Below, in pieces: positions 1 through 64,000 of a stretch of 64,000 nucleotides of DNA; the first letter of the stretch is position 1, and each line of letters starts with the position of its first letter. This DNA comes from Sphingomonas brevis. GTDB lineage: Bacteria; Pseudomonadota; Alphaproteobacteria; Sphingomonadales; Sphingomonadaceae. The translations under genes were made by a program, and so were the position numbers. The notes beneath the pieces were generated by a model, which saw nothing but the letters and a program-made list of their open reading frames with translations, searched no databases and was not told the DNA's origin. The DNA lies in assembly GCF_023516505.1 (NCBI RefSeq), contig NZ_JAMGBB010000001.1, forward strand, positions 744,001 to 808,000, written 5' to 3'.

Positions 1-1
1 G

Positions 2-322
2 GTCGCCGACTTGATCGTCGGCTTCAATGCGTTCAAGGAGCGGTTCGCCAGCCGTGTGACCAAGGAGCGGCCAGGGCATATCTGCGTGGACTACATCGAA
101 GGCCCGCTAAAATATCTGAAGAATGAATGGCGCTTCGAACCCGCGCCGCAGGGCGGCACCAACGTCCATTTTTCGGTCGATTTCGCGTTCAAGTCGCGGA
201 TTTTCGAGAGTCTCGCCGGATCGATGTTCGACCGGGCGCTGCGGCGCATGACGGGCGCGTTCGAAAAGCGCGCCGAGCAGCTCTACGGCATCAGCAGGTC
301 GAGCGCGCAAAGCGCCGCCTGA
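2..322 (+). CDS. RatA/COQ10-like START-fold protein, 5' truncated by window edge
   Basis: The reading frame is open from the first bases to a TGA at 320-322, giving 106 residues of an already started protein. The visible part carries the family pattern FNAFKERF, then YIEGPLKYLKNEW and a C-terminal helix ending MTGAFEKRAEQLYG. This matches the C-terminal two thirds of RatA/COQ10-type polyketide-cyclase (START-fold) proteins. Family members bind ubiquinone-like lipids and support respiration (COQ10), or in E. coli are described as RatA, a ribosome-association inhibitor. Which role applies here cannot be told from sequence. Its last 40 bases overlap the 3' end of the convergent pncC gene. Confidence 0.85.
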   Translation, partial: VADLIVGFNAFKERFASRVTKERPGHICVDYIEGPLKYLKNEWRFEPAPQGGTNVHFSVDFAFKSRIFESLAGSMFDRALRRMTGAFEKRAEQLYGISRSSAQSAA

Positions 323-789
323 CGGCGAATTCCCGAACGGCCTTCCTTGGCATCGAACAATTGTTGGTCCGCCACGATTTCGTCCGGGCCGGCCCGCCTC
401 TCGGCGCGGGCGAATACCACCGTTCCAACCGGCTTCTGCTCGGTTCCGCCATCGGGTCCGGCGATACCAGTGATCGCGACCGCGACGTCGGCTCCGGATG
501 CCTCGAGCGCGCCCTGCGCCATCGCCCAGGCTGTAGCGACACTGACCGCGCCGAACGTCTCGACGACGTCCGGAAAGACATTCAGCTCGGCGATCTTGGC
601 CTGGTTGGAATAGGTGACGTAGCCGGCTTCGAGCACGTCCGAAGACCCGGGTATTTCGGTCAGGGCGGCGCAGACCAGCCCGCCGGTGCAGCTTTCGGCG
701 ACGGCGACCCGTCGGCCTGCCTGGCGGTTTGCGTCGATCACTGCCCGCGCCTTGGCGACCAGGTCATCAGGAAGAAGGTAATCACTCAT
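283..789 (-). CDS. pncC: CinA C-terminal-domain amidohydrolase (PncC type)
   Basis: This 168-residue protein consists only of the CinA C-terminal domain, without the N-terminal MoaB-like domain. The family is nicotinamide-nucleotide amidohydrolase, which converts NMN to nicotinate mononucleotide in pyridine nucleotide recycling. Visible signatures are AESCTGGLVCAALTEIPGSS with the catalytic serine, AGYVTYSNQAK, and TGIAGPDGGTEQKPVGTV. The start is one of two adjacent ATGs (792 or 789) that overlap the stop of upstream ispDF, so the two are probably co-transcribed and translationally coupled. A longer frame to 858 exists but lies inside ispDF and adds no conserved sequence. Its 3' end overlaps the convergent RatA-like gene by 40 bases. 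Confidence 0.9.
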   Translation of the reverse strand: MSDYLLPDDLVAKARAVIDANRQAGRRVAVAESCTGGLVCAALTEIPGSSDVLEAGYVTYSNQAKIAELNVFPDVVETFGAVSVATAWAMAQGALEASGADVAVAITGIAGPDGGTEQKPVGTVVFARAERRAGPDEIVADQQLFDAKEGRSGIRRQAALCALDLLMP

Positions 790-1936
790 CATTTGGGTCC
801 ATCCGAATGGTCGCCACCGCCTGGGCCGCGATTCCCTCTCCGCGCCCGGCAAAGCCAAGTCGCTCGGTGGTAGTGGCCTTGATGCTCACGCTGGATTGGG
901 GAAGTTGCAATATTTCGGCGATGCGTGACCGCATGACGTCGCGATATGGGTGCAGCTTGGGCGCTTCGCAAATCACCGTGCAGTCCACAAAGTCGATCAG
1001 CCCACCCTGCTCGCGGATCAGCGTCGCGGCATGGGCCAGGAAGATCTCGCTATTAGCACCCTTCCACCGGGGTTCAGATGGGGGGAAATGCTGGCCGATG
1101 TCGCCCAGGCCGGCAGCGCCCAGCAACGCATCGGTAATTGAATGTAGCACGACATCGGCATCGCTGTGGCCGGCCAGGCCGCGTTCGTGTGGAATCTCGA
1201 TCCCGCCCATCATGATCGGCCCTTCGCCGGCAAAGGCATGAACGTCGAAACCCAAGCCAGTGCGGCTGATCAGGCGTGCGGCTAGCATAGCTTCGGCCCG
1301 GGCCCAATCGGCAGGCCCGGTCAGCTTGTCGAGCCGAACATCGCCCTCGACCGCCGCAATGGTCAGCCCGGCGGCCCTCGCGACGGTTGCTTCATCGGTT
1401 GGCGATGGGCCCGTCCAGCGGGCGAAGGCATCGCTGAGATCCGCAAGCCGGAAGAGCTGCGGGGTTTGCACGCGCACGGCGTCGGTCCGGTCGAGTGGAA
1501 CGCCGAGCGTCTCGCCTGCCCGGGCGATTGTGTCGGGTATCGACAGGACCGGTACCGCCCCCTGATGCTTTTCCAGCGCAGCCAGTAGCCGGTCGATCAC
1601 CTGTGGCGGGCAAAAGGGACGGGCGGCGTCGTGAACCAGGATGACGTCGCAATCGATCGCGGTGAGGCCGGCGCGAACGCTGTCAGACCGCTCGGCGCCG
1701 CCAATGATAAGCTCGCCGACATCGCGCTGGCCAAGGGCCTGCCCGGCCATTTCTTCCTGACCTTGTCCGATGACCACGCGCACTGCGTCAATCGCCGGAT
1801 GTGACGCCAATGCGTCGACCGCATGGGCCAGCACGGCCTTGCCTCCGATCGGGCGAAATTGCTTGGCTATTCCTCCGCCGAGCCGGCTTCCGGAGCCGGC
1901 GGCAACGATGAGGGCGGTGACGGTTTGCTTAGTCAT
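782..1936 (-). CDS. ispDF: Bifunctional IspD/IspF (MEP isoprenoid pathway)
   Basis: This 384-residue fusion carries two consecutive MEP-pathway steps. Residues 1 to about 222 are IspD (CTP-dependent formation of CDP-methylerythritol), with the nucleotide loop AAGSGSRLG at 12-20, VHDAARPF and [14 protein letters not shown]. From about residue 225 it is IspF (MEcPP synthase), with the metal-ligand motif [26 protein letters not shown], and the C-terminal [14 protein letters not shown]. The fusion is typical of alphaproteobacteria. The chosen ATG at 1936 starts right before the IspD beta strand; the longer frame to 2095 runs into dusB on the other strand. It is divergent from dusB with 52 bp between them. 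The pathway enzyme dxr lies elsewhere in this window. Confidence 0.96.
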
Positions 1937-1948
1937 TGGCGCCGCGCC

Positions 1949-1977
1949 TTGCCCGTATCCGGCCCTTCCTGTAAAGG
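1949..1977 (+). promoter_or_regulatory. Putative dusB promoter
   Basis: TTGCCC at 1949-1954 and TAAAGG at 1972-1977 are separated by exactly 17 bp. The start of transcription would fall at about 1984, only about five bases before the dusB ATG at 1989. It fits the TTGnnn-N17-TA..GG pattern seen at several other genes in this window. Inferred by eye only. Confidence 0.5.
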
Positions 1978-1988
1978 CGCGCCCTCCC

Positions 1989-2987
1989 ATGAGCCTGGTA
2001 AAGCCCATCCACGTCGGTCCGGTGACCATCGACGCGCCCGTCATTCTGGCGCCGATGACGGGCGTCACCGATCTGCCGTTCCGCAAGGTCGTCAAGCGCT
2101 ACGGGGCAGGCCTTACCGTCAGTGAGATGATCGCCAGCCAGGCAATGATCCGCGAGACCCGCCAGTCGCTCCAGAAGGCGGCCTGGGATCCGAGCGAGGA
2201 GCCGGTGTCGCTCCAGCTTGCCGGCTGCGGACCTGTCGAAATGGCCGAGGCGGCAAAGCTCAACGAGCAGCGCGGCGCGGCGATCATCGACATCAACATG
2301 GGCTGCCCGGTCAAGAAAGTAGTCAATGGCGATGCCGGGTCGGCATTGATGCGCGACCTGCCGCTGGCCGCTTCGATCATCGACGCGACCGTCAAGGCGG
2401 TGAAGGTGCCCGTGACGCTCAAAATGCGGATGGGATGGGACCATCACAGTCTCAACGCGCCGGAGCTCGCCCGCATCGCCGAGGACCTCGGGATCAAGAT
2501 GATCACCGTTCATGGCCGCACCCGCTGCCAGATGTACAAGGGCGAGGCCGATTGGGCGTTCGTCCGTTCGGTCAAGCAGGCGACCACGCTGCCGGTGATC
2601 GTCAATGGCGACATTTGCAGCCTTGAGGACGCCCGCACGGCTTTGGCGCAGTCGGGCGCCGACGGGGTGATGATCGGCCGCGGCGCCTACGGCAAGCCCT
2701 GGCTGCTGGGGCAGGTAATGAGCGATCTTTCCGCCGACGGTCACAGGCCCGACCCCTCGATGGACGAGCAGCTCGACCTGATCCTCGAGCAATATGACGC
2801 CATGCAATCGCTCTATGGCGTGCAGACCGGCGTCAATCTCGCCCGCAAGCATATCGGCTGGTACACCAAGGGGCTGGCGGGCTCGGCCGAGTTCCGTAAC
2901 CGGGTCAACACCCAGGACGATCCCAAGGTCGTCACCGCGATGCTCGAGGAATTCTATTCGCCCTGGCTCGCGCGGTCGGCCGCCTGA
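1989..2987 (+). CDS. dusB: tRNA-dihydrouridine synthase DusB
   Basis: This 332-residue FMN-dependent enzyme reduces uridine to dihydrouridine in tRNA (NifR3/DusB family). Motifs in order: [13 protein letters not shown] near the N-terminus, NMGCPVKKV with the catalytic cysteine, [20 protein letters not shown], and the phosphate-binding [13 protein letters not shown]. The start ATG at 1989 gives the usual family N-terminus; an in-frame extension to 1770 is antisense to ispDF. It is the first gene of the dusB-ntrY-ntrX-hfq-hflX cluster typical of alphaproteobacteria, 50 bp upstream of ntrY. Confidence 0.96.
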
Positions 2988-3037
2988 CTAGAAACTGTGT
3001 TCTTTATGCAACGCGTCCATGCTAGGCCTTGCCTGGC

Positions 3038-5317
3038 ATGGATGTGCAGACACTCGAATCTGACCTGAAGAAACGCCCGATTCCCCGCTGGCTCGCTCGC
3101 GAGAAGGAAAGCGGCCGGATCTACGATTGGGCCACCTACGCCAGCGCCGCGCTGTTCGCCGGCATGCTGGTGCTTAGCTATTTACTGCTGACCCGCGGGG
3201 GCGCGCCCGGGACGATGCTGTCTCCCGGGCTGATCGCAGTTCTGCTTATTGGTAACCTCATTCCAGCCATCGCGTTGATGGTGCTCTTGTCGCGGAGAAT
3301 CGCAAGGGCGCGGGCGGTCGCGCGAGCGATCGGCACCGGCCAGCTTCATACGCGAATGGTCGCGCTATTCTCGGTGATCGCGGCGGTTCCAACGGTCATT
3401 ATCGCCATTTTCGCGTCGTTCCTGCTGCAATCGGGATTGGAGTTCTGGTTCTCGGATCGCGCCAAGGGGATGCTGGAAAATACGGCCCAGCTGGCACAGT
3501 CGACTTACACCAGTGAGGTCAATCGCGTTGGTGGCGAGGCAGTCACCATGGTTTCCGATTTCTATAAATATATGGGTCCCAAGCCCATGGCGAACCCGCG
3601 CTTCGACCAATTCGTTGCCTACCAAACCTATCAGCGCGGTCTCAACGAGGCCGCGGTTATTAGAGTTACGCCAAATCAGCCGATGGTGGTGTTAAGCGGC
3701 GTCAATTACGTTGATGGGCTCATCGATCCATCGCGCGTCGCCCAAGCACTGGCCCAACTCAAAGGCGACACGCAAGCAGCTGAGGTCGTGACGCAGGGAC
3801 GGATCGCCGTCATCACCCCGCTAACCAATGACCCCGGCGCCTATCTCTATGTGGCACAACAAGTCACCAGCGATTTCCGGAAACAGATCGAAAGCGCCAC
3901 CGGCGTCCTTACGGACTATCGCGAACTCCTCGAGCGGAGTCGGATCAATCAGCTCCAGTTCAACGCTGCACTGCTCGCCTTGGCTCTCATCGTCGCGGCC
4001 GGAGCCATTTTCGCCGCGCTGAAGATTGCCGATCGCCTTCTCCGTCCGGTTGAAGAGCTGGTCGATGCCGCAGGCCGGATCGAGGAGGGGGATTTCACCG
4101 CACGAGTTCCGATCATCGGCGATCCCGATGACGAGCTGGCGACGCTGGGGACCGCCTTCAATCGCATGACCGGAAAGCTCCAGGAGCAGACCGGGGCGCT
4201 GATCAGCGCAAATGAGCAGCTCGACACAAGGCGCGCCTTCATCGAGGCGGTGCTGTCGAGCGTGACCGCCGGCGTCATCGCGCTCGACGGATCGGGCCGC
4301 ATCTTGCTGACGAACCGGTCGGCGGAAACGCTGATGCAGCGGGGCGGGAACAGCATCGAAGGCAGCGAGCTCGGCGACGTTTCGCCAGAGCTTGGCGAAT
4401 TCCTCAGTGGAGAGAGCCGCGACGCCGACGTACTGGTCCATCTGGCCGAAGGGCAGCGCACCCTGGCGGTCAAGCGGATGCGCTACGCCGATGGATCGGT
4501 GCTGACCTTTGACGATATCACCGACCAGCTGAGCGACCAGCGCCGCGCCGCCTGGTCGGACATTGCCCGGCGGATCGCCCATGAAATCAAGAACCCGCTG
4601 ACCCCGATCCAGCTTGCCGCGGAACGGCTGCAGCGTCGCTACGGCGAAGAAGTCACGTCCGATCCGGAAACCTTCGCCCGCCTGACCGACACGATCGTCC
4701 GGCAGGTTGGCGACCTGCGGCGGATGGTCGACGAATTTTCCAATTTCGCCCGGATGCCGAAGCCGGTGTTCCGCGACGAGAATGTTCACGACATCGCCCG
4801 GGCCGCCCTGTTCCTGCATGAGGTTGCCCATCCGGGCATCAGCTTCAGCATCGATCCGCCGTCGGGTGACATCCGCATGGTCTGCGACCGGCGGCAGCTC
4901 AGCCAGGCGCTTACAAATATCGTCAAGAACGCGGTGGAAGCCATTGAATTGAGGCGAAATCGTGGAGAACAACATTCCGATGGAGACCGCATCGACCTTT
5001 GCATCAAGCGCGAAGCGGACCAGCTGGTCGTCGACCTCACCGACACCGGCGTGGGACTGCCCGAGGACCGCGAGCGGCTGACCGAGCCATATATGACGAC
5101 CCGCGTCCGCGGGACGGGCCTCGGCCTCGCCATCGTCAAGAAGATTGTCGAGGAACATCTTGGCGAGATCGCCTTTCTCGACAGGACGGGGGGAGGGACC
5201 CGGGTGCGTATCGCCTTCGATGCCGACCGGCTCGAGGCGCTGGCGACCGAGGAACCGAACGCAGCCGCGCCCGGCGAGGGCGAAGATGAGGATTATGACG
5301 AGGAGGACCATAGCTGA
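3038..5317 (+). CDS. ntrY: NtrY-type membrane sensor histidine kinase
   Basis: This 759-residue inner-membrane sensor kinase is the likely partner of NtrX. Two hydrophobic segments near residues 33-55 and 65-90 and a third near 110-135 are followed by a long sensory region, another membrane segment near 300-325, a HAMP region, and a PAS-like stretch around residues 395-490. The phosphoacceptor helix is RRIAHEIKNPLTPIQ with His515. ATP-binding boxes are VKNAVEAI, DTGVGLPED (from about 669) and GTGLGLAIVKKIVEE. A TTG nine bases upstream (3029) is an alternative start. The C-terminus is acidic (EGEDEDYDEEDHS). The stop overlaps the ntrX ATG by one base, implying coupling. NtrYX is linked to nitrogen and redox or envelope control in other alphaproteobacteria; the signal here is unknown. 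Confidence 0.95.
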   Translation: MDVQTLESDLKKRPIPRWLAREKESGRIYDWATYASAALFAGMLVLSYLLLTRGGAPGTMLSPGLIAVLLIGNLIPAIALMVLLSRRIARARAVARAIGTGQLHTRMVALFSVIAAVPTVIIAIFASFLLQSGLEFWFSDRAKGMLENTAQLAQSTYTSEVNRVGGEAVTMVSDFYKYMGPKPMANPRFDQFVAYQTYQRGLNEAAVIRVTPNQPMVVLSGVNYVDGLIDPSRVAQALAQLKGDTQAAEVVTQGRIAVITPLTNDPGAYLYVAQQVTSDFRKQIESATGVLTDYRELLERSRINQLQFNAALLALALIVAAGAIFAALKIADRLLRPVEELVDAAGRIEEGDFTARVPIIGDPDDELATLGTAFNRMTGKLQEQTGALISANEQLDTRRAFIEAVLSSVTAGVIALDGSGRILLTNRSAETLMQRGGNSIEGSELGDVSPELGEFLSGESRDADVLVHLAEGQRTLAVKRMRYADGSVLTFDDITDQLSDQRRAAWSDIARRIAHEIKNPLTPIQLAAERLQRRYGEEVTSDPETFARLTDTIVRQVGDLRRMVDEFSNFARMPKPVFRDENVHDIARAALFLHEVAHPGISFSIDPPSGDIRMVCDRRQLSQALTNIVKNAVEAIELRRNRGEQHSDGDRIDLCIKREADQLVVDLTDTGVGLPEDRERLTEPYMTTRVRGTGLGLAIVKKIVEEHLGEIAFLDRTGGGTRVRIAFDADRLEALATEEPNAAAPGEGEDEDYDEEDHS

Positions 5318-6696
5318 TGGCGCTTGAGGTGCTGGTGGTCGACGATGAGGCGGATATCCGCGAGCTGGTAGCCGGTGTGCTGGAGGATGAAGGCTATGCC
5401 GTGCGCTCGGCCGCCGACAGCAATGCCGCGCTCGACGCCATCGACGATCGCCGTCCCAGCCTGGTGCTGCTCGACGTCTGGCTCCAGGGCTCCAAGCTCG
5501 ACGGGCTGCAGCTGCTCGAACAGATCAAGCGGCGCGACGCCACGCTGCCGGTGCTGATGATCTCCGGCCATGGCAACCTCGACACCGCCGTCGCCGCCAT
5601 CCGGGAAGGCGCGGTCGACTTCATCGAAAAGCCGTTCAAGGCCGATCGCCTGCTCCACCTTGTCGGCCGCGCCACCGAAACCGACCGGCTTCGCCGCGAA
5701 GTGGCGACCCTGCGGACCCAGCTTGGTCCCGACGACCAGCTCGACGGCACCTCGGTGGCGATCAATACGGTGAGGGCAACCTTGAAGCGTGTGGCTCCGA
5801 CCGGGAGCCGGGTGATGATCACCGGGCCCGCTGGTGTCGGCAAGGAAATCGCCGCGCGAATGATCCACAATTGGAGCCCGCGCGCCGCCGCCCCGTTCAT
5901 CGTCCTCTCCGCGGCGATGATGAGCCCGGACCGTGTCGAGGAAGAGCTGTTCGGAAGCGAGCAGGGCGGCGTATCCCGCCCCGGCCTGCTCGAACAGGCT
6001 CACGGCGGAACCATCTTCCTCGACGAAATCGCCGACATGCCGGCGACGACGCAGGCCAAGATCCTGCGGGTCCTGACCGACCAAAGCTACACCCGGGTCG
6101 GCGGCCAGCGCCCGGTCAAGGTCGACGTTCGGGTTTTGTCGGCGACGTCGCGCAACCTTGCCGACGAAATTGCGGCTGCGCGCTTCCGTGAGGACCTATA
6201 TTACCGCCTGAACGTCGTTCCGGTCCGGATCCCGCCGCTGCGCGAGCGGCGCGAGGATATCCCCGAACTGGTCAACCACTTCCTCGCCCGTTTTGCGGCC
6301 GAGCGGCGAATTCAAACCCCGGAATTGTCCAAGGAGGCAATTGCCGCGCTCCAGGCCCACGACTGGCCGGGCAATGTCCGGCAGCTCCGGAACATCATCG
6401 AGCGGACGTTGATCCTCACTCCTGGCGATCAGATCGGCTGCATCGAGGTTGACCTGCTGCCCCCCGAAGTAATCGATTCCCAGGGGTCGGCGGGGCTGGG
6501 CGGCGCGTCGATGGCGATCATGGGCTCGCCCTTGCGCGAGGCGCGGGAAAGCTTCGAGCGCGAATATCTGAAGATCCAGATCCGCCGCTTTTCGGGCAAT
6601 ATTTCCCGGACCGCCTCGTTCATCGGAATGGAGCGATCGGCCCTTCACCGCAAGCTCAAGGCGCTTGGCCTGGGCGACAAGCGGGATGAGGAATAG
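5317..6696 (+). CDS. ntrX: NtrX response regulator, sigma-54-type AAA+ without GAFTGA
   Basis: This 459-residue regulator has a receiver domain (residues 1-120, phosphoacceptor Asp53 in LVLLDVW, conserved lysine in EKPF), an AAA+ domain (Walker A GPAGVGKE from about 168, Walker [13 protein letters not shown] from about 229) and a Fis-type helix-turn-helix at the C-terminus ([26 protein letters not shown] region). Where sigma-54 activators carry the GAFTGA loop, this protein has [20 protein letters not shown], so that loop is missing. That is the known state of alphaproteobacterial NtrX, and it suggests action independent of sigma-54. It is translationally coupled to ntrY and followed 8 bp later by hfq. 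Confidence 0.95.
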
Positions 6697-6704
6697 CCGC
6701 AGCC

Positions 6705-7196
6705 ATGGCCGACAAAGCGCTGAGCTTGCAGGATCAATTCCTGAATTCGATCCGCCGGTCCAAGGTTCCGGTGACGATATTCCTGGTCAAGGGCGTCAAG
6801 CTGCAGGGGATCGTGACCTGGTTCGATCCCTTCTCGATGCTGCTGCGCCGCGATGGCAATGCGCAGCTGGTGTACAAACATGCCATTTCGACCATCATGC
6901 CCGCTCATGCGCCGGCCGATCTTGAGCTGGCCGCCGGTGGGGAAGGGGGCAACGGAAAGAAGCCGATGCTTCAGGACTTGTTCCTGCAGGCGGCGGCGCG
7001 TGAAACGGAGCCGATGACCATATTCCTCGTCAACGGAGTCATGCTTCAGGGGGCGGTAGCCGGCTTCGACCAATTTTCGTTGCTGCTCGAACGCGGCGGG
7101 CAGGTACAGCTGGTCTACAAGCACGCCATTTCGACGCTGCAGCCGGGCCATCCGCTTCACCTGGGGGGTGAAACCACCCCGGAGGACGACGGCTGA
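6705..7196 (+). CDS. hfq: Double-domain Hfq RNA chaperone (tandem Sm folds)
   Basis: This 163-residue protein contains two complete Hfq domains in one chain, where most bacteria encode a single domain in about 75-105 residues. Domain 1 (1-66) has [25 protein letters not shown] and the Sm2 motif VYKHAISTI. Domain 2 (88-147) has [24 protein letters not shown] and VYKHAISTL. They are joined by a Gly/Ala-rich linker (67-87). The proximal-face Gln (Gln9, Gln90) and the YKH motif are kept in both. The rim arginine pair (Arg17-Arg18) is only partly kept in domain 2 (Ala98-Arg99). Three chains could form the usual six-lobed ring. A good start is given by the ATG at 6705, 8 bp after ntrX. Confidence 0.96.
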
Positions 7197-7225
7197 GCAT
7201 CTTCAAACGAACAGACGACAGCGGC

Positions 7226-8491
7226 GTGGCGCGCGGCGAACGCGCGCTCGTTGTGGTGCCGGAACGGGTCGGGGCAGGAGGCTTGCGCTCGCTCGACGCG
7301 CGGATCGATGAGGCCGTCGGCCTCGCCCAGGCGATCGGCGTCGACGTCATCGGCAAGAAGAGCTTTCGCCTGCGCCAGGTTCGGCCCGCCAGCCTGTTCG
7401 GCAAGGGACAGGTCGAGGAAATTGCCGCGCTGGCCGAGCGGTATGACGCTACGCTGCTGGTGGTCGACGCCGGCCTGACACCGGTCCAGCAAAAGACGCT
7501 GGAGGATGAGACCCGGTGCAAGGTGATCGATCGCACCGGGCTGATCCTCGAAATCTTTGGTGAGCGCGCCGCGACGGCGGAAGGGCGGCTGCAAGTCGAA
7601 TTGGCCCATTTGGACTATCAGGCCGGTCGCCTGGTGCGCAGCTGGACCCACCTTGAGCGGCAGCGCGGCGGCTTCGGCTTCCTCGGCGGGCCGGGCGAAA
7701 CCCAGATCGAAGCCGACCGGCGGCTGATCCGCGACCGCATGGCGCGAATCCGCAAGGAGCTGGACCAGGTCCGCCGCACCCGCGGCCTGCACCGCGGCCG
7801 CCGCCAGCGAGCGCCTTGGCCGATAATCGCGCTGGTCGGATATACCAATGCCGGCAAGTCGACCCTGTTCAACCGCATGACGCAGGCGTCTGTGATGGCC
7901 GAGAACCTGCTGTTCGCGACGCTCGATCCGACCATGCGCAACGTCAAGATTCCCGGTTTCGACCGGGCGATACTCTCCGACACCGTCGGTTTCGTCTCCA
8001 ACTTGCCGACTGAGCTGGTCGCGGCGTTCCGTGCCACCTTGGAAGAGGTGGCGGCGTCCGACCTCATCCTCCACGTCCACGATATCGCCCATCCCGACAG
8101 CGACGCGCAGGCCGCGGACGTCGAAGCGGTGCTCTCCACGCTTGGACTGGCCGAGGAGGATTCCCCGCCCCGGATCGAGGTGTGGAACAAGCTCGACCTG
8201 CTCGATACCGGCGAACGCAACGAGCTGCTCGGCGAAGCGGAGCGGCGTGAGGATGTGGCTGCGGTCAGTGCGCTCACCGGGGAGGGGGTCGACGACCTGC
8301 GTGAGACCATCTCGCACCTGCTCCATTCCGGCGCCCAGACCCACCATATTCGCCTCAATGCCGGCGACGGCGAGCGGATCGCGTGGCTCCACGCCCGCGG
8401 CGAAGTGCTCGAGCAACAATCCGATGGCGATCAGCTCCAGCTTGCGGTCAAGCTCAGTCCAGAGAATTGGGCACGCTTCGAGCGCCTCTAG
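7226..8491 (+). CDS. hflX: Ribosome-associated GTPase HflX
   Basis: This GTPase of about 421 residues belongs to the family that binds the 50S subunit and splits stalled ribosomes. The N-terminal HflX domain contains SLFGKGQVEEIAAL, and is followed by a coiled region (RDRMARIRKELDQVRR). The G domain has Walker A GYTNAGKST, switch region DTVGFVSNLP, and NKLD for guanine specificity. The start is uncertain: a GTG at 7226 is used here, but the frame stays open upstream to a CTG at 7193 that overlaps the hfq stop and would add the residues [10 protein letters not shown] after the initiator. The 3' end shares the palindrome CTAG with the stop of convergent mazG. Confidence 0.94.
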   Translation: MARGERALVVVPERVGAGGLRSLDARIDEAVGLAQAIGVDVIGKKSFRLRQVRPASLFGKGQVEEIAALAERYDATLLVVDAGLTPVQQKTLEDETRCKVIDRTGLILEIFGERAATAEGRLQVELAHLDYQAGRLVRSWTHLERQRGGFGFLGGPGETQIEADRRLIRDRMARIRKELDQVRRTRGLHRGRRQRAPWPIIALVGYTNAGKSTLFNRMTQASVMAENLLFATLDPTMRNVKIPGFDRAILSDTVGFVSNLPTELVAAFRATLEEVAASDLILHVHDIAHPDSDAQAADVEAVLSTLGLAEEDSPPRIEVWNKLDLLDTGERNELLGEAERREDVAAVSALTGEGVDDLRETISHLLHSGAQTHHIRLNAGDGERIAWLHARGEVLEQQSDGDQLQLAVKLSPENWARFERL

Positions 8492-9231
8492 GCTTCGACC
8501 GACGCCTTCTTTGCCGCAACCCAAAGCTCTTCCATCTGATCCAGGTCCATTTCGGCAAAGCCGGGCGCCTGCTCAATTTTCCGGAACCGCGTTTCAAACT
8601 TGCGATTAGCCTTGCGCAGCGCCTCTTCCGGCTCGATCTTCAGAAACCGTGCGAAGTTGACGACGGCGAACAGCAAGTCACCGACTTCCTCTTCCAGCTC
8701 TTCTGGCGGCGCACTGGCGATTTCGTCCAGTTCCTCGCGGATCTTGGCCTTGGGACCGTCAATATCGGGCCAATCGAACCCGGTCCGGGCGGCCCGCTTC
8801 TGCAATTTCATCGCTCGCTCCAGCGCGGGCAGGGCGAGTGCAACGCCGGCCAGCGCGCTCTTGTCATCGAGCTTGGAGCGTTCCTCGGCCTTGATGACCT
8901 CCCACAGATGATGGCCGCCTTCTTCGGCCTCGCCAAAGATATGGGGGTGACGGCGCTCAAGTTTGTCAGAAATGCGCGTCAGCACGTCCTGCAGCGTGAA
9001 ATGGCCGGCTTCCTCGGCCATTCGGGCATGAAACACGACCTGGAGCTGCAGATCGCCGAGCTCGTCGACCAGTGCGTCCATGTCGCCGCGCTGGATAGCA
9101 TCGGCGACCTCATAGGCTTCCTCGATCGTGTAGGGTGCGATCGTCTCGAAGGTCTGAACGCTGTCCCATTCGCAGCCGGTCTCGCGATCGCGCAGCCGCT
9201 TCATGATATTGTCGAGGCGGTCGAGGCCCAT
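8488..9231 (-). CDS. mazG: MazG nucleoside triphosphate pyrophosphohydrolase
   Basis: This 247-residue house-cleaning enzyme has two MazG helical-bundle domains. The first (residues 15-115) contains EEAYEVADAI and DELGDLQLQVVFH, and the second EELDEIASAPPEELEEEVGDLLFAVVNFARF. The acidic residues bind Mg2+. The family hydrolyses non-canonical or surplus NTPs to NMP and PPi. It starts with ATG at 9231 and is the convergent last member of the dusB-hflX-mazG neighbourhood, overlapping hflX by four bases (CTAG shared by both TAG stops). Upstream lies a 134 bp gap with an AT-rich palindrome. Confidence 0.95.
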   Translation of the reverse strand: MGLDRLDNIMKRLRDRETGCEWDSVQTFETIAPYTIEEAYEVADAIQRGDMDALVDELGDLQLQVVFHARMAEEAGHFTLQDVLTRISDKLERRHPHIFGEAEEGGHHLWEVIKAEERSKLDDKSALAGVALALPALERAMKLQKRAARTGFDWPDIDGPKAKIREELDEIASAPPEELEEEVGDLLFAVVNFARFLKIEPEEALRKANRKFETRFRKIEQAPGFAEMDLDQMEELWVAAKKASVEA

Positions 9232-9297
9232 TTTTGTCTATCTCCAAGGCGTGAGGGACCGTTTGAAGGGCCCTGTCCGATCTGATCTTTGAGTATG

Positions 9298-9311
9298 ATA
9301 ATATATATTAT
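9298..9311. promoter_or_regulatory. AT-only 14-bp palindrome upstream of mazG
   Basis: ATAATATATATTAT is a perfect inverted repeat made only of A and T in otherwise GC-rich DNA, 66 bp upstream of the mazG ATG. It could be an operator or a promoter melting region. No clean -35/-10 pair was recognised around it. The rest of the 9232-9365 gap holds nothing I can identify. Confidence 0.35.
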
Positions 9312-9365
9312 GTTAAGCACTACGTCAGCCAGCACAGGGGATCCACAGCAAAGCCCCTGCAAAGC

Positions 9366-9953
9366 TCATCCCTTGAGGATCAGCCATCGACCCTCGACCC
9401 CCCAGCGTTCCAGCGAAGACAAATAATTCATGCCGAGCACGTTCAGCTCTTCCCGATCGGCAATGTGCAGCCCGATGTTCTGGCGATTGATCGGCCCCAC
9501 CGACAGTTCGTCGGCCCGGCCGGTCGCCACGCGCAGCATCCCGTTGCCGGTCCGCACGACCTGGGTCCGGCCATCATTGACGGTGACGCCCGCGGCCTCG
9601 GCCACGTCGCGGCCGATCGTTGTCATGGTGGCACCGCTGTCGACCAGGAATTTGACCTTTTGCCCATTCAACTGAGCGTCAATCCAGAAATGCCCGTCGA
9701 TCGCCATCGGAATGCGCACTTCCTGGCCCTCGACCACCGGATCGCCGGTTGCCTCGGCCTTGAGGCGCTGCGCGACATAGCTGAGATCGTCGCGAAAACT
9801 GAACAGGACAAAACCAGCCCCGAAGATCGCGATCCAGGCCAGCGCGATTGTCGCCAGCTTGGCGAATTTCTCGCGGCGCGAAATCAGGGAGCCAGCGACC
9901 AGCATGATCGCCATCAGCAGATACAAGCTGCCAAGCATCCAGTCGTTGGTCAA
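9366..9953 (-). CDS. Membrane-anchored retroviral-type aspartic protease family protein
   Basis: This protein of about 195 residues belongs to the clan AA (TIGR02281-like) family of predicted proteases. Two hydrophobic segments (about residues 6-24 and 35-52) anchor it. The rest carries the single-lobe signature FLVDSGATMTTIGRDVAEAAG, with Asp in DSGA, and the downstream VLGMNYLSSLERW. Active enzymes of this type dimerise. The start used is TTG at 9953, which overlaps the stop of the upstream gene remnant as TTGA; an ATG at 9938 is an alternative. It lies downstream of tatD, separated by the remnant described next. Substrates are not known. Confidence 0.82.
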   Translation of the reverse strand: MTNDWMLGSLYLLMAIMLVAGSLISRREKFAKLATIALAWIAIFGAGFVLFSFRDDLSYVAQRLKAEATGDPVVEGQEVRIPMAIDGHFWIDAQLNGQKVKFLVDSGATMTTIGRDVAEAAGVTVNDGRTQVVRTGNGMLRVATGRADELSVGPINRQNIGLHIADREELNVLGMNYLSSLERWGVEGRWLILKG

Positions 9954-10058
9954 AGCGCAAGCTCCAGGCCGTCATTGGCCGGCTCGGCCCAGTCGGGCAG
10001 CCGGGTAGCCAGCGTGGCATAATCCAGCCGTTTGTCGAGGTTCGTCAGCAGCTTACCT
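9950..10058 (-). pseudogene. C-terminal remnant of an MBL-fold (PhnP-like) hydrolase gene
   Basis: Between the tatD stop and the protease start lies an uninterrupted frame ending LLTNLDKRLDYATLATRLPDWAEPANDGLELAL and a TGA at 9950-9952. The pattern LDYATL, then LPDW.EPA.DG, resembles the last ~33 residues of PhnP-like metallo-beta-lactamase-fold hydrolases, which I recall next to tatD in related genomes. Everything upstream (the HxHxDH core) is missing, and the frame runs back into tatD in another phase. I read this as an internal deletion that left the tail. The downstream TTGA overlap with the protease gene has been kept, as expected for a former coupled operon. Recognition is by eye. Confidence 0.6.
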
Positions 10059-10838
10059 TCATGCGGCGGCTTTATTGAACAATCTGAAGAAGTTGGCGGT
10101 GGTCGCCTCGGCCAGCTCGTCGAGCGGCTCGTCCCGCAGGTCGGACAGGAAGGCAGCGGTGTCGGCGACGAACGCCGGCTCGCAGGTTTGTCCGCGATGC
10201 GGAACCGGCGCCAGGAAGGGCGAATCCGTCTCAACCAGCAGCCGGTCCTGCGGAATCGCCCTTGCCGTCTCCTGCAGATCCTTGGCGTTCTTGAACGTCA
10301 CAATCCCCGAAATGGAGATGTAAAATCCGAGATCGAGCGCCTTGCGCGCCAGCTCGGCGCTGCCGGTGAAGCAATGCAACACTCCGGCGACGCCCCCCTT
10401 GCCCACCTCGCGGGTCAGTATTTCGGCGGTATCGTCCTCGGCATCGCGGGTATGAACCACTAGCGGCAGGCCGGTCGCCCGCGCCGCCTCGATATGCGCC
10501 TGGAACCGCTCGCGCTGCGCCGCCCGGTCCGATTTGTCGTAATAATAATCGAGGCCGCACTCCCCGATCGCGATCACGCGGTCATGCTGCGTGGCCTCGA
10601 TCAGCGCCGCGGCGCCGAGATCGGGATGCGCATCGGCCTCATGCGGATGAACTCCGACAGTGGCCCAGACGTCTTCGTTTCGAGTCGCGGCGCCAATGAC
10701 GTCATTCCATTCCTTCTGCCGCGTCGAAATGTTCAGAAATCCAGCGATTCCGCGTGCTCGGGCGCTAGCAAGCACCTCGTCCTGCCGCTCGACCAGGCCA
10801 GCGTAGTTGAGGTGGCAATGGCTATCGACCAGTTTCAC
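10059..10838 (-). CDS. tatD: TatD-family metal-dependent hydrolase
   Basis: This 259-residue TIM-barrel hydrolase belongs to the TatD DNase family. Metal ligands are visible in DSHCHL (His7, His9), GECGLDYY (Glu), VVHTRDAEDDT (His), LHCFTGS (His) and VETDSPFLAP (Asp). Family members are Mg2+-dependent 3'-5' exonucleases on single-stranded DNA and RNA. It overlaps the stop of metG by 4 bp (ATGA), so it belongs to the dacC-tmk-holB-metG-tatD string. It ends at a TGA followed by the MBL remnant. Confidence 0.95.
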   Translation of the reverse strand: MKLVDSHCHLNYAGLVERQDEVLASARARGIAGFLNISTRQKEWNDVIGAATRNEDVWATVGVHPHEADAHPDLGAAALIEATQHDRVIAIGECGLDYYYDKSDRAAQRERFQAHIEAARATGLPLVVHTRDAEDDTAEILTREVGKGGVAGVLHCFTGSAELARKALDLGFYISISGIVTFKNAKDLQETARAIPQDRLLVETDSPFLAPVPHRGQTCEPAFVADTAAFLSDLRDEPLDELAEATTANFFRLFNKAAA

Positions 10839-12337
10839 GCCGCCTCTTCCTCCTCAAGCACGAGCCGCGGGAAAATTGGCGTCGGCTGGGCGATCGGCTT
10901 CCCGCCCTCGCCGCTGTCGATCAGCGCGATCAGCTTATCCGCCGAGGCCGGTATCACCGGATGAACCGCCACGGCGAGCCTGCGCACTGCCACGACCAAA
11001 GTGCCGAGCACTGCCGCCATGCGGTCCGGGTCAGTCTTTTTCAGTGCCCACGGAGCCATGGTGTCGACATATTGGTTGCAGGCGAACACCGCCGCCATCC
11101 ACGCTTCCAGGCCCGTCGAGAAAGCGAATTGGTCGAACTCCTGGGCCAGCTCGGCGCAGGCATCGTCGACCTGAACCAGCAGCGCGCGATCTTCTTCAGC
11201 CTCCCCCGCCGCCGGAATGATGCCATCCAAATTCTTGAAGATCATCGACAGGCTACGTTGGGCCAGGTTGCCGAAACTGTTTGCAAGCTCGCTGTTGGCG
11301 CGATTGACGATCGCTTCGGAAGAATAGCTTCCATCCTGGCCAAAGCTGATTTCGCGCAGCAGGAAATAGCGCAGCTGATCTACGCCGAACCGCTCGGCCA
11401 GCTCCATCGGGTCGACCACATTGCCGAGCGACTTGGACATTTTCTCGCCCCGGGCGAGCAGGAAGCCATGGCCGAACACCTGTTTCGGCAGCGGCAGGTT
11501 CGCCGACATCAGGAAGGCCGGCCAGTAAACCGCGTGGAAGCGGACAATGTCCTTGCCGATCAGGTGAACATCGGCCGGCCAGTAACGGGCATATTCCGCC
11601 TCGTCCTGGGCATAGCCGACCCCGGTCATGTAAGTGGTCAGCGCGTCGACCCAGACGTACATCACATGGTCCGGAGATCCCGGCACCGGCACGCCCCAGT
11701 CGAAACTGGTCCTCGACACGGAGAGGTCCTTGAGTCCGCCCTCGACGAACCGCACGACCTCGTTACGGCGGCTTTCCGGGCGGATGAAGCCGGGGTTTTC
11801 GCGATAGAGCGCGAGCAGCCGATCCTGATATTTGGACAGGCGGAAGAACCAGGTCTCTTCGACGGTCCAATCGACCGGCGTTCCCTGCGGAGACAGTTTC
11901 TCCCCGCTTTCGCTCTCGACGAGCTCGCTCTCGTCGTAAAAGGCTTCGTCGCGAACCGAATACCAGCCCTCATAACGGTCGAGGTAGAGGTCGCCGGCGG
12001 CCTCCATCGCCCGCCAGATCGCCCTGCTCGCCTCATAGTGGCGCGGCTCCGTGGTCCGCACGAAGGCATCATAACTGATATTCAGATCATTGCACATCTG
12101 ACGGAAATAAGACGACATTTCGTCGGCATACTCTTTCGTCTCGCGTCCTGCGGCACGCGCCGTCTGGACCATCTTGAGCCCATGTTCGTCGGTGCCGGTA
12201 ACCAGCCTGACATCGCGCCCCTGGGCACGACGGAAGCGGGCCATGGCGTCGGCCGCGATCGCTTCATAGGCATGGCCGATGTGCGGCTTCCCGTTGGGAT
12301 AACTGATCGCGGTGGTGATATAATAGGGCTCGGACAT
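10835..12337 (-). CDS. metG: Methionyl-tRNA synthetase, short form
   Basis: This 500-residue class I enzyme charges tRNA-Met. The HIGH motif is at 19-22 (PHIGHAYE) and KMSKS at 299-303. The connective peptide region lacks zinc-binding cysteines, and the protein stops after the anticodon-binding helical domain, so the C-terminal dimerisation (Trbp111) domain of long MetRS is absent. This is a common alphaproteobacterial form. It starts with ATG at 12337, 11 bp after the holB stop, and is coupled to tatD by a 4-bp overlap. Confidence 0.96.
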   Translation of the reverse strand: MSEPYYITTAISYPNGKPHIGHAYEAIAADAMARFRRAQGRDVRLVTGTDEHGLKMVQTARAAGRETKEYADEMSSYFRQMCNDLNISYDAFVRTTEPRHYEASRAIWRAMEAAGDLYLDRYEGWYSVRDEAFYDESELVESESGEKLSPQGTPVDWTVEETWFFRLSKYQDRLLALYRENPGFIRPESRRNEVVRFVEGGLKDLSVSRTSFDWGVPVPGSPDHVMYVWVDALTTYMTGVGYAQDEAEYARYWPADVHLIGKDIVRFHAVYWPAFLMSANLPLPKQVFGHGFLLARGEKMSKSLGNVVDPMELAERFGVDQLRYFLLREISFGQDGSYSSEAIVNRANSELANSFGNLAQRSLSMIFKNLDGIIPAAGEAEEDRALLVQVDDACAELAQEFDQFAFSTGLEAWMAAVFACNQYVDTMAPWALKKTDPDRMAAVLGTLVVAVRRLAVAVHPVIPASADKLIALIDSGEGGKPIAQPTPIFPRLVLEEEEAA

Positions 12338-12348
12338 TGCCCAAGCCC

Positions 12349-13344
12349 CTAACGGGATGCTGGTTCCGGAGCAACCGAGGCGAGGATGGTGCCCAGCTGG
12401 AATATGGTGGCCGCCGGGTCGAGCGACAGTCGCGGCGCCACCAGGGCCGTTTCCCGTGCCTTCGCATAGGCATCGAGCGCCCGTCCCCGAGCGTCACCCG
12501 CCAACCCGGTCGCTTCGCCGGCAATCAGGCCAGGAACCAGCTCGAGGAAGGCGGCATAGCGTTCCGCCGCCGCCTTGCCGCCCAGTGCCGAGGCCAGCTT
12601 GGACCGCCGCGCGTTGTCGGGGTCGCCTTGCCTGAGGATCGCCAGCGCTTCGCTCTCCAACGGCGCCAGGTCGAGCTCGGCGATGCCCAGCGCACGGCCG
12701 ATCGAGCCATTGGCGAACTCCGCCAGCCGCTTGATCTCCGATGAATTTGTCCCGGGCAATGAAAGGCTTAGCAGTGACGTCATGGCGTCATCGTCAAGCT
12801 TTCCGAAGTCCAGCCGGCGGCAGCGCGAACGGATGGTTGGAAGCAACCGCCCAGGCGCGTGGCTGACCAGGAAGAAGAGCGTATTGGCTGGCGGCTCCTC
12901 CAGCATCTTGAGCAGCGCATTGGCCGCCGAAGCCTCGAGATCGTCGACGCTATCGATGACGATCGCCCGCCACTGGGACAGCGACGGCGTCAGGTTCAGA
13001 AACTCGCCGAGTTCGCGCACCTGCTTGACGCTGATGTTGCGCGCAATGCCCTCCCCGCGCTCTTTCTCCAGCCGCTCCAGCCAGCGGAAGTCCGGATGAC
13101 TTCCGGCAGCGATCAACCGGGCGATCCGGTGGTCGTCAGGGGTTTCAAGACCAGTTTGTTCGAAGGCTGGTCCGGCTGCCTCGGCCAGCACCCGCGTCGC
13201 CGCCGCCCTGGCGAAGCTCGCCTTGCCGACACCCCTTGGCCCAGTCAGCAGCCAGCCATGATGTAGTCTCCGCGATCTCCAGGCGCTGGCGAAGGCCTCG
13301 ACGGCCCGATCTTGCCCTAAAAGGACTCCCTGCCCAACGATCAT
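12349..13344 (-). CDS. holB: DNA polymerase III delta' subunit
   Basis: This 331-residue clamp-loader subunit has an AAA+ fold. The Walker A-like GPRGVGKASFARA lies at about residues 35-47, followed by the conserved region around SHPDFRWLER, ISVKQVRELGEFL, and the SRC-type motif (TIRSRCRRLDF). Zinc-binding cysteines typical of gamma/tau are not apparent. It acts at the replication fork with the alpha subunit DnaE, encoded later in this window. Its ATG overlaps the tmk stop by 4 bp (ATGA), the classical tmk-holB coupling. Confidence 0.94.
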   Translation of the reverse strand: MIVGQGVLLGQDRAVEAFASAWRSRRLHHGWLLTGPRGVGKASFARAAATRVLAEAAGPAFEQTGLETPDDHRIARLIAAGSHPDFRWLERLEKERGEGIARNISVKQVRELGEFLNLTPSLSQWRAIVIDSVDDLEASAANALLKMLEEPPANTLFFLVSHAPGRLLPTIRSRCRRLDFGKLDDDAMTSLLSLSLPGTNSSEIKRLAEFANGSIGRALGIAELDLAPLESEALAILRQGDPDNARRSKLASALGGKAAAERYAAFLELVPGLIAGEATGLAGDARGRALDAYAKARETALVAPRLSLDPAATIFQLGTILASVAPEPASR

Positions 13345-13967
13345 GGCAGCAGGTCCGCGATGGCGTCGAGCAATCGGCCGGTGACCTCTTCCGGGCTCCC
13401 GGACGCATCGATGATACGGAGTCGAGCCGGCTCCTCGCTGGCAATTTGGCGGAATGCCAGGTCGACCTTTTGATGATAATTGGCCGGCCGCCCGCCGATC
13501 CTGTCGCTCATTTCATTATCTCGCGCCCGGGCCCGCGCCCCGCCCTCGGCCAAGGCAAGTACCAACGTCCGGTCGGGAAACCATTCACCGATGCCGAAGG
13601 CGTTGATCGCGCGTACCGCCTGGATGCCGAGATCGCCCGCGCCACCCTGATAGGCCAGCGAACTGTCGACGAATCGATCGGACAACACCCATTTGCCCGC
13701 CAAGATCGCCGGCCGAATGACCTTGTCGACATGATCGGCCCTCGCCGCCGCGAACAGCAGCGCCTCGGCCTCGGCTCCCCACCGATCCTCGTCCCCGGTG
13801 AGCAGCAGCTCGCGAATTTTCTCCGCTCCGTCGCTGCCTCCTGGCTCACGGGTCAGGACAAGCTCGATTCCTTGCGCCCGAAGCGCATCGGCCAGCGCGG
13901 CGAGCTGGGTCGACTTGCCGACCCCTTCCCCGCCCTCGAGGCTAATGAACTTGCCGCGTTCGCTCAC
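13341..13967 (-). CDS. tmk: Thymidylate kinase
   Basis: This 208-residue kinase phosphorylates dTMP to dTDP. Visible motifs are the P-loop LEGGEGVGKSTQ (9-20), the substrate loop TREPGGS, and the DRF motif in LSDRFVDSSLAYQGG. Length and motifs match the bacterial family. It lies between dacC and holB with 4-bp overlaps at both ends, so all three are probably on one transcript. Confidence 0.96.
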   Translation of the reverse strand: MSERGKFISLEGGEGVGKSTQLAALADALRAQGIELVLTREPGGSDGAEKIRELLLTGDEDRWGAEAEALLFAAARADHVDKVIRPAILAGKWVLSDRFVDSSLAYQGGAGDLGIQAVRAINAFGIGEWFPDRTLVLALAEGGARARARDNEMSDRIGGRPANYHQKVDLAFRQIASEEPARLRIIDASGSPEEVTGRLLDAIADLLP

Positions 13968-15142
13968 GCCATTCCGAGCAATTGCTTGAGGCCGATCCAG
14001 GCCCGGGCGAAGAACCCGGCTTCGCCGACTTCATCCGCAGCGACGAGCGGCATCACCTGTTCGCCGGAGTCCGACGTTGTCACCACCAGGTCGGCGACAT
14101 GCTGCCCCTTGGCGATTGGCGCCTTGATCGGCCCCTGGTAGCGGATTTTCATGCTGCTCACCTTGGACAGCAGGCCCGCGGGAATGGTGATGTTGAGGTC
14201 GCGCGGCGCGACCAGATTGACCTCGCTCGATCCGCCCAGCTGGACATTGGCGGTACCGACCACCGTGTCCTTCTTGAACAGCGGCTTGGCCTGCCAGGCA
14301 TTGAAGCCCCACTGCATCAGCCTGACCGATTCCTCGATCCGCTGGTTGAAGCTGTCGAGGCCCGCGACCACCATGATCAGCCTGCGGCCGTTCTGCTCGG
14401 CCGAGCCGGTAAAGCCATAGCCCGCCTCGTCGGTATGGCCGGTCTTGAGCCCGTCGGCCCCTGGGACGCGGCCCAGCAGCGGGTTGCGGTTGGCCTGGGT
14501 AATGTCGGTGCCGGAACCCAGCGTCTTGCCCCAGGTAAACTGGGTCAGGCTGTAGAATTTCTTGTAGAGGTCCGGGTAGTTTTCAATCTCTGCCCGGGCC
14601 AGGGCCGCCAGGTCCCGCGCGCTGACATAGGTGCGGCCTTCGTCCGGCCAGCCGTTCGAATTGCCGAAACGGCTATTGGTTAGTCCCAGCCGCCTGGCAT
14701 TGTCGTTCATCACCTCGGCGAAGGCTTCCTCGGTCCCGGCAATACATTCGGCCAGCACGACAGAAGCGTCGTTGCCCGAAAGCGTGATGATACCTTTCAG
14801 CAGATTCTCGACGCTGACTTGCTCGCCAGGTGACAGGAACATGGTCGACCCGGCCTGCGGGCCATGCCATTTTTGCCAGGTTTCCGGCCGCACCGTGCAC
14901 ATCTTGTCGAGCTTCAGGTCGCCTTTCTTGATCAGCTCGAAGGCGACGTTGGTGGTCATCATCTTGGCCATCGACGCCGGCGGCATGCGCTGGTCGGCAT
15001 TCTTCGACAGCAGCACCGCGCCGGACGACAAGTCGACCAGATAGGCGATCTTGGCGGGCGTATCGAACGGTGGTGCCTTGGCCGGAGCGGCGGAAGCGAG
15101 TGCGAGCGAAGCGGCGGTCAGGAACAGGGCGGCGCGGATCAT
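13964..15142 (-). CDS. dacC: D-alanyl-D-alanine carboxypeptidase (PBP5/6 type)
   Basis: This 392-residue periplasmic peptidase trims the terminal D-Ala from peptidoglycan stems. An N-terminal signal peptide (residues 1-22, ending ASAAPA) is followed by the active-site triad motifs: SMAK (Ser57, Lys60), SGND, and KTGHTDEAGYG. The C-terminal beta domain, then an amphipathic helix (FFARAWIGLKQLLGMA), probably hold it on the outer face of the inner membrane. Upstream is a 69 bp gap to mltB containing an inverted repeat (GGCTTCG 15148-15154 with CGAAGCC 15172-15178). It overlaps tmk by 4 bp. Confidence 0.94.
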   Translation of the reverse strand: MIRAALFLTAASLALASAAPAKAPPFDTPAKIAYLVDLSSGAVLLSKNADQRMPPASMAKMMTTNVAFELIKKGDLKLDKMCTVRPETWQKWHGPQAGSTMFLSPGEQVSVENLLKGIITLSGNDASVVLAECIAGTEEAFAEVMNDNARRLGLTNSRFGNSNGWPDEGRTYVSARDLAALARAEIENYPDLYKKFYSLTQFTWGKTLGSGTDITQANRNPLLGRVPGADGLKTGHTDEAGYGFTGSAEQNGRRLIMVVAGLDSFNQRIEESVRLMQWGFNAWQAKPLFKKDTVVGTANVQLGGSSEVNLVAPRDLNITIPAGLLSKVSSMKIRYQGPIKAPIAKGQHVADLVVTTSDSGEQVMPLVAADEVGEAGFFARAWIGLKQLLGMA

Positions 15143-15211
15143 GGAGGGGCTTCGAATCCTTCAGGGTGGGACGAAGCCTTGTCTAGCGCCCTGTTCGAAG
15201 CGGCGCGAGTG

Positions 15212-16333
15212 CTATCCGCGCCGGGAAATCGCATCGGCCAGCAGGCCGATGGTCAGCGCATAATAGTTGGAGCAATTATAATCGAGGATGGACCGATAGT
15301 TGGTGGTCAGCAGGTAACCCTGCGCATAGGCGCCTGGCGTCTCCATCAGGGTCGCCATCTCATTGTCCGGAACACGGCTGTCGGCAGGCCTGACGCCCAT
15401 TGCCCGCCATTCGCGAACGGTCAGCCAGCGACTGTGGCGGCTGTAAACCGCCGGGCAACGCGGGGGCTTGATCGCGGACCGGATCGCGGCGCGATCAAGG
15501 TTGGCGGGCAGTGATACCGGCACGCCCCATGGCAGGTTCGGCTTCCACCCGGCGTCGCGCAGATAATTGGCGATTGACGCGAAGGCATCATCCTCGCTTC
15601 GCCAGATGTCGGCATAGCCGTCGCCGTCGCCGTCCGCTCGAAGCCGCAAGGCGACCGACGGCATGAATTGCGGGTAACCGGTTGCGCCGGCATAGCTGCC
15701 CTTGAGCGTGCTTCTGCGGACTCCGGCGTCAAGCAGCTGCAGCGCGGCAACAAATTCGCCTTCGAACATCGAACGGCGGCGGCCCTCATAGGCCAAGCTC
15801 GCGAGCGCCTCGACCAGGTCGAATGTGCCGGTGATCGACCCGTAGCTCGTTTCCTTGCCATAGATCGCGATGACGACCGCCGGCTCGACGCCATAGCGCT
15901 CGCGGATTCGCGACAGATTGGTCCAATGCCCGGCGTAGCGCGCATAGCCGCGACTGATCAGCGACGAGGTAATATGCCGACTGATATATGGCCCGAACGA
16001 ACTTGGGGCGTTGCTGCTCGTCGACAGCGGGCGCTGCGCCTGGTCGAGTTGGACGACGCGGCCATTGAGCTGAAGATAGGGAATAACCGCCTGAATGGTC
16101 GCGTCGCGCACCCCCGCGCTCCGCGCCAAGGCGGACAGTCGCACCTTGTAGGCGGTAAAGCCGGTCAGCGGGGCACTTGGCTGCGGTAGCGCTACCGGCG
16201 GCGGCTGCAGGATCAGCGGCGCTGCCGGCCGCTGAGCTTCGGGCAATGGCGCAAGCGGATCTTCCTGCCCATTTGACGCCAATGCCGTCACCGCCAACGC
16301 CGAAAGTATCTTTACTGTTGCTCCAACCACCAT
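15212..16333 (-). CDS. mltB: Lytic murein transglycosylase, MltB type
   Basis: This 373-residue exported enzyme cleaves the glycan strand to form 1,6-anhydroMurNAc ends. The N-terminal hydrophobic segment (about 4-20) acts as signal or anchor, with no lipobox cysteine, and is followed by a Pro-rich stretch. The catalytic domain contains YGKETSYGSITGTFDLVEALASLAYEGRR with the catalytic Glu, GSYAGATGYPQFMPS, and DGDGDGYADIW. A C-terminal region (LTVREWRAMGVRPAD and SNYYALTIGLLAD) resembles the peptidoglycan-binding extension of this family. It sits upstream of dacC on the same strand and downstream of tRNA-Ser. Confidence 0.93.
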   Translation of the reverse strand: MVVGATVKILSALAVTALASNGQEDPLAPLPEAQRPAAPLILQPPPVALPQPSAPLTGFTAYKVRLSALARSAGVRDATIQAVIPYLQLNGRVVQLDQAQRPLSTSSNAPSSFGPYISRHITSSLISRGYARYAGHWTNLSRIRERYGVEPAVVIAIYGKETSYGSITGTFDLVEALASLAYEGRRRSMFEGEFVAALQLLDAGVRRSTLKGSYAGATGYPQFMPSVALRLRADGDGDGYADIWRSEDDAFASIANYLRDAGWKPNLPWGVPVSLPANLDRAAIRSAIKPPRCPAVYSRHSRWLTVREWRAMGVRPADSRVPDNEMATLMETPGAYAQGYLLTTNYRSILDYNCSNYYALTIGLLADAISRRG

Positions 16334-16433
16334 CGCCCAACGCTAACCGAGGTTAAGTGAACCGCCCATGCATGTTTGTCCCGAGGCTTGCACGGACTGT
16401 CGAGCCGCCGAGAACTGTGGTGCCTATCGAGAA

Positions 16434-16524
<91 letters not shown>

Positions 16525-16599
16525 GCATGGCGGGCGCTTACCCCACCGGCCTCATTCTGCAAAGGTTGGTGGCCACTCTCCCCCAATTTCAAAGTTCGC

Positions 16600-16788
16600 T
16601 CAGTCCGAACTTGACGAGTTGGCTCTGGCTTCCGCCTCTGATTCATCGGCAAGCCCGGCATATCGTCGGGCCAGTTGCAGATGGATTTTGCGAATGTCTT
16701 CGGCGGGTGCCTTTGAGGCCAGTTCCAGTTCCGAAGCTTCCCGGTGGCGATAATAGGCGGCGTTGCCCAAAGCGTCGTCTGTCATCAT
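16600..16788 (-). CDS. Small conserved hypothetical protein (62 residues)
   Basis: The frame starts at twin ATGs (16788/16785) behind a good ribosome binding site (GGGAGA, 5-8 nt upstream). The product is a highly charged, predicted all-helical protein (NAAYYRHREASELELA, then IRKIHLQLARRYAGLADESEAEARA) with a serine-rich tail. It has no signal peptide or membrane segment. Short proteins of this pattern (N.EYY..R...E, LA.RY..LA) recur as unnamed genes in sphingomonads as far as I recall. No function is known. A longer frame upstream to 17028 has non-coding character. Confidence 0.7.
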   Translation of the reverse strand: MMTDDALGNAAYYRHREASELELASKAPAEDIRKIHLQLARRYAGLADESEAEARANSSSSD

Positions 16789-16966
16789 TCGTCTCCCGTA
16801 TCTCGCTCCTTCAATGGCAGTCGCGATCCAGGATATTCGCGCTGCGATTTGGCGCCGGAAAAATGCAAAAATCCGGGAAAAGTTCCGTTGCCAGAATGAA
16901 CGCGAGATGAAGCCTGAATCGAAACCGATTCGACCGTTCATTCGCCCCTTCGCCACTTGGCAGAGC

Positions 16967-17006
16967 CGTTCGTCGATTGATCGAACGACGCTCCCGCAAC
17001 TACAAC
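16967..17006 (+). promoter_or_regulatory. Putative promoter with inverted repeat before TonB receptor
   Basis: An inverted repeat CGTTCG (16967-16972) / CGAACG (16982-16987) overlaps TTGATC (16977-16982). TACAAC follows after 18 bp (17001-17006), making a plausible -35/-10 pair with an operator over the -35. A second hairpin, GAATCG-AAAC-CGATTC, lies at 16916-16931. The rest of the 260 bp gap before the receptor shows nothing else I recognise. Confidence 0.35.
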
Positions 17007-17048
17007 TGTAAGCGTAGGTCCCCGCCAAACAATTAGGGGATCAATTTC

Positions 17049-19202
17049 ATGCGTCGCGGCCTTTCCGCTTGCAGTTTCATTGCTTTGTCGACTGCTCTTG
17101 TTCCACCCGCTTCCGCCCAGCAGGGCGATGCGCCGGTCGCCGCCGCGCCCGCATCCAAGGCAACGCGGACGACTGCATATCAGGCCGCCTTCTTTGCCCA
17201 ATATGCGCCGCGCACCGCGCTCGACATTGCCCGCCAGGTGCCGGGGTTCGCGCTGGACCTTGGCGACCAGGACACCCGCGGCTTCGCCGGCGCCGCCGGC
17301 AACGTCGTCATCAATGGCGCGCGGCCGAGCTCCAAGGCGGAGTCGCTGGAAACCACCCTCGCCCGAATCCCGGCCAATCGAGTGGTCAGGGTGGAGGTCG
17401 GGCCCGGGGATCTTTACGGCTCGGAATATTCGACCAAGAGCCAGGTCCTGAACGTCATCCTGTCTGCCGCCGGTGGCATCGACGGCAATATCACCGCCTC
17501 GGCGCGCCGGCTCTACACCGGCAAGGTCGTGCCCGACGGCTCGGTCTCGGCGCTGATCCGCAAAGGCTCGTCGAGCATCAACCTGTCGGCTGGCTTCGCA
17601 AACGCCCTCAACCATGAGGAAGGCACCGACACGCTCCGCGACGCCGATACCGGCGAACTGCTCGAATTCCGCCGCAAGCATAACAGCTATCACGACTTCA
17701 ATCCTTATGTGTCGGGTAGCTGGGCGCTGGAGAAATCGAGCAACGAGGCCTACCGCCTCAATGCGCGCTGGTCGCCGGGTCAGTTCGACCTCAAGCAGCG
17801 CAACCATGTAACGCCGACCGGTTCGCCCGAGCGCGACGACGACCTGATCCAGGATTTCGACAATCCGGTGTTCGAGCTTGGCGGTGACGTCACCCAGCCG
17901 CTGGCCGGCGGCGCGGTCAAGCTTGTCGGCCTCGCCACCCGCCGCAAGCGTGACTGGCTGGAGCGCTATCGCTTGCGCACAGAAGGCGGAGAGGATGTGC
18001 TCGGTGGCTCGGAACAACTTCAGGACGCCCAGCGCAACGAGACCATTCTTCGGGTGAACTGGACGCGGTCCGACCTTGGCGGATTTTCCGTGGAAACTGG
18101 CATTGAAGGCGCGCTCAACACGCTCGATCATCAGGTCCAGCTGTTCCGCTTCGGCGCGGATGGAGAGTTGGACCCCGTCGACCTCGCCGTCGACCAGGCG
18201 GACGTGAAGGAAAAGCGCGCCGAGGCCTTTGTTCGGGTTGGCCGCCAGCTGTCGAATTCGATCCGTGTCGATGCCGGCGTGAACTATGAATATTCCAAGA
18301 TCAGCGTCCGCGGCGACGTCGACCTCGACCGCGATCCGCTTCGGTTCTGGAAGCCGAGCCTGACGTTCGACTGGAAGGGCGGCAAGGGCTGGCATGGCCA
18401 GCTGTCGGTCCGGCGCACAGTCGCCCAGCTCGACTTCTACGACTTCATAAGTTCGGCCGAATTGTCGGCCGACCGAATCAATGGCGGCAACCCGAATCTG
18501 GTGCCGCAGCAGACCTGGGAGTTTCGCGGAACGCTCGAGCATCCCTTGCTCGGAGAGGGCCTCGCCAAGCTCGATGTCGGCTATGACCTCGTCAATGACT
18601 TCCAGGACCGTGTGCTGATCTGCGACCCGCTGCACCCCGAGGATTGCTTCGACGCCCCTGGTAACCTCGGCACCGGCAAGCGTTACTTCGCCCGCCTGAC
18701 GCTCGACGCCCCGCTGGCCCAGATCGGCCTCAACGGCGTCCGCGTGAAGTTCGACGGTACCATCCAGCGGACCCGGGTCGAGGACCCGATCAGCGGCGAA
18801 CAGCGCAACTGGTCCGACTTCTTCCCCGATTGGCAGTGGAACATCGACGTCCGCCACGACATCGGCAACTTCTCCTATGGGTTCAACATCGCCGACCGCG
18901 ACCGCTTCACCTTCTTCCGCACCGATGAGTTCGATACCAATTGGAACGGCGGCGTCTACATGACCGCGTTCGTCGAATATCGGCCGCGGGCCGGAACGAC
19001 GATCACGCTCGATCTCGATAACGCCATCGAGACCCCCGGCCTGCGAGAGCGGCTGATCTTCGATCCCCATCGCGGAGCGGCCGATCCGTTCGTCATCGAC
19101 GAGTTCAGGGAGCGCAACCGTCACCTCAACTTCGGCTTGACCCTGAGGCAGAGCTTCGGTGGCGGCGGCTCAAGCTCGAGCGGCGGGGGTGGCGCCAATT
19201 AG
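17049..19202 (+). CDS. TonB-dependent outer-membrane receptor
   Basis: This 717-residue outer-membrane protein starts with a signal peptide (MRRGLSACSFIALSTALVPPASAQ). A TonB-box-like start and plug follow (TALDIARQVPGFALD, GAAGNVVINGARPSSK, LARIPANRVVRVEVGPGDLYG), then a long beta-barrel rich in alternating strands. The barrel ends in LTLRQSF, the usual aromatic-terminated last strand, but a 14-residue Gly/Ser tail ending in Asn extends past it, which is unusual for BAM substrates. A good Shine-Dalgarno (AGGGG) precedes the ATG. No neighbouring transport gene reveals the ligand. A 728-residue open frame on the opposite strand is a shadow. Confidence 0.9.
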   Translation: MRRGLSACSFIALSTALVPPASAQQGDAPVAAAPASKATRTTAYQAAFFAQYAPRTALDIARQVPGFALDLGDQDTRGFAGAAGNVVINGARPSSKAESLETTLARIPANRVVRVEVGPGDLYGSEYSTKSQVLNVILSAAGGIDGNITASARRLYTGKVVPDGSVSALIRKGSSSINLSAGFANALNHEEGTDTLRDADTGELLEFRRKHNSYHDFNPYVSGSWALEKSSNEAYRLNARWSPGQFDLKQRNHVTPTGSPERDDDLIQDFDNPVFELGGDVTQPLAGGAVKLVGLATRRKRDWLERYRLRTEGGEDVLGGSEQLQDAQRNETILRVNWTRSDLGGFSVETGIEGALNTLDHQVQLFRFGADGELDPVDLAVDQADVKEKRAEAFVRVGRQLSNSIRVDAGVNYEYSKISVRGDVDLDRDPLRFWKPSLTFDWKGGKGWHGQLSVRRTVAQLDFYDFISSAELSADRINGGNPNLVPQQTWEFRGTLEHPLLGEGLAKLDVGYDLVNDFQDRVLICDPLHPEDCFDAPGNLGTGKRYFARLTLDAPLAQIGLNGVRVKFDGTIQRTRVEDPISGEQRNWSDFFPDWQWNIDVRHDIGNFSYGFNIADRDRFTFFRTDEFDTNWNGGVYMTAFVEYRPRAGTTITLDLDNAIETPGLRERLIFDPHRGAADPFVIDEFRERNRHLNFGLTLRQSFGGGGSSSSGGGGAN

Positions 19203-19218
19203 CCAGCATCGCTAAAGG
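19190..19218 (+). promoter_or_regulatory. Weak putative gcdH promoter
   Basis: TGGCGC at 19190-19195 and TAAAGG at 19213-19218 are 17 bp apart, at the end of the receptor gene. The -10 fits the window's recurring TA..GG type, but the -35 is poor. The transcript would start about 28 bases before the GTG at 19254. Confidence 0.3.
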
Positions 19219-19253
19219 GCGCCCACACACACCTCATTACCCTGGAGCAACAA

Positions 19254-20444
19254 GTGGGCGAGCCTGCCATCCTGCCGTTCGACTGGGCCGATCCGTTCGA
19301 CCTCAATCATCAGCTGACCGACGAAGAGCGGATGGTCCGCGATACGGCGGAGGCTTTCGCCCAGGACAATCTGCAGCCGCGGGTCACCGAAGCCTATCTC
19401 AATGAGAATTTCGACCGCGAGATCATGCGCGAGATGGGCAATCTCGGCCTGTTGGGTGCGACCATCGCCCCCGAATATGGCGGCGCCGGCCTCGGCTACG
19501 TCAGCTATGGCTTGATCGCCCGCGCGGTCGAGCGGGTCGACAGCGGCTACCGCTCGGCGATGTCGGTGCAGAGCTCGCTCGTGATGCATCCCATCAACGC
19601 CTACGGCTCCGAGGAACAGCGCAGGAAGTACCTTCCCGGACTCGCCAAGGGCGATCTGGTCGGTTGCTTCGGCCTGACCGAGCCCGACAGCGGCTCCGAC
19701 CCGGGCAGCATGCGTACCCGCGCCACCAAGACGCCAAGCGGCTACAAGCTGACCGGCAACAAGATGTGGATCACCAACTCGCCGATCGCGGACGTGTTCG
19801 TGGTCTGGGCCAAGTCCGAAGAGCATGGCGGCGCGATCCGCGGCTTCGTCCTCGAGAAGGGCATGCCCGGCCTTTCCGCGCCAAAGATCAAGGAAAAGCT
19901 TTCGCTTCGTGCTTCGATCACCGGCGAAATCGTGATGGACGAGGTCGAAGTCGGCGAAGACGCCCTGCTTCCCAACGTCTCGGGCCTCAAGGGTCCGTTC
20001 GGTTGCCTCAATCGTGCCCGCTACGGCATCGGCTGGGGCGCGATGGGCGCCGCTGAAGCCTGCTACGCGGCCGCGCGCCAGTACACCCTCGACCGGGCCC
20101 AGTTCGGCAAGCCCCTCGCCTCCAACCAGCTGGTTCAGCTGAAGCTCGCCAACATGATCACCGAGATCACGCTCGGCCTCCAGGCGGCGCTGCGCGTCGG
20201 CCGCCGGCTCGAAGCGGGTGAACTGATCCCCGAGGCGATCAGCCTCATCAAACGCAACAATTGCGGCAAGGCGCTGGATATCGCCCGGATGGCCCGCGAC
20301 ATGCATGGCGGCAACGGCATCTCGGCGGAATTCCACGTGATGCGCCATGCCGCGAACCTGGAGACGGTCAATACTTATGAGGGCACGCATGACGTCCATG
20401 CGCTGATCCTCGGCCGCGCGATCACGGGAATTCCCGCCTTCTAG
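19254..20444 (+). CDS. gcdH: Glutaryl-CoA dehydrogenase
   Basis: This 396-residue FAD acyl-CoA dehydrogenase oxidises and decarboxylates glutaryl-CoA to crotonyl-CoA in lysine and tryptophan breakdown. Landmarks are [23 protein letters not shown], and the catalytic base Glu376 in [20 protein letters not shown], a tail characteristic of GCDH rather than other family members. It starts with GTG at 19254, behind GGAG. It stands alone between the receptor and a convergent acetyltransferase, with 25 bp to the latter. Confidence 0.93.
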
Positions 20445-20469
20445 GCCGGAACTCCAGCGGTCTGCCGAG

Positions 20470-20997
20470 TTACCACGCCGGGCGTTTCAGCACCCAGGTT
20501 GGATCGCCGTGATAATCGGCCTGGTGCAGCCGATCGAACCCAAGCTTATCCGCGAGTTTCAATGAAGGTTCATTGGCGGGGGCGATGATTGCCCAGATCG
20601 GCGTCGGATCGAGGTTGGTTTTGGCCCATTCGATCACTGCACGACACGCTTCGCCGGCCATCCCTTGGCCATGAACTTCCTTGGCGAAGATCCAGCCCAT
20701 TTCCGGATCGTCGCCGAATTCAGGGTCAAGCCCGCGCCAGGCAGTAAACAGCCCGGCATTGCCGACCAGCTTGGCGTCGCTCTTTCGCTCGACCGCCCAA
20801 GTGCCGAAACCGTTGATTTCCCAGCCGCCGACCGCGGCCAGCAGGCGACGCCAGCAATCCTCCTGCCCCATCGGCTCGGGGCCGAAGTGTCGGTGAACGT
20901 CCGGATGCTGGAGAAGGGCGTGGTAAGGACGAAAATCGTCCTTGCGCCATGCGCGCAGGCGAAGGCGCTCGGTCTCTACAACCGGCGCCTTTGTCAT
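20470..20997 (-). CDS. GNAT-family N-acetyltransferase (RimJ/RimL-like)
   Basis: This 175-residue single-domain acetyltransferase starts with TERLRLRAWRKDDF, typical of the RimJ/RimL subgroup. It has the acetyl-CoA motif A region (GWIFAKEVHGQGMAGEACRAVIEWA) and the late motif NEPSLKLADKLGF. The substrate cannot be predicted. It lies downstream of rpmE on the same strand, 60 bp away, with an inverted repeat between them. Confidence 0.88.
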   Translation of the reverse strand: MTKAPVVETERLRLRAWRKDDFRPYHALLQHPDVHRHFGPEPMGQEDCWRRLLAAVGGWEINGFGTWAVERKSDAKLVGNAGLFTAWRGLDPEFGDDPEMGWIFAKEVHGQGMAGEACRAVIEWAKTNLDPTPIWAIIAPANEPSLKLADKLGFDRLHQADYHGDPTWVLKRPAW

Positions 20998-21030
20998 GCT
21001 TGTTGCAGCTCTTGGTTGAGTAACGTGCTC

Positions 21031-21049
21031 ATCAGTCCCCCGGACTGAT
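21031..21049. terminator. Inverted repeat after rpmE, terminator-like without a T-run
   Basis: ATCAGTCC and GGACTGAT form a perfect 8-bp stem with a 3-base loop, 9 bp downstream of the rpmE stop. No T-run follows on either strand, so it is not a canonical intrinsic terminator. It may mark the end of rpmE mRNA or protect it. Confidence 0.35.
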
Positions 21050-21057
21050 TGCGCGCG

Positions 21058-21288
21058 TTACTTCTTGGCCAGGGACAGGCCGCCGAAGCGCTTGTTGAAG
21101 CGCGCAACCTGGCCGCCGGTGTCGAGCATGCGGCTGTTGCCACCGGTCCACGCCGGATGAGCCGAGGGATCAATGTCGAGGTGCAACGTGTCGCCCTCTT
21201 TGCCCCAGGTCGAACGGGTCTGGTACTTGGTGCCATCGGTCATCTCGACGGTGATGAAGTGATAATCGGGGTGCGTCCCGCTCTTCAT
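21058..21288 (-). CDS. rpmE: 50S ribosomal protein L31
   Basis: This 76-residue ribosomal protein has the type A start [20 protein letters not shown] and the C-terminal RFNKRFGG. It lacks the CxxC pair of zinc-binding (C+) L31, so it is the zinc-independent (C-) variant. It is transcribed away from the btu operon from a promoter whose -35 overlaps that of the btu leader. Confidence 0.95.
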
Positions 21289-21342
21289 GACAAATTCCTT
21301 GTAAATTGGCTGGTTCCGACCAGCCTCAAGAAGTGAAGCGCG

Positions 21343-21371
21343 CCCCTAGCTTATGCCGCCTCGCTTGACAA
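21343..21371 (-). promoter_or_regulatory. Putative rpmE promoter
   Basis: On the minus strand TTGTCA (21366-21371) and TAGGGG (21343-21348) are separated by exactly 17 bp. The predicted start leaves a leader of about 48 nt before the rpmE ATG. The same CTTGACAAG block supplies a perfect TTGACA (21365-21370) on the plus strand for the riboswitch transcript, although no good -10 is seen for that direction. Confidence 0.55.
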
Positions 21372-21394
21372 GTTGCAGTCAGCCGGAGCAGTTC

Positions 21395-21616
21395 GCCCAC
21401 AGCGACCAGGGTCTCCTGCCGTAATGGCGGGAGCGAAGGGGGAAGCCGGCGAACATCCGGCACTGTGCCCGCAACTGTGATCTCAGCATCCGCTGAGCGT
21501 AGTCAGATACCCGCCTTGGCCCGTCGTCCGTTTCCTCGGCCGGGACCAGCCTTGGGACGTGGGTCAGACCACGCCTCAACGGCGCGCGCCTTCCCTCCGT
21601 GACGACATGTCATGGA
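21395..21616 (+). promoter_or_regulatory. Cobalamin (AdoCbl-type) riboswitch controlling btuBFCD
   Basis: The leader contains the conserved cobalamin aptamer landmarks. These are GGTCTCCTG pairing with GGCGGGAGC (about 21409-21434), the core GGGAAGCCGG with CATCCGGCACTGTGCCCGCAACTGTGA close behind (to about 21480), and the B12-box-like AGTCAGATACCCGCC near 21501-21515. The expression platform ends in hairpins at 21558-21573 (CGTGG/CCACG) and 21597-21615 (CCGTGAC/GTCATGG). The second abuts the btuB ribosome binding site (GGAAGAGAAGGA), and no T-run is present. That suggests control of translation. The whole 21289-21631 gap is explained by the rpmE promoter and this element. Confidence 0.9.
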
Positions 21617-21631
21617 AGAGAAGGACTGCAA

Positions 21632-23455
21632 ATGATTGATTTTCAAGCGATAGAACCACCAGCAATCGTCGTCACCGCGTCACGTGCCGAGGAAAGCATA
21701 TCGGACACGCCGGCCAGCGTAACGGTGATCGACGAAAAGCGCATCGAGCGTCTTGGAGCGCCATCCATACCTGAATTGCTGCGGCTCGTGCCGTCGGTCG
21801 CCGTCGGCGTCAGCGGACCCGCCGGCTCTCTTACTCAAGTGCGCATTCGCGGTGCCGAGGCCAATCACAGCCTGCTGTTCGTGGAAGGCATCCGCGCCAA
21901 CGACCCGGCTTCCGGCAATGAGCCTCGGTTCGAGCTCCTGAACGCCGACCTCGCCAGCCGCATCGAGATCGTTCGCGGCCCGCAATCGGCGCTGTGGGGC
22001 TCCGAAGCGATCGGCGGGGTTGTGGCGGTAAGCGGACCGGCGCCGGGAGCCGGCGGCAGCCAGGCTTTTGTCGAAGGCGGCAGCCATTCGACTTGGCGTG
22101 GCGCGGGTCGTACCGAGGCAGGCGATGCCGATGGCGGCATTTCCATTGGCATTGCCGGGCAGCGCAGTGACGGAATCGACAGTTTCGACGGCGATGGCGA
22201 CCGGGACGGCTATTACAACTACGGTCTTCGAATGGCCGGGCGTTACCGCGCCGCCCCTTCCCTGCTGATCGGAACGTCGGGCTTCGCGATCAAGGGCAAG
22301 AGCGAGTTTGACGGCTTCCTCAGCGCCTTCCCCTTCCCCCATGGAGACACTCTGGACAAAAGCCGCACTGGGATGGCTGCCGGCAGGCTGTTTGCGGAAT
22401 ATGGCCAGCGCGAAACCAGCTATGCGATCGCATCCGCCGGCCTGCTCGGCTCGTCCAATCGCAACTATCTCGACGATGAATTCCTCAACAAGACCACCGC
22501 CCACAGGCGAACATTATCGCTTGAAGGCGGGCACCGGCTAGGGAAGCATCAGCTGATCGGCGCGATCGAGAGTGAGCGCGAGACCTTCGAGGCTCGTGGC
22601 AACTATCCCAACCAGGACCAGGCCCGGCACCATGAATCGCTGACGCTGGAATGGCGGGCAGCCGATATCGGTCCGGTGAGCGGCGGCGTTGCGGTCCGCC
22701 ACGACATCTTCTCCCGCTTCAAGGACGCCACCAGCATTCGCGCCTCGCTGAGGGCCGACGTCGGGCATGGGATTTCGCTCGCCGCCAGCTACGGCGATGG
22801 CATTTCCCAACCCACATTCTTCGACCTGTTTGGCTTTTCGCCCGACCGGTTCGTCGGCAATCCCGCACTCAAGCCGGAATCAAGCCGCGGCGGCGAAGTT
22901 TCGCTGCGCTATGCCACCGACCAGATCGGCGGAGCGCTGACTTACTTTCACCAACGGCTCAAGGATGAGATCGCGACGATCTTCCTGCCTGACTTCACGT
23001 CGACGGCAATAAACGCCGAGGGCAAGAGCAAGCGCCAGGGCGTCGAATTGGAAGGCTATTATCAGCCGTGGGCGGCCCTTCGCCTGACCGTCAACTACGC
23101 ATGGCTGGATGCCAGCGAACCGCAAGTTGGCGGCGGTCAGCTCAGGGAGACACGCCGTCCCAAGCATAGCGGGAGCGTGGCCCTCGATGGCGCCAAGGGC
23201 CGACTAAGCTATGGCGCGGCAATCGCCTATACCGGCGAGCGTACGGATGATGATTTCGACTTCTTCCCGGCCGAGTCGGTCCGGCTTGACGCTTATTGGC
23301 TGGCCAGCGCGAAAGTCGCCTATCGCCTGACCGACCGGATCGAAGCGCATCTGCGCGTCGCCAATGCCTTCGACGACGATTATCAGGATGTATTCGGCTA
23401 TCGGACTGAAGGGAGGAGTGTCTTTGGCGGGCTTCGCGTCGCTCTTGGCGACTAG
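21632..23455 (+). CDS. btuB: BtuB-like TonB-dependent cobalamin receptor, no visible signal peptide
   Basis: The product of about 607 residues is a TonB-dependent receptor placed directly behind a cobalamin riboswitch. It has a plug (VVTASRAEESISDTPASVTVIDEKRIE, TQVRIRGAEANHSLLFVEGIRAND, IEIVRGPQSALWGSEAIGGVV) and a barrel ending GYRTEGRSVFGGLRVALGD. The likely start is ATG at 21632 behind AGAAGGA. A GTG at 21599 would add 11 polar residues. Neither start gives a hydrophobic signal peptide, although the mature-like sequence begins at once. Export is therefore unexplained: either the true start is elsewhere or the 5' end was altered. It is followed by btuF, C and D. Confidence 0.88.
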   Translation: MIDFQAIEPPAIVVTASRAEESISDTPASVTVIDEKRIERLGAPSIPELLRLVPSVAVGVSGPAGSLTQVRIRGAEANHSLLFVEGIRANDPASGNEPRFELLNADLASRIEIVRGPQSALWGSEAIGGVVAVSGPAPGAGGSQAFVEGGSHSTWRGAGRTEAGDADGGISIGIAGQRSDGIDSFDGDGDRDGYYNYGLRMAGRYRAAPSLLIGTSGFAIKGKSEFDGFLSAFPFPHGDTLDKSRTGMAAGRLFAEYGQRETSYAIASAGLLGSSNRNYLDDEFLNKTTAHRRTLSLEGGHRLGKHQLIGAIESERETFEARGNYPNQDQARHHESLTLEWRAADIGPVSGGVAVRHDIFSRFKDATSIRASLRADVGHGISLAASYGDGISQPTFFDLFGFSPDRFVGNPALKPESSRGGEVSLRYATDQIGGALTYFHQRLKDEIATIFLPDFTSTAINAEGKSKRQGVELEGYYQPWAALRLTVNYAWLDASEPQVGGGQLRETRRPKHSGSVALDGAKGRLSYGAAIAYTGERTDDDFDFFPAESVRLDAYWLASAKVAYRLTDRIEAHLRVANAFDDDYQDVFGYRTEGRSVFGGLRVALGD

Positions 23456-24173
23456 CGCTGCCCTGAGGGTGGCATCGCTCAACATGTGCGCTGACGAATA
23501 TCTCCTGCTGCTGGCCAGGCCGCAGGAGATCGCCAGTGTCAGCCGATTGTCGCGCGATCCGGCGGACTCGTCGCTTTGGCGCCTCGGGCAACGCTATCCT
23601 GGCAATCGCGGCGACCTTGAAAGTGCCTTAAGAACTAGGCCCAACTTGTTGATTACAATGGGCGGAGGCGGAAAATCGACGGTGATGATCGCCAGGCAGA
23701 TGGGCCTTAGGACGCTCGACCTGCCCTATCCGGCGACCATCGCCGATATTTCAAACAGCATGACATTGGTTGCCCGTGCATTGGGCGATGAAAGCCGCGC
23801 GCTCCCCTGGAAGGCGAAGCTGGCCGGCCTCCGGCGATCCGCACCGCCCGCCCGTGACGCCATTTTCCTCGGCGCCGGTGGCAATAGCGTCGCCGCCCGA
23901 TCGGTCGAGGCGGAATGGATGCGGATGGGCGGGCTCGAGCAACGTGCGCTGCCCGGCGGTCGTGCCACGCTTGAACAGCTGGCGATGAACCCGCCCGCTG
24001 TCTTGCTACGCTCGACCTATCGCCGTTCCGAGCGGTCGCTGGGCCAGGTTTGGCTCGAGCATCCGCTGGCCAGCCCGAAGGTATCGAAGATCGTCACCAT
24101 CGACGGCCGTCCCTGGACCTGTGCCGGTCCATTGATGCTGGGCGAGGTCGAGCGCCTGCGGAGCGCCTTGTGA
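23424..24173 (+). CDS. btuF: BtuF-like periplasmic cobalamin-binding protein
   Basis: This protein of about 249 residues belongs to the helical-backbone substrate-binding family. The start of the mature part (LRVASLNMCADEYLLLLA, IASVSRLSRDP) is characteristic of BtuF-like proteins, and the chain continues with a helical linker and a second lobe. The start is uncertain. TTG at 23424 has an ideal GGGAGGA 6 nt upstream, but ATG at 23388 or 23364 would add a lysine/arginine-bearing n-region before the hydrophobic stretch GFASLLATSAAL and so a better signal peptide. All options overlap the btuB end. It couples to btuC by a GTGA overlap. Confidence 0.82.
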   Translation: MAGFASLLATSAALRVASLNMCADEYLLLLARPQEIASVSRLSRDPADSSLWRLGQRYPGNRGDLESALRTRPNLLITMGGGGKSTVMIARQMGLRTLDLPYPATIADISNSMTLVARALGDESRALPWKAKLAGLRRSAPPARDAIFLGAGGNSVAARSVEAEWMRMGGLEQRALPGGRATLEQLAMNPPAVLLRSTYRRSERSLGQVWLEHPLASPKVSKIVTIDGRPWTCAGPLMLGEVERLRSAL

Positions 24174-25126
24174 AGGCCTTGCTGGCAATTGGGTTATTGC
24201 TCGCGATTGCGGCGCATCTGCTCTTGCCGCTGGGCCCGCTGGCCGAGGCCCGGGCCATCAATCCCGATCTGGCCGACCTGATCCTGGTCCAGCTTCGCCT
24301 GCCGCGGACCCTGCTGGTGCTTGGGTACGGCGCGGTACTGGGGATCAGTGGCGCGGCCCTGCAGGCAATATTCGCAAACCCTCTCGCCTCGCCCGACATC
24401 AGCGGGGCATCGAGCGGAGCGGCACTGGGCGCCGTCGTTGGCGGCTATTGGCTTGGCCTTACCCAGCCGCTGCTGCTGGCGGCCTGCGGCGCCATCGGCG
24501 CGATCGGCACGCTGGCGCTGCTGGTCACACTAGCCGGGCGCAGGGCTGACACGACCACCTTGCTTCTGGCCGGTCTTGCCATTTCACTCGCCGCAGGGGC
24601 CGCGACCAGCCTTGCCCTCGCGCTCGCCCCTTCGCCCTTTGCATTTTACGACGCCTATGATTGGCTGATGGGCAATTTCGCCGACCGTAGCCTCGCCCAG
24701 GCAGCCGCGGCGCTCATCCCGGCGGCGATTGCCTCCGCCCTGCTGCTGCGCCGTGCCCGGGCGCTCGACCTGACCGCGCTTGGCGAAGACGTCTCTGCTT
24801 CGCTCGGCCTGAAGCCGCGCCGCCTCGCCCTGGAGGTGATCGCTCTCTCCGCAATTGCAGTTGGCGCTTGCGTTTCCGTCGCCGGGGCGATCGGCTTCGT
24901 TGGATTGGTCGCCCCGGTGTTTGGCCGTACGCTCAGCCGTGGGCACCCCGGTTCGGCGATGGTCCCCGCTGCATTGATCGGCGCTATCCTGCTCGCGGCT
25001 GCCGACCTGGTCGTCCGCGCGGTGCCGCTCGACCGTCCGATCCCGGTCGGCGTCGTCACCGCTCTGTTCGGCACCCCTCTGTTCGTCTGGCTGGTGGTGA
25101 CCATGCGGAGGAGGGTGACGGCATGA
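24170..25126 (+). CDS. btuC: BtuC-like FecCD-family ABC permease
   Basis: This 318-residue polytopic membrane protein has about nine or ten hydrophobic helices. The FecCD signature GYGAVLGISGAALQAIFANPLASPDISG precedes GAALGAVVGG, and the cytoplasmic coupling segment ALGEDVSASLGLKPRR and AIGFVGLVAPVFGRTL are present. It starts with GTG at 24170 (overlap GTGA with btuF) and ends in ATGA with btuD. With BtuD it should import B12 from the periplasm. Confidence 0.93.
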   Translation: MKALLAIGLLLAIAAHLLLPLGPLAEARAINPDLADLILVQLRLPRTLLVLGYGAVLGISGAALQAIFANPLASPDISGASSGAALGAVVGGYWLGLTQPLLLAACGAIGAIGTLALLVTLAGRRADTTTLLLAGLAISLAAGAATSLALALAPSPFAFYDAYDWLMGNFADRSLAQAAAALIPAAIASALLLRRARALDLTALGEDVSASLGLKPRRLALEVIALSAIAVGACVSVAGAIGFVGLVAPVFGRTLSRGHPGSAMVPAALIGAILLAAADLVVRAVPLDRPIPVGVVTALFGTPLFVWLVVTMRRRVTA

Positions 25127-25824
25127 CGTCACTTGCCGCCCGCCAGGTCGCGATTCCCGGCCGCCTCGAACCGACCAACCTCGACGTCCGGGCGGGCGAG
25201 CTGGTCGCGCTGGTTGGTCCCAACGGTGGCGGCAAGACCAGCCTTCTGCGTGCCCTCGCCCGGATCGAAGGCGCTGCGGGCGTCGTCGCGATCGACGGCG
25301 AGGATCTCGATCAGGCGCCCATCGCCCGCCGCCGCAGGCTGCTGTCCTTCCTCCCGGCCTCGCGCGACGTGACCTGGCCGATTGCCGCCCGTGACGTCAT
25401 TGCTCTCGGGCTCGACCGCCGGGATGACTGCCGGATCGACGAGCTCATCTCACTGCTGGAACTCGAGCGCATGGCGGACCGCCCGGTCAATCGCCTGTCG
25501 ACCGGCGAACGCGCTCGAATCCTTCTCGCCCGCGCGATGGTTGGAAACCCCCAAGTCCTATTGTTGGACGAGCCTCTGTCCAATCTCGATCCCTATTGGG
25601 TCATCCACATCATCGAGGTCCTGGAAAATATCGCCCGGTCCGGTCAGTCGGTCCTCGTCGCGGTTCATGACCTTGCTCAGCTCAGCCATTTCAGCCGGGC
25701 GCTCCTGATTGCCGATGGCAAGGTCCAGATGGACGAAGCGCCCGCCAGCCTGACGGCCAGCGAGCGCTTCGAGGAAGTCTTCAGGATACGGCCCGCAAAC
25801 GGCGGTTGGACCATCAAGCGCTAG
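25123..25824 (+). CDS. btuD: BtuD-like ABC transporter ATPase
   Basis: This 233-residue ATPase has Walker [13 protein letters not shown], signature [15 protein letters not shown], Walker [13 protein letters not shown] and the switch histidine in VAVHDLAQ. It is shorter than many FecE-type ATPases at the N-terminus. The ATG at 25123 overlaps the btuC stop (ATGA). It is the last gene of the riboswitch-controlled operon, and its final 11 bases overlap the convergent fabZ gene. Confidence 0.92.
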
Positions 25825-26290
25825 GCGGGTCGGCGATCATCGCCGTGAAGCTGGCTTCGGCGGCGAGCTTGCCGTCGACCGATGCCCGCCCGGTGAACTT
25901 GCAAACCGTCGCGCGCTTCTGGACGAACTCTACGTCGAGCCGCAGCAGGCACCCTGGTTCGACCGGATTGCGGAACTTGGCTCCTTCGATCGCCATGAAG
26001 TAGACCAGCTTGCCGCTGTCAGCGAGACCGAGGCTTTCCACCGCCAGAACTCCAGCGGCCTGGGCCAGCGCCTCGACGATAAGCACGCCGGGCATGATCG
26101 GCCTTCCCGGGAAGTGACCCTGGAAAAAGCCCTCATTCATGGTCACCGCCTTGATCGCGGTGATCGATCGGTCCGGGATAATCTGTTCGACCCGGTCGAC
26201 TAGCAGCATCGGATAGCGATGCGGCAACGCCGCCATCACCCGCCGGACATCCAGCGGCCCGATGGCGGCGTTTTCGGTGGTTTCGTTCAC
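25814..26290 (-). CDS. fabZ: 3-hydroxyacyl-ACP dehydratase FabZ
   Basis: This 158-residue hot-dog-fold dehydratase of fatty acid synthesis has the conserved N-terminal [13 protein letters not shown] and the catalytic block [18 protein letters not shown], with His in GHFPG and Glu in VEALAQAAG. It sits at the end of the bamA-skp cluster, coupled to skp by ATGA. Here skp is followed directly by fabZ with no lpxD, and nothing like lpxA follows. It converges on btuD with an 11 bp overlap. Confidence 0.96.
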
Positions 26291-26874
26291 CGGCCCTGCG
26301 GGTTCTGCTGCTGGGCAGGCTGCGCCGGAGCGGTCGTCGAAACCGTCGTCAGGACCGCATTCAGTGCGGCCAAAACGTCATTGGTAACGTCGACAGTGGT
26401 TGCGAAACGCAACGCCGCTTCACTGTCGAGCAGGATGTTGGCGCCACGCTTGTCCATGGCGGGCTGAAGCAGCGGAGCAAGCTTGGCGTTGATCTGCTGG
26501 CTAATATAAGCCTGGTTGCGCTGGATCTGGTTCTGCTGGCGCTCCAGTTCCTGGGCCGCGCTTCCTTCCTTCTGCTGGAACGCCTGGATGCGCTGCGTCA
26601 GCGCCGCGTCCGGTTGCTTGCCATTCAATGCGGTGACCGCGGCCTGCAGCGAGGTGCGCTCCGGCTGAAGCTGCGTGTTAAGCTGCGTGCGGCGGCTGTT
26701 GAAGGCGGCAACCTGTGACTGCAATGCTGTCCCAGCGGTCTTGCAAGCGGTGCATTCCCGACCGACCCGCGCAAGGTCGACAACCGCGACCTGAGCTGCG
26801 GGGACGCGCTGGGCAAGCGCCGGAGTAGCGAGAGCGGAAGCCACGACGAGCGCGGCGGTAAGACGAGTAATCAT
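26287..26874 (-). CDS. skp: OmpH/Skp-family periplasmic chaperone
   Basis: This 195-residue exported protein starts with a clear signal peptide ([22 protein letters not shown]). The body is rich in Gln and Ala with long coiled-coil heptads (residues 45-125), as in Skp trimers that hold unfolded outer-membrane proteins, followed by the conserved [18 protein letters not shown]. Two cysteines (CTAC) lie near residue 41, which is not usual. The Gln/Pro-rich tail is probably disordered. It overlaps the bamA stop by one base (TAATG) and the fabZ start by four. Confidence 0.9.
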
Positions 26875-29594
26875 TAGAATTGTGTTCCTACGTTGAATGA
26901 AAATAGTTTGGTTTCATCGCCCTTCTGCGTCAGCAGAGCTTTGGCGATGTCGATACGCAGCGGGCCGAACGGAGAAACCCAGTTTACGCCAATGCCAACC
27001 GACAAACGTGGCTTGATCGAGTCTCCGCGATACAATTCCCTGAAGCCCGATCGCGGAATGAAGTCGAATTCGGCAGCGTCCGGCCGCGGGGCTGCCGCTT
27101 CGGCGCAGGTTTGGCCAGGCAGCAGGTTGATTACGTCTTCGGACGTACCGGCGTCCGATCCGTCGGGACCCGAGCAGGCACCGGGATCGTTGAGCAGTAC
27201 CGGCTTCGTCAAGTTCCACACCGATCCGATATCTACGAAAGCCGACGGGCGAAGCCCGAGGTTTTTGAGGGCGGAGGAGTTTGGAAATTCGACTTCCACT
27301 CGACCCATGTAAAAGGCCCGGCCGCCAAGCGCGTCGGTAATGGCGTTCTTTGAATCTTCGTCATCCAGCACATCCGCGTCCACATAGGGCACACGAATGA
27401 TGCGAGGACCAATTCCGCGGATATCGAAACCACGCATTTGCGGCCCGAAGAAACGATCGGTCAGGCGGATCGGATCGCGACCGACCTCATCCTCTTTCGA
27501 GAGCGGGTGGATATAGCCGCCCTCTCCGTGGATCGAGAGGATAAAGCCGGCCGGAAGGCCGAAATATTTCGTCCCGTCGATCCTCGTCCTGATATATTTG
27601 GTGTCGCCCCCTAGCCCGGCAAAGTCCTGATTGAACACCACACGCTGTCCGCGTGTGGCATGAATGCCGTTGGTGTCGTCAAAGGCAGCCGTATAGCCGA
27701 GCACCGAACTCAGTCGAGTGCCGAGTTCCTGGCAGAGATAGCGGCTGGCCTTGCGCGGATCGCACACTGGATCAAGCGGGCCGTTGGACGAGGTTAGCGG
27801 ACCATTGCCGTCTGGATCGGCAACAAAATCCGGGTCGGTAAAGAAGATATCTTCATCGAGCGTGATCTTGTCCTGAACCAGCGAGTAGCGGGTACCGAAG
27901 CTCACATATTCCGTGACCGGGAAGCCCAAGCGGATCGAACTTCCGATCGAGCGCTGGCCATAGGTCTGGTTGCGGTTATTACCCTGGAAGTTGAAGCTGC
28001 TGTAGTCGCGATAGAATACCTCGCCGCCAAGCAGGATGCTCTTGTCGAACAAATAGGGTTCGCTGAACCCGGCCTGGATCGCCTTCGAATAGCGCGAGTA
28101 GCTAATTCCGGTCTGCAGCTGCTGGCCCTTGCCCATGAAATTGCGCTGGGCGACCGACGCCGACAGGATGAACCGTTCAAGGCTCGAATAGCCGGCGGAC
28201 AGCTGCAGTTCGCCAGTCGATTTTTCTTCCAGGTCGACATTGAGATTGACGCGGTCGCTGGAAGAACCTTGCGCCTGTTTGATCTCCAGATTTTCCTGGA
28301 AGAAACCAAGGCTCTGGATTCGATCCTGACTGCGCTTGAGCTTGAAAGCGTTGAAGGCGTCGCCCTCGTTCAAGCGAAACTCGCGCCGGATAACCTTGTC
28401 GCGGGTAACCGTGTTGCCCTGGATGTTGATTCTCTCGACATAGACGCGCGGCGTTTCTGCAACCCGGAAAGTGAGGTTCATCAAGCGCTTTTCGGCGTCA
28501 CGATCGAAATTGGGCGACACGTCGGCGAAGGCATAGCCGCGCAAGCCAGCAAGTTCATTAAGCCCGGTCGTCGCATCTTCGACCTGCTTGGCATTGAACC
28601 AGCTGCCGGGCTTAATCTGGACCGCGGCCTTGATATATTCGGCCGGGAAATCGCGAAGTTCGCTTTCGGCCTCGACCGTGCCAAATTTATATCGCGGCCC
28701 TTCCTCAATCACGTAGGTGATGATGAAGTCTTCGCGATCGGGGGTAAGTTCGGCCAGCGCCGAAACCACGCGAAAATCAGCATATCCCTGCGTCAGGTAA
28801 AAGGCTCGCAGCTTCTGCTGGTCAGCGGCCAGGCGATCCGGATCATAGCTATCGTTCGACTTCAGAATGCCGAGCAGACCGCCAGCTTCCTTGGTGAACA
28901 TCTCCTTGCGCAGACGGCCGTCGGAATATTCCTGATTACCGATGATATTGATCGCCCGGACCTTGGACTTGTCGCCTTCGCTGATCTCAAAAATGAGGTC
29001 CACGCGGTTTTGATCGAGCTGCACGATCTTGGGTTCGACGGTTGCCGCGAATCGCCCTTGCCGCCGGTAAAGCTCGATAATCCGGTCGACGTCGGCACGG
29101 ACCTTCGAACGTGTGAAGATCTGTCGCGGCGAAAGCTTGATTTCCGGGGAAATCTTGTCGTCCTTGATGCGCTTGTTGCCCTCCAGGACGATGCGGTTGA
29201 TGACCGGGTTCTCACGCACCGTAACGACCAAATTGCCGGTCTCGGCGCCAGTAATGACCACGTCCGCGAACAGTTCGGTAGCGTAAAGGTCTTTCAGCGC
29301 CTGATCGAGTGATTCAGCGCTATATTCCTGACCCGGGAACAGGTTCGAATAGCTGCGAACCGTCTCGGGTTCGAGGCGTTCCGAACCGTCCACTCGGATC
29401 GAGCGTATGGTCCCGGAGATTGCCTGCGCCGGCGCCGGTGCCGGTGCCGGCGGCGGCGTCACCGCGGCCGGCGCTGGAGCCGTTTGCGCGGGAGCATTCT
29501 GCGCCAGGAGGGGAGCGGACCAGCCGCCAAGGATGGTACCGACCAACAGGAACCCGCCGATCCGCTTGGTAAATTGAGTGGTGCTGGAACTCAC
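26874..29594 (-). CDS. bamA: BamA outer-membrane protein assembly factor
   Basis: This protein of about 906 residues is the central BAM component. A signal peptide (IGGFLLVGTILGGWSAPLLAQ) is followed by a Pro/Ala linker, five POTRA domains (first starting SGTIRSIRVDGSERLEPETVR) and a 16-strand Omp85 barrel ending FNVGTQF with a C-terminal Phe. Two predicted loops carry cysteine pairs (VCDPRKASRYLC and ACSGPDGSDAGTSEDVINL with a later Cys), an insertion not found in E. coli BamA. The start used is GTG at 29594; the frame is open further up, into the rseP intergenic region. It lies between rseP and skp. Confidence 0.95.
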   Translation of the reverse strand: MSSSTTQFTKRIGGFLLVGTILGGWSAPLLAQNAPAQTAPAPAAVTPPPAPAPAPAQAISGTIRSIRVDGSERLEPETVRSYSNLFPGQEYSAESLDQALKDLYATELFADVVITGAETGNLVVTVRENPVINRIVLEGNKRIKDDKISPEIKLSPRQIFTRSKVRADVDRIIELYRRQGRFAATVEPKIVQLDQNRVDLIFEISEGDKSKVRAINIIGNQEYSDGRLRKEMFTKEAGGLLGILKSNDSYDPDRLAADQQKLRAFYLTQGYADFRVVSALAELTPDREDFIITYVIEEGPRYKFGTVEAESELRDFPAEYIKAAVQIKPGSWFNAKQVEDATTGLNELAGLRGYAFADVSPNFDRDAEKRLMNLTFRVAETPRVYVERINIQGNTVTRDKVIRREFRLNEGDAFNAFKLKRSQDRIQSLGFFQENLEIKQAQGSSSDRVNLNVDLEEKSTGELQLSAGYSSLERFILSASVAQRNFMGKGQQLQTGISYSRYSKAIQAGFSEPYLFDKSILLGGEVFYRDYSSFNFQGNNRNQTYGQRSIGSSIRLGFPVTEYVSFGTRYSLVQDKITLDEDIFFTDPDFVADPDGNGPLTSSNGPLDPVCDPRKASRYLCQELGTRLSSVLGYTAAFDDTNGIHATRGQRVVFNQDFAGLGGDTKYIRTRIDGTKYFGLPAGFILSIHGEGGYIHPLSKEDEVGRDPIRLTDRFFGPQMRGFDIRGIGPRIIRVPYVDADVLDDEDSKNAITDALGGRAFYMGRVEVEFPNSSALKNLGLRPSAFVDIGSVWNLTKPVLLNDPGACSGPDGSDAGTSEDVINLLPGQTCAEAAAPRPDAAEFDFIPRSGFRELYRGDSIKPRLSVGIGVNWVSPFGPLRIDIAKALLTQKGDETKLFSFNVGTQF

Positions 29595-29670
29595 GCTTCC
29601 CCGCCTAATTTGCTGGGCGGCCCGCTGCCCGCGGTGCCGCAGATGATTGTCACGCCCTGCCCCAACCCTT

Positions 29671-30801
29671 CTATCCAATCAAGCGCCCAAGTCGCTCAAA
29701 CAGGCCAAAAGACGCCAAGTCGTTGACAGTTACCATGATTAGCAGGGCAAGCAGCAGCGCAAGGCCGCCTCGAAACGCCCACTCCTGAGCCCGTTCGCTG
29801 ACGGGCCGCCGCCGCACGGCTTCCGCCGCATAGAAAACAAGGTGTCCGCCATCCAGGACAGGGACTGGCAAGAGATTGATGAACCCCAGATTTATAGAGA
29901 AGAGCGCGATCAGCTGGATGAACTCAAACGGACCAAGGCTAGCTTGCTGGCCGGCGATTTGTGCCATCTTCAGCGGCCCGCCAAGGTCTTTGACCGAACG
30001 GCGGCCTGACAGGATTTGCCATATGCCATCGATCATCCATTGGGTGATTTTGAAGGTGTAGGCCGTCGCGGACGGGATCAGGTTGACGGCTGACGGCGGA
30101 ACATATTGCCGTTCGCTCCCCAATATCTCCAGGCGGCCGACCTTGAACTTCTGGCCGAAGCGGTCCTGTTCGAGTTTTACACCGATACGCACTTTTACGA
30201 GCCGCTGTTCGCCATCGCGCGAAATGACGACATCGACATTCTCATCCGGCCGAAGCGTGACGGCCTGATATACGTCCTCGAAGGATTCCGTAGCGCGGTT
30301 GGCGACCGACAGGATCCGGTCGCCCGGCTCGATGCCGGCAATATCTGCCGGACCACCCGCGATCACCGCGCTCACCATGTTCGAGGTCCGCGGCTCCCCG
30401 AATACCGCAAAAAATGCGGCGAAGATCGCGATGGCCAGAATGAAATTGGCGACCGGCCCGGCCAGCACGATCAGGAAACGATGCCACCAAGGCCTCAAGT
30501 GAAATGACTTGGCACGAATTTCCGGCGGCAGCTTGGACGTTTCGCCAGGCTGGCTTGCCGCATTCATATCGCCGACAAAGCGGACATAGCCACCCAAGGG
30601 CAGCCAGCCGATCTTCCAGCGGGTCCCACGCTTGTCGGTCCAGCCTGCCACTTCGCGTCCGAAGCCGATCGAGAATTGCTCGGCCCCAACGCCGAGCCAG
30701 CGTGCCACCCAATAATGGCCAAGCTCGTGAAACAGGACCAGCGGTCCCAGCGCACAAAGGAAGGCGATGATAATGAACCACAGTGGCGGCTGGGCAAGCA
30801 T
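29671..30801 (-). CDS. rseP: RIP metalloprotease RseP (site-2 protease)
   Basis: This 376-residue inner-membrane zinc protease has the HExxH motif FHELGHYWVARW in the first helix and the LDGGH-type motif VPVLDGGHLVFY near the C-terminus. A single PDZ domain (about 125-205, AGGPADIAGIEPGDRIL) lies between them, where E. coli RseP has two. The family cleaves anti-sigma factors and leftover signal peptides. It overlaps dxr by one base and precedes bamA. Confidence 0.95.
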   Translation of the reverse strand: MLAQPPLWFIIIAFLCALGPLVLFHELGHYWVARWLGVGAEQFSIGFGREVAGWTDKRGTRWKIGWLPLGGYVRFVGDMNAASQPGETSKLPPEIRAKSFHLRPWWHRFLIVLAGPVANFILAIAIFAAFFAVFGEPRTSNMVSAVIAGGPADIAGIEPGDRILSVANRATESFEDVYQAVTLRPDENVDVVISRDGEQRLVKVRIGVKLEQDRFGQKFKVGRLEILGSERQYVPPSAVNLIPSATAYTFKITQWMIDGIWQILSGRRSVKDLGGPLKMAQIAGQQASLGPFEFIQLIALFSINLGFINLLPVPVLDGGHLVFYAAEAVRRRPVSERAQEWAFRGGLALLLALLIMVTVNDLASFGLFERLGRLIG

Positions 30802-31964
30802 CAGGCGGCCATCTCGCGCATCAGATTGTTTGCCATTGCTCTTGCTTTCCGATCGATGTCGATGACTTCGGCGATGGATTGAGGCGCGGATACGCCAGTC
30901 CGGGCAATGGTCTCCAACACAATGCCGATAATGTCGAGGAAGCCAATCCTGCGCTGCAGGAAAGCGGAGACGGCTTCCTCGTTGGCGGCATTGAGCGCGG
31001 TCGGCGCGGACCCGCCGGCTTCAAGCGCCGAGCGTGCCGCCTGCAATGCCGGGAACCGTTCAAAATCAGGCGCTTCGAAAGTCAGCTTTGCGATCCGGGC
31101 CAGGTCGAGGCGTTGCGCCGGCGTGTCGATCCGCTCGGGCCATGCCAACGCATGCGCGATCGGAATGCGCATATCCGGGCTGCCAAGCTGGGCCAGCACC
31201 GACCCGTCGACATATTCGACCATCGAATGGATGACTGATTGCGGATGCACGAGGATTTCGATCCGCTCGCTCGGCAGGCCGAACAGGTGATGGGCCTCGA
31301 TCAGCTCGAGCCCCTTGTTCATCATCGTCGCCGAATCGACGCTGATCTTGGCGCCCATCGACCAATTGGGATGTGCCACCGCCTGCTCGGGCGTCATTGC
31401 CGCCATTTCGTCGCGGCTCTTGGTGCGGAACGGCCCTCCGCTGGCGGTAAGCACCAGCTTGGCGACGTCGCCGGGTCGATTGCCGGCCAGGCATTGGAAA
31501 ATGGCGTTGTGCTCGCTGTCGACCGGCAGGATCTCGGCGCCCGACCGGGCCGCCGCCTGGGTCATCAGCGCGCCGGCGGTAACCAGGCTTTCCTTATTGG
31601 CGAGGGCAACCGTTCGGCCAGCTTCGATCGCCGCCATGACCGGTTCAAGCCCGGCACATCCGACGATCGCCGCCATGACCCATTCGGCCTCGCCTGCCGC
31701 CGCTTCGGCCAGCGCCTCCTTGCCGGTGGCGGCGCGGCAGCCACTGCCTTGCAGCCGCTGCCGGAGCTCGGCAAGTCGGGTCTCATCATCAATGACAGCC
31801 AGCCTGGCATTCGTCCGGCGTGCGGCATCGGCGAGCGCCTCGACATTGCGGGCCGCTGTCAGCGCAACCACCTCGAACCTGTCGGGATGGCGCTCGATGA
31901 GATCGAGCGTCGAAGTCCCGACCGAGCCGGTCGCTCCGAGGATCGAGACGGTACGGCGCTTCAT
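30801..31964 (-). CDS. dxr: 1-deoxy-D-xylulose-5-phosphate reductoisomerase
   Basis: This 387-residue NADPH enzyme makes MEP from DXP, the step before IspD. The N-terminal Rossmann motif is SILGATGSVGTSTLDLI. Metal and substrate motifs are VDSEHNAIFQC, LTASGGPFR, and the MNKGLELIEAHHLFG block. It is coupled to cdsA (4-bp overlap) and rseP (1-bp overlap), the standard cdsA-dxr-rseP order. Confidence 0.96.
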   Translation of the reverse strand: MKRRTVSILGATGSVGTSTLDLIERHPDRFEVVALTAARNVEALADAARRTNARLAVIDDETRLAELRQRLQGSGCRAATGKEALAEAAAGEAEWVMAAIVGCAGLEPVMAAIEAGRTVALANKESLVTAGALMTQAAARSGAEILPVDSEHNAIFQCLAGNRPGDVAKLVLTASGGPFRTKSRDEMAAMTPEQAVAHPNWSMGAKISVDSATMMNKGLELIEAHHLFGLPSERIEILVHPQSVIHSMVEYVDGSVLAQLGSPDMRIPIAHALAWPERIDTPAQRLDLARIAKLTFEAPDFERFPALQAARSALEAGGSAPTALNAANEEAVSAFLQRRIGFLDIIGIVLETIARTGVSAPQSIAEVIDIDRKARAMANNLMREMAA

Positions 31965-32608
31965 AGCCAGCCCACCATCATCAGGCCCGCGGTCAACATT
32001 GCGACCGGCACCAGTCCGTCGAGCCTGTCGAGCAATCCGCCATGACCGGGCAGCCAGGTGCCGCTGTCCTTGACGCCGGCGCGCCGCTTCAGCCCGCTCT
32101 CAAACAGGTCGCCAAGTTGCGCCGCAACCGCAAATAGGGCGGCCAGCCACAACAGGTGCGACGGCAGGTCCATGTAGACCGCCCAGGAGCCGGCAAGGAT
32201 CGCGGCGCTGATCACGCCGCCGACCAGGCCGGCGATCGTCTTGTTTGGACTGATCGAGGGCGCCAGTTTCGGACCCCCGATGGCGCGACCGGCAAAATAG
32301 GCTCCGATGTCGGTCGACCAGACCACCAGGAACACCCAGATGAGAAGGTCCGAGCCCCTGCCGATGCCAGCATATTCCGCCTGCTCGCGAATCCAGAGCA
32401 GGGAAACGGCCGGCAAGAGGCAATAGAAAAAGCCATAGACCTTCCAGGCGGCGCCCCAGTTCGACAGCATCCGCGACCATTCGACGTACATCACCGTCGC
32501 GATCAAGGCGACCATGATGGCGAAAATCGTGCCGCCAAGAAACGCCGCGCCGAGCGCGACCGCGATCAGCAGGACGCCGACCACAGTGCGGGTAGCCAGT
32601 TCCTTCAT
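31961..32608 (-). CDS. cdsA: Phosphatidate cytidylyltransferase CdsA
   Basis: This 215-residue polytopic membrane enzyme makes CDP-diacylglycerol from phosphatidate and CTP. It has several hydrophobic helices and the C-terminal signature KRRAGVKDSGTWLPGHGGLLDRLDGLVP. At 215 residues it is shorter than the E. coli form, as is common in alphaproteobacteria. Its product feeds PssA, encoded later in this window. It overlaps uppS and dxr by four bases each. Confidence 0.94.
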   Translation of the reverse strand: MKELATRTVVGVLLIAVALGAAFLGGTIFAIMVALIATVMYVEWSRMLSNWGAAWKVYGFFYCLLPAVSLLWIREQAEYAGIGRGSDLLIWVFLVVWSTDIGAYFAGRAIGGPKLAPSISPNKTIAGLVGGVISAAILAGSWAVYMDLPSHLLWLAALFAVAAQLGDLFESGLKRRAGVKDSGTWLPGHGGLLDRLDGLVPVAMLTAGLMMVGWL

Positions 32609-33357
32609 CGGCCGCCGAACCTGCGCTGCCGCCCTGAATATTCCTCAAGAGCAGCTGCGAGCGCCGCTTCGTCAAAATCCGGCCAAAGCGTGTCAATGAA
32701 GATCAGCTCGGCATAGGCCGCCTGCCACAAGAGGAAGTTCGACAGCCGTTTCTCGCCGGAAGTGCGGATCACCAGGTCGAGCTCGGGCAGGCCAGCGGTC
32801 ATCAGTTCGGAACCGAACAGCTCCTCGTCGATCGCCGACGGGTCCAATAGGCCTGACTTCACCTTGGCGGCGAGTTTGCGGGCCGCCCCCGCAATTTCGC
32901 TCCTTGCGCCATAGCTCAGCGCGACAACCAGCGTCAGGCGATCGTTCGCCGCCGTCCGTTCCACGGCGCGCTCAAGCCGCTCGACCAGCTGCGGACCGAA
33001 AGCAGTGTGATCGCCGATCAGCAACAACCGGACACCCTGGCGATCCAATTCGTCCAGCTCGCGTTCGAGATAATATCCAAGAAGGCCCTTGAGGTCGCTC
33101 ACCTCCTCCTCGGACCGTCGCCAATTCTCGGAAGAAAAGGCATAAAGCGTAAGTACTTCTATCCCGGCTTTGGCAGCCGACTTCAACGCCGCGCGAACCG
33201 CCTCGGCGCCGGCGCGGTGGCCGGCAACGCGGGGCAAGCCTCGCTTGGCGGCCCAGCGCCCATTGCCGTCCATGATGATTGCGACATGGCGAGGCACGCC
33301 CCCGGCGCTGGTGCCGTGAACTGGTGCCCCCTCTTTCGGGGCAGCGCGGGAAGTCAC
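32605..33357 (-). CDS. uppS: Undecaprenyl diphosphate synthase
   Basis: This 250-residue cis-prenyltransferase makes the C55 lipid carrier for peptidoglycan. Motifs are [15 protein letters not shown] with the catalytic Asp, [13 protein letters not shown], and [21 protein letters not shown]. The start is GTG at 33357, overlapping the frr stop as GTGA. It has a short, possibly disordered N-terminal extension (about 20 residues) before the conserved core. Confidence 0.95.
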
Positions 33358-33911
33358 TTGCCGAGGATTTCCTGTTCCTTCGAATGAGCAGCGGCATCGA
33401 TTTCCTTGATCGTCTCGTCGGTCATCTTCTGCACTTCGGCGCCAAGCCGCTTATGCTCGTCTTCGCTGATCTCGTGCTTTTTCTCGTCGGTCTTGAGGTC
33501 ATCCATGCCGTCGCGGCGAACGTTGCGGACGGCCACCCGGGCTTTTTCGGCATATTGGCTCGCCAGCTTGGCCAGTTCCTTGCGCCGTTCCTCGGTCAGG
33601 TCGGGAATGGGCAGGCGGATCAACTGACCGTCGACGATCGGATTGATACCGATGCCGGCATTGCGGATCGCCTTTTCCACGTGGCCGATATTGGTCCGAT
33701 CCCAAACCTGGACGGTCAGCAGGCGCGGTTCGGGCACCGATACCGTCGCAACCTGGTTGATCGGCATATTGGCGCCATAGACTTCGACCTGGATCGGGTC
33801 GAGCAAGGCGGTCGATGCCCGGCCTGTCCGCAGTCCCGCCAGGTCGTGCTTCAGGACTTCCAGAGCGCCGTGCATCCGGCGGTTGATGTCATTCTTGTCG
33901 TAGGCGGGCAT
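33354..33911 (-). CDS. frr: Ribosome recycling factor
   Basis: This 185-residue protein splits post-termination ribosomes together with EF-G. It shows the family start ([26 protein letters not shown]), [19 protein letters not shown], and the C-terminal helix motif ending [13 protein letters not shown]. It follows pyrH by 3 bp and couples to uppS. Both the length and sequence are ordinary. Confidence 0.96.
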
Positions 33912-33914
33912 CCT

Positions 33915-34637
33915 CTACTCCTCGTTCTGAACGATCGTCGCGGTTCCTCGCCCGGCCAGGACCTCGGCGAGGTTGCCCGGCTGGCGGATGTTGAACACGA
34001 CAATCGGAATATTATTATCGCGGCACAGCGCCACTGCGCTGGCATCCATCACCTTCAAATCGTCGGCGAGCACGCGATTGAAGCTCAGCGTGTCATAGCG
34101 GCTGGCGTCCTGCACCTTCTTGGGATCTGCATTGTAGACGCCGTCGACGCTGGTGCCCTTGAACAGGGCATGACACCCCATTTCAGCCGCGCGCAGGGCA
34201 GCCGCGGTATCCGTGGTGAAATAGGGATTGCCGGTGCCGGCGGCGAAAATCACGATGCGGCCCTTCTCCATGTGGCGCATGGCGCGGCGCCTGATGTAAG
34301 GTTCGCACACGCTCGACATGGGAATGGCCGACTGGACACGGGTATCGATCCCGATTTTCTCCAGCGCGTTCTGCACGGCCAGCGCGTTCATGACCGTCGC
34401 CAGCATGCCCATATAGTCGCCGGTCGCCCGATCGAAGCCCTGCGCGGCCCCGGCAATTCCCCGGAAGATGTTGCCGCCGCCAACGACCAGGCAGAGCTCG
34501 TGCCCGGCTTCCTTGGCGGCCGCTATCTCACCGGCCATGCTGGCAACCGTTTCCGGATCGATCCCGAACTGGCCCGGCCCCATCAATGCCTCACCCGACA
34601 GCTTCAGCAGGATGCGGTGAAAGCGCGGTCGGGTCAT
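33915..34637 (-). CDS. pyrH: UMP kinase
   Basis: This 240-residue hexameric kinase phosphorylates UMP. Motifs are [33 protein letters not shown] and the ATP loop near [17 protein letters not shown]. The ATG at 34637 gives the normal N-terminus; an in-frame extension to 34718 has no homology. In most proteobacteria pyrH follows tsf directly. Here a TIR gene on the other strand separates them, and pyrH appears to have its own promoter and a leader hairpin. Confidence 0.96.
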
Positions 34638-34676
34638 ATTGCGGCAGTTCCTCTTTCGTCGGGCCCAGACATGCGA

Positions 34677-34711
34677 AGGGGCGGATGCGCTCTTACGGCG
34701 CACCCGCCCCT
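34677..34711 (-). promoter_or_regulatory. pyrH leader hairpin
   Basis: AGGGGCGG (34677-34684) pairs with CCGCCCCT (34704-34711), and TGCGC (34686-34690) with GCGCA (34698-34702), around a 7-base loop. This is a 13-pair stem with one A/C mismatch. It starts within a few bases of the predicted pyrH transcript start (-35 TTGTGA 34743-34748, 17 bp, -10 TACACG 34720-34725). No T-run follows on either strand. A 5' stabilising or regulatory stem is more likely than a terminator. Confidence 0.45.
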
Positions 34712-34788
34712 CTGCCAACCGTGTAGATTCGGCCCTCCTTGCTCACAAAAGGAATTCGGACCAAAACCCTTCTCGCTGGGGGCAGCCA

Positions 34789-36732
34789 ATGGCCAAGGTC
34801 TTCCTGAGCTATGACCGTGACGACACCGAGCGAGCCCGCCCGGTCGCAGCTGCACTGGAAAAGGCGGGCCACGCCGTTTGGTGGGACCTCCATGTCCGCG
34901 GCGGCGCGCAATTTTCGAAGGCAATCGAGGAAGCGCTTGAGTCCGCTGACGCTGTCGTCGTCCTGTGGTCCGCAAACTCGATCGAATCCGCCTGGGTTCG
35001 TGACGAGGCTTCAGTCGGGCGCGACACCGGGCGGCTGGTTCCGGTCACGATTGACGGAACCCTGCCGCCACTTGGCTTCAGGCAATTCCAGACAATCGAT
35101 CTGCCGGATCGTGGCGGCTCGCAGCAGATGGCCGCGGTGCACGAAGCCGTGGAATCGCTTGCGGACAAAGGCGCCTCCCCAGCTGTCGAGCCGACGCCAA
35201 AGCGGGCACGGCCTCGAGTAAGCCCAAGGCTAGGGCGCGGCCCGTGGCTCGTGTCCGGCATTCTATTGCTGGTGATAGGGCTAACTATCCTGGTGCTGGG
35301 ATTGATCACTTCACGCCCCTGGCAGGCCAAAGCTGCTGTTCCGTCCGTGACCGTTACCGCTTCCGACCCGAACGCTGAACCGCTCGCCCGTGACCTGCTG
35401 GTAAAGCTCACGACACTTCAATCCGCCAAATCAGGGTCGATGCAGCTGAGCGCGTCAGGCGGGAAGGAAGCGGATTTCATATTTCAGGTTTCGGCAGACA
35501 GTCAGACTACGCCCGCGGCAAGCCTTATGCTGTTGGCGGGCAAGAATCGGACTGTTCTTTGGTCGGGGGATTTCAGGCAGGGATCGGGTGGGTTCGCCGA
35601 CCTGAAGCAACAGGCGTCTTACACTGCGGCCCGGGTCCTCGGCTGCGCGCTCGACGGATTTTCTTCGAAAACGACTTCGCTCAAGCCAGCGGTCTTCAAA
35701 TCCTATCTCAATGCTTGCGCCCTGCTCGACGAAACCTTCTTCGACGACACGAGCCGCGCGTCCGCGATGCTTCTGCAGGTCACAAAGGATGCGCCGGAGT
35801 TCAGGCCGGGATGGGCCAAGCTGCTGATAGCGGAAACAAATCGCTATCAGGGCCTGGACGAGCGTGGAAAGGAGCAGGCCGCACCCGAATATCGGCAACT
35901 GATTGCGTCAGCGCGAAGGCTTTATCCCAATATTCCCGAAGCAGACGTCGCCGAGATCGAGCTGTTGCCGGGGCGAGACTTCTATGGCGAGGTCAAGCTG
36001 ATCGACCGCGCGGCAAAAGCCGATCCTGACAATGTATTTGTCCTTGCGGGGCGTTCCCTGGTCATGCTGCTGGTCGGGAGGATGGACGCGGCGGTTGAAG
36101 ATGCGCGCCACGCCGCCAGCCTCGATCCCCTCTCGCCCGCAATTCGCAGTGCATATCTGCAAGCGCTCATCTATTCCGGCCGAACCGATGCGGCGCGTTC
36201 GGAGCTTGCCGAGGCCGAGCGGCTGTGGCCGGACGCCAGTACCATCCTGGACTCTCGATACCGGCTCGATTTGCGCTATGGGAACGCGGCCGAGGCGGCA
36301 CATGCGCTACTTCTCATCCAGTCGGGCAAGGTCGAAGGAAACCGGACGCAGGAAGCGTTTCTGCGCGCACGGCTTGAGCCAACGAAAGCCAATGTCGATC
36401 ATGCGGTAGCGCAGGCATTATCGACTTACCGATCCCGGCCGGGGATTAATGAGACAGGGGAGGTTATCGTCACGCTCGGCGAATTCGATCGAACGGCTGA
36501 GCTGATCGACGTCCTCTTGGCCACAAGGGACGAGAGGCAATTTCCCTATTTTGTCGAGATGTTGTTCCGCCCGCCGCAGGCGCAGCTTCGCGCTGATCCG
36601 CGTTTCATGCAGGTGGCGGCACATCTGGGCCTGCTCGATTATTGGCAACGTAGCGGCGACTGGCCGGACTTTTGCGCTGACCCCGACCTTCCCTATGACT
36701 GCAAAAAAGAGGCGGCCAAGCTCAACGCCTGA
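34789..36732 (+). CDS. TIR domain - transmembrane - TPR-like protein
   Basis: This 647-residue protein starts with a TIR domain (1 to about 125: KVFLSYDRDD, GHAVWWDLHVRGGAQF, VVVLWSANSIESAWVRDEAS). A basic proline-rich linker leads to one membrane helix (about 152-174), giving a cytoplasmic TIR and a periplasmic C-terminus. The last ~470 residues include helical repeats resembling TPRs (about 320-620) and end with a cysteine pair (DFCADPDLPYDCKK). By eye, the position of the TIR NADase glutamate (after the G..F of the BB region) is Ser43. ATG at 34789 follows GGGGG. The gene sits against the strand of the rpsB-tsf/pyrH cluster. Ligand and function are unknown. Confidence 0.85.
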   Translation: MAKVFLSYDRDDTERARPVAAALEKAGHAVWWDLHVRGGAQFSKAIEEALESADAVVVLWSANSIESAWVRDEASVGRDTGRLVPVTIDGTLPPLGFRQFQTIDLPDRGGSQQMAAVHEAVESLADKGASPAVEPTPKRARPRVSPRLGRGPWLVSGILLLVIGLTILVLGLITSRPWQAKAAVPSVTVTASDPNAEPLARDLLVKLTTLQSAKSGSMQLSASGGKEADFIFQVSADSQTTPAASLMLLAGKNRTVLWSGDFRQGSGGFADLKQQASYTAARVLGCALDGFSSKTTSLKPAVFKSYLNACALLDETFFDDTSRASAMLLQVTKDAPEFRPGWAKLLIAETNRYQGLDERGKEQAAPEYRQLIASARRLYPNIPEADVAEIELLPGRDFYGEVKLIDRAAKADPDNVFVLAGRSLVMLLVGRMDAAVEDARHAASLDPLSPAIRSAYLQALIYSGRTDAARSELAEAERLWPDASTILDSRYRLDLRYGNAAEAAHALLLIQSGKVEGNRTQEAFLRARLEPTKANVDHAVAQALSTYRSRPGINETGEVIVTLGEFDRTAELIDVLLATRDERQFPYFVEMLFRPPQAQLRADPRFMQVAAHLGLLDYWQRSGDWPDFCADPDLPYDCKKEAAKLNA

Positions 36733-36762
36733 CCGCCCCCTGAATAGTCTGGCCTGGTTGGC

Positions 36763-37707
36763 TTAAACCACCGGCTCGTCCTTCTTGACGCCGGCCACGG
36801 CGGCGACTTCGGCGGCAAAGTCGCTTTCCGCCTTTTCAATGCCTTCGCCCAGCTGGAAGCGCTCGAACGCCTTCAGCACGATCGTGGAGCCGGCGTCCTT
36901 GCCGGCCTGGGCGACGACGTCGGCGACCGGGGTCTTGTTGTCGATCACGAACAGCTGGCTCAGCAAGGCATTCTCCTTGCGGAACTTGGCCATCGTGCCT
37001 TCGACCATCTTCTCGACGATATTGTCCGGCTTGCCGCTTTCCTTGGCCTTTTCGATCGCAATGGCGCGCTCGCGCTCCAGCATCGCCGGATCGAGGCCGT
37101 CGGCGTCCAGCGCCAGCGGGTTGGCCGCGGCGATGTGCATTGCAATCTGCTTGCCCAGCGCGGTCAGCGTGTCGGCCGAAGCGGCACTTTCCAGCGCCAC
37201 CAGAACGCCGATCTTGCCCATGCCCGGTGCCGCCGCATTATGGACGTAGCTGACTACCGCGCCCTGGGTTACCTCCAGGACGGCAGTGCGACGCAGCGAC
37301 TGGTTCTCGCCGATCGTGGCAATGTTGTCGGTCAGCTTTTCTTCGACGGTGCCGCCGGTCGGATAGGCAGCTACCCTAAGTGCCTCGACGTCGCCGCCGG
37401 TAGCGAGCGCGAGGCCGGCAACGTTGCGGACGAAATCCTGGAACTGCTCGTTCTTGGCGACGAAGTCGGTTTCCGAGTTGACCTCGACGACCGCGCCCTT
37501 GGTGCCCTCGACCGCAACTCCGACAAGACCTTCGGCGGCGGTGCGGCCGGCCTTCTTGGCGGCGGCGGCGAGGCCCTTGGCGCGCAGCCAATCGACCGAC
37601 GCTTCCATCTCGCCGTTATTTTCGGCCAGCGCCTTCTTGCAGTCCATCATGCCGGCGCCAGTGCGCTCGCGCAGTTCCTTCACCGAAGCAGCGGTGATCT
37701 CAGCCAT
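36763..37707 (-). CDS. tsf: Elongation factor Ts
   Basis: This 314-residue nucleotide exchange factor for EF-Tu has the N-terminal UBA-like helix ([24 protein letters not shown]), the [11 protein letters not shown] motif, the core domain and a C-terminal module ([14 protein letters not shown] end). ATG at 37707 follows a good AAGGAAGA site. It is downstream of rpsB; a palindromic repeat lies between the two. Confidence 0.96.
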
Positions 37708-37731
37708 GTGATCTTCCTTTGAAACTAAAAC

Positions 37732-37785
37732 CGTTCGCATCGAGCGAAGTCGAGATGCGTCCCTCGACTTCGCTCGGGACGAACG
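37732..37785. repeat. Palindromic repeat element between rpsB and tsf (family A)
   Basis: The 54-bp element begins CGTTCG and ends CGAACG. Inside are TCGAGCGAAGTCGAGA and the partly complementary CCTCGACTTCGCTCGGG. A second copy with the same core lies within dnaE (51144-51200). It is a REP-like, hairpin-forming sequence that would be transcribed between rpsB and tsf. Confidence 0.8.
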
Positions 37786-37804
37786 AAAGATGGTGTTCGT
37801 CCGC

Positions 37805-38560
37805 TTAAGCTTCCAGAGCCACTTCGGCCGGCGGCTCAGCCATCTCGCCGATGTCTTCGCCGCGAGCCTGGGCGCCGCCGGTCTTGCCGCTGTTGGCGGC
37901 ATTGGCGATCGCTTCGCAGTAGAGGCGGATGGCACGGCTGGCGTCGTCGTTGCCCGGTACCGGGAAAGCGATGCCCTGCGGGTTCGAGTTCGAATCCAGA
38001 ATCGCAATGACCGGGATGCCAAGGACATTGGCTTCCTTGATCGCCAGCTCTTCCTTGTTGGTGTCGATCACGAACATGACATCGGGAAGCCCGCCCATGT
38101 CGCGGATGCCGCCGAGCGAGTTCTCGAGCTTGTCGCGCTCGCGGGTCAACTGGAGCACTTCCTTCTTGGTGAGCCCGGCGGTGTCGCCCGACAGCTGCTC
38201 CTCAAGGCTCTTGAAGCGCTTGATCGAGTTGGAAATGGTCTTCCAGTTGGTCAGCATGCCGCCGAGCCAGCGGTGGTTGACGAAGTGCTGGCCGCTGACG
38301 CGGGCCGCCTCAGCAACCGCATCCTGGGCCTGGCGCTTGGTACCGACGAACAGCACCTTGCCGCCGCGGGCGACGGTCTGCTGAACGAAATCGAGCGCGC
38401 GGGCGAACAGCGGAACGCTCTGCGACAGGTCGATGATGTGAACGCCGTTACGGTCGCCGAAGATGTACGGCTTCATCCGCGGGTTCCAGCGGTGGGTCTG
38501 GTGGCCGAAATGGGCGCCAGCTTCGAGCAATTGCTGCATCGTGACGACATTGGTCGCCAT
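37805..38560 (-). CDS. rpsB: 30S ribosomal protein S2
   Basis: This 251-residue protein has the S2 family landmarks [50 protein letters not shown] and [19 protein letters not shown] at 38560 follows GGAGG (38571-38575). The C-terminal tail ([24 protein letters not shown]) is a typical acidic extension. It has a strong promoter candidate and a structured leader, and precedes tsf. Confidence 0.97.
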
Positions 38561-38586
38561 AGGGATATCTCCTCCGGTTATGCCTC

Positions 38587-38638
38587 GGTGGAACCGTGTC
38601 ACCAGCCGTTCGGCTGGCACCGGTATGGTGGTTCCACC
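38587..38638 (-). promoter_or_regulatory. Structured rpsB leader (nested hairpins)
   Basis: GGTGGAACC (38587-38595) pairs perfectly with GGTTCCACC (38630-38638). Inside it, CCAGCC (38602-38607) pairs with GGCTGG (38612-38617) around a four-base loop. This structure fills most of the predicted ~86-nt leader, just upstream of the Shine-Dalgarno. It is a candidate S2 autoregulatory site or mRNA stabiliser. Confidence 0.55.
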
Positions 38639-38653
38639 TGTGGGATGCGGGGC

Positions 38654-38682
38654 CCCCTAGCCGATGAAGCCAGCGATTTCAA
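38654..38682 (-). promoter_or_regulatory. Putative rpsB promoter
   Basis: Minus strand TTGAAA (38677-38682), exactly 17 bp, then TAGGGG (38654-38659) in the context GCTAGGGGGCC. The same GCTAGGGG -10 occurs upstream of rpmE. The transcript would start near 38647. Confidence 0.6.
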
Positions 38683-38708
38683 GCGCTTCCGCGTGGCGGC
38701 GCATGTTG

Positions 38709-38758
38709 GAACGAACACAGAACAAAAATGCTTGACCTGATGAGAACATTATAAGAAC
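38709..38758 (+). promoter_or_regulatory. Two LexA-type SOS boxes (GAAC-N7-GAAC)
   Basis: GAAC at 38709-38712 and 38720-38723 forms one direct repeat with a 7-base spacer, and GAAC at 38744-38747 and 38755-38758 forms a second. Both match the alphaproteobacterial LexA operator (GTTC-N7-GTTC read on either strand). The second box also fits the extended form AGAACA-N6-GAACA. It overlaps a possible promoter, TTGACC (38732-38737) with a weak GAACAT 17 bp later. It ends 29 bp before the small gene at 38788. Confidence 0.75.
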
Positions 38759-38787
38759 ATTGGCGGCAACACAGGGAGGAATTGCCG

Positions 38788-39003
38788 ATGTTCGCTACCT
38801 TTGTCACCCTTGCCCTGATCAGCTTCGCGATTGCGGGCTTACGCGATCTGGCACGGCAGGATGGAGCCAAGATTATCGCTGCGATGCGGGGTCAGTCCTG
38901 GGCGGCCGAGCCGCGCCCCGCTCGCCCGGCTGTGATCCGCATCACCTCGACCTTTACGGAGTCTGGACCGGCCTGGCAGCCAGAGCTGCGCGCCGCTGCT
39001 TGA
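38788..39003 (+). CDS. Small single-pass membrane protein, probable SOS gene
   Basis: This 71-residue protein starts with ATG at 38788 behind a strong GGAGG. Residues 2-18 (FATFVTLALISFAIAGL) form one hydrophobic helix without a signal-peptidase site. An RDLARQDGAKIIAAMRGQSWAAEP region and a short Ala-rich C-terminus follow. The two LexA-type boxes upstream suggest induction by DNA damage. Small SOS-induced inner-membrane proteins (SidA of Caulobacter, SulA-like functions elsewhere) halt division. The analogy is by context and topology only, since no homology to SidA is claimed. The last 50 bases overlap the convergent pssA gene. Confidence 0.72.
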   Translation: MFATFVTLALISFAIAGLRDLARQDGAKIIAAMRGQSWAAEPRPARPAVIRITSTFTESGPAWQPELRAAA

Positions 39004-39733
39004 CCCGGGCGTAGCTGGCCAGGCTGAAGGGCAGCAAAGCGAGGTACAGCGCCGAAATGCCCAACAGGGTCCACCAGGGCTCGTTGAGAAGCGCGGCTCC
39101 TAGCAATGCCACGCCGGCGAGCGCTGAAAGCCGCCAGCCGCGGCGGATTCGGATCGAGCCCCAGGTGTAGGTTGGGACGCTGGAAATCATCAGCATGGCA
39201 ATGAACAGCGTCCACGGCAGGACCAGTTGCCAATTGCGGAATATCTCATTGCCGCTGATCAGCCACAGATAGACGGGTACGAAGGTCAGCCCTGCCCCGA
39301 CCGGCGCCGGAACGCCGGTATTGAAGCCGGCTGACTTGTGCGGCTGCTCGTCGATATCGATTCGGGCATTGAACCGCGCCAGTCTGAGCGCGCAGCAAAC
39401 CGCCAGCGCCAGCGCCGCGATCCAGCCGAACCGCGGCGCATCCTTCAACGACCAGAGAAAGATGATCAGTGCGGGCGCGGTGCCGAACGCAATATTGTCG
39501 CTGAGGCTGTCGAGCTCGGCCCCAAATTTGCTCTGGGCACGAAGCAGCCTGGCGATGCGCCCGTCAAAACCGTCGAGCACGCCAGCACCGACGATACAGA
39601 TCAGCGCCTGGGCCCATTCACCGGTGATCGCGAACCTTACCCCGGTCAGGCCGAAACACAGAGCGAGCGCGGTGATCGCGTTGGGCGCGAATGCCCTGAT
39701 CGGCAGCCCGCCGCGATCCCCTGCCCCGGTCAT
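38954..39733 (-). CDS. pssA: Phosphatidylserine synthase (CDP-alcohol phosphatidyltransferase)
   Basis: This 259-residue membrane protein has the CDP-alcohol phosphatidyltransferase signature [26 protein letters not shown] (about 54-79) in the first third and about eight hydrophobic helices. It condenses CDP-diacylglycerol with serine. The gene is coupled to psd by a 4-bp overlap, and Psd decarboxylates its product to phosphatidylethanolamine. Its 3' end overlaps the SOS-box gene on the other strand. Confidence 0.94.
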
Positions 39734-40461
39734 TGGCTCCTGCCGCCGCGCTGCGGATCGATTCCAATCTCGCCAATGATCGTCTCGCCGGCGATTGTCC
39801 GCTGGCCGAGCAGCACCTGGCTGCCCGTTCCGGCCGGCAGGTAGACGTCGACCCGGCTGCCAAAGCGGATCAGGCCGATGCGCTCGCCGGCCTCGACCCG
39901 GTCGCCTTCCTTGACGAAGGACAGGATCCGCCGGGCGACCAGGCCCGCGATCTGGGTGAAGCCGACCTGCGCGCCGTCATCGCGCTCGACCAGGAAATGC
40001 TGCCGCTCATTATCCTCGCTGGCCTTGTCGAGATCGGCATTGAGAAATTTGCCCGGGACGTACTGGATCCGGCGCACGGTTCCAGAAATGGGCGAGCGGT
40101 TGATGTGCACGTCGAACACACTCATGAAAATCGATACGCGGGTGAATTCGCCGCTAAGGCCGCCCTCACCCGCCAGCTCGGGCGGCGCGGTCACGCGGCT
40201 GATCATCGTCACCAATCCGTCGGCCGGGGCCACGATCAGCTTGGGGTCGACCGGCGTGGTGCGCACCGGATCGCGAAAGAAGGCTGCGACCCAGATCGTC
40301 AGGCCAACCAGCAGCCAGCCGAGAAAATGGCTCACAATGCTGTAGCTGAGCAAGGCAACGAATGCGGCGATCAGCGTATATTTGCGGCCTTCGGGATGGA
40401 CCGAAGGGAAGCGCCACTTGACGGTCGTGAGGTGGCTGTTGGGCTTGTCAATTTCGGGCAT
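39730..40461 (-). CDS. psd: Phosphatidylserine decarboxylase proenzyme
   Basis: This 243-residue enzyme is the short form anchored by N-terminal hydrophobic helices (about residues 29-62). [19 protein letters not shown] is a conserved block, and the self-cleavage site giving the pyruvoyl group is the GS in [12 protein letters not shown]. It forms phosphatidylethanolamine. It is transcribed divergently from icd. Confidence 0.94.
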
Positions 40462-40469
40462 GGGCGCAG

Positions 40470-40498
40470 TCCTTAAGAGGAACCGGAACGCCGAGCAA
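40470..40498 (-). promoter_or_regulatory. Putative psd promoter
   Basis: Minus strand TTGCTC (40493-40498), 17 bp, TAAGGA (40470-40475). The transcript would start within a few bases of the psd ATG at 40461. It stands back to back with the icd promoter, with 10 bp between the two -35 elements. Confidence 0.5.
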
Positions 40499-40508
40499 TG
40501 CGCGACTG

Positions 40509-40537
40509 TTGCCTATCGCATAACGACTGCCTAAGGC
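40509..40537 (+). promoter_or_regulatory. Putative icd promoter
   Basis: TTGCCT (40509-40514), 17 bp, TAAGGC (40532-40537), leaving a leader of about 30 nt before the icd ATG at 40573. Confidence 0.5.
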
Positions 40538-40572
40538 CCGCGCCGACGCTCCAATCCGCACAGGTAAGAAAA

Positions 40573-41802
40573 ATGGCCAAGATCAAGGTGAAGAACCCGG
40601 TCGTCGAGCTCGACGGCGACGAGATGACCCGCATCATCTGGCAGTGGATTCGCGAACGGCTGATCCTGCCCTACCTCGATATCGACCTGAAATATTATGA
40701 CCTCGGCGTCGAGAAGCGCGACGAGACCGACGACAAGATCACGGTCGAAGCCGCCGAGGCGATCAAGCAATATGGCGTCGGCGTGAAATGCGCGACGATC
40801 ACGCCGGATGAGGCCCGCGTCGAGGAATTCGGCCTCAAGAAGATGTGGAAATCGCCCAACGGCACCATCCGCAACATTCTTGGCGGCACGATCTTCCGCG
40901 AGCCAATCGTCATCCAGAACGTGCCGCGGCTGATTCCGGGCTGGACCGATCCGATCGTCGTCGGCCGCCATGCCTTCGGCGACCAGTATAAGGCGACCGA
41001 TTTCAGGGTGCCCGGCAAGGGCAAGCTCACCATCAAATGGGTCGGCGAGAGCGGCGAAGTGATCGAGCATGAAGTGTTCGACTTTCCCGAGGCCGGCGTC
41101 GCCATGGGCATGTACAATTTGGATGCGTCGATCCGCGATTTCGCGCGGGCGAGCCTTAACTATGGGCTGCAGCGGGGCTGGCCGGTCTATCTGTCGACCA
41201 AGAACACCATCCTGAAGGCCTATGACGGGCGGTTCAAGGACATCTTCCAGGAAATCTACGACGCCGAGTTCAAGGCGGCGTTCGACAAGGCCGGGATCGA
41301 ATATCAGCATCGCCTGATCGACGACATGGTTGCCTCCGCGCTGAAGTGGAGCGGCAAGTTCGTCTGGGCCTGCAAGAATTATGACGGCGACGTGCAGTCG
41401 GATCAGGTGGCCCAGGGCTTCGGTTCGCTGGGCCTGATGACCTCCGTGCTGATGACGCCGGACGGCAAGACAGTCGAGGCGGAGGCGGCACATGGCACGG
41501 TCACCCGCCATTACCGCCAGCACCAGCAGGGCAAGGCCACGTCGACCAACCCGATCGCATCGATCTTCGCATGGACCGGCGGGCTCAAGTTCCGCGGCCG
41601 GCTCGACGATACGCCGGACGTGGTTCGCTTCGCCGAGACGCTGGAGCGGGTCTGCGTCGAAACCGTCGAGAGCGGCAAGATGACCAAGGACCTGGCGCTC
41701 CTCGTCGGCCCGGAGCAGGCCTGGATGACGACCGAGCAATTCTTCGAGGCGATCCGCGAGAATCTCGAAGCGGCGATGACCGTCGAAGCGGTCGGAGCAT
41801 AA
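40573..41802 (+). CDS. icd: NADP-dependent isocitrate dehydrogenase (eukaryote-like dimeric type)
   Basis: This 409-residue TCA-cycle enzyme oxidises isocitrate to 2-oxoglutarate. The start [42 protein letters not shown] and the C-terminal [28 protein letters not shown] block are those of the dimeric NADP enzymes shared with eukaryotes, not the E. coli type. ATG at 40573 is preferred over an upstream in-frame start at 40498, which would lie in the promoter. Confidence 0.96.
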
Positions 41803-41836
41803 TCGACTCAACCCGCCTGCCGTGCTTCAAGAGGGC

Positions 41837-43603
41837 ATGGCAGGCGGATTCCACATTACCCCGGCGCTCAGCGATACGCTGACCATCCTTGGTGCCGCCG
41901 GCATCGTCATTCCCACCTTCGCCCGGTTCAAAATCAACCCGGTCATCGGCTTCATCCTGGTCGGGATAATCACCGGCCCGTTCGCGCTCGGCGCCCTCTC
42001 CGACCGCTACCCCTGGCTCGACTGGATATCGATCTCCAACCCGGCAGGGATCGAGCGATTTGCCGAGCTCGGCATTGTCTTCCTGCTTTTTTCGATCGGG
42101 CTTGAGCTCAGCTTCCGCCGCCTGGTCGGAATGCGGACGATGGTGTTCGGGATCGGAGCCGCCGAGCTGCTCCTCACCGCCGCACTGATCGGCGGCGCGC
42201 TGGTCCTGTTCGGCTGGCAGCTTGAGCCGGCGCTATGGTTGGCGCTGGCGTTGGCGCTGTCGTCCACCGCACTCGTGCTGCCGATTTCGGGCACGCACAG
42301 CCAGGTCGGCCGAGCGGCGCTTGCGATGCTGCTGTTCGAAGATCTGGCGCTGGTTCCGATGCTGTTCCTGGTCGGGGCTGCGGGCAAGGCCGCCAGCGGG
42401 CTTGGCCTAATCGCGCTTCAGGGAGTGGCAGTGGTCATCGCCATCCTGGTGATCGGCCGTTTCATCCTCCCGGCCCTGTTCGCCCAGGCCGCGCGAGCAA
42501 AGAAGCCCGAACTGTTCATGGCCATCACCCTACTCGTGGTCATCCTGTCGGCCGCGGTCAGCGCCTCTGCTGGCATGTCGACCATCATGGGCGCGCTGGT
42601 CGCGGGTCTCGTCATCGCGGAGACCGATTACCGCAACGAGGTCGAAGTGGTGATCGAGCCGTTCAAGGGGCTTGCCCTGGGCATCTTCCTGATTTCGGTC
42701 GGAATGATGATCGATGTCGGCGCGCTGGTCGGGCAATGGCCAATGCTACTGGGCGCGCTGGCCGGCGTACTGGTGATAAAGGCGATTGTGACCGGCCTGT
42801 TGCTGAAATTGGCCGGAGCGTCTCCCGCCGTGGCCCGCGAAACCGGGATCTTGATGGCCAGCCCCTCCGAAACCACCCTGATCGTCCTGGGAGCAGCAGG
42901 ACTTGCCGGCATCCTTTCAACCGAGACGGTCAGCTTTTGGTCGGCGGCCACCGCCATCGGCCTCACGCTTACCCCAGCATTGGCGAGCATCGGCCGCTAC
43001 ATGGCACGGCGGGTCAGGCAGGCCGACGCCCAGGACGTGGATCTTGGCCCTGCCGCAGGGAAGACGGTGATTTTCGGCTTCGGCCGCGTCGGGCAAATGG
43101 TGGCCGACATGCTGGCCGAGCATGACCGGCCCTACCTTGCGATCGACAGCGACATCGATGGGTTTTCTGAAGCGAGAAAGCAGGGCTATTCCGTTATTTA
43201 CGGCGATGTTTCGAGACGCGAACTGATCGTGAAGCTCGACCTCGACCAGGCCAAGGCCGTGGTCCTGACGATGGACGATCCCGTGTTGACGGCCCGAATA
43301 GCGAAACGCCTGAGAGCCGATCATCCGGCAACGCCGATCATTGCCCGGGCACGGGACACCGACCATGCCGCGGCGCTATATCGCGCCGGCGTAACCGATG
43401 CGGTCCCGGAAGCATTGGAAGCATCGCTCCAGCTCTCGGAAGCGGTCCTCGTCGACATTGGCGTCGCGATGGGGCCAGTGATCGCCTCGATCCACGAAAA
43501 GCGCAGCGAGCTACGCAGCCGGATCATGGAAGCCGGCCAGCTGGACGTCGAGCCTAGCCTTGGGCGGCGCAGGATGCGGGACTCGGTCAGCTCGCCGGAG
43601 TGA
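41837..43603 (+). CDS. CPA2-type cation/proton antiporter with RCK domain (KefB-like)
   Basis: This protein of about 588 residues has 12-13 hydrophobic helices (residues 10-385) of the CPA2 exchanger family. A cytoplasmic RCK_N/TrkA-N domain follows from about 408 (KTVIFGFGRVGQMVADML, then YGDVSRRELIVKLDLDQAKAVVLTMDDP). The family exports K+ or Na+ in exchange for protons, and the glutathione-gated E. coli KefB/C are the best-known members. A GTG at 41822 is an alternative start. The last 17 bases overlap the convergent GFA gene. Confidence 0.9.
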   Translation: MAGGFHITPALSDTLTILGAAGIVIPTFARFKINPVIGFILVGIITGPFALGALSDRYPWLDWISISNPAGIERFAELGIVFLLFSIGLELSFRRLVGMRTMVFGIGAAELLLTAALIGGALVLFGWQLEPALWLALALALSSTALVLPISGTHSQVGRAALAMLLFEDLALVPMLFLVGAAGKAASGLGLIALQGVAVVIAILVIGRFILPALFAQAARAKKPELFMAITLLVVILSAAVSASAGMSTIMGALVAGLVIAETDYRNEVEVVIEPFKGLALGIFLISVGMMIDVGALVGQWPMLLGALAGVLVIKAIVTGLLLKLAGASPAVARETGILMASPSETTLIVLGAAGLAGILSTETVSFWSAATAIGLTLTPALASIGRYMARRVRQADAQDVDLGPAAGKTVIFGFGRVGQMVADMLAEHDRPYLAIDSDIDGFSEARKQGYSVIYGDVSRRELIVKLDLDQAKAVVLTMDDPVLTARIAKRLRADHPATPIIARARDTDHAAALYRAGVTDAVPEALEASLQLSEAVLVDIGVAMGPVIASIHEKRSELRSRIMEAGQLDVEPSLGRRRMRDSVSSPE

Positions 43604-44027
43604 AGGTCAGCGTTCCCGCGGTGAAGGTCGTATGGGTCGGATTGTCGCCGGGATGGCGCTGCCCGTCATAGACCACCACTTCATGGAAATCGAACGGCGA
43701 CAGCCCGTCCAGGCAAGCCACGTTGACCCCGAGCTGGTTGGGGTTCGAACGCCGCTTGTGGTGCGTGTAAATGCCACATTGGATGCAGAAATGATGTTCG
43801 GCCGTGCGGGTATTGAAGCGGTATGTCGCGAGCTTGTCCGCGCCTTCAACTATCTTGAACCCGTCGTGGGTCGAGGTAACGGCGATCGCACCGCGCATTC
43901 GGCAGATGCTGCAGGTGCAGCGCCGGGCCGAAGCCAGTCCAAGTGGCAGTTCCGCCGTAAATTTCACCGCGCCGCAATGGCATTGGCCGTTGAGTGTGAG
44001 CGGATCGTTCGACGTGACGTCAATCAT
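43587..44027 (-). CDS. GFA-family zinc-binding protein
   Basis: This 146-residue protein has the GFA fold cysteines: CHCG near residue 16, CTCSIC near 38, and CIQCG near 83. The best-known member, S-(hydroxymethyl)glutathione synthase, promotes the addition of formaldehyde to glutathione. Most family members are unassigned, so the substrate is open. It overlaps the alaS stop by 4 bp (ATGA) and is probably read through from alaS. Confidence 0.9.
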
Positions 44028-46687
44028 GCCGCGACCTTTTCAAGGGCCTCCCGCACGGCCTGAAGCGCTTCCTGGGCCCTGGACCCATCCGGCCCGCCGC
44101 CTTGGGCCATATCCGGCCGGCCACCGCCGCCCTGTCCGCCCAGCGCCTCTACCGCGGCCTTGACCAGTTCGACCGCGCTGACCTGGCCGGCGAGGTCTTC
44201 GGTCACGCCGACGGCCACGCTGCCGCGTCCTTCGTTGACGGCCACCAATGCAGCCACGCCGCTGCCGAGCCGCTGCTTCATGCCATCGATTTCGCTCCGC
44301 AGGCTCTTGGGATCGAGCCCTTCGACGACCTGCCCCAGGAAGGCGTGACCGCCGACCTGCTCCGGCCCGGCGGCTTCGTCCTTGGACCCGCCACCGCCGC
44401 CCATCGCCAGCGCCCTTTTGGCGTCGGCCAGCTCGCGCTCCAGCTTGCGGGCATTCTCGACCAGCGCGGCGACGCGGGCCGGAACCTCTTCCGGGGACGC
44501 CTTTAATGCCGCAGCGGTTTCCCTAAGCTTCTCGTCGCGCGAGTTGAGCCATTGGCGCGCCACCTCGCCGGTCAGCGCCTCGATGCGACGGACCCCGGAC
44601 GAAACGGCACTTTCGGAAATGATCTTGAAGATACCGATGTCGCCGGTCGCGGCGACGTGGGTGCCACCGCACAGCTCGACCGAATAATAGCGGCTGTCGT
44701 CTTCGCGCCCCATGCTGAGCACGCGAACCTCGTCGCCATATTTTTCGCCGAACAGGGCAAGCGCGCCAGACTGCACCGCCTCGTCGGGCGTCATCAGCCG
44801 GGTGACGACCGGCTCATTGGCGCGGATTTCGGCGTTCACATCGGCTTCGATCCGGGCGATTTCCTCGGTCGTCAGCGCCTGGGGGTGCGAAAAATCGAAC
44901 CGCAAGCGGTCAGGAGCGACCAGGCTGCCTTTCTGGGTCACATGCTCACCAAGGCGGTTACGCAGCGCGGCATGGAGGAGGTGCGTCGCGCTATGATTGG
45001 CACGGGTCGCGGTCCGCCGTTCGACGTCGACCTTCTGCTGCAGCACGTCACCGACATTGACCGCCCCTTTGGCGACCTTGGTCCGAAGCGCGTGAAGCTT
45101 TCCAAGCGGCTTCGAAGTAGCCTCAACAATTCCTTCGAAGCCAATGAGGGAGCTTAGTTTTCCGGAGTCGCCGACCTGCCCGCCGCTTTCGGCATAGAAG
45201 GGCGTCTGGTTCAATATGATGGTGACCGTGTCGCCTTCCTTGGCCTCGTTTACGCGGAGCCCGTCCTTGATCATTTCGAGCACGACGCCTTCGCCGTCAT
45301 GGCCGGAATAGCCGGTAAATTCGGTCGGCCCGAGCGCTTCGACGATGTCGTACCAAAGATCGTCGGACGCCTTTTCGCCCGAGCCCTTCCAGGCCGCGCG
45401 AGCAGCGGCTTTTTGCTCAGCCATGGAAGCGTCGAAGCCGGCCCGGTCGACGTGCAACCCGCGGGCGCGAAGCGCATCCTCGGTCAGGTCGTACGGAAAG
45501 CCGAAGGTGTCATAGAGCTTGAAGGCGGTCTCGCCCGGCAAGGTGCCCCCGTCGCTCATGGCGGAGGTCGCCTCGTCGAGCAGCTTGAGGCCGTTGGCCA
45601 GCGTCTGGCGGAAGCGGGTTTCCTCCTGGAACAGCGTCGCCTCGATCAGCGGCTGGGCACGGATGAGCTCGGGGAATGCGCTGCCCATTTCCGCCACAAG
45701 TTCGGGGACCAGCCGGTACATCAGCGGATCCTTGGCGCCGAGCAGATGGGCGTGGCGCATGGCGCGGCGCATGATTCGGCGAAGGACATAGCCCCGCCCC
45801 TCATTGGCCGGGAGAACTCCGTCGGCGACCAGGAAGCCCGAAGCGCGAAGATGGTCGGCGATGACCCGGTGGGAGGCCTGCTGATCGCCTTCGGCGCGGG
45901 TCCTGGTCAGCTCCTCGCTGGCGGCGATCAGCGCCTTGAACGTGTCGGTGTCATAATTGTCGGTGACGCCCTGAAGCACGGCCGCCACCCGCTCGAGGCC
46001 CATGCCGGTGTCGATGCTTTTCTTGGGCAGTTCGGAGACGATTTCGCCCGCCGCCTGTTCGAACTGCATGAACACGAGGTTCCAGATCTCGACGAACCGG
46101 TCACCGTCCTCATCGGGCGATCCCGGAGGTCCGCCGGGGATATGGTCGCCATGGTCGAAGAAAATCTCGGAACAGGGGCCGCATGGGCCGTCATCGCCCA
46201 TCGCCCAGAAATTGTCCTTTGTGGGGATGCGGATGATGCGGCTTTCCGGCAGCCCGGCAACCTTCTTCCACAAGTCATAGGCTTCGTCGTCGGTGTGGTA
46301 GACCGTCGCGGTCAGCCGGTCGGGATGAAGCCCCCACTCCTTGGTGATCAGCGTCCAGGCATGGTGGATCGCCTGCTCCTTGAAATAGTCGCCGAAGGAG
46401 AAATTCCCCAGCATTTCAAAGAAGGTGTGATGGCGCGACGTGTAGCCGACATTGTCGAGGTCATTATGCTTGCCGCCGGCGCGGACGCACTTCTGACTGC
46501 TGACCGCGGTCGAATATGGACGCGTTTCCAGCCCGGTGAAGACATTCTTGAACGGCACCATCCCGGCGTTGACGAACATCAGGGTCGGATCGTTGTGCGG
46601 AACCAGTGGCGCCGACTGCACCCGCGCGTGGCCGTTCTTCTCAAAATAGTCGAGGAAGCTGCGGCGGATGTCGTTAGTCGATGTCAT
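44024..46687 (-). CDS. alaS: Alanyl-tRNA synthetase
   Basis: This 887-residue class II enzyme has the aminoacylation domain ([38 protein letters not shown]), an anticodon-recognition helical domain, and an editing domain with [13 protein letters not shown] and [13 protein letters not shown] (zinc-binding His and Cys). It ends in a Gly-rich C-Ala domain ([16 protein letters not shown]). Length and domain order are standard. It starts with ATG at 46687. Confidence 0.97.
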
Positions 46688-46732
46688 GCCGTGTCAGATA
46701 CGGTTCTTGCTGCAACGCGGCAAGACGTGCCG

Positions 46733-47584
46733 TCATTGCGGCGGGGGCGGGTCCCAGTCGCCGGCTAGGCAGGAATCGACGCCATGGCGCGGGATAAAGC
46801 CGAGCTCTCTGGCCGCTAGCCCCCCATCGTAGATGCGGTCGATCGAATTGGGAGGTTGCCAGCCCTTTCGCGCCATCCGCTCGATCAGGCCGGGGCAGCG
46901 ACGCTTGATGACCGCTGAAGCTTCGCGAGCCAATTCTTCGCAATCATCGCGCCGGAAAGGCGTCGCGCCACTGATCACATAGGTTGCAGGGGGTCCGGAC
47001 CGTTCGAGCGCGAGCGCATGCGCCTCGGCCACGTCGCGGCGGTCGATGCCACGATACAGCCGATACCACGCCATGTCCGGCGCAGGCTCGGGGAAGCAAC
47101 GCGACATGCGCAATGACGTCACGGTCATCTTCCCGCCTGCCGAGGCCACCAATCGCTCGCCGTCGAATTTGGTTTGGTCGTAAATGTCGCGCGGCTCCGG
47201 ATCGAGCCGTTCGTCGACCCAGACCGACACGCCGTCGGGCTCCAGCGCATGGCCGTAGAGCGAGGTGGTGCTGGTCAGGACGAAATGGCCGGCACCGGAA
47301 TCAACGGCCAGGTCGAGCAGCCTTGCGGTCGCCTTGACATTGGTCCGGTGGAAATCGGCGTCGCTGCGGCTGCCCACGTGAGGCGCATGTAGCGCCGCGG
47401 TGTGGACGATTGCGTCAATGGTCCCCAGCCGATGACGCCACTCCGCCACATCGTGGCAGTCGCCGACGATGCTAACCTGCGTGCCGGGCCGCAGGTCGAG
47501 GCCGATGACGTCATGTCGGGCGGCCAGCCGGGCCACGACCCCGCTGCCGATCAACCCCGCCGCACCGGTTACCAGGACGCGCAT
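46733..47584 (-). CDS. NAD(P)-dependent epimerase/dehydratase (extended SDR)
   Basis: This 283-residue protein has the extended-SDR cofactor loop VTGAAGLIGSGVV (4-16) and the active-site YDQTK with an upstream catalytic Ser/Thr region (LTSTTSLYG). The second half (RDVAEAHALALE, TYVISGATPF) fits the substrate domain. The specific sugar or other substrate is unknown. AGGGGAGGG precedes the ATG. It is divergent from mtgA with 48 bp between. Confidence 0.85.
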   Translation of the reverse strand: MRVLVTGAAGLIGSGVVARLAARHDVIGLDLRPGTQVSIVGDCHDVAEWRHRLGTIDAIVHTAALHAPHVGSRSDADFHRTNVKATARLLDLAVDSGAGHFVLTSTTSLYGHALEPDGVSVWVDERLDPEPRDIYDQTKFDGERLVASAGGKMTVTSLRMSRCFPEPAPDMAWYRLYRGIDRRDVAEAHALALERSGPPATYVISGATPFRRDDCEELAREASAVIKRRCPGLIERMARKGWQPPNSIDRIYDGGLAARELGFIPRHGVDSCLAGDWDPPPPQ

Positions 47585-47597
47585 TTCCCTCCCCTAA

Positions 47598-47626
47598 TTG
47601 CCTCCGCGCCAAAGCCTGATTAGGCA
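47598..47626 (+). promoter_or_regulatory. Putative mtgA promoter, near-leaderless
   Basis: TTGCCT (47598-47603), 17 bp, TAGGCA (47621-47626). The expected transcription start coincides with the A of the ATG at 47633 to within a base or two, and no Shine-Dalgarno fits, so the mRNA may be leaderless. Confidence 0.45.
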
Positions 47627-47632
47627 TCGCCC

Positions 47633-48604
47633 ATGGCCAAGCGTTCGTCCACCATCCCGAGCTACCGCCGCAAGCGCAAGGGCCGCGGCTTCTTCGGCTG
47701 GCTGTGGCGGATTATCCTTGGCCTGCTCCTGCTCAGCATCGCCTGGGTCGCGGCCTACCGATTCATTCCGCCACCGATTACCGCGACCATGCTTGGCGAC
47801 TTCTTCGCCGGGCGAGGGGTCGCCAAGGACTGGATGAGCCTGGGCGAGATGGACCGTGATATGGTCCGTGCCGCGATTGCCGCCGAGGACGGAAAATTCT
47901 GCCAGCATTCGGGCTTCGATTGGGACGCAATCAGCGATGCCGCCCGGCGCAATGCCTCGGGCGGCCGGATCCGCGGCGGTTCGACGATCAGCCAGCAGAC
48001 CGCCAAGAATGTCTTTCTGTGGCAGGGCGGCGGCTATGCCCGCAAAGGGGTTGAGGCCTACTTCACCTTCCTGATCGAGCATCTGTGGGGGAAGCGGCGG
48101 ATCATGGAGGTCTATCTGAACGTCGCCGAAACCGGGATCGGCACCTATGGCGCCAATGCCGGGGCGGAGCGCTATTTCGGCCATGACGCCAGCGCCCTGT
48201 CGGCGACCGAAGCGGCTCGGATCGCGGCGATCCTGCCGCTGCCGAAGAAGCGTGGGGCGATTGCGCCCAAGGGCTTCACCCGCCGCTATGGCAACACCAT
48301 TGCCGCGCGGATCGGCCAAGTCCGCCGCGACGGGCTCGATTCCTGCGTCTACGCCGGCTCGACCGTGCCCAAGGACAAGGCGCCGCCGCCGAGCAAGGCA
48401 CCGCGCGAGCTGCCGGGCGAGGAATATGAAACGGCCACTCCGCCGCCGCCCGAAGCGACGGTCGACGAGACGCCAATCGAGCAGGCGCCGCTAACGTCCA
48501 CGGAAAATGAGGTAGCGGCGACGCCCCAGCCTGAGGTCACTCAGCCGGTCGAAACCCCGCCGCCGGTGGAGGAACAGCAGCCGCCCGAGACCCCGTCTAA
48601 CTAG
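47633..48604 (+). CDS. mtgA: Monofunctional biosynthetic peptidoglycan transglycosylase
   Basis: This 323-residue GT51 enzyme polymerises lipid II into glycan strands. A basic N-terminus and one membrane helix (about residues 24-45) precede the catalytic domain with AAEDGKFCQHSGFDWDAI (catalytic Glu85), RGGSTISQQTAKN, GKRRIMEVYLNVAETG and YGANAGAERYFG. A Pro/Glu-rich tail of about 75 residues follows the domain and is not part of the family core. The stop shares CTAG with convergent dnaE. Confidence 0.95.
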   Translation: MAKRSSTIPSYRRKRKGRGFFGWLWRIILGLLLLSIAWVAAYRFIPPPITATMLGDFFAGRGVAKDWMSLGEMDRDMVRAAIAAEDGKFCQHSGFDWDAISDAARRNASGGRIRGGSTISQQTAKNVFLWQGGGYARKGVEAYFTFLIEHLWGKRRIMEVYLNVAETGIGTYGANAGAERYFGHDASALSATEAARIAAILPLPKKRGAIAPKGFTRRYGNTIAARIGQVRRDGLDSCVYAGSTVPKDKAPPPSKAPRELPGEEYETATPPPPEATVDETPIEQAPLTSTENEVAATPQPEVTQPVETPPPVEEQQPPETPSN

Positions 48605-51600
48605 CCGACGAGGGCAAGCCGGGGCGGTTCCAGGGCGCTGAGCTCGACAGCGCCATCGCCGAGGATCCGCGTCAGCCTTGCGGCGAGGTCCGCATCGAGG
48701 CTGAATTCACGGCCTAGCACCAGGCTGGCCTCCCTGCCCTCGCTGACCGGCACGACCGCGCGCACCAGGCCATTACCGCCCTTCGCCGCCGCCAATTCAC
48801 GGGCGATCGCCGGGATCAGGGCGGCATCGGGGAGGTTGAGCGTCAGCTGCAGGCGCGATCGCTTGGCCAGGCTTTCGAGGGGCTGAAAGCGCTTGATCGC
48901 GACCCGGGGAGTTTCATCGCCGGGCCGGCGATCCAGCTCTACCGTCAGCAGGCCGCAGGCGCCCGACTTGGCGGCGCTTTCCAACGCCGCCGACGGCTCG
49001 TCGTCGAACACCATCGCTTCATACTGGCCTGAAGCGTCCGATATCGTCGCCATCAGGTAGCGGCGCCCCTTGGCCGACGTGCGCCACCGGGTGCTTTCGA
49101 TGAGGCCGGCCATGGTTGCCGACGAGCGGCCCTCCGCCAGCGGGAGCCCGGACAGCTCGGCGAAGCTGCGGACCTTGTGCGCCGCAAGCAGGTGGCGTTG
49201 GGCATCGACCGGGTGGGCAGAGAAGTAAAAGCCGAACGCCTCGCGCTCCGCGGCCATCCTCTCGGCCAGGGTCCAGCGCACGTCGCGCGGCAGGCGGATC
49301 GGCGCCACGCCGCTGTCCGAGCCGCCGCCAAACAGTCCATGCTGGCCGCTGGTCCGCTGGCTATGGGCGGAAGCGGCGTAGGCGAGAATAGTTTCGGCCG
49401 CGGCAAACACCGACGGACGGTCCGGGTTGATCTTGTCGAACGCCCCGGCGGCGGCGAGGCTCTCCAGCTGGCGGCGATTGAGCAGCCGCGGATCGATCCG
49501 CTCGGCGAATTCGTCGAGAGAATTGAAGGCGCCGCGCCCATTCCGCTCGGCTACCAGCGCCTCCATCGCCTTTTCGCCGACACCCTTGAGCGCGCCCAAT
49601 GCGTAGCGCACGCTCAGTCCCTTCGGGCCGTCCTCGACGCTGAACGCAGCCTCGGACGCATTGACGTCGGGTGGCAGGCACTCGATCCCGCTGCGTCTGA
49701 TGTCCTCGACGAACAGCGCCAGCTTGTCGGTCTGGGCCATGTCGAAGCTCATCGAGGCGGCAAAGAATTCGGCCGGGTGATGCGCTTTCAGCCAGGCGGT
49801 CTGATAGGCCACCAGCGCATAGGCCGCGGCGTGGCTCTTGTTGAAACCATAGCCGGCGAACTTGTCGATCAAGTCGAATAGCTCATTGGCCTTGGCCGAC
49901 TTGATATCGTTCTTCGCCGCGCCCTCGATAAAGCGCGCGCGCTGGGCATCCATCTCCGACTTGATCTTCTTGCCCATCGCCCGCCGCAGCAGGTCGGCCT
50001 CGCCGAGGCTGTAGCCGGCCAGCACCTGCGCGGCCTGCATGACCTGCTCCTGGTAGACGAAGATGCCGTAGGTTTCCTTGAGCACGCCTTCGAGCATCGG
50101 GTGCGGGTAGGCGATCGGCACGCGGCCATTCTTGCGGTCCCCGAACAGCGGGATGTTGTCCATCGGGCCGGGACGGTAGAGGGAAACGAGCGCGATGATG
50201 TCGCCGAAATTGGACGGGCGGACCTGGGCCAGCGTTCGCCGCATGCCCTCCGATTCCAGCTGGAACACGCCGACCGTGTCGCCACGCTGCAGCAGCTCGT
50301 AGACCGCCGGATCGTCCCACGCGAGCGCCAGGAAATCGACCTCGATCCCGCGCCGCGCCAGCAGCCGCTGACCCTCCTTCAAGACGGACAGGGTCTTCAA
50401 CCCGAGGAAGTCGAACTTCACCAGGCCCGCGCCCTCGACATATTTCATGTCGAACTGGGTTACCGGCATGTCGGAACGCGGATCGCGGTAAAGCGGGACA
50501 AGCTCGCTGAGCGGCCGATCGCCGATCACCACGCCGGCGGCGTGGGTCGAGCTATGCCGTGGCAGGCCTTCCAGCTTCATCGCCAGGTCGAACAGCCGCT
50601 TCACTTCCGGGTCTGAGCGATACTCCTTCTCCAGCTCGGCAACGCCGTTGAGGCTGCGCTCCAACGTCCAGGGGTCGGTCGGGTGATTGGGAACAAGCTT
50701 GGCCAGCCGGTCGACCTGCCCGTAGCTCATCTGCAGGACGCGCCCGGTATCCTTGAGCACGGCGCGCGCTTTCAGCCGCCCGAAGGTGATGATCTGGGCC
50801 ACCTTGTCGCGGCCGTACTTGCCCTGGACATAGGCGATCACCTTGTCGCGATGGGTTTCGCAGAAGTCGATGTCGAAGTCGGGCATCGACACGCGTTCCG
50901 GGTTCAGGAAGCGCTCGAACAGCAGGTTCAGTTCGATCGGATCGAGGTCGGTAATGGTCAGCGACCAGGCAACGACGCTGCCGGCGCCCGATCCGCGGCC
51001 CGGCCCGACCGGTATGTCGCTTGCCTTGGCCCATTGGATGAAGTCGGCGACGATCAGGAAATAGCCGGCGAAACCCATGCGGGTGATGACGTCGATCTCG
51101 AAGTCGAGCCGCTCGCGATAGTGGTCGAAGCAATCCCCAGCGCCGTTCGTGTCGAGCGAAGTCGAGACACGCTGCCCCTCGACTTCGCTCGGGGCGAACG
51201 CCCGTTTTTGCGCGAGCCTGCGCTCCAGACCTGCCCTCGCCTCACGCCGAAGCGTCTCGTCTTCGTCGTCGCTCAATCGTGGCAGGATCGGCCGGCGGTT
51301 CGGCGCGGCCACTGCGCAGCGCTGGGCGATGACGGATGTGTTGGCGATGGCCTCGGGCAGGTCGGCGAATATCTCCGCCATCATCGGGCCGGATTTCAGC
51401 CATGCCTCCGGGGACGACGTCCGCCGCTCGCTGTTCTCGACATAGGTCGACCCGGCGATGCACAGCATGGCATCGTGCGCCGCGTGGAAATGCGGTTCGG
51501 CATATTGAGCCGGATTGGTCGCGACCAGCGGCAGGTCCAATGCATAGGCGAGGTCGATCAGCGCGGCTTCAGCGGCGACCTCGACCGCATCGCCCCGCCG

Positions 51601-52119
51601 CGACAGCTCGACATAGAGCCGGTCGGGGAAAAGCCCCGTCAATCGCCGGGCATAGGTGACTGCCTTGTCCTGTTGTCCATCGGCGTACAGGCGAGCCAGT
51701 GCGCCCTCCCCGCCCGCCGTCAATGCGATCAGCCCTTCAGTCGCGCCATCGAGCAAGGTGAAGGGAACATGCGGGTCCTGCTCGATCGGGCGATCGAGAT
51801 GCGCCGACGATACCAGCCGGCAGAGGTTGTCGTAGCCCGTTTCGTCCTGGGCCAGCAGCACCAGCCAGTCGATTGCGCCCGCCGGGCCGATCTCATCGGG
51901 CCGTGCGACCGCCAGCATTGCCCCGACAATCGGCTGCACGCCCTCGCCCATGCAGGCCTCGCCGAACGGCATGGCCGCATAGAGGCCATTGCGGTCGTTG
52001 AGGGCAATTGCCGGGAAGCCGAGCTTCTTGGCGTGCTTGGCGATCGCCTTGGGCTCGATCGCACCTTCGAGCATGGTGAAGCATGAAAAAACGCGAAGCG
52101 GAACGTATGGCGCGGACAT
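48601..52119 (-). CDS. dnaE: DNA polymerase III alpha subunit
   Basis: This 1172-residue replicative polymerase has an N-terminal PHP domain (YVPLRVFSCFTMLEGAI), a palm domain with PDFDIDFCE carrying two catalytic aspartates (about 411-418), GRGSGAGSVVAW, thumb and fingers, HhH and OB regions, and a C-terminal tail. At about residues 307-326 there is a segment FAPSEVEGQRVSTSLDTNG with no counterpart in other DnaE. It is encoded by a palindromic repeat inserted in frame, between the PHP region and the palm start (HYRERLDFEIDVITRMGFAGYF). The stop overlaps mtgA (CTAG). Confidence 0.97.
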   Translation of the reverse strand: MSAPYVPLRVFSCFTMLEGAIEPKAIAKHAKKLGFPAIALNDRNGLYAAMPFGEACMGEGVQPIVGAMLAVARPDEIGPAGAIDWLVLLAQDETGYDNLCRLVSSAHLDRPIEQDPHVPFTLLDGATEGLIALTAGGEGALARLYADGQQDKAVTYARRLTGLFPDRLYVELSRRGDAVEVAAEAALIDLAYALDLPLVATNPAQYAEPHFHAAHDAMLCIAGSTYVENSERRTSSPEAWLKSGPMMAEIFADLPEAIANTSVIAQRCAVAAPNRRPILPRLSDDEDETLRREARAGLERRLAQKRAFAPSEVEGQRVSTSLDTNGAGDCFDHYRERLDFEIDVITRMGFAGYFLIVADFIQWAKASDIPVGPGRGSGAGSVVAWSLTITDLDPIELNLLFERFLNPERVSMPDFDIDFCETHRDKVIAYVQGKYGRDKVAQIITFGRLKARAVLKDTGRVLQMSYGQVDRLAKLVPNHPTDPWTLERSLNGVAELEKEYRSDPEVKRLFDLAMKLEGLPRHSSTHAAGVVIGDRPLSELVPLYRDPRSDMPVTQFDMKYVEGAGLVKFDFLGLKTLSVLKEGQRLLARRGIEVDFLALAWDDPAVYELLQRGDTVGVFQLESEGMRRTLAQVRPSNFGDIIALVSLYRPGPMDNIPLFGDRKNGRVPIAYPHPMLEGVLKETYGIFVYQEQVMQAAQVLAGYSLGEADLLRRAMGKKIKSEMDAQRARFIEGAAKNDIKSAKANELFDLIDKFAGYGFNKSHAAAYALVAYQTAWLKAHHPAEFFAASMSFDMAQTDKLALFVEDIRRSGIECLPPDVNASEAAFSVEDGPKGLSVRYALGALKGVGEKAMEALVAERNGRGAFNSLDEFAERIDPRLLNRRQLESLAAAGAFDKINPDRPSVFAAAETILAYAASAHSQRTSGQHGLFGGGSDSGVAPIRLPRDVRWTLAERMAAEREAFGFYFSAHPVDAQRHLLAAHKVRSFAELSGLPLAEGRSSATMAGLIESTRWRTSAKGRRYLMATISDASGQYEAMVFDDEPSAALESAAKSGACGLLTVELDRRPGDETPRVAIKRFQPLESLAKRSRLQLTLNLPDAALIPAIARELAAAKGGNGLVRAVVPVSEGREASLVLGREFSLDADLAARLTRILGDGAVELSALEPPRLALVG
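51144..51200. repeat. Palindromic repeat (family A) inserted in frame in dnaE
   Basis: The 57-bp element (19 codons) begins CGTTCG and ends CGAACG, and shares TCGAGCGAAGTCGAGA and CCTCGACTTCGCTCGGG with the 37732-37785 copy. It lies wholly inside the dnaE reading frame without a stop codon. Confidence 0.85.
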
Positions 52120-52249
52120 TGTCGGCGACTATGGGGAATAAGCTGTTGAGTCGCCAGCGTCGGGCAGCGACTTATCCCCAGCATTCTGCCTTGGATGAGA
52201 AATGGCCGAAATGGGTGGAAAGCGGATATCGAAAACCGCTTCGATGGCT

Positions 52250-52969
52250 TCAACGCTTGGGGGCACCGCCGCCGGATTTGGCCGCCTTCTCCGGAACAAA
52301 GATCGACTCACACTGATCGAGTGAGGCTAGGAATTCCCTGCTAAGACCGTCCGGCTGAATGGGCTTCACCCCCAGTTCGTCGGCAATCTCCTTCGAAACA
52401 GGCATATTCCCTGCCCAAGTTCGATCTGCAGCAAGTGCCATCGCCAAATGGCGGTAAATCGTCCGCCGGTCGTCAATCGAAATCGGTCCGGCAAGTTCAT
52501 AGCCCTTGAGGGGGAGCCACGCATCTGCCTCTTCATTGAGCCGTGCCGAATTGCCGTCGAGCTCATCGTAGAATTCAGCATATTTCTGGCGGGCTTTCGC
52601 CGGCACATAGGCAAAAATGGTGCCATCGCGAGAGTCCCAGGCGCTGCGATAGGGCGCCATAGTACCAGGTCCGTACGCGCTGATCTGCGGCAATGCTTGG
52701 CCGTCCTGCGCCTTCCGCACCCAGTTCAGCAGTTCCTTGATGCGCCGCATATTGCAGGCGCTTCCCCGGTTGCGGACCTCGTAGACGAAGAGGTTGAGGC
52801 CGATCTCATGGTCGATCGTCCGGCGAAACTCGCGCACCTCGGACCGCATCTGGAAACCTTCGGCAACCTGCTGTGCGCTGAGCGCGAGCAGGACGCCGAG
52901 CACGATGACGCCGACTTCGCCCGCGAAGACGCGCCAGCCATGCAACGGTTGTGGTAGCTGAAAGCGCAT
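52250..52969 (-). CDS. Hypothetical membrane-anchored protein
   Basis: This 239-residue protein starts MRFQLPQPLHGWRVFAGEVGVIVLGVLLALSAQQ, giving one N-terminal membrane helix (about 15-33) and a large, mainly helical soluble part with two or three cysteines. Proteins with this same start (LP.PLHGWR.FAGEVGVIVLGVL) recur in sphingomonads without known function, as I recall. ATG at 52969 is preferred; a TTG at 52984 is possible. It sits alone between dnaE (130 bp away, nothing recognised in the gap) and an exported protein. Confidence 0.75.
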   Translation of the reverse strand: MRFQLPQPLHGWRVFAGEVGVIVLGVLLALSAQQVAEGFQMRSEVREFRRTIDHEIGLNLFVYEVRNRGSACNMRRIKELLNWVRKAQDGQALPQISAYGPGTMAPYRSAWDSRDGTIFAYVPAKARQKYAEFYDELDGNSARLNEEADAWLPLKGYELAGPISIDDRRTIYRHLAMALAADRTWAGNMPVSKEIADELGVKPIQPDGLSREFLASLDQCESIFVPEKAAKSGGGAPKR

Positions 52970-53069
52970 CCGGTCGGCCCCCAAGCGTTGCGGCAGCGTA
53001 ACAGAAGAACTTTAGTTCTCAATGGGGGAAGCTGCCTGCCGCAGCTTCATCGTCCGGGTGCCGGTCGGA

Positions 53070-53597
53070 TCAACCCCCCGGGCTAACCCGCTGCGCCACC
53101 TTCGCCTTGGGATGGTAGGTGAAATCGAAATTGGTCGACCAGGTCAGGCCATAGTCGGTCGATTGCTCGCCATGCTGCCGGACCGAGCCGTCGGCATTCT
53201 TCGAATAGGTCATGCGGATGATGGCGTCCTGGCCGGGCCCGTTCACGCCCTTCCAGTCACCGGTGAGAACCATCTTGCCGTCGACCAGCCCGCCGACGAA
53301 ATCGACCCGCGAATTGGAGCTGTCGACCCAGGTCTGGCGCCAACGCCCGTCAACATAGCTGTTGAGGCTTCCGCCCGGTGTCCCTTTCAGCGGCATCCAA
53401 TTTTCCCGGACCGCGCATCCGCCGTAGAGCTTTTCGATCAGGCTGGTTGCGACGACATTGGCCTTGCCGGTCGGCGTTACCGACCATTCGCCGACCCAGA
53501 AGTCGAACTGGCTATGCTCCGGCCCCGTACAGGCGGGCGGCGGAGGAGCAGGCGACGCTGCCTGGATCAGCAACAGTCCAACGATCGGTGCAAGCAT
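53070..53597 (-). CDS. Hypothetical exported protein (FWVGEW motif)
   Basis: This 175-residue protein begins with a signal peptide (MLAPIVGLLLIQAASPAPPPPAC). The conserved start of the mature part is SQFDFWVGEWSVT, the mark of a beta-rich DUF1579-like family of unknown role found in many exported proteins. GGGGGAAA precedes the ATG at 53597. An in-frame extension to 53657 has no support. Confidence 0.75.
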   Translation of the reverse strand: MLAPIVGLLLIQAASPAPPPPACTGPEHSQFDFWVGEWSVTPTGKANVVATSLIEKLYGGCAVRENWMPLKGTPGGSLNSYVDGRWRQTWVDSSNSRVDFVGGLVDGKMVLTGDWKGVNGPGQDAIIRMTYSKNADGSVRQHGEQSTDYGLTWSTNFDFTYHPKAKVAQRVSPGG

Positions 53598-53684
53598 GGC
53601 GAATTTCCCCCTTGACCATGACCCGGCCAGGCTTGTTCCTTCATGCACCGCTGGCAAGCGATTATCGACCGATGGCCGAACGGC

Positions 53685-54167
53685 CTAAAGCAACGCCTCG
53701 ATATCGCGGGAAAGATCCTCGGGCTTGGCCTGGGGCGGATAGCGCTTCACCACCTTGCCGGCGCGATTGACGAGGAATTTGGTGAAGTTCCACTTGATCG
53801 CCTTGAAGCCGAGCAGGCCCGGTGCCTCGTCCTTCATGTATTGGTAGATCGGCGCGGCCTTGTCGCCATTGACGTCGATCTTGCCCATCACCGGGAAGCT
53901 GACGTCATAGGTCAGCTTGCAGAAATTGGCGATTTCCTCGGCATTTCCGGGCTCCTGCGAGCCGAACTGGTTGCAGGGGAAGCCGATGACGGAGAAACCT
54001 TTCTCCTCATATTTGCGCTGCAGCGCTTCCAGCCCCTCATATTGGGGAGTGAAGCCGCATTTCGAGGCGACGTTGACGATCAGCATCACCTCGCCCTTGT
54101 GGGAGCCGAGGTCGGTCGGCAACCCGTTCGGAGCGGTGACGGGAATGGTTGTTATCTCGGTGGACAT
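53685..54167 (-). CDS. gpx: Cysteine-type glutathione peroxidase
   Basis: This 160-residue thioredoxin-fold peroxidase has the active-site cysteine in NVASKCGFTPQY, the catalytic Gln in FPCNQFGSQEPG, and Trp-Asn in KWNFTKFLV. It reduces hydroperoxides; Cys-type members usually use thioredoxin. ATG at 54167 follows GGAGG. An earlier ATG at 54182 lies within a palindromic repeat. Confidence 0.95.
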   Translation of the reverse strand: MSTEITTIPVTAPNGLPTDLGSHKGEVMLIVNVASKCGFTPQYEGLEALQRKYEEKGFSVIGFPCNQFGSQEPGNAEEIANFCKLTYDVSFPVMGKIDVNGDKAAPIYQYMKDEAPGLLGFKAIKWNFTKFLVNRAGKVVKRYPPQAKPEDLSRDIEALL

Positions 54168-54176
54168 AATTTCCTC

Positions 54177-54242
54177 CGTCATTGCGAGCGAAGCGAAGCA
54201 ATCCAGCTGAATTGCCGCGTCGCTACGCTCCTCGCAATGACG
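54177..54242. repeat. Palindromic repeat (family B) between lolD and gpx
   Basis: The 66-bp element has perfect 12-bp terminal arms: CGTCATTGCGAG (54177-54188) and CTCGCAATGACG (54231-54242). Its inner parts (CGAAGCGAAGCAAT and GCGTCGCTACG) are also partly symmetric. It resembles widespread REP elements starting CATTGCGAGC. It occupies nearly the whole lolD-gpx gap. Confidence 0.8.
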
Positions 54243-54244
54243 AA

Positions 54245-54919
54245 TTACTCCAAAACCCCCTCATGCAGCCTCACCACCCGGTCCATCTTGCTGGCAAGGC
54301 GCTCATTATGGGTCGCGACCAGGGCGGCGCTGCCCTCGCCGCGGACCAGCGCCAGGAATTCGCCCAGCACCCGGTCGGCCGTGGCCTCGTCGAGGTTGCC
54401 GGTCGGCTCGTCGGCCAGCACCAGCGGCGGGCGATTGGCGAGCGCGCGAGCGACCGCGACGCGCTGCTGCTCGCCGCCTGACAGCTTCGAAGGGCGATGA
54501 TTGAGCCGCTGGCCGAGCCCCAGCTTATCCAGCAGCTGGGTTGCGCGCGCCCGGGCCGTGACAGCGTCGGCGCCATGGATGATCTGCGGCAGCAGCACAT
54601 TTTCCAGCGCGTTGAAGTCGGGCAGCAGGTGATGAAATTGATAGACGAAGCCAAGCGTGTCGCGGCGGAGCGCGGTTCGGCCATTGTCGTCGAGCGAAGC
54701 TGCCTCTTCCCCGGCAATGCGGATCGAACCTTCGAAGCCGCCTTCCAGCAGGCCGACGGCCTGCAGCAGGGTCGATTTGCCCGAGCCGGATGGCCCGAGA
54801 AGCGCAACGATTTCACCGGGTTGGACTTCGAGATTGACGTCCCGTAGCACATCGATTGTGACCCCGCCCTGGGTGAAGCTGCGCTTCAGCCCGCGGGTTG
54901 CCAGTACCGCCTCACTCAT
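54245..54919 (-). CDS. lolD: Lipoprotein-releasing ABC ATPase LolD
   Basis: This 224-residue ATPase has Walker [13 protein letters not shown], the LolD-typical [21 protein letters not shown], signature [15 protein letters not shown], Walker [13 protein letters not shown] and the switch His in VATHNERLA. With LolC it extracts lipoproteins from the inner membrane. Its start overlaps the lolC end by 8 bp. Confidence 0.95.
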
Positions 54920-56162
54920 AGCGCAGCACCTGCACCGGATCGGTGTTGGCGGCGCCGCGCGCCGGGAACAGGGTCGCGAAATAGGTCAACACCAGCGTCA
55001 CGGCGACGATTGCCGCGACCTCGAACGGGTCAGTCCTCGATGGCAGCTCGGTCAGGAAGCGGACCGAGGGGTCCCAGATATTCTGCCCGGTCACCAGCTG
55101 GATGAAGTTCACCACGCCCTGGCGAAAGAAGAGGAAAACCGCGCCGAGAATGGCTCCGATGACAATTCCGATCATCCCGATGCTGAGGCCCACGGTCATG
55201 AAGATCTTGAGCATCGAGCCGCGACTGGCGCCCATGGTCCTTAAAATGGCGATGTCGCGCGTCTTGGCGCGGACCAGCATGATCAGCGACGAGGCGATGT
55301 TGAACGCCGCCACCAGGATGATGATGCACAGCACCACGAACATCGCGATCCGCTCGACCTCCAGCGCCTCGAACAGCGCCGAGTTCATCTTCTTCCAGTC
55401 GACGATGACGCCCCTGCCCTGGATCAGCGGCTGGAGCGGGGCAAGCACCTGACCGACCTTATCGGGATTATCGACCTGCACCTCGACCATGCCGACCTGG
55501 TCGCCGAGCAGCAGTAGCGTCTGCGCGTCCTGCATCGGCATGATGACGAATGCCTGGTCATATTCGTAGATGCCGACCTCGAAGATGGCGCCAACCGTGT
55601 AAGTAACGATCCGCGGGACCGTGCCGACCGGAGTCGAGCGGCCTTCGGGGCTGATCAACGAGATTTCCGCGCCCGGATAGGCGCCCAAGGCCTCCGCCAG
55701 CCGGGCCCCGATCGCCACTCGCCCGCTACCCGGCGTAATCGACTTGAGATCGCCCGAAATTACCTTGTCGTTGAGGATCGGATTGGTGCGGATGTCCTCT
55801 ACGGTGTTGCCGCGGACCAGCACGCCTTCGACCCGGCCATTGGCCGACGCCATCAGCGGCTGCTCGATCAGCGGCGTGGCCGACGTGACCCCCGGCGTCT
55901 TGCGGGCGGCATCGACGATTTCCTCCCAATTTGGCAGGCGGCCCTCATAGCCCTGGATGATGGCATGCCCGTTGAGGCCGACGATCTTGTCGAACAGCTC
56001 GGCGCGAAAACCGTTCATCACGCTCATGACGATGATCAGCGCGGCGACGCCGAGGGCAACCGCCCCGATCGAGAAGCCGGCCACGACGAAGATGAAGCGC
56101 TCGCCCTTGACCGGGACGAGGTATCGCTTGGCGATCATCTTTTCATGGGCGTTTAATATCAT
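54912..56162 (-). CDS. lolC: Lipoprotein-releasing ABC permease LolC/LolE
   Basis: This 416-residue permease has four membrane helices (one near residues 25-50, three in 270-405) around a large periplasmic domain. It starts with the family pattern [31 protein letters not shown]. Only one such permease is present with lolD, so it probably acts as a homodimer, as in organisms without separate LolC and LolE. The stop and start overlaps (proS ATGA, lolD 8 bp) imply one transcript. Confidence 0.94.
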
Positions 56163-57481
56163 GCAGTTAGCCGATCTAGCGCAGAGTCGATCGAAAGTTC
56201 CTGCTTCTCGCCGGTTGCCCTGTTCTTGAGTTCGACCAACCCCTGGGCCAGCCCGCGCGGGCCGATGATCAGCTGCCAGGGTAATCCGATCAAATCCATC
56301 GAGCCAAGCTTTACGCCGCCCCGCTCGTCGCGGTCGTCATAAAGCACCTCGACCCCGGCCAGGGTCAGCCTGTCGTAAATGTCTTCGGCCGCCGCAATTG
56401 ACGCCTCGTCGTCGCCGCGCATCGTGACCAGTCCGACCTTCCACGGTGCCACCGCTTCGGGCCAGACTATGCCATTGTCGTCGTGGCTGGCCTCGATGAT
56501 CGCGCCGACCAGGCGCGAGACGCCGACGCCGTAACTGCCCATCTCCGGCGTCACCATCGCCCCGTCGGGACCTGACACCTTGAGGCCCATCGACGCCGAA
56601 TATTTGGTGCCGAAGTAGAAGATATGCCCGACCTCGATGCCGCGGCCCTGCCGCTGCCGGTCTGCAGCCACCTCGCTCCAGCGGGCCGGATCGTGGGTCT
56701 CGTCGGTCGCCGAATAGGTCGAACTCACCTGATTGAAGAGCGCCTCGAGGCCCTTGGCATCGTCATAGGCAAGGCTGGCCTGGGCCCAGTCGAACTCCTC
56801 GAATGCGGCATCGTAGAATACTTCGCTCTCGCCGGTCGGGGCGAGCACGATGAATTCATGGCTGAGGTCGCCGCCGATCGGCCCCGAAGCGGCCTTCATC
56901 GGCACGGCGCGAATGCCCATCCGCTGGAAAGTGCGCAGATAGGCCAGCAACTGCTTGTAATAGCTGAGTCGGGCGCCCGCTTCGTCAAGATCGAAGCTGT
57001 ATGCGTCCTTCATCAGGAATTCGCGGCCGCGCATCACGCCAAACCGCGGGCGGACCTCGTCCCGGAACTTCCACTGGATGTGGTAGAGGGTGCGCGGCAG
57101 GTCGCGATAGCTTTTCGCGCCTTCCTTGAAGATGTCGGTGATCATCTCCTCGTTGGTCGGGCCGTAGAGCATTTCGCGATCATGCCGGTCCTTGAGGCGC
57201 AGCATCTCCGGTCCATAGGCGTCGTAGCGGCCCGACTGGCGCCACAGGTCGGCCGACTGCAGGGTCGGCATCAGCATCTCGATGGCGCCGGCGCGATCCT
57301 GCTCCTCGCGCACGATCTGCTCGATCTTCTGCAGCACTCGCCAGCCGATCGGCAGCCAGGCGTAAATGCCGGCGGCAGTCTGACGGACCAGCCCCGCGCG
57401 CAGCATCAGCTTGTGGCTGACGATCTGCGCATCCGAAGGGCTTTCCTTCAGAACCGGGAGGAAGCAGCGGGAGAGACGCAA
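56159..57481 (-). CDS. proS: Prolyl-tRNA synthetase, short alphaproteobacterial type
   Basis: This 440-residue class II enzyme has [19 protein letters not shown] near the N-terminus, class II motif 2 ([26 protein letters not shown]), motif 3 ([15 protein letters not shown]) and the C-terminal anticodon-binding domain. It lacks the INS editing domain, as is usual for alphaproteobacterial ProRS, so mischarged Ala-tRNA-Pro must be cleared in trans. The start is a TTG at 57481 with the conserved N-terminus [10 protein letters not shown]. It is coupled to lolC. Confidence 0.95.
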
Positions 57482-57523
57482 GGGAGAGGACTTTCTGGCT
57501 ATTCGGCAGGATATTTCCGGGCA

Positions 57524-57552
57524 GTCCTAGAGAGGCGGTTGCTGCAACGCAA
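57524..57552 (-). promoter_or_regulatory. Putative proS promoter
   Basis: Minus strand TTGCGT (57547-57552), 17 bp, TAGGAC (57524-57529). The transcript would begin about 37 bases before the TTG start of proS. Confidence 0.5.
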
Positions 57553-57656
57553 TGATCCCAGACGCTGTGGCGCGATGGTCACAGCTTGATGGAGAATGTG
57601 TCCGCCATGCGCGAATCGGCGTGACAAGCGCCGATATTCGAGCCTAGCCAATGCCC

Positions 57657-57793
57657 CACGGACGTGGTCGTCAGGCCGGAAGTCCGGGGAGGAGCCGACG
57701 CCGGTCAGGGGGCCGAGGCGCTTCGAAACTTCCAAGGGGGCTGACGAGCAATCGTCACGCAAGGACGCCCGGGACTAGCGCCCGGGCGTTTTT
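57657..57793 (+). ncRNA. Candidate structured ncRNA ending in an intrinsic terminator
   Basis: The 57482-57929 gap has no convincing ORF. Its centre is dense in complementary segments: CCGG-AAGT-CCGG (57677-57688), TGACGA-GCAA-TCGTCA (57742-57757, a GNRA-capped stem), and a strong plus-strand terminator (57766-57793). A possible promoter is GTGACA (57621-57626), 18 bp, TAGCCA (57645-57650), giving a transcript of about 137 nt from near 57657. Two further pairings (AAGCGCC 57626-57632 with GGCGCTT 57717-57723, and CGGAC 57659-57663 with GTCCG 57682-57686) would require or favour an earlier 5' end. I could not match it to 6S, SRP, RNase P or tmRNA. The 5' end is a guess. Confidence 0.5.
57766..57793 (+). 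terminator. Rho-independent terminator of the candidate ncRNA
   Basis: CGCCCGGG (57766-57773) and CCCGGGCG (57781-57788) form a perfect 8-bp GC stem with a 7-base loop, followed by five T (57789-57793) and a further T-rich stretch. The opposite strand lacks a T-run, so it acts on plus-strand transcripts. Confidence 0.85.
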
Positions 57794-57863
57794 GTTTTTG
57801 CCGGATTTGCCGCATGATCGCCATCTCGCGCCGTCGCGCGCCCGGCGCGACGTACTCAGATGC

Positions 57864-57923
57864 TCCCCCGGACATGCAGCGCGCCGATTTTAATGCTCGC
57901 ATGTCCCCCGGACATGCTGCGCG
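57864..57923. repeat. Two 20-bp direct repeats beside tRNA-Met
   Basis: TCCCCCGGACATGCAGCGCG (57864-57883) recurs 40 bp later with a single change (57904-57923, A to T). Each unit contains CCCCCGG flanked by CATGC. The pair ends 6 bp before the 3' end of tRNA-Met. It could be a small repeat family or the 3' flank that signals tRNA processing or termination. Confidence 0.7.
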
Positions 57924-57929
57924 TGAAAA

Positions 57930-58006
57930 TGGTAGCGGAGGAGGGACTTGAACCCCCGACACGCGGATTATGATTCCGCTGCTCTAACCAGCTGAGCTAC
58001 TCCGCC
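57930..58006 (-). tRNA. tRNA-Met (CAT), elongator type
   Basis: The minus strand folds as a 77-nt cloverleaf. It has acceptor GGCGGAG with CTCCGCT (one G-T pair), D-arm GCTCAGCTGGTTAGAGC, anticodon arm CGGAATCATAATCCG with anticodon CAT, T-arm GGGGGTTCAAGTCCCTC, and an encoded CCA. The paired first base and D-arm do not fit initiator tRNA. A lysidine-modified Ile tRNA also reads CAT but has a different acceptor. Confidence 0.9.
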
Positions 58007-58010
58007 CCAA

Positions 58011-58030
58011 GGTCAGCGGTCTCGCTGACC
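58011..58030 (-). promoter_or_regulatory. Hairpin in the tRNA-Met precursor leader
   Basis: GGTCAGCG (58011-58018) and CGCTGACC (58023-58030) make a perfect 8-bp stem with a 4-base loop, ending 5 bp before the tRNA 5' end. No T-run is present. It lies between the predicted promoter and the mature tRNA. Confidence 0.5.
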
Positions 58031-58074
58031 GCATCACTGACTTAAAAGGCCTTGCCCGATGGGGGCGTGGCGGG

Positions 58075-58103
58075 CCTATAAGAGCCACGTATCTGGGCGT
58101 CAA
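58075..58103 (-). promoter_or_regulatory. Putative tRNA-Met promoter
   Basis: Minus strand TTGACG (58098-58103), 17 bp, TATAGG (58075-58080), followed by CCCGCC. Predicted leader of about 60 nt contains the hairpin at 58011-58030. Confidence 0.6.
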
Positions 58104-58167
58104 CACGGGGTGGAACCCGCCACCCCTCCCCTCGTTCAAGGGCGAGGAACTGGAGGCCTGTAGTTCG

Positions 58168-58581
58168 ATGGAACCACTAACACCGCTCGACACGCTTTGC
58201 CGCATCATTCTCCGCGCGAAGGAATATGAAGCGCAGGTTCCAACCGACTATGACGGCGGCGAGGCCCCCGAGAACGTCGATGACGAGGGAAGCGGCGAGG
58301 CCTTGTCGGTGCTCGACGACTCGATCAATACCAGTGTCGAGGAAGAGCTGATCGCCTCGCTGGAGGATCTGGCCGACGACCAGCAGGCCGAGCTGCTTGC
58401 CTTCGCCTGGGTCGGCCAGGGTACTTATGACGCCGCCGACTGGGACGAAGCGTTCGAGGCGGCGTCCGAAGAAGCCAATATCGTCGAAGAGTTGATGGAC
58501 ATGCCGATGCTTGCGTCAGTGCTGGAAGCCGGGTTGGCGGCGTTCGACCTCAGCTGCGACGGAATCGGCGACCTCAGCTAG
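58168..58581 (+). CDS. DUF3775 domain protein
   Basis: This 137-residue, very acidic protein has the DUF3775 features: TPLDTLCRIILRAKEYEAQVPTDY at the start and LEDLADDQQAELLAFAWVGQGTYDAADWDEAFEAA in the middle. It is predicted to be soluble and mostly helical. No function is known for the family. ATG at 58168 is used. The stop shares CTAG with the convergent 2H phosphoesterase gene. Confidence 0.85.
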   Translation: MEPLTPLDTLCRIILRAKEYEAQVPTDYDGGEAPENVDDEGSGEALSVLDDSINTSVEEELIASLEDLADDQQAELLAFAWVGQGTYDAADWDEAFEAASEEANIVEELMDMPMLASVLEAGLAAFDLSCDGIGDLS

Positions 58582-59081
58582 CCCCGGAACCGGTAGCTTC
58601 CGAGCGTTTCCCACGGCCCGCCTAGATAGCGATGCACCGATAGGCCCGCGATGCCGAGCGGCCGCGGCCGGAAATCAGTGTTCAATCGATCCAGCAACGC
58701 CTTCGCGTTCCTCGCGGCAACCTTGTTCTGTATCGTGACGTGCGGGCGCCATCCGCCAGCGTCCGGACCGGTGAGCAAGCCATGGAAATGATCCGCAATG
58801 GCTTCGCGAACTGCTTCCAACTCTTCGCTCACGACGCGAAAGGCAACGCCGGTGCTAAGGTTCATCAGGCCTGCGATCGTCGCCCTCGGAGGAAGTTCGG
58901 CGGCGTGCATCGAGAGCTGTTGCCTGACCTCATCGATAGCTGATGGCGGCAAGCCCTGGAACATCGTCAGATGGACCGGAACCCGATTATGCTCGGCGGG
59001 GTAATGGGCGCGCCTCAACCCTTCCAGCCATGCGAAATCGTCTGCGGTGAAGTCGGCAGTGACGATCAGCGGGCCGGACAC
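58578..59081 (-). CDS. 2H phosphoesterase (2'-5' RNA ligase family)
   Basis: This 167-residue protein carries two HxT motifs, HLTMF (about residue 37) and HVTIQ (about 113), that form the paired catalytic histidines of the 2H superfamily. Members act as RNA 2'-5' ligases or cyclic phosphodiesterases; the substrate here is unknown. It lies 4 bp downstream of kup on the same strand, so it is probably co-transcribed with the potassium transporter. Confidence 0.88.
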   Translation of the reverse strand: MSGPLIVTADFTADDFAWLEGLRRAHYPAEHNRVPVHLTMFQGLPPSAIDEVRQQLSMHAAELPPRATIAGLMNLSTGVAFRVVSEELEAVREAIADHFHGLLTGPDAGGWRPHVTIQNKVAARNAKALLDRLNTDFRPRPLGIAGLSVHRYLGGPWETLGSYRFRG

Positions 59082-59085
59082 CCGA

Positions 59086-61035
59086 CTATATCTCGACTTG
59101 CGAGCCCAACTCGACGACGCGGTTGGTCGGCAGCTTGAAGAATTCCATCGCGCTTTCCGCGTTGCGCAGCATCCATGCGAACAGCTTTTCGCGCCAGATC
59201 GCCATGCCCGGGCGGGCGGAGGCGATCAGCGTCTGGCGGGCGAGGAAGAAGCTGGTGTCCATCATCTTGAACTGCGGGCCGCATTTCTTGACCTGTGCCA
59301 GGGCTGCCGGAACGTCGATTTCCTCCATGAAACCATAGCGAAGGATGATGCGGAAAAAGCCCGCGCCATAATCCTTGGTTTCGATCCGGCGTTCCCCGGC
59401 GACAAAGGGCACGTCCTCGATCCTGACCGTCAGCAGCATCACCCGCTCGTGCAGCACCTTGTTGTGCTTGAGGTTGTGCAGCAGGGCATGGGGCACGCCG
59501 GTCATCGACGTCGTCATGAAGACGGCGGTACCTGGGACGCGGGCGGCACTGGTGGCCGCGGACTTGATAAACACCTCGATCGGCAGGCTGGCTTCGGCCA
59601 TCCGGTCGATCATCAGCTTGCGGCCCTTGGCCCAGGTGGTGAGGAAGGTGAAGGCGATGGCGCCGACCAGCAGCGGGAACCAGCCGCCGGCGGGAACCTT
59701 CAGCAGGTTGGCGCTGAAGTAGAGGATGTCGATGGTGGCAAAGATCACCAGCAGCGGGAATGCCTTCCACGCCGGCCACTTCCACAGGTTGAACAGCACC
59801 ACCGAGATCAAGACCGTATCGATCGCCATCGCGCCGGTGACGGCGATGCCATAGGCCGCGGCCAGGTTTGACGACGACTGGAACGTCAGCACGAGCAAGA
59901 TGACCATGATCATCAGCGCCCAGTTGACCACCGGGATGTAGATTTGTCCGGCGGCATGTTCGCTGGTGTGGGTGATGCGCAGGCGGGGAATGAAGCCCAG
60001 TTGGATCGCCTGCTGGGTGACCGAAAAGGCGCCCGAGATGACCGCCTGGCTCGCGATGATTGTCGCCAGCGTCGCTAGAATGACGAGCGGCAGGCGGAAC
60101 TGGTCAGGAGCGAGGAAGAAGAAAGGATTCTTGACCGTTTCCATCGCCTGTTCAGCGGGCAGCGAGAGCAGCAAAGCTCCCTGTCCCATATAGTTGATCA
60201 GCAGCGCCGGCATGACGAAGACCAGCCAGCTGAACTTGATCGGGCGGCGCCCGAAATGGCCCATGTCGGCATAGAGCGCCTCGGCGCCGGTTACGGCGAG
60301 AACCACGCTGCCCATGGCGATGAATGCCCTGAGCGGCTCCGAGATATAGAATTCGATCGCATTCCATGGATTGAACATCTCGACGAAGACCGCCGGATGC
60401 TTGACGATGTGCATGCCGCCCAGAACCGCAATGGTGACGAAATAGACCAGCATGATCGGGCCGAACAAAAGGCCGACCTTGGCGGTGCCGCGCGCTTGAA
60501 TGGCGAATAAGCCGACCAGGATGCCGATCGCGGTCGGCACGACGTACGGCTCGAAACCCGCCTGGACGGTGGTCAGGCCCTCGACCGCGGAGAGAACGGA
60601 GATTGCCGGGGTGATCATGCTGTCGCCGTAGAACAAGGCGGTGGCGAACACGCCGAGCATGACGATGCCCAGCGTCCATTTCTTTTTTTCGCCTTCCGCC
60701 GCGGTGCGGTTGATCAGCGCCAGCAAGGCGAGGCTGCCGCCCTCCCCCTTGTTGTCTGCGCGCATGATGATCGTCACATATTTGAGAGCGACGATGATCA
60801 GCATCGACCAGAAGATCAGGCTGAGCACGCCATAGATGTGAAGCGTGTCCGGAACGAGCTGATGATGCACCGAGAACGTCTCGCGAAAGGCGTAGATCGG
60901 CGACGTGCCGATATCGCCAAAGACGATACCGATCGCCCCCACCATCAGCTTGGGGAGCGAACCTTGGGCGTGTCCGTGACCCTGGATTTGGTCGCCGGTG
61001 GCGATCTCTGCGGTACCGGCGGGGGTAATGCTCAT
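59086..61035 (-). CDS. kup: KUP-family potassium uptake protein
   Basis: This 649-residue transporter has 12 membrane helices and a C-terminal cytoplasmic domain. The KUP signature [20 protein letters not shown] is close to the N-terminus, followed by [14 protein letters not shown] and [18 protein letters not shown]. It takes up K+ with protons. The N-terminus (about 30 residues) is His/Gly-containing and variable. It is divergent from ald and shares promoter elements with it. Confidence 0.96.
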
Positions 61036-61075
61036 ACTCTGTAAAGGCCCTCACGGCGCTCAGGCGCGGCGCGCC

Positions 61076-61127
61076 GCCCTAGCACCGGCAAAAAGACGCT
61101 GCAATCGCGCCAAGCCGGGGCTATAGG
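61076..61127. promoter_or_regulatory. Divergent kup/ald promoters sharing one -35 hexamer
   Basis: CTGCAA at 61099-61104 reads TTGCAG on the minus strand. Seventeen bases to the left is TAGGGC on the minus strand (61076-61081) for kup. Seventeen bases to the right is TATAGG on the plus strand (61122-61127) for ald. Both spacers are exactly 17 bp, so the two promoters are back to back on one hexamer. Confidence 0.55.
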
Positions 61128-61160
61128 GCCGCAACTTTCCCAATTTGGAGCGAACCCATC

Positions 61161-62261
61161 ATGCGCGTCGGAGTGCCGAAAGAAATCAAAGTCCATGAAT
61201 ATCGCGTCGGCCTGACGCCCGCTTCGGTGGCCGAACTGGTCGCGCATGGCCATGAGGTATTTGTCGAGACCAAGGCGGGCAGCGGCATCGACTGCCCCGA
61301 CAAGGCCTATGAAAAGGCCGGAGCAACGATCCTGCCGACCGCCGCCGACGTCTTCGCCAAGAGCGACATGATCGTAAAGGTGAAGGAACCGCAGCTGCCC
61401 GAAATCGAGCTGCTCGAGCCTCGGCACATATTGTTCACCTATCTCCACCTTGCCGCCGACAAGCCGCAGGCGGAAGGGCTGATGAAATCGGGCGCGACCT
61501 GCATCGCCTATGAAACGGTGACCTCGCGCAGCGGTGCGCTGCCCCTGCTCAAGCCGATGTCGGAAGTTGCCGGCCGGATGTCGGTCCAGGTTGGCGCCCA
61601 CTATCTCGAAAAGGAACCCGGCGGACGCGGCGTCCTGCTGGGTGGCGTCCCAGGCGTCGCGCCGGCCAAGGTCGCGATCCTCGGCGGCGGCGTCTCCGGC
61701 GTCAACGCTGCGCAGATGGCCGTCGGCATGCGCGCCGATGTCACCATCTACGACATTTCCAACGAGCGCCTGGCCGAGCTCGACATGTTCTTCGGTTCGC
61801 AGATCAAGACCGCCTATGCCTCGCGCGATGCGATTGCCCGCGCGGTTGACGAGGCCGAGCTGGTGATTGGCGCGGTGCTTGTGCCAGGCGCGGCGGCCCC
61901 GAAGCTGGTCACACGCGAAATGCTGAAGACGATGAAGCGCGGTAGCGTGCTGGTCGACATTGCCATCGACCAGGGCGGCTGCTTCGAAACCAGCCATCCG
62001 ACGACCCATTCCGACCCCGTGTTCGAGGTCGACGGCGTCATTCATTATTGCGTTGCGAACATGCCGGGCGCGGTTGCCCGGACCAGCGCGTTCGCGCTCA
62101 ACAATGCGACGTTGCCGTTTGCGCTCAGGATCGCCAACCTCGGTGCCGAGGAAGCGATGCGGCAGGACCCGCATCTTGCCAACGGCCTCAACGTCTCGGG
62201 CGGCAAGATCCGCCACGAAGCGGTCGCCGAGGCGCTCGATCTTCCTTACGAGCCGGCCTGA
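61161..62261 (+). CDS. ald: Alanine dehydrogenase
   Basis: This 366-residue enzyme interconverts L-alanine and pyruvate with NAD. The start MRVGVPKEIKVHEYRVGLTP and the segment VKVKEPQ carry substrate-binding Arg and Lys residues. The Rossmann loop is AILGGGVSGVNAAQMA (about 171-186), and DIAIDQGGCFETSHPTTH follows. It ends with a 16-bp overlap with convergent ccmI. A GGAG lies 11 bases before the ATG. Confidence 0.95.
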   Translation: MRVGVPKEIKVHEYRVGLTPASVAELVAHGHEVFVETKAGSGIDCPDKAYEKAGATILPTAADVFAKSDMIVKVKEPQLPEIELLEPRHILFTYLHLAADKPQAEGLMKSGATCIAYETVTSRSGALPLLKPMSEVAGRMSVQVGAHYLEKEPGGRGVLLGGVPGVAPAKVAILGGGVSGVNAAQMAVGMRADVTIYDISNERLAELDMFFGSQIKTAYASRDAIARAVDEAELVIGAVLVPGAAAPKLVTREMLKTMKRGSVLVDIAIDQGGCFETSHPTTHSDPVFEVDGVIHYCVANMPGAVARTSAFALNNATLPFALRIANLGAEEAMRQDPHLANGLNVSGGKIRHEAVAEALDLPYEPA

Positions 62262-62890
62262 GCCGATTTGGGGGGCGCCGGTACGGCCGGCGCTCCCGCC
62301 TTCATCAAGAGAATTCCATCCTCGATCATCGGCCGCCAGCTGGCGTCAGCCGGCGCGTCTGCAAGGATAGCCTGCCACAGCCGGATCGCTTCCGGAGGGT
62401 TGCCCGATCGCGCTTCGGCCAGGCCAAGGAAGAAGCGCGGTGCCGGATAGCCAGGGGCCAACTCAATCGCACGCTGGAATGCAAAGCGTGCCGCCGGCGA
62501 CAGTGTCCGGCTATGGTCGGTCAGCGCGTTGCCCAGCCCGACCCACAGGCGATAGTCGTACGGATGGCGCCTGACCTGGGCCCTGAGCAGATTAGCCGCA
62601 TCCTCGGTCTTGCCGCGCGACGCCAGTGATTCGGACATGCTCACCCATGCGTCCGCGGCGTCGAACTGGCCCATCAAGGCATGGCGTGCGCCGGTCAGCG
62701 GCAACGGTGGAGTATGCCCCGCGGCAGCCCGAGGGACGCCGTCCAGATCAGGCCTTCCCTGCATCGCATAGCCGGCGCAACCAAAGGCGATTGCCGCAGC
62801 CGCCAGGGTCAGCAACGATCCGCGCAACCTAAGCAGCCAGAAGAACCCTATCGCCAACAGCGCAATCAGTCCGAGCCAGGTGAAACCCAT
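62246..62890 (-). CDS. ccmI: Cytochrome c maturation protein CcmI (TPR), short
   Basis: This 214-residue protein starts with two N-terminal membrane helices (FTWLGLIALLAIGFFWLLRL and LTLAAAAIAFGCAGYAMQG). A TPR region follows (about 70-195: DAADAWVSMSESLASRGKTEDAANLLRAQVRRHP). CcmI delivers apocytochrome c to the haem ligation complex. It is shorter than many CcmI proteins. ATG at 62890 overlaps the ccmH stop by one base (TGATG). Confidence 0.9.
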   Translation of the reverse strand: MGFTWLGLIALLAIGFFWLLRLRGSLLTLAAAAIAFGCAGYAMQGRPDLDGVPRAAAGHTPPLPLTGARHALMGQFDAADAWVSMSESLASRGKTEDAANLLRAQVRRHPYDYRLWVGLGNALTDHSRTLSPAARFAFQRAIELAPGYPAPRFFLGLAEARSGNPPEAIRLWQAILADAPADASWRPMIEDGILLMKAGAPAVPAPPKSAQAGS

Positions 62891-63294
62891 CACCGGCCCC
62901 TCCTGACAAGCCGCTTGCGCAACAGCCATGCTCCAGCAAGCAACAGCATCAGGGGTGCGGCCCACAATGGCCAAGTCAGCGGTTCGATCGGCGGGCGGTA
63001 GCTGACCCAATCGCCGTAACGCTCAATCAGCCATGAGCGAACCTGTTCTGGCCGCTCACCCGCGGCAATTCGCTGGCGAACCAATGCGCGCATGTCGCCG
63101 GCTAGTTCGGCATTGCTGTCCGCAATGGACTGACCCTGGCAAACCAGGCAGCGGAGCTCCTCCATCAACGCCTTTGCCTGGGCTTCTTGGCGCGCGTCCG
63201 GCAGCTGCTCGTTGGCCCAGCGCGCTGGCGGCAAGCTGGAGTCGGCCAAGGCAGGCGCGGCGCAAATAAGCAAAAGCGGAAGCAGGCGCTTCAC
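62890..63294 (-). CDS. ccmH: Cytochrome c maturation protein CcmH
   Basis: This 134-residue protein has a signal peptide (VKRLLPLLLICAAPALA), the redox motif LRCLVCQGQSIADSNAELA, and a C-terminal membrane helix (TWPLWAAPLMLLLAGAWLL). CcmH keeps the apocytochrome haem-binding cysteines reduced. GTG at 63294 overlaps the ccmG stop as GTGA; a start at 63309 is possible but less likely. Confidence 0.93.
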   Translation of the reverse strand: MKRLLPLLLICAAPALADSSLPPARWANEQLPDARQEAQAKALMEELRCLVCQGQSIADSNAELAGDMRALVRQRIAAGERPEQVRSWLIERYGDWVSYRPPIEPLTWPLWAAPLMLLLAGAWLLRKRLVRRGR

Positions 63295-63818
63295 TTGGCC
63301 GCCTCCCATTGCGCTAGCAACTTCGGCACGTCGGCGGGCTCGATCGGCCCCATATGCTGGTAGCGGATGATGCCGCGACCATCGACAATGAAGGTCTCGG
63401 GGACACCGGACGATCCCAGCGCAAGCTGCGCCTTGCTTTCCGGATCTGCGCCAATGCGCTGGAACGGGTCGCCGCGCACGGCCAGGAACTCGGCCACGTC
63501 CTCGGGCTTGTCGCGTACCGCGATGGCATCAATCGCCGCGCCCTTGGCATTTAGCTCGGCCAGCAGCGGCGCTTCGGCGATGCAGGGCACGCACCAGCTG
63601 GCGAAAACATTGACCATGCGCGGTCGGCCCGACGCCAGGTCGGATGACGCCAGGCCCGGCTTGCCTGAGACAGCGGGGGACAATGCGAAACTAGGGACTG
63701 GCTGGCCAAGCATCTTTGACGTGATTTTTTCGTCAGCCGGACTGCTCAGCCGCCAGGATACCGCGCCGACGAACGCGGCCAGAATGAGCAAGGGCAGGAA
63801 GCGCAGTATCCGGCTCAT
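63291..63818 (-). CDS. ccmG: Thiol:disulfide oxidoreductase CcmG/DsbE
   Basis: This 175-residue membrane-anchored thioredoxin has an N-terminal helix (ILRFLPLLILAAFVGAVSW) and the active site FASWCVPCIAEAP. The cis-Pro loop is GVPETFIVDGRG. It supplies reductant to CcmH and apocytochrome c. ATG at 63818 overlaps the ccmF stop by 4 bp. Confidence 0.94.
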   Translation of the reverse strand: MSRILRFLPLLILAAFVGAVSWRLSSPADEKITSKMLGQPVPSFALSPAVSGKPGLASSDLASGRPRMVNVFASWCVPCIAEAPLLAELNAKGAAIDAIAVRDKPEDVAEFLAVRGDPFQRIGADPESKAQLALGSSGVPETFIVDGRGIIRYQHMGPIEPADVPKLLAQWEAAK

Positions 63819-64000
63819 GCGTATGACTCCGCTCGGTAGAAACCGTCCGACCGCCGACGCCGGAACAAGCGCCCCGCAAGGGCCATTGTACCGCCCAACG
63901 CAATCAATACGCCGCCCAGCCAGATCAGCGTGACGAATGGCTTCCACCAAAGGCGGAGCTGCCAGCGGCCTTCTCCCGCTTCGTCACCCAGCACCGCATA
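63815..64000 (-). CDS. ccmF: CcmF haem lyase subunit, C-terminal fragment
   Basis: Only the last 61 residues lie in the window, in frame to the edge. YAVLGDEAGEGRWQLRLWWKP is followed by the final membrane helix VTLIWLGGVLIALGGTMALAG and RLFRRRR. This is the usual CcmF C-terminus, and the position just upstream of ccmG supports it. The rest of the gene lies beyond base 64000. Confidence 0.9.
   Translation of the reverse strand, partial: YAVLGDEAGEGRWQLRLWWKPFVTLIWLGGVLIALGGTMALAGRLFRRRRSDGFYRAESYA

Follow-up and report, generated by a model that had tools for sequence, protein, structure and literature searches.

RNA sponges, or anti-sRNAs, of other bacteria are RNAs complementary to the seed region of a small RNA (sRNA), and the hallmark of 6S RNA is a rod with a large central bubble that mimics an open promoter. 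Characterized sphingomonad sRNAs are scarce in the open-access PMC literature, in which we also found no report of the RNA described here. The suhB/mmgR family (RF00519, clan CL00108) includes SuhB of Sphingopyxis granuli TFA, and one sRNA of this type mediates carbon catabolite repression in Sphingopyxis (PMC6563040). Of the Caulobacter sRNAs, GsrN is driven by sigma-T (PMC5869019), and ChvR, 84 nt in length, is encoded in the CCNA_00157/recF intergenic region (PMC6237742).

The locus considered here lies in a 64,000-nucleotide window of the Sphingomonas brevis genome (C1:744001-808000; short coordinates below are window positions, unless given for the genome). Like the suhB/mmgR RNAs, its predicted product would be a small trans-encoded sphingomonad RNA with an intrinsic terminator, and its putative partner, suhB2, is related to that family; unlike them, it is not a family member, its exposed motifs are G-rich rather than C-rich, and the suhB copies are found elsewhere. 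With GsrN and other C-rich-loop sRNAs it shares the C-rich versus G-rich pairing chemistry, which suhB2 would use, but GsrN is the C-rich side under sigma-T, whereas here the window RNA would be the G-rich partner and the two promoters have a housekeeping-type appearance. ChvR likewise comes from an alphaproteobacterial intergenic region and has its own promoter but differs in locus and size, and 6S RNA (RF00013) is similar in size range and stability of fold but differs in that its model does not match here and the genome has a separate 6S gene. Compared with known sponges, we infer sponging here for a standalone gene that is conserved family-wide and shows covariation between two RNAs.

Anatomy and distribution of the RNA gene

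The original prediction placed a structured RNA in a 448-bp gap without a plausible protein, and both descriptions of the gap are accurate. The gap is bounded by the start of proS (57481, minus strand) and by tRNA-Met (57930-58006, minus strand), and no genuine-looking ORF spans the interval. The 60-aa ORF on the plus strand (57596-57778) starts upstream of the RNA promoter, and since relatives carry indels of every length in this region, a reading frame is unlikely; a coding RNA was rejected because the frames are broken by these indels. The several inverted repeats that had been claimed for the gap are also present.

A probable proS promoter (57526-57556, minus strand; -10 CTAG, -35 TTGCGT) points away from the RNA, and its CTAG and GCAAT blocks are conserved in a 30-genome same-genus alignment. 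Between the divergent promoters lies the palindrome CTGTGGCGCGATGGTCACAG (57565-57584), whose TGTGGC-N6-GNCACA pattern is largely kept in same-genus relatives and occurs at three sites in this genome versus one for the reversed pattern; the palindrome is possibly an operator. TCCAAGGGGGC and a TGTGGC-N6-GCCACA palindrome also occur together in the leader of an outer-membrane protein gene (G000:C1:422014-422086, L125), a likeness to the RNA gene that we took as chance since neither element is kept in the leader of the closest relative. The predicted RNA promoter (57621-57648, plus strand; -35 GTGACA, N16, -10 CCTAGC) is sigma-70-like with a housekeeping-type look, and in relatives the core is preceded by a near-invariant TGACA and, at comparable spacing, by a CCTAG-like box. 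The inverted repeat GAATCGGCG..CGCCGATATTC flanks the -35 element and is DNA upstream of the putative start, which shifts the left boundary of the RNA rightward from 57610 by about 45 bases. Thus, of the interval first proposed for the RNA, 57610-57793, the right part stands, while 57610-57654 is promoter rather than RNA.

The resulting RNA of about 139 nt would extend from the promoter to the terminator (57655-57793, plus strand), with its start at approximately 57655. It contains a 5' module, GGCCGGAAGUCCGGGGA (57674-57690, plus strand), and a near-invariant 3' module, CCAAGGGGG (57732-57740, plus strand), whose G tract is invariant in all 26 genus sequences compared. The GNRA-capped stem noticed at the outset, TGACGA-GCAA-TCGTCA at 57742-57757, is part of a hairpin, GC-UGACGA-GCAA-UCGUCA-C-GC (57740-57760, plus strand), in which 97-100% of cells are paired. 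The plus-strand intrinsic terminator was correctly anticipated (57765-57800, ACGCCCGGG-loop-CCCGGGCGT followed by TTTTTGTTTTT) and shows two-sided changes in 8 of 12 pairs. Farther right, between the RNA terminator and tRNA-Met, positions 57862-57925 of the window hold repeated CCCCCGGACATGC units and the small palindromes GCATGTCC/GGACATGC.

Predicted folding is more stable than that of nearly all dinucleotide shuffles (z = -3.1 for 57610-57800 and about -2.8 for 57655-57793), and an alternative fold of the RNA, formed by the inverted repeat 57665-57677/57738-57750, would compete with the conserved hairpin. Covariation in alignments of relatives, which had been proposed as a check, was found in the helices at levels above all shuffles. 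For hairpin and terminator together, 96.9% of cells were paired (29-39% in slid controls) and 10 of 20 pairs showed two-sided changes, with 33 two-sided cells observed versus 8.3 expected and none of 500 shuffles equal; the hairpin itself has a two-sided change in two pairs at family level. A central stem, conserved in shape rather than in sequence, was paired in 93 of 110 cells, versus 64.2 +/- 4.1 in 20,000 shuffles with a maximum of 81, in the subset of 23 of 39 sequences (22 distinct) that could be anchored by a simple motif.

A DNA search recovered the core (57731-57773) from 33 of the 36 other genomes of the genus; it was missing in G026, G027, and G028, two of which are of low completeness; exact matches among named genomes were in Sphingomonas cremea, a Sphingomonas MAG, and Sphingomicrobium astaxanthinifaciens. 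Alignment of 30 loci, this one included, gave a constant order of proS promoter (minus strand), TGTGGC-N6-GNCACA, plus-strand promoter (GTGACA-N16/17-CCTAG), a segment that differs among loci in length and sequence, CCAAGGGGGCUGACGA-GCAA-UCGUCACGC, and the terminator, past which the plus strand is without conservation in relatives. In all 30 of these same-genus loci, proS adjoins the RNA. Of 398 genomes of the order searched with a covariance model (R1), 137 gave a match, and these represent 22 of 84 genera, every one of them within Sphingomonadaceae; a broader model (R2) matched 148 of 298 genomes and 33 of 79 genera, counts that take in weak matches and matches at a hisI locus. Strong R1 matches occur once per genome, and every one that was fetched adjoins proS or, where proS is absent there, lolC, at the head of the proS-lolC-lolD operon, with the RNA divergent from either gene. 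The RNA was not matched in a phage search, and the sole match in a plasmid search was in S. parapaucimobilis, where the annotated neighbor is a lipoprotein-releasing permease gene. Outside Sphingomonadaceae, R2 gave in a class-wide sample only matches of 29-35 bits, which is noise level; these look terminator-driven and were not counted, and L084, L085, L121, and L123 are probably chance matches. Comparison at family level yielded a conserved 5' module, GGCC[G/A][U/C]GGUUC[G/A]GGGA, followed by the central stem. The GGGGA module is absent in several same-genus members (L005-L007 type), and suhB2 was not found for them.

With a conserved promoter, terminator, and locus, covarying helices, and no reading frame, the interval is close to certain to be a real, independent, and previously unlisted sRNA gene. 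It fits no housekeeping family, as had been proposed, being conserved, syntenic, and covarying, and no Rfam 15 family reached its curated threshold at this locus in the window or in relatives. The RNA is best read as a separate RNA family of the Sphingomonadaceae. This adds an unlisted family with one gene per genome at a fixed locus, and with an alignment and a model fit for annotation. Several known RNAs were searched for by name. The SRP RNA (RF00169) has no match in the interval, the genome's copy being at 733576-733670 (63.9 bits); suhB/mmgR (RF00519, cut-off 41 bits) has none in the window, its model matches in this genome being at 1809846, 1048505, and 1743881. A CsrB/RsmZ-type CsrA sponge was rejected, as PF02599 was found in none of the 10 genomes that carry the RNA or its hisI-locus counterpart.

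The suggestion that the RNA is a divergent 6S RNA, which drew on size and compact folding only, can be given almost no credence. This 2.59-Mb genome has a bona fide 6S RNA (RF00013) at C1:474038-474191, scoring 47.4 bits against a cut-off of 46.4; it lies outside the window, as do the SRP RNA and the three suhB-model matches, and its presence there led us to reject the 6S reading. The covariance search proposed as a check returned no 6S match in the interval even at E<5, and both single and consensus folds consist of separate short helices, not of a 6S-type rod with a central bubble. It is also highly improbable that the element is no gene in its own right and instead a leader, an attenuator, or a 3' UTR processing product of a neighboring transcript. 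The best sub-threshold Rfam matches, to Thr_leader (21 bits) and SorX (19 bits), are far below the cut-offs and fall mainly on the terminator half, which lends that half a weak likeness to such elements; however, both neighboring genes are on the opposite strand, the promoter and terminator are the element's own and are conserved, and the plus strand downstream is not conserved.

Candidate pairing with suhB2

The putative partner, suhB2, is a sub-type of RF00519-model matches, a model with several copies per genome, and lies outside the window at C1:1048505-1048583 (minus strand). Scoring 29.9-37.4 bits with the model, short of its cut-off of 41, suhB2 is a divergent, C-rich mmgR/suhB relative. 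Its predicted fold comprises two hairpins, the first with a C-rich loop, a single-stranded linker (UCCUCCCUGAACC; UCCUCCCUGACUUCC in this genome), and a terminator; its promoter looks housekeeping-type. Where checked, by annotation and tblastn, suhB2 adjoins an N-formylglutamate amidohydrolase gene (relatives L183, L186, L189, L201-L203, L210, and L211), and a second synteny-guided fetch found no further suhB2 genes.

The 5' module, GGCCGUGGUUCRGGGA, is antisense to this unpaired linker (UCCCUGACUUCCAGCC), with 15 of 16 pairs and a one-base bulge in this genome; across all eight genomes in which both RNAs were found, 13-16 of the 16 positions pair. Six of the eight cognate pairs came from the suhB-model search, G025 from a synteny prediction, and S. 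parapaucimobilis from a plasmid-collection record. The site had been noticed before testing and some genomes were reused; the two later additions, G025 and S. parapaucimobilis, have 13 and 15 of 16 positions paired, respectively. In a first screen of five suhB copies against three RNAs, the RNA of this genome and suhB2 reached -49.9 kcal/mol, with none of 400 shuffles equal; neither of the other two RNAs reached significance in this whole-molecule test, which was run with the suhB2 of this genome and not with their own. The ordinary suhB copy showed no excess pairing (74, 330, and 156 of 400 shuffles equal). Duplex energies at the level of the module ranged from -26 to -44 kcal/mol, and no shuffle of 1000 was equal in six of the eight genomes, against 3 and 28 in the other two. 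Folded alone, the RNA has its 5' module partly paired in the predicted structure; co-folding with suhB2 gains 12.5 kcal/mol over the separate folds.

Changes in one RNA are matched by changes in the other. Cognate partners were paired in 117 of 128 cells, the maximum over all 40,320 partner assignments (fraction 0.0036), and energy alone gave a weaker cognate advantage (2.2% of permutations equal), although these permutation figures overstate independence, as the eight pairs are kin to one another and some are identical at the site. Pairs were counted on a hand alignment because a MAFFT gap had been misplaced in the concatenated trans-alignment. Two-sided, compensatory changes occur at pairs 5-9, with A-U, A-U, and G-C at pairs 7-9 here becoming G-C, G-C, and U-A in genera around Sphingomonas sensu stricto, and a G.U pair becomes A-U at pair 12. 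About 2 in 360,000 background windows pair equally with a given linker, so that any genome should hold other targets of equal strength. The second putative contact, in which the AAGGGGG of the 3' module offers a 7-nt complement to the C-rich loop of suhB2, was not above shuffles in this genome. Overall, pairing between the 5' module and the suhB2 linker is well supported by these comparisons, and the RNA has the extended, conserved complementarity to an exposed sRNA seed that is expected of a sponge.

Proposed function and a second architecture

Our favored reading, held with moderate confidence, is that the locus encodes a trans-acting RNA of about 139 nt, of its own family, that base-pairs with suhB2 and most probably serves as its sponge. 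The RNA would be transcribed from its own promoter, divergently from proS-lolC-lolD, as far as its own terminator; a 5' module of the GGCC..GGUUCRGGGA type would form about 16 bp with the exposed suhB2 linker, and AAGGGGG may make a second contact with the C-rich loop. Titration of suhB2 would then relieve mRNAs whose Shine-Dalgarno regions suhB2 would block. Expression, duplex formation in cells, the outcome of titration, and the direction of sponging are all inferred; the last is favored because the C-rich suhB2 linker resembles an anti-Shine-Dalgarno seed, with the RNA mimicking the linker's complement. The usual difficulty with an orphan sRNA is to say which RNA it acts on, and here a specific partner, suhB2, can be named; if the sponge reading is true, a layer of control over mmgR/suhB-type sRNAs is exposed.

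It is possible, though unlikely, that the main targets are C-rich stretches of mRNAs and that complementarity to suhB2 is incidental, both RNAs recognizing Shine-Dalgarno-like sequence. AAGGGGG and GGGGAGGA are Shine-Dalgarno-like, outer-membrane protein mRNAs here have similar G-rich segments at their start, and sites of equal pairing strength arise by chance elsewhere. However, the pairing reaches well past the segment that resembles a Shine-Dalgarno sequence, and pairs 5-9 covary in this extension. An 11-nt perfect complement to the 3' module is absent from the mRNAs of this genome: in a search for a perfect mRNA target, the sole site outside the RNA gene, GCCCCCTTGGA, falls within an outer-membrane protein gene's 5' leader and is in the same sense. 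Alternatively, the roles might be reversed, with suhB2 as effector controlling the stability of the proS/lolC-side RNA, which would itself act otherwise, e.g., by protein binding through the GNRA hairpin. We consider this improbable. Conservation of the UGACGA-GCAA-UCGUCA hairpin does exceed the demands of pairing alone, and a central stem kept in shape and not in sequence is consistent with such a role, yet the 5' antisense module is retained in a structurally different RNA at the hisI locus, which argues for pairing as the core function.

This hisI-locus RNA was recognized from weak but length-consistent R2 matches divergent from hisI (g24, g25, g28, g34, g48, and other genera), the hisI neighbor being confirmed in three genomes. 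These RNAs have a different fold and mostly start with GCCA..GUUCAGGG or GCCAAGGA, antisense to the suhB2 linker; the one cognate partner checked (G196) pairs at 13 of 16 positions. In all five examined hisI-bearing genomes with the proS/lolC RNA, the hisI region lacks these motifs. The proS/lolC and hisI RNAs may be two architectures that share mainly the antisense module, with homology putative. A broader proposal, which we advance only tentatively, is that of a family-wide RNA-on-RNA switch: a sponge co-evolving with one mmgR-like sRNA through two contact sites and in two architectures (proS/lolC and hisI), the pairing being selected and the scaffold rebuilt around it.

Three further observations were made along the way. 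The larger structured RNA adjoining hisI (L095-L107, L109, L111, L112, L122, and L124, in several other Sphingomonadaceae genera) has conserved GGUUCAGGGG, GAUGAGGGAU, and CUGGGGGG segments and its own terminator, and no Rfam match was found among those scanned. Whole-genome searches of G000 and G014 gave no match to PF01502 (hisI), of which relatives in other genera have one, so that histidine auxotrophy or the use of another enzyme is possible in these genomes. Finally, elsewhere in the window, a cobalamin riboswitch (21392-21532, plus strand; 64.7 bits) lies upstream of ORFs resembling a TonB-dependent receptor, a substrate-binding protein, and an iron/B12-type permease (21599-25126), a locus that looks like ordinary B12 uptake.
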